Shown here piece after piece: positions 1 to 7,114 of a DNA stretch of 7,114 bases. This stretch comes from Candidatus Methylomirabilota bacterium (GTDB taxonomy: Bacteria > Methylomirabilota > Methylomirabilia > Methylomirabilales > Methylomirabilaceae). Positions within the stretch are counted from its first letter, which is position 1. Each line of letters opens with the position of its first letter. The notes beneath the pieces are model-generated. The model did no database searches and was not told the DNA's origin. It saw nothing but the letters and a program-made list of their open reading frames with translations. Made by a program: the position numbers and the translations under genes. The DNA lies in assembly GCA_016200385.1 (NCBI GenBank), contig JACQEV010000186.1:1-7114 (forward strand). The letters are read 5' to 3'.

Positions 1-319
1 CAACTGTTCGGGCTCGTGCAGAGCGGGACGTGACGACCCTCGCTCACCCACGGCCTCGGAGACCCGGGGGACTTCGGCCTGTCACGTCCTGGTTGACGGT
101 TCCCTATACTATCCAAGTCTCATACTCAATATACAAGGGGGTGTAGGCGCCGGCAGCACCCTCACCCAGACCCTCTCCCAGAGGGAGAGGGGTGAGTAAC
201 GCGGCAGATCGTGACCAGAAATAGTCAACGAATTTCTGAATCCCCACACCAGTCTGTCGAGGGAAAAGAAGGGGAAACCTCTCCAATATCAATCACTCCC
301 TTTGAACGGTGAGCGGTCC
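1..319. other. Intergenic region without a supported gene
   Basis: No frame in this stretch gives a recognisable protein. The minus-strand frame open from 292 to 104 reads through the hairpin repeat at 159-196 and looks spurious. A perfect 9-bp inverted repeat, GGACGTGAC at 26-34 and GTCACGTCC at 81-89, encloses a GC-rich interior with smaller possible pairings (GGCC at 52-55 with GGCC at 76-79, CCC at 63-65 with GGG at 68-70). A weaker 7-bp inverted repeat, CAGAAAT at 216-222 and ATTTCTG at 232-238, has no T-tract. I do not recognise a known RNA family here. The far left could also be the tail of a gene outside the window. Confidence 0.5.
159..196. repeat. REP-like intergenic hairpin (CCCTCACCC / CCCTCTCCC type)
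   Basis: A nested inverted repeat. The inner arms are CCCTCTCCC (171-179) and GGGAGAGGG (183-191) around an AGA loop. The outer arms are CTCAC (161-165) and GTGAG (192-196), with a short bulge on the left side. Hairpins of this composition are common dispersed intergenic elements in many GC-rich bacteria, which is background knowledge and not shown here. A partial arm-like copy, CCCTCACCC followed by GACCCCCTCT, lies at 406-425 without its pairing arm. There is no T-run, so it is not a typical intrinsic terminator. Confidence 0.6.
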
Positions 320-348
320 AAAAAGAAAAGTGGACCGTCGGTCCACTT
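320..348 (-). terminator. Rho-independent terminator, minus strand
   Basis: Read on the minus strand, a perfect 10-bp stem AAGTGGACCG (348-339) pairs with CGGTCCACTT (337-328) around a single nominal loop base (338). It is followed at once by TTCTTTTT (327-320). The T-rich tail exists only on the minus strand, which fixes the direction. Before the IS insertion it would have stood about 100 nt downstream of the zf-TFIIB stop codon. It now lies about 110 nt past the transposase stop and probably ends that transcript. Confidence 0.82.
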
Positions 349-451
349 CGGATACTGTAATCGACAAATTTCAGCTTGTCAACGCTGAAGGGGGGCGCTT
401 TGCCTCCCTCACCCGACCCCCTCTACCGATGAAAGGAGACAAGAAGGTGAC

Positions 452-453
452 TA
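452..453. repeat. TA target-site duplication, left copy
   Basis: TA directly outside the left inverted repeat, matching TA at 1617-1618 outside the right one. TA duplication is the hallmark of IS630/Tc1-mariner transposition. With flanking C451 and G1619, the empty site reads CTAG. Confidence 0.85.
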
Positions 454-478
454 GTGTTTAGTTATCTAGATTAGCGTA
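454..478. repeat. IS630 left terminal inverted repeat (IRL)
   Basis: It starts GTGTTTAGTT and ends ATTAGCGTA. Aligned with the reverse complement of 1592-1616 it matches at 20 of 25 positions; the mismatches are at repeat positions 3, 4, 11, 13 and 16. The inner nine bases ATTAGCGTA are identical. The transposase TAA stop (458-460, complement) lies inside it, so the last residues of the protein are encoded by the repeat. Confidence 0.85.
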
Positions 479-1525
479 TGATCTACTCAATCCCTTGGGC
501 GACACGTGTTGCTTGGTCCACTGAAAGGGGGCTGCCGTGTCGTTGTGGGCCTTGACGAATCGGTCAATGGCCTCCCGTACCTGCCGGGGGGAAGTAAAGC
601 TGGCCCCCTTGAGGGCCCGTCGGCTGAGGATGCTAAACCAGATTTCCACTTGGTTGAGCCAGGACGCATGAGTGGGCGTGTAGTGGAAGTGGACATGCGG
701 GTGGCGCAGGAGCCACCGATCCCGTTTCGGCTTATGGGTGTTGAGGTTGTCCAGGATCACATGGATGTCTTTCCGGGGATAGGCCGCCACGACCTCATTC
801 ATGAAGGCGAGAAATTCTCGCCGTCGGCGACGGGTGAAGTGGCCGGTCTTGACTTGGCCCGTGGCCACCTCCAAGGCGGCAAACAGCGTGGTCGTGCCGT
901 GCCGCGTGTACTCGTGCGAGTACCCCGCCAGGGCGGTCCCGTTGGGCAGCCGCAGCCACCCCTGGGCGCGTTCCAGGGCTTGGATGCCGGGTTTCTCGTC
1001 CACGCAGAGCACCATGGCATTGGCGGGCGGGTCCAGGTACAACCCGACAAGGTCCGCCGCCTTCGGGGCACACTCCGGGTCCGTACTGATACACCAACTG
1101 CGGCGCCGCTGCAGCTGGATGTGATGCCGTCTCAGTACGTGCCACACGTGCGCCGCGCTGACATCGCCCAGCCGCTGCGCGACCAGGGTCCCGGTCCAGG
1201 TGGCCCAGCCCTTCGGCGGCGGCTCTTCCAAGATCGCCACGATGCGCCGCTCCGTCCCCGCATCGTACCGGCGCGGTCGGCCTTGGCGAAACGCATCGCT
1301 GAGGCCTTCGATCCCGTGACGTGCAAAGCGGGTCCGCCACTTGCTGACTCGTGCCGCGCGCGTCTTCAAGGCTGCCGCGACCTCCTGATTCGTTTTTCCC
1401 TCGGCCAGCGCCAGAATCATTCGGGCGCGTTCCGCCAGCCGGTGCTCCGTCTTGCCGGAATGCGTCCAAGCGACCAGTGCTGTGCACTCCTCATCGCTGA
1501 GGACAATCGGGGTGCCTTTTGCCAT
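458..1525 (-). CDS. IS630-family DDE transposase
   Basis: A cut-and-paste transposase of 355 residues that should bind the IS ends and integrate at TA. An N-terminal helix-turn-helix region is visible at about residues 39-80 (NQEVAAALKTRAARVSKWR), followed by a basic linker. The catalytic core shows the three acidic residues of the family: D176 in LCVDEKPG, D259 in VILDNLNTHK and E294 in NQVEIWFS. The last two are 35 positions apart, the typical IS630 D34E spacing. The frame is open from 1561, but I prefer the ATG at 1523-1525 because GGAGGT (1532-1537, complement) sits 6 nt upstream and the upstream ATG has no ribosome binding site. The stop codon lies inside the left inverted repeat. The gene looks intact, and its start region may be masked in readthrough transcripts (see 1531-1577). 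Confidence 0.92.
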   Translation of the reverse strand: MAKGTPIVLSDEECTALVAWTHSGKTEHRLAERARMILALAEGKTNQEVAAALKTRAARVSKWRTRFARHGIEGLSDAFRQGRPRRYDAGTERRIVAILEEPPPKGWATWTGTLVAQRLGDVSAAHVWHVLRRHHIQLQRRRSWCISTDPECAPKAADLVGLYLDPPANAMVLCVDEKPGIQALERAQGWLRLPNGTALAGYSHEYTRHGTTTLFAALEVATGQVKTGHFTRRRRREFLAFMNEVVAAYPRKDIHVILDNLNTHKPKRDRWLLRHPHVHFHYTPTHASWLNQVEIWFSILSRRALKGASFTSPRQVREAIDRFVKAHNDTAAPFQWTKQHVSPKGLSRSYANLDN

Positions 1526-1530
1526 CCGCC

Positions 1531-1577
1531 TACCTCCGATCCTGTGGTACCCTGGACCCATTCCAAGGCCGGAGGTA
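1531..1577 (-). promoter_or_regulatory. Anti-Shine-Dalgarno leader hairpin of the transposase (putative readthrough silencer)
   Basis: On the minus strand TACCTCCG (1577-1570) is perfectly complementary to CGGAGGTA (1538-1531), which contains the transposase Shine-Dalgarno. Between them an inner hairpin of seven pairs with one G-U, CCTTGGA (1568-1562) with TCCAGGG (1556-1550), closes an ATGGG loop and brings the outer arms together. The 5' arm overlaps the end of the predicted -10 box, so an mRNA started by the IS promoter (near 1570) would lack most or all of the arm. Readthrough mRNA from the upstream gene would contain it and fold over the RBS. The pairing is visible in the sequence; the regulatory role is inference by analogy with IS10-type fold-back inhibition. 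Confidence 0.6.
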
Positions 1578-1605
1578 GTATACAGAATGTGTACGCTAAT
1601 TTAAA
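1577..1605 (-). promoter_or_regulatory. Putative transposase promoter partly inside the right inverted repeat
   Basis: On the minus strand TTTAAA (1605-1600; 4 of 6 against TTGACA) and TATACT (1582-1577; 5 of 6 against TATAAT) are separated by exactly 17 nt. The -35 box is inside IRR and the -10 box just inside the element. The predicted start point is near 1570, about 45 nt before the chosen transposase ATG. Confidence 0.5.
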
Positions 1606-1616
1606 GAACTAAGTAC
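1592..1616. repeat. IS630 right terminal inverted repeat (IRR)
   Basis: On the minus strand it starts GTACTTAGTT and ends ATTAGCGTA, matching IRL at 20 of 25 positions. It contains the -35 box of the putative transposase promoter. Its outermost base (C1616, G on the minus strand) becomes the third base of the TAG stop codon of the neighbouring zf-TFIIB gene. Confidence 0.85.
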
Positions 1617-2141
1617 TAGAAGGCTCCCCAGTCCTGTTTACCTGGTAGATAATAGCTTGGGCAAAGAAAGCGAAATATCCGGGCGATCATTCTAGCCCGC
1701 TCGGCATGCTCCTGGCTTTCTACGCGCATCGCGGCCAGTTGCGTATCGAAAACCTCAGAGAAATATGCCTCGGCTGCTCTCCTCCTTTCTTCTTCGGTAT
1801 TGAATTCCTTCCGAATCGTTCCCAATTCACCCACATCTAACCAGTACCCCCCACCCAGGGCATTCGTCAACCGTCACTCGCTTTTTCACGCTAAAAAAGT
1901 GCCGCATCATGATAAGGCCAGTACATTTTGGGCACCTTCGCCTCTTCGTCTGATCAATCACGATCTTTTCGTTCTTCGTAATATCCAGGAGGACCTCGCC
2001 CACGGATTCGCAAGGCTCGTCAACCTTCTGCAGCTCAAATCGGTCGAACCAGATTCCTCCGCAGCCTCCTTTGCAGACATCAACCGTGATCTCTCCGGCG
2101 ATTATCTTACTCAGTTCATTCTCACACGCTGGGCATTTCAT
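1616..2141 (-). pseudogene. zf-TFIIB domain protein, frameshifted
   Basis: A small, probably cytosolic zinc-ribbon protein of unknown function. The first frame (2141 to the break) gives CPAC at residues 3-6, CKGGC at 23-27, the GGIWFDRFEL motif, CPKC at 70-73 and then DECPG. The family continues with C-G-G-x-W-L-D-x-G-E-L, but here the frame runs into WGVLVRCG and stops at 1827-1829. The expected continuation GGYWLDVGEL is found in another frame and runs on through EEERRRAAEAYFSEVF to the end PGKQDWGAF at 1616. Restoring two bases (for example GC before the six-G run at 1852-1847 on the minus strand) rebuilds CPGCGGYWLD and a protein of 175 residues. Both halves look well conserved, so the break is recent or a sequencing or assembly error. 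The Shine-Dalgarno is AGGGGTAGGA just before the ATG. The IS insertion falls in the stop codon and does not change the C-terminus. Confidence 0.82.
1617..1618. repeat. TA target-site duplication, right copy
   Basis: Right copy of the TA duplicated on insertion. Read on the minus strand it supplies the T and A of the TAG stop codon of the zf-TFIIB gene; the G comes from the IS end. Confidence 0.85.
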
Positions 2142-2192
2142 TTTTCCTACCCCTTTCTCTCCGCTGTGGGAACCGCTTCGGTGTTTACAATG

Positions 2193-2221
2193 AGGCTACC
2201 CCTGGCGTCTTAGGGAGTCAA
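2193..2221 (-). promoter_or_regulatory. Possible promoter of the zf-TFIIB gene
   Basis: On the minus strand TTGACT (2221-2216) and TAGCCT (2198-2193) are 17 nt apart. The -35 is good and the -10 poor (3 of 6). It lies in the 98-nt gap between the CoA-transferase beta stop and the zf-TFIIB ATG, about 50 nt before that ATG. A separate promoter would fit the change of function, but the match is weak. Confidence 0.3.
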
Positions 2222-2239
2222 GCGTTGCTTGTTCGCGAG

Positions 2240-3022
2240 TTATGGGCGAGTCCAGAAGCCCTTGGGATCATAGTGGCGGATGATGGCAAGCTCCTCTTCG
2301 GTCGGTGGGGTGGTTTCATGAACGGCTGGTGAGATACGGAGTGGCCAGCCGGTCTGGCGGCAGACCTCGTCGGGTGTAACGCCAGGATGATGCGATGCCA
2401 GGATCGCCTCTTTGGTTTCGGGATCGAACGACAGCGTCCCGAGGGTTGTGATGATCGCCGCAGGCCCGCCCCCGGGCAAACCGACCCGCCGCCGCCAATC
2501 GCCACCTTCGCCGAAGCCTGGTGAAGTGATGTAATCCACACGTTCCTTGAACCGGCGTCGCTCGTGCTGCATAATGATCAGGAAACGTCCTGCCAGGGAG
2601 GCGATGTCGGCTGCGCCGCCGCTCCCGGGGAGCTTCACCGTCGGTCGCTGCCGCGACCCGATGTACGACGTGTTGACATTGCCGAACCCGTCGACCTCTG
2701 CCCCTCCAATCATCCCAAGCTGCACTGCTCGCTGCTGAAGCATTCCCATCAGATTGATCATCCTGGTGCTCCAAATGGCCCCGGCAATGTTCGGAGGGTC
2801 GGACATCGTGTAGAGCAGTTCTGGGGCCGGCTCATCCCTCATCAGACCGCACTCAAAGAGACCGACGGCGCGAGGAGCATGCATCCTTTTCGCAACCGCA
2901 AACGCCAAGAGGGGAAGGCGCATCCCGACGAAAACCATCTCCCCATCCCTGATCTGCCTTGCGGCAACAGCGACCATCACCTCCTGCATCGTATACTGAG
3001 TGTTGCTTGACTCCGTTCGCAT
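2240..3022 (-). CDS. CoA-transferase beta subunit (GctB/IpdB-like)
   Basis: The second subunit of a class I CoA-transferase, 260 residues, about usual for the family. Visible features are an N-terminal ELM-like helix with RDGEMVFVG (25-33), FECG with E57, GGAEVDGFGNVNTS (106-119), the glycine turn PGSGGAADIAS (132-142) and a C-terminal HHPGVTPDEV (211-220). In glutaconate CoA-transferase the catalytic glutamate that carries the CoA thioester is in the beta subunit near this position (about E54), so E57 is the likely catalytic residue. IpdB-type hydrolases are described as lacking it. The substrate cannot be told from the sequence; a dicarboxylic or ring-cleavage acyl-CoA is plausible given the ligase nearby. 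The start at 3022 keeps the family N-terminus, although its ribosome binding site is poor. The alpha gene ends 40 nt upstream, so the two are surely cotranscribed. Confidence 0.88.
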   Translation of the reverse strand: MRTESSNTQYTMQEVMVAVAARQIRDGEMVFVGMRLPLLAFAVAKRMHAPRAVGLFECGLMRDEPAPELLYTMSDPPNIAGAIWSTRMINLMGMLQQRAVQLGMIGGAEVDGFGNVNTSYIGSRQRPTVKLPGSGGAADIASLAGRFLIIMQHERRRFKERVDYITSPGFGEGGDWRRRVGLPGGGPAAIITTLGTLSFDPETKEAILASHHPGVTPDEVCRQTGWPLRISPAVHETTPPTEEELAIIRHYDPKGFWTRP

Positions 3023-3032
3023 TTCTGGCTAG

Positions 3033-3060
3033 ACCCTATACCCTAAACCCTCTACCCTAT
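3033..3060. repeat. Four tandem heptamers (ACCCTNN) between the CoA-transferase genes
   Basis: Four consecutive 7-bp units on the plus strand: ACCCTAT (3033-3039), ACCCTAA (3040-3046), ACCCTCT (3047-3053) and ACCCTAT (3054-3060). They fill most of the 40-nt gap between the alpha stop and the beta start. On the mRNA the units read with purine-rich AGGGT cores, and the last lies some 10 nt before the beta ATG, where a ribosome binding site would be expected but is otherwise absent. Heptameric intergenic repeats are known in several bacteria; their role here is unknown. Confidence 0.8.
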
Positions 3061-3062
3061 TT

Positions 3063-3980
3063 CTAATATCCATAATCCACCGGTGCGGCCAGTCGCCGTT
3101 GAGAGGGCTTGAGCTGGTTCAGCCGATCTTTTGGCAAGCGTGCCAGGTAGCCTGTTCGATCTTCGATATCGAGGATCCATCCCTTTAGCCATTGTTCGAA
3201 CCCTTCGCTGGTTCGGCTGGCCAGATGGTACTGCTCGTAGAATCCGTGATCTCGCCCATAGAAGCCCTGTACCGGCGAAGGATGGGCACCCCAGGGTTCA
3301 TGCACGACGGCGACCACCTTGGCAGACGGAAGGAGAACCCGGTTCGGATCGCTCAGAATCATCTCGCGGGAGACGACCTCCTCGGCCACGATGATGACAC
3401 CTCGGCTGGCAAGTCCACCCTCCTCACTCACGCCGAGGTTTCCCCAGCAGTGTGCGTTTCCCTCGCGGTCGCTTCGCTGCACCTGAAGGATGGCGACATC
3501 CGGCGTTATGGCTTGGACGTTTACGAGCGGCGCTCCAGTGTCCGGCTCCGAAGACAATTGAAATGACTGACTGCCAGGAAGCAGGTCAGTGCCAAGGAGG
3601 GTTTTCGTGGGAATAAACGGGGCACCAAGGCCCCCCGCCAGCAGGGCCAGCGACAGCGTGAAGTTGCTGTGATCCTCGATATCGAGGCGATGTGGGGTGT
3701 TGGCCTCGGCAGCTCGACGATAGTTGTGGGCAAGCCCGGCGCTCACGTTACCAACCCAAGCCGCGGTCACCCGTGAGGCGCACCCTGCGCCGATGAGCTG
3801 GTCGAACAGGATATCGGAGATCGGCCCGATCAAGGTCAGATTTCTTCGCCTCTGCCGAATGATCTCATGTCCGGCCGCGAACGGGATCAACGACTCAAGG
3901 GCTGCGCCCATCAACACAGAACACCCGTCAGGTACAAATCTCCCGATTGCCTGTGCCATCGTCATCACCTTGCCCATCAT
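3063..3980 (-). CDS. CoA-transferase alpha subunit (GctA/IpdA-like)
   Basis: The first subunit of the same class I CoA-transferase, 305 residues. Recognisable parts are the N-terminal KVMTMAQAIGRFVPDG (4-19), the glycine-containing SVLMGAALES (21-30), NLTLIGPISDI (47-57), IEDHSNFTLSL (101-111), the block LGAPFIPTKTLLGTDL (118-133) and QRSDREGNAHCWGN (168-181), the D-x-x-G-N element shared by these enzymes. It should pair with the beta subunit encoded downstream to move CoA between acyl groups in the cytosol. An IpdAB-like ring-hydrolase role is an alternative; IpdA of mycobacteria is reported to use a glutamate of its own, and E102 lies in a comparable region, which I cannot confirm without an alignment. 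The start at 3978-3980 is favoured by GGAG (3989-3992, complement) 8 nt upstream; the next codon is also ATG. The 157-nt gap to the PBP gene holds a 14-bp palindrome. Confidence 0.88.
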   Translation of the reverse strand: MMGKVMTMAQAIGRFVPDGCSVLMGAALESLIPFAAGHEIIRQRRRNLTLIGPISDILFDQLIGAGCASRVTAAWVGNVSAGLAHNYRRAAEANTPHRLDIEDHSNFTLSLALLAGGLGAPFIPTKTLLGTDLLPGSQSFQLSSEPDTGAPLVNVQAITPDVAILQVQRSDREGNAHCWGNLGVSEEGGLASRGVIIVAEEVVSREMILSDPNRVLLPSAKVVAVVHEPWGAHPSPVQGFYGRDHGFYEQYHLASRTSEGFEQWLKGWILDIEDRTGYLARLPKDRLNQLKPSQRRLAAPVDYGY

Positions 3981-4051
3981 CGGTCAATCTCCGAAGGCCC
4001 TCGAAAGCCTATTTCCCCTCTCTGGGCAGAACTCTTCCGCGATCCGCTGCA

Positions 4052-4065
4052 CTGTGGATCCACAG
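4052..4065. promoter_or_regulatory. Perfect 14-bp palindrome upstream of the CoA-transferase operon
   Basis: CTGTGGATCCACAG is fully self-complementary and lies about 70 nt before the alpha-subunit ATG, in the gap after the PBP gene. Two GATCCGC copies flank it on the plus strand at 4041-4047 and 4084-4090. It could be an operator for a dimeric repressor of the downstream operon or a small RNA hairpin. I see no convincing -35/-10 pair beside it, so the role is open. Confidence 0.35.
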
Positions 4066-4137
4066 AACGCTCGATCATTTTCTGATCCGCGAAAGTGGTG
4101 GCATCGCTGATGAGAAAACAGCTCTTGAGGGATAAGA

Positions 4138-6237
4138 TCACTGGTTGGGGGCCTGGGGCGGGGCGACTTTTTCACGTGTCTGCGGCAATGCGGAATTGAT
4201 TGCTGAGAGCGCAGAGGCTGAAGGAATCAATGGGGGCCCCTCATGCCCTTTGATGAAATACTCCCGAAAAGCCTCGGGATCACCCGTCGAGGTCGTTTGC
4301 CCTGTTTTCCGGTTCACCAAAGCCTGGTACACCCCCGGGGGCTGCGGGAACTCTTCCACGGGGCTGTTGCCAAGACTCTGCTTCATGAAATCAACCCAGA
4401 TGGGCCCGGCGATCTTTCCCGCTGTCTCGTGAGAGCCGAGCGAGCGGTGTTGATCATAGCCGAGCCAGACTCCCGCGGCGAGGCTTGGGGTGTAGCCGAG
4501 AAACCATAAATCCTCGGCATCTTGAGTCGTCCCCGTCTTGGCCGCCACGGGCCGTCCGAGGCGTTGGGCCACCTTGCCTGTTCCCCGTGTGACGACCCCC
4601 TCCAGAACCGAGGTCAGTACGAATGCCACGTCTTCACTCACCTCTTGTCGTGGTGCTGCAGCCTGCTCTTCTAGGATGACGTCACCAGGGCCCACCACGC
4701 GGCGGATGGCAAGCGGTGGCGCAAGGATACCTCGATCGGCAAACCCTTGATAGGCCGATGTCAGTTCCAGGAGGCTCATGTCCGACACGCCCAACGCGAT
4801 TGCATATTCGCGCCGGAGCTCCGAGGTTGCCCCGAGCCGGCGAGTCAGATCGATCACTGGATCGACGCCAATCTGTGCAATGAGGCGGACCGTCGGGACG
4901 TTGATCGACTCTTCCAGCGCCCGGCGGAGCGTCACCGGACCACGGTACTGCCGGTCCAGATTCTCCGGCGCCCAGACTTCGCTTCTGCCCCCGATACCGA
5001 TCTCGAAGTGAATCGGAGAATCGTCGAGCAAGGTCGCTGGTGTCAGACCCTGCTCGAAGGCTGCTGCATAGACAAATGGCTTGAAGGCTGAGCCGGGTTG
5101 GCGCCGCGCCTGGACCGCCCTGTTGAACTGACTCCGGCCGTAGTCCGAGCCGCCCACCATCGCCTTGATTTCGCCAGTCCGCGCATCGAGCGCAATCAGG
5201 GCCCCTTCCAAGGCCGCATTGCCGCCTGGTTTCCGTGCGTTCTTCTGCCGGACAAGGGACGCAATGCCACGACCGATGGCGCTCACCGCCGCCCGCTGCA
5301 TGCCGGAATTCAAGGTGGTGTAAATCTTCAACCCACCCTCCCGCACGAGGACCGGTCCGAGACGCGCGTCAAGCTGCTGCCGGACGTAATCGACAAACCA
5401 GGGCGCCATACCTCTCGACCGAAACAGCGGATTCACCGAGACGGGCGTCCGGCTTGCGGCGCGCGCCTGCGCCTTCCTGAGGACGCGTGTCGCAAGCATA
5501 CGGTCCAGAACGTACTGCCGGCGCGCCCTTGCACGCTTCAGGTCAATCAGTGGGGAGTATCGCCCGGGGGCCCGCGGGAGCCCGGCTAGAAGCGCAGCCT
5601 CTGGGAGGGTCAGCTCCGCGACGTTCTTGCTGAAGTAGGTTCTGGCTGCGGCTTCCACGCCATATGCTCCATGGCCGAAGTAGATGCAGTTGAGGTACAT
5701 CTCCAGGATCTGGTCCTTCGTGTAGTGGCGCTCAATCTCCCTTGCAAGCTCCAATTCTCTCACTTTCCGGCCGAGGGTTCGTTCGTGGCTTAGGAAGAGG
5801 GTCTTGGCGAGTTGCTGGGTGATCGTGCTGCCCCCTTCCTTCACCTGAACGGCCATCAAATTTTTGATCGTCGCTCTGGCCATGCCCCTCAAATCGATCG
5901 CCCCATGCTGATAAAAGCGCGCATCCTCGGCGGCGATGATGGCCTGTCGCAAATGCATCGGAATCGTGGACAGAGGGACGAAGACGCGGTACTCCGGGAC
6001 GATGGCGGCGAACGCTTGACCTTCATCGTCATAGAGGAGGCTCGGCTCACCAGGCTGGAAGAGCGACAGCTCAAGCAGATGGGGAAGGTCCTCCACTCTT
6101 GCCGGAGTGGCACCCCACGTGGAAGAGGAAAGCGACACCATCACGAACAGGGTGACGAATATCGCTTCCCATCCTGGTCTGTGGCCCTTCTTAGGGTTCG
6201 AACATCGAGCTTGACGATTGCGAGTGAGAGGCGGCAT
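4138..6237 (-). CDS. Penicillin-binding protein 1A (bifunctional transglycosylase/transpeptidase)
   Basis: A class A PBP that polymerises lipid II glycan strands and crosslinks the peptides on the outer face of the inner membrane. With the ATG at 6235-6237 it has 699 residues: a short basic cytoplasmic tail, one membrane anchor at about 24-42 (AIFVTLFVMVSLSSS), then a GT51 domain with EDARFYQHGAID (104-115, catalytic E104), GGSTITQQLAKTLF (135-148), RKVRELELAREIE (157-169) and the EMYLNCIYFGHGAYG motif (179-193). The transpeptidase domain follows with SAFK (S383 and K386), SIN (444-446) and KTGTTQ (567-572). All signature residues are present, so it should be active. At about 700 residues it is shorter than E. 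coli PBP1a (about 850), leaving little room for an inserted OB-like domain. An in-frame GTG at 6256-6258 could add seven residues; the ATG is preferred for its AGG 4 nt upstream, but the call is uncertain. The ligase gene ends 134 nt upstream. Confidence 0.95.
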   Translation of the reverse strand: MPPLTRNRQARCSNPKKGHRPGWEAIFVTLFVMVSLSSSTWGATPARVEDLPHLLELSLFQPGEPSLLYDDEGQAFAAIVPEYRVFVPLSTIPMHLRQAIIAAEDARFYQHGAIDLRGMARATIKNLMAVQVKEGGSTITQQLAKTLFLSHERTLGRKVRELELAREIERHYTKDQILEMYLNCIYFGHGAYGVEAAARTYFSKNVAELTLPEAALLAGLPRAPGRYSPLIDLKRARARRQYVLDRMLATRVLRKAQARAASRTPVSVNPLFRSRGMAPWFVDYVRQQLDARLGPVLVREGGLKIYTTLNSGMQRAAVSAIGRGIASLVRQKNARKPGGNAALEGALIALDARTGEIKAMVGGSDYGRSQFNRAVQARRQPGSAFKPFVYAAAFEQGLTPATLLDDSPIHFEIGIGGRSEVWAPENLDRQYRGPVTLRRALEESINVPTVRLIAQIGVDPVIDLTRRLGATSELRREYAIALGVSDMSLLELTSAYQGFADRGILAPPLAIRRVVGPGDVILEEQAAAPRQEVSEDVAFVLTSVLEGVVTRGTGKVAQRLGRPVAAKTGTTQDAEDLWFLGYTPSLAAGVWLGYDQHRSLGSHETAGKIAGPIWVDFMKQSLGNSPVEEFPQPPGVYQALVNRKTGQTTSTGDPEAFREYFIKGHEGPPLIPSASALSAINSALPQTREKVAPPQAPNQ

Positions 6238-6371
6238 AGCACCTATCAAATCATACACCTCTATGAGAGATCTCGGTAAATTGGGGTTGCGGATATTCAG
6301 TGTGCCGGGCCGGTGTTACGGTTCCACGACTGGCCGTGCGGTGTGGCAGGAAAGGTCTTCCATCCTGATGA

Positions 6372-7114
6372 TTAGTCCCATCGGCGTTCATCGAGGATCT
6401 TCTTGGCTCCATCGGCGATGGTCCCCGGAGGGACCGCTTCAACAGTCGCCCGGATCTTCAACAGATCCTTGGTTTTCTCTTTCAGTTTGGCCAAGAGCGG
6501 CTCTGCCTCGACGCCGCTCGCTAGCTCCACCCGGAAGGTCATCTCGTCGTCATGTCCTCTCAGGCGCACCACAACCTGACATCGCGTGACTTCGGGGAAC
6601 GCTCCCGCCACCTCATCCACCTGTCGCGGGTGGACGAACATCCCTTTGATCTTCGTCACCTCGTCCACTCGGCCCATGATTCCCTTGAGCCGCGCGGAGG
6701 TCCTGCCGCAGGGACAGGGGTCTGTCGTGACTGCCGAGAGGTCGCCAGTCCCAAAACGGATCAGCGGATAGACCTCATCGAACAGGGTGACCACCACCTC
6801 CCCGGGTTCCCCGGCGGCAACCTCGAGGCCACTCTGCGGGTCAACGATCTGTAGGAGCAGGTCATCGGCGATATGCATCCCGGATGCCTCCTGGCACTCG
6901 TAGCCGATGAGACCCAGATCGCCGATAGCGTAGGTTTGTCTGATCAGAAGCCAATAGCGCTCTGCCATCATCTGCCGCATCGACTAGGCCATCATCGCGC
7001 CACCCAGTGACGCGACACGAAGGCAAAGGTCCCTCGCAACATCACCCCCCATCTCCTCGGCCTTGCTGATCAGCGTAGCCAGGAATGCGGCCGTCCCGAC
7101 GAATCCCGTCACCC
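6372..7114 (-). pseudogene. PaaK-type phenylacetate-CoA ligase family gene, 5' cut by window edge, in-frame stop
   Basis: The C-terminal half of an AMP-forming acyl-CoA ligase, which would activate an aromatic or similar acid to its CoA thioester with ATP. One frame runs from the window edge with VTGFVGTAAFLATLIS and ends at ASLGGAMMA before TAG (6984-6986, complement). The same frame continues at once with SMRQMMAERYWLLIRQTYA. Downstream are GDLGLIGYEC, GEVVVTLF, YPLIRFGTGDLS, PCPCGRTS, GRVDEVTKIKGMFVHPRQVDEV (split here: GRVDEV, KIKGMFVHP, RQVDEV) and the lysine-rich end GAKKILDERRWD, all matching PaaK-family C-terminal motifs. The family is usually about 430 residues, so roughly 190 residues are outside the window. 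The stop replaces one residue in a continuous alignment, which points to a nonsense mutation or base error. An ATG 3 nt past the stop (6978-6980) would permit reinitiation, but no good ribosome binding site precedes it. Confidence 0.82.
6984..6986 (-). other. In-frame amber codon interrupting the ligase gene
   Basis: TAG on the minus strand between GGAMMA and SMRQMMAERY, with the same reading frame coding on both sides. A single base change from AAG (Lys) or CAG (Gln) would explain it. No recoding element is evident. Confidence 0.8.

Follow-up and report, generated by a model that had tools for sequence, protein, structure and literature searches.

Insertion sequences that land beside host genes are constantly at risk from stray transcription, and the question raised by this locus is whether an element that lies directly behind a co-directional gene carries, in the leader of its own transposase mRNA, a device that silences the transposase in messages entering from outside. 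The window, i.e., the whole stretch of 7114 bases that was analysed, holds an IS630-family insertion sequence on its minus strand (454..1616), delimited by its terminal inverted repeats (TIRs) and flanking TA dinucleotides, and no second copy of the element was found in the MAG (2.21 Mb, 411 contigs, 81% complete). The two 28-nt TIRs, at 451..478 (3′ end of the transposase gene, with the flanking CTA) and 1592..1619 (5′ end of the gene), are 82% complementary, and the TA dinucleotides, read directly at 452-453 and 1617-1618, agree with the TA duplication expected of IS630; one TA side was matched against uninterrupted relatives of the same genus, the other side not being conserved in those genomes. 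The transposase gene (458..1525, minus strand) is intact and encodes a full-length protein of 355 aa, which scored 240 bits against the NCBIfam IS630 model NF033545 (cut-off 100), placing it in this family, and whose DDE domain was recognized by Pfam DDE_3 (PF13358, 2.7e-22). The transposases of IS630 (IS630-Tc1-mariner) have a DD34E triad spacing, and here D176, D259, and E294 did not vary in either of two alignments (17 and 15 sequences), with 34 residues separating the last two. Database proteins P0001-P0009 are 78-94% identical to this transposase.

Immediately upstream, and transcribed in the same direction, lies a host zinc-ribbon gene (PF13453; 1616..2141, minus strand, ORFs 2141-1827 and 1870-1616). 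In two same-genus relatives (L151 and L152) the same gene ends TTC-TAA and TTT-TAG at the point where the element begins, and the window flanks rejoined at the TA read TTC-TAG, so that the element sits inside the stop codon of this co-directional gene, whose TAG is regenerated by the first G of the element. The earlier note on this DNA had placed the insertion directly after a co-directional host gene, which was borne out and can be put more sharply, the insertion being in the TA of the host's own TAG stop. Transcription of the host gene, if unterminated, would enter the transposase gene, and the host ribosomes would exit at the element edge, ahead of the hairpin described below. At a G-rich spot (1827-1870) the host gene is two bases shorter than in both same-genus relatives and therefore reads as two overlapping ORFs, which is either a frameshift or an assembly error. 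Elsewhere in the window we observed a perfect 10-bp palindrome outside the element (328-348, AAGTGGACCG-T-CGGTCCACTT) and a 202-aa ORF (6372-6980) with an AMP-binding C-terminal domain, i.e., the rear part of the enzyme only, whose gene may be broken or may have its front part in another frame.

On the minus strand, the predicted transposase promoter consists of a −35 box TTTAAA (1600..1605) within the TIR and a −10 box TATACT (1577..1582) at a spacer of 17, which was the sole sigma-70-like match in a consensus scan of both strands of 1300-2250. The SD sequence GGAGGT (1537-1532) stands 6 bases ahead of the ATG (1525-1523), and CTACCTCCG (1578-1570, the anti-SD arm), read directly and recovered in the folds, is a perfect 9-bp complement of CGGAGGTAG (1538-1530, the SD arm, read directly). 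Between the arms, the folds gave an inner stem in which GCCUUGGA (1569-1562) pairs with UCCAGGGU (1556-1549) over 8 bp, including two G.U, around the loop AUGGG (1561-1557). The earlier note had described an 8-nt complement of the ribosome-binding site, a second stem of 7 pairs between the arms, and a promoter ending exactly where the anti-SD begins: the complement is indeed perfect but 9 bp long, the 7 pairs fall inside the 8-bp inner stem, and TTTAAA-17-TATACT is present, with an overlap of two bases between the end of its −10 box and the arm. Given this overlap and a start some 7 nt further on, transcription would be expected to begin at the arm's end, at G1570 or G1569 (~7 nt past the −10 box). 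One feature of an IS10-like device is that the ribosome-binding site has a complement located ahead of the native start; here such a complement was found, 9 bp long and lying across the predicted start. The hairpin loop contains an AUG (1561-1559) that is in frame with the transposase and opens a 367-aa frame, 10 nt away from where the mRNA is expected to begin. No terminator-like site was found in 1300-2250, nor was a plus-strand promoter over the initiation region, such as would give an IS10-type antisense RNA, detected there by the consensus scan, which is a weak test; the leader had no Rfam match.

Fold energies of the minus-strand RNA were scored against 200 dinucleotide shuffles. In the fold of 1580-1515 the SD is fully paired (z −3.18, 2/200 shuffles as good), and the hairpin also forms in 1616-1500 (z −2.16, 8/200) and 1580-1500 (z −1.32, 19/200), where it stands out less, while it is absent from the RNAs without the arm (z −0.34 for 1570-1515 and −0.35 for 1570-1500). 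The cost of opening the SD was 10.2 kcal/mol for 5′ ends at 1582-1580 and 6.1-6.3 kcal/mol for 5′ ends from 1575 to 1564, which means that a start at least 3 nt past the −10 box frees the SD from the arm and that the exact start within 1575-1564 is immaterial. The expectation in the earlier note that mRNA from outside would mask the SD, and self-initiated mRNA would leave it free, agreed with the folds as regards the hairpin, which masks the SD in the 1616-1500 RNA and is gone in the 1570-1500 RNA; the SD of the short mRNA, however, was only partly freed (mean unpaired probability 0.18 vs. 0.00 in the long RNA, opening cost 6.1 vs. 10.2 kcal/mol) and at equilibrium most of it remains paired to early codons. 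A ribosome could bind the short RNA before these codons are synthesised.

When the 54-nt leader was dinucleotide-shuffled 20,000 times, a perfect 9-bp complement to the 9-nt SD arose in 0.075% of cases. As a control, 102 SD-bearing ORFs were taken from 400 kb of a genome of the same genus; their longest run was 6 (3/102), with at least 7 in 0/102. Perfect inverted repeats of at least 9 bp with loops of at most 60 occur six times in the 7114-base window; repeats of this size are ordinary in themselves, and what is unusual here is the placement.

Genome contigs scanned at the protein level yielded 39 loci related to the transposase, in hosts of many phyla, and genome searches yielded a few more. 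Within the phylum of the window, relatives were present in 3/95 genomes including its own, at 52% and 48% identity, and, with already-known genomes counted, phylum samples around other hosts contained them in 1/199, 3/297, 1/132, 1/247, 1/251, and 4/246 genomes and phylum samples searched with other queries in 3/129 and 0/249. Some searches of viral contigs returned no relative, and 10 pattern-selected viral stretches held none (best E 0.85); other searches of viral contigs gave 22 loci in one set and 2 in another, and phage records a single match at 29%. With loci lacking a usable 5′ region and identical leaders excluded beforehand, 47 elements were tabulated, from which nine with a TIR score <15 (L058, L008, L055, L019, L031, L017, L021, L062, L029) and four near-duplicates (L102, L033, L036, L038) were removed to leave 34. 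L043 is in this set despite an uncertain start codon, and L044 (in-frame stop) and L030 (only 12 codons read) were retained because only leaders were used. When the −35 box was anchored in the TIR, where its position is preserved across relatives, 18 of the 34 were leadered (17-51 nt, window included) and 16 predicted to be leaderless, the 17 leadered relatives of the window being 43-69% identical. The −10 boxes of L026 and L032 were set by hand, and the stretches used in the tests below were picked after the first relatives had been seen.

For the leadered elements, the segment tested was the 14 nt that begin with the −10 box and run to +8. It paired with the element's own SD region beyond what its own shuffles gave (Fisher 9.8e-11 and, on repetition, 3.7e-11, n = 18; p below 0.05 in 10/18), and this held without the window (2.4e-9 and, on repetition, 1.8e-9, n = 17), with automated −10 boxes only (4.4e-9, n = 16), and in the strictest set of 11 (automated boxes, a single member from each close group, window excluded; 4.4e-6), for which segments exchanged between elements equalled the result in 48 of 20,000 permutations. 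Tested against the segments of other elements, the own segment gave Fisher values of 8.7e-5 (n = 18) and 2.9e-4 (n = 17). When the 14-nt segment was slid along the sequence, the signal peaked with the segment's last base at +8 from the −10 end (mean z −2.7 over 10 elements, because short leaders drop out), and positions ahead of the −10 box gave values near 0. In 12 of the 18 leadered elements the first base of the second arm falls within the SD region, −16 to −6 from the start codon; loss of the first arm lowers the SD opening cost by at least 2 kcal/mol in 14, and in 15 that cost drops most steeply somewhere from 8 nt before to 9 nt past the −10 end. The gain was below 2 kcal/mol in L020, L022, L042, and L083; in the first three of these the arm has the first codons as its partner, and opening the SD costs almost as much without the arm as with it.

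The letters of the fold differ from one element to the next. L083, the closest relative with DNA (70% identical), has the layout CCTCC-ACAA-GGAGG, L027 has GCTTCC-AAAAC-GGGAGC, L026 has TCCCC with GGGGG, and L044 has TTCCTCTGT with ACGGAGGAA, some pairings (L044, L096, L099) including G.U. The genome G1448 contains a leadered relative with the same lock in 15 copies (L106-L123), 11 of them with 100% protein identity over the query, and this element is likely active; its AGACTCCTT pairs with AAGGAGGTCT with one bulge, which is kept in 13/15 copies, the other two being without a 5′ end. Two relatives of this element (91% protein identity) have AGACTCC/GGGGTCT and AGGCTCC/GGGGGTCT, and thus preserve the pairing with different letters, partly via G.U. 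The earlier note had staked its reading on arms that are conserved or covary in related copies: conservation of the letters was not seen, but the arrangement is kept among the leadered relatives, the pre-start stretch being complementary to each element's own, differing SD region.

In the 16 elements predicted to be leaderless, the start codon lies 5-10 nt past the −10 box (5-7 nt in 14 of these), and it is from this distance that a leaderless transposase mRNA is predicted. Here the first codons have a complement in the 12 nt that lead from the −10 box toward the start (Fisher 2e-7, 5/16 below 0.05), 0 of 20,000 permutations were as good, and the signal is confined to the pre-start stretch. 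The start region of these elements was hardly less accessible than with a shuffled segment (unpaired 0.41 vs. 0.45), and the complementarity may serve to shut this region in read-through RNA or may be a DNA dyad. We tentatively put forward, at somewhat less than even confidence, a rule for the subfamily in which a lock is placed between the −10 box and the start, each lineage having remade it in its own letters against the SD, the start codon, or the first codons, with SD-less members being leaderless and in that way also filtering read-through RNA. Under such a rule RNA begun outside would carry the lock, which RNA from the own promoter could not, since the lock bases lie between the −10 box and the start, and a leaderless message would filter read-through RNA because an internal AUG without an SD is hardly used.

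How far this rule might extend was examined in 24 of 26 distant plasmid IS630 loci (L134 and L135 left out), which are 28-56% identical, with one partial match at 66%. As a group these did not follow the wider rule (Fisher 0.25, 7921/20,000 permutations). The SD test gave Fisher 0.054 for the 14 leadered plasmid elements, and 0.006 when the start codon was added post hoc, and the 11 plasmid elements with a promoter score of at least 5 gave 0.051, but with 5608/20,000 permutations. The automated −10 call of L131, a hexamer inside the likely 3′ arm, was kept as called; one plasmid element, L127, does resemble the rule, its TATGATCG pairing with CGATCATG over the start codon. Conservation of the arrangement among relatives, another feature of an IS10-like device, was therefore found in the leadered subfamily and not, as a group, in the 24 distant elements, for which reason the claim is limited to the subfamily with CTAGT-type, promoter-bearing ends. 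Three further subfamily members (L175, L176, and L058, held out, with −10 boxes set by hand, and too few to settle the rule) gave Fisher 0.001, which rests on L176, whose start region matches that of L023 in the first set, whilst L175 (0.18) and L058 (0.40) were not significant singly. Upstream of 1201, L176 has a perfect 13-bp hairpin, CTTTTCTAGGCAT/ATGCCTAGAAAAG, whose second arm includes the start codon.

Some candidate observations were tried and set aside. Three-frame stops in the TIR, as a guard of the hairpin against ribosomes, occurred within 24 nt in 9/34 elements (shuffle mean 1.5) but within 36 nt in 12/34 (6.4, maximum 13). The use of G.U as proof of an RNA role was not decisive (z with G.U vs. 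Watson-Crick only: 0.79 vs. 1.09 in leadered and 1.07 vs. 1.07 in leaderless elements), and for the N-terminal extensions of P0010 and P0017, considered as translated anti-SD leaders, back-translation was too ambiguous.

On balance, we consider it probable that the SD complement lying across the predicted start masks the SD in read-through mRNA and that the element's own mRNA escapes this and is translated. An mRNA arriving from the upstream host gene would carry the arm, fold, and mask the SD, with the inner stem likely joining the two arms as the RNA is synthesised, and the mRNA of the element itself, beginning beyond the complement, would be translated. The element is thereby likely to ignore stray transcription from its neighbours. 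The fold-back interpretation of the earlier note is supported at the level of sequence, from which we infer the start point, the lost translation of read-through mRNA, and selection for transposition control as the origin of the arrangement.

Other explanations of the same sequence were weighed against this one. That the leader merely happens to contain the complement of its own SD is very improbable: the six inverted repeats counted in the window fit such a coincidence, and for this element alone the value is ~0.001 before allowing for everything a reader scanned, but the relatives show the pairing when the window is omitted (the Fisher values for 17 elements and for the strictest 11 being 1.8e-9 and 4.4e-6, respectively). 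A native start upstream of the arm would put the hairpin on every transposase mRNA, as a constant brake or as a temperature- or ligand-dependent switch, which would suit a stable hairpin and a transcription start that is predicted only; we regard it as rather improbable, given that TTTAAA-17-TATACT is the sole promoter-like site in 1300-2250, that the place of the −35 box in the TIR is kept across relatives, that the complementarity tracks the predicted start, and that no Rfam match was obtained. It is scarcely credible that translation begins at the loop AUG (1561-1559) with the hairpin serving that start, because this AUG, despite its open frame of 367 aa, is without an SD, and the nine closest database proteins (P0001-P0009) are listed as 355 aa from MAK/MAN, which is the gene caller's choice.

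The complementarity might instead reside in the DNA, as an operator dyad over the −10 box and start to which the transposase, or a different protein, binds in autorepression, with the RNA pairing as a by-product. For a single protein site, an inter-arm gap that varies from 3 to 32 nt is unfit, and an operator accounts poorly for a second arm that starts in the SD region in 12/18 leadered elements and for the G.U pairs of L044, L096, and L099. Allowing G.U, however, does not raise the longest-run scores above those for Watson-Crick pairs alone, and the 16 leaderless elements, which have no SD to mask, are still complementary to their first codons; it is mainly because of these elements, in which the role of the complementarity is less clear, that an operator, although unlikely, keeps some weight.

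Returning to the fold-back reading, the device most likely protects against read-through in the manner of IS10, whose transposase belongs to an unrelated family. The protection of IS10/Tn10 from external promoters was reportedly described by Davis, Simons, and Kleckner in 1985. In IS10, the complement present in read-through mRNA folds over the transposase initiation region, and self-initiated mRNA is without this complement; the present element is alike in having an upstream complement over the initiation region that is lost, here by prediction, from self-initiated mRNA. It differs in its transposase family, in an arm that overlaps the −10 box and whose letters vary from element to element, and in that IS10 has an antisense RNA, for which no such promoter was found here. 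External transcripts of IS50/Tn5 form a stem that hides the ribosome-binding site of the transposase, which is a similar hiding in another family, and Beuzon et al. are said, to judge from the title of their 1999 work, to have shown that structures in the IS200 transposase mRNA repress transposase synthesis, so that RNA structure likewise acts against transposase synthesis in a different family and enzyme type. The use of antisense RNA by IS10 is mentioned in PMC8450116 and PMC4265352. According to the former, a structured 5′-UTR controls transposase translation in ISPpu9 and the antisense RNA Asr9 relieves this (PMC8450116), the difference being that the structure belongs to the native mRNA, independent of transcript origin (PMC8450116). 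The 5′ terminators of insertion sequences, or 'mobile attenuators', are proposed in PMC2965389 to block expression in transcribed regions; they work by termination (PMC2965389), and no terminator-like site was seen here. In the open-licence literature searched, no description of fold-back or leaderless control of an IS630 element was found. If the pre-start lock is a rule of the subfamily, read-through protection would be present in the IS630-Tc1-mariner group besides IS10-like elements, and a sequence signature would mark the true start of the transposase mRNA without RNA data; the idea is also raised that a leaderless transposase mRNA is a second route to read-through protection. The type of mechanism is known from other elements, and what would be new is its occurrence in this family, a lock made of the bases that lead from the −10 box up to the start, and the repeated remaking of that lock in different letters.
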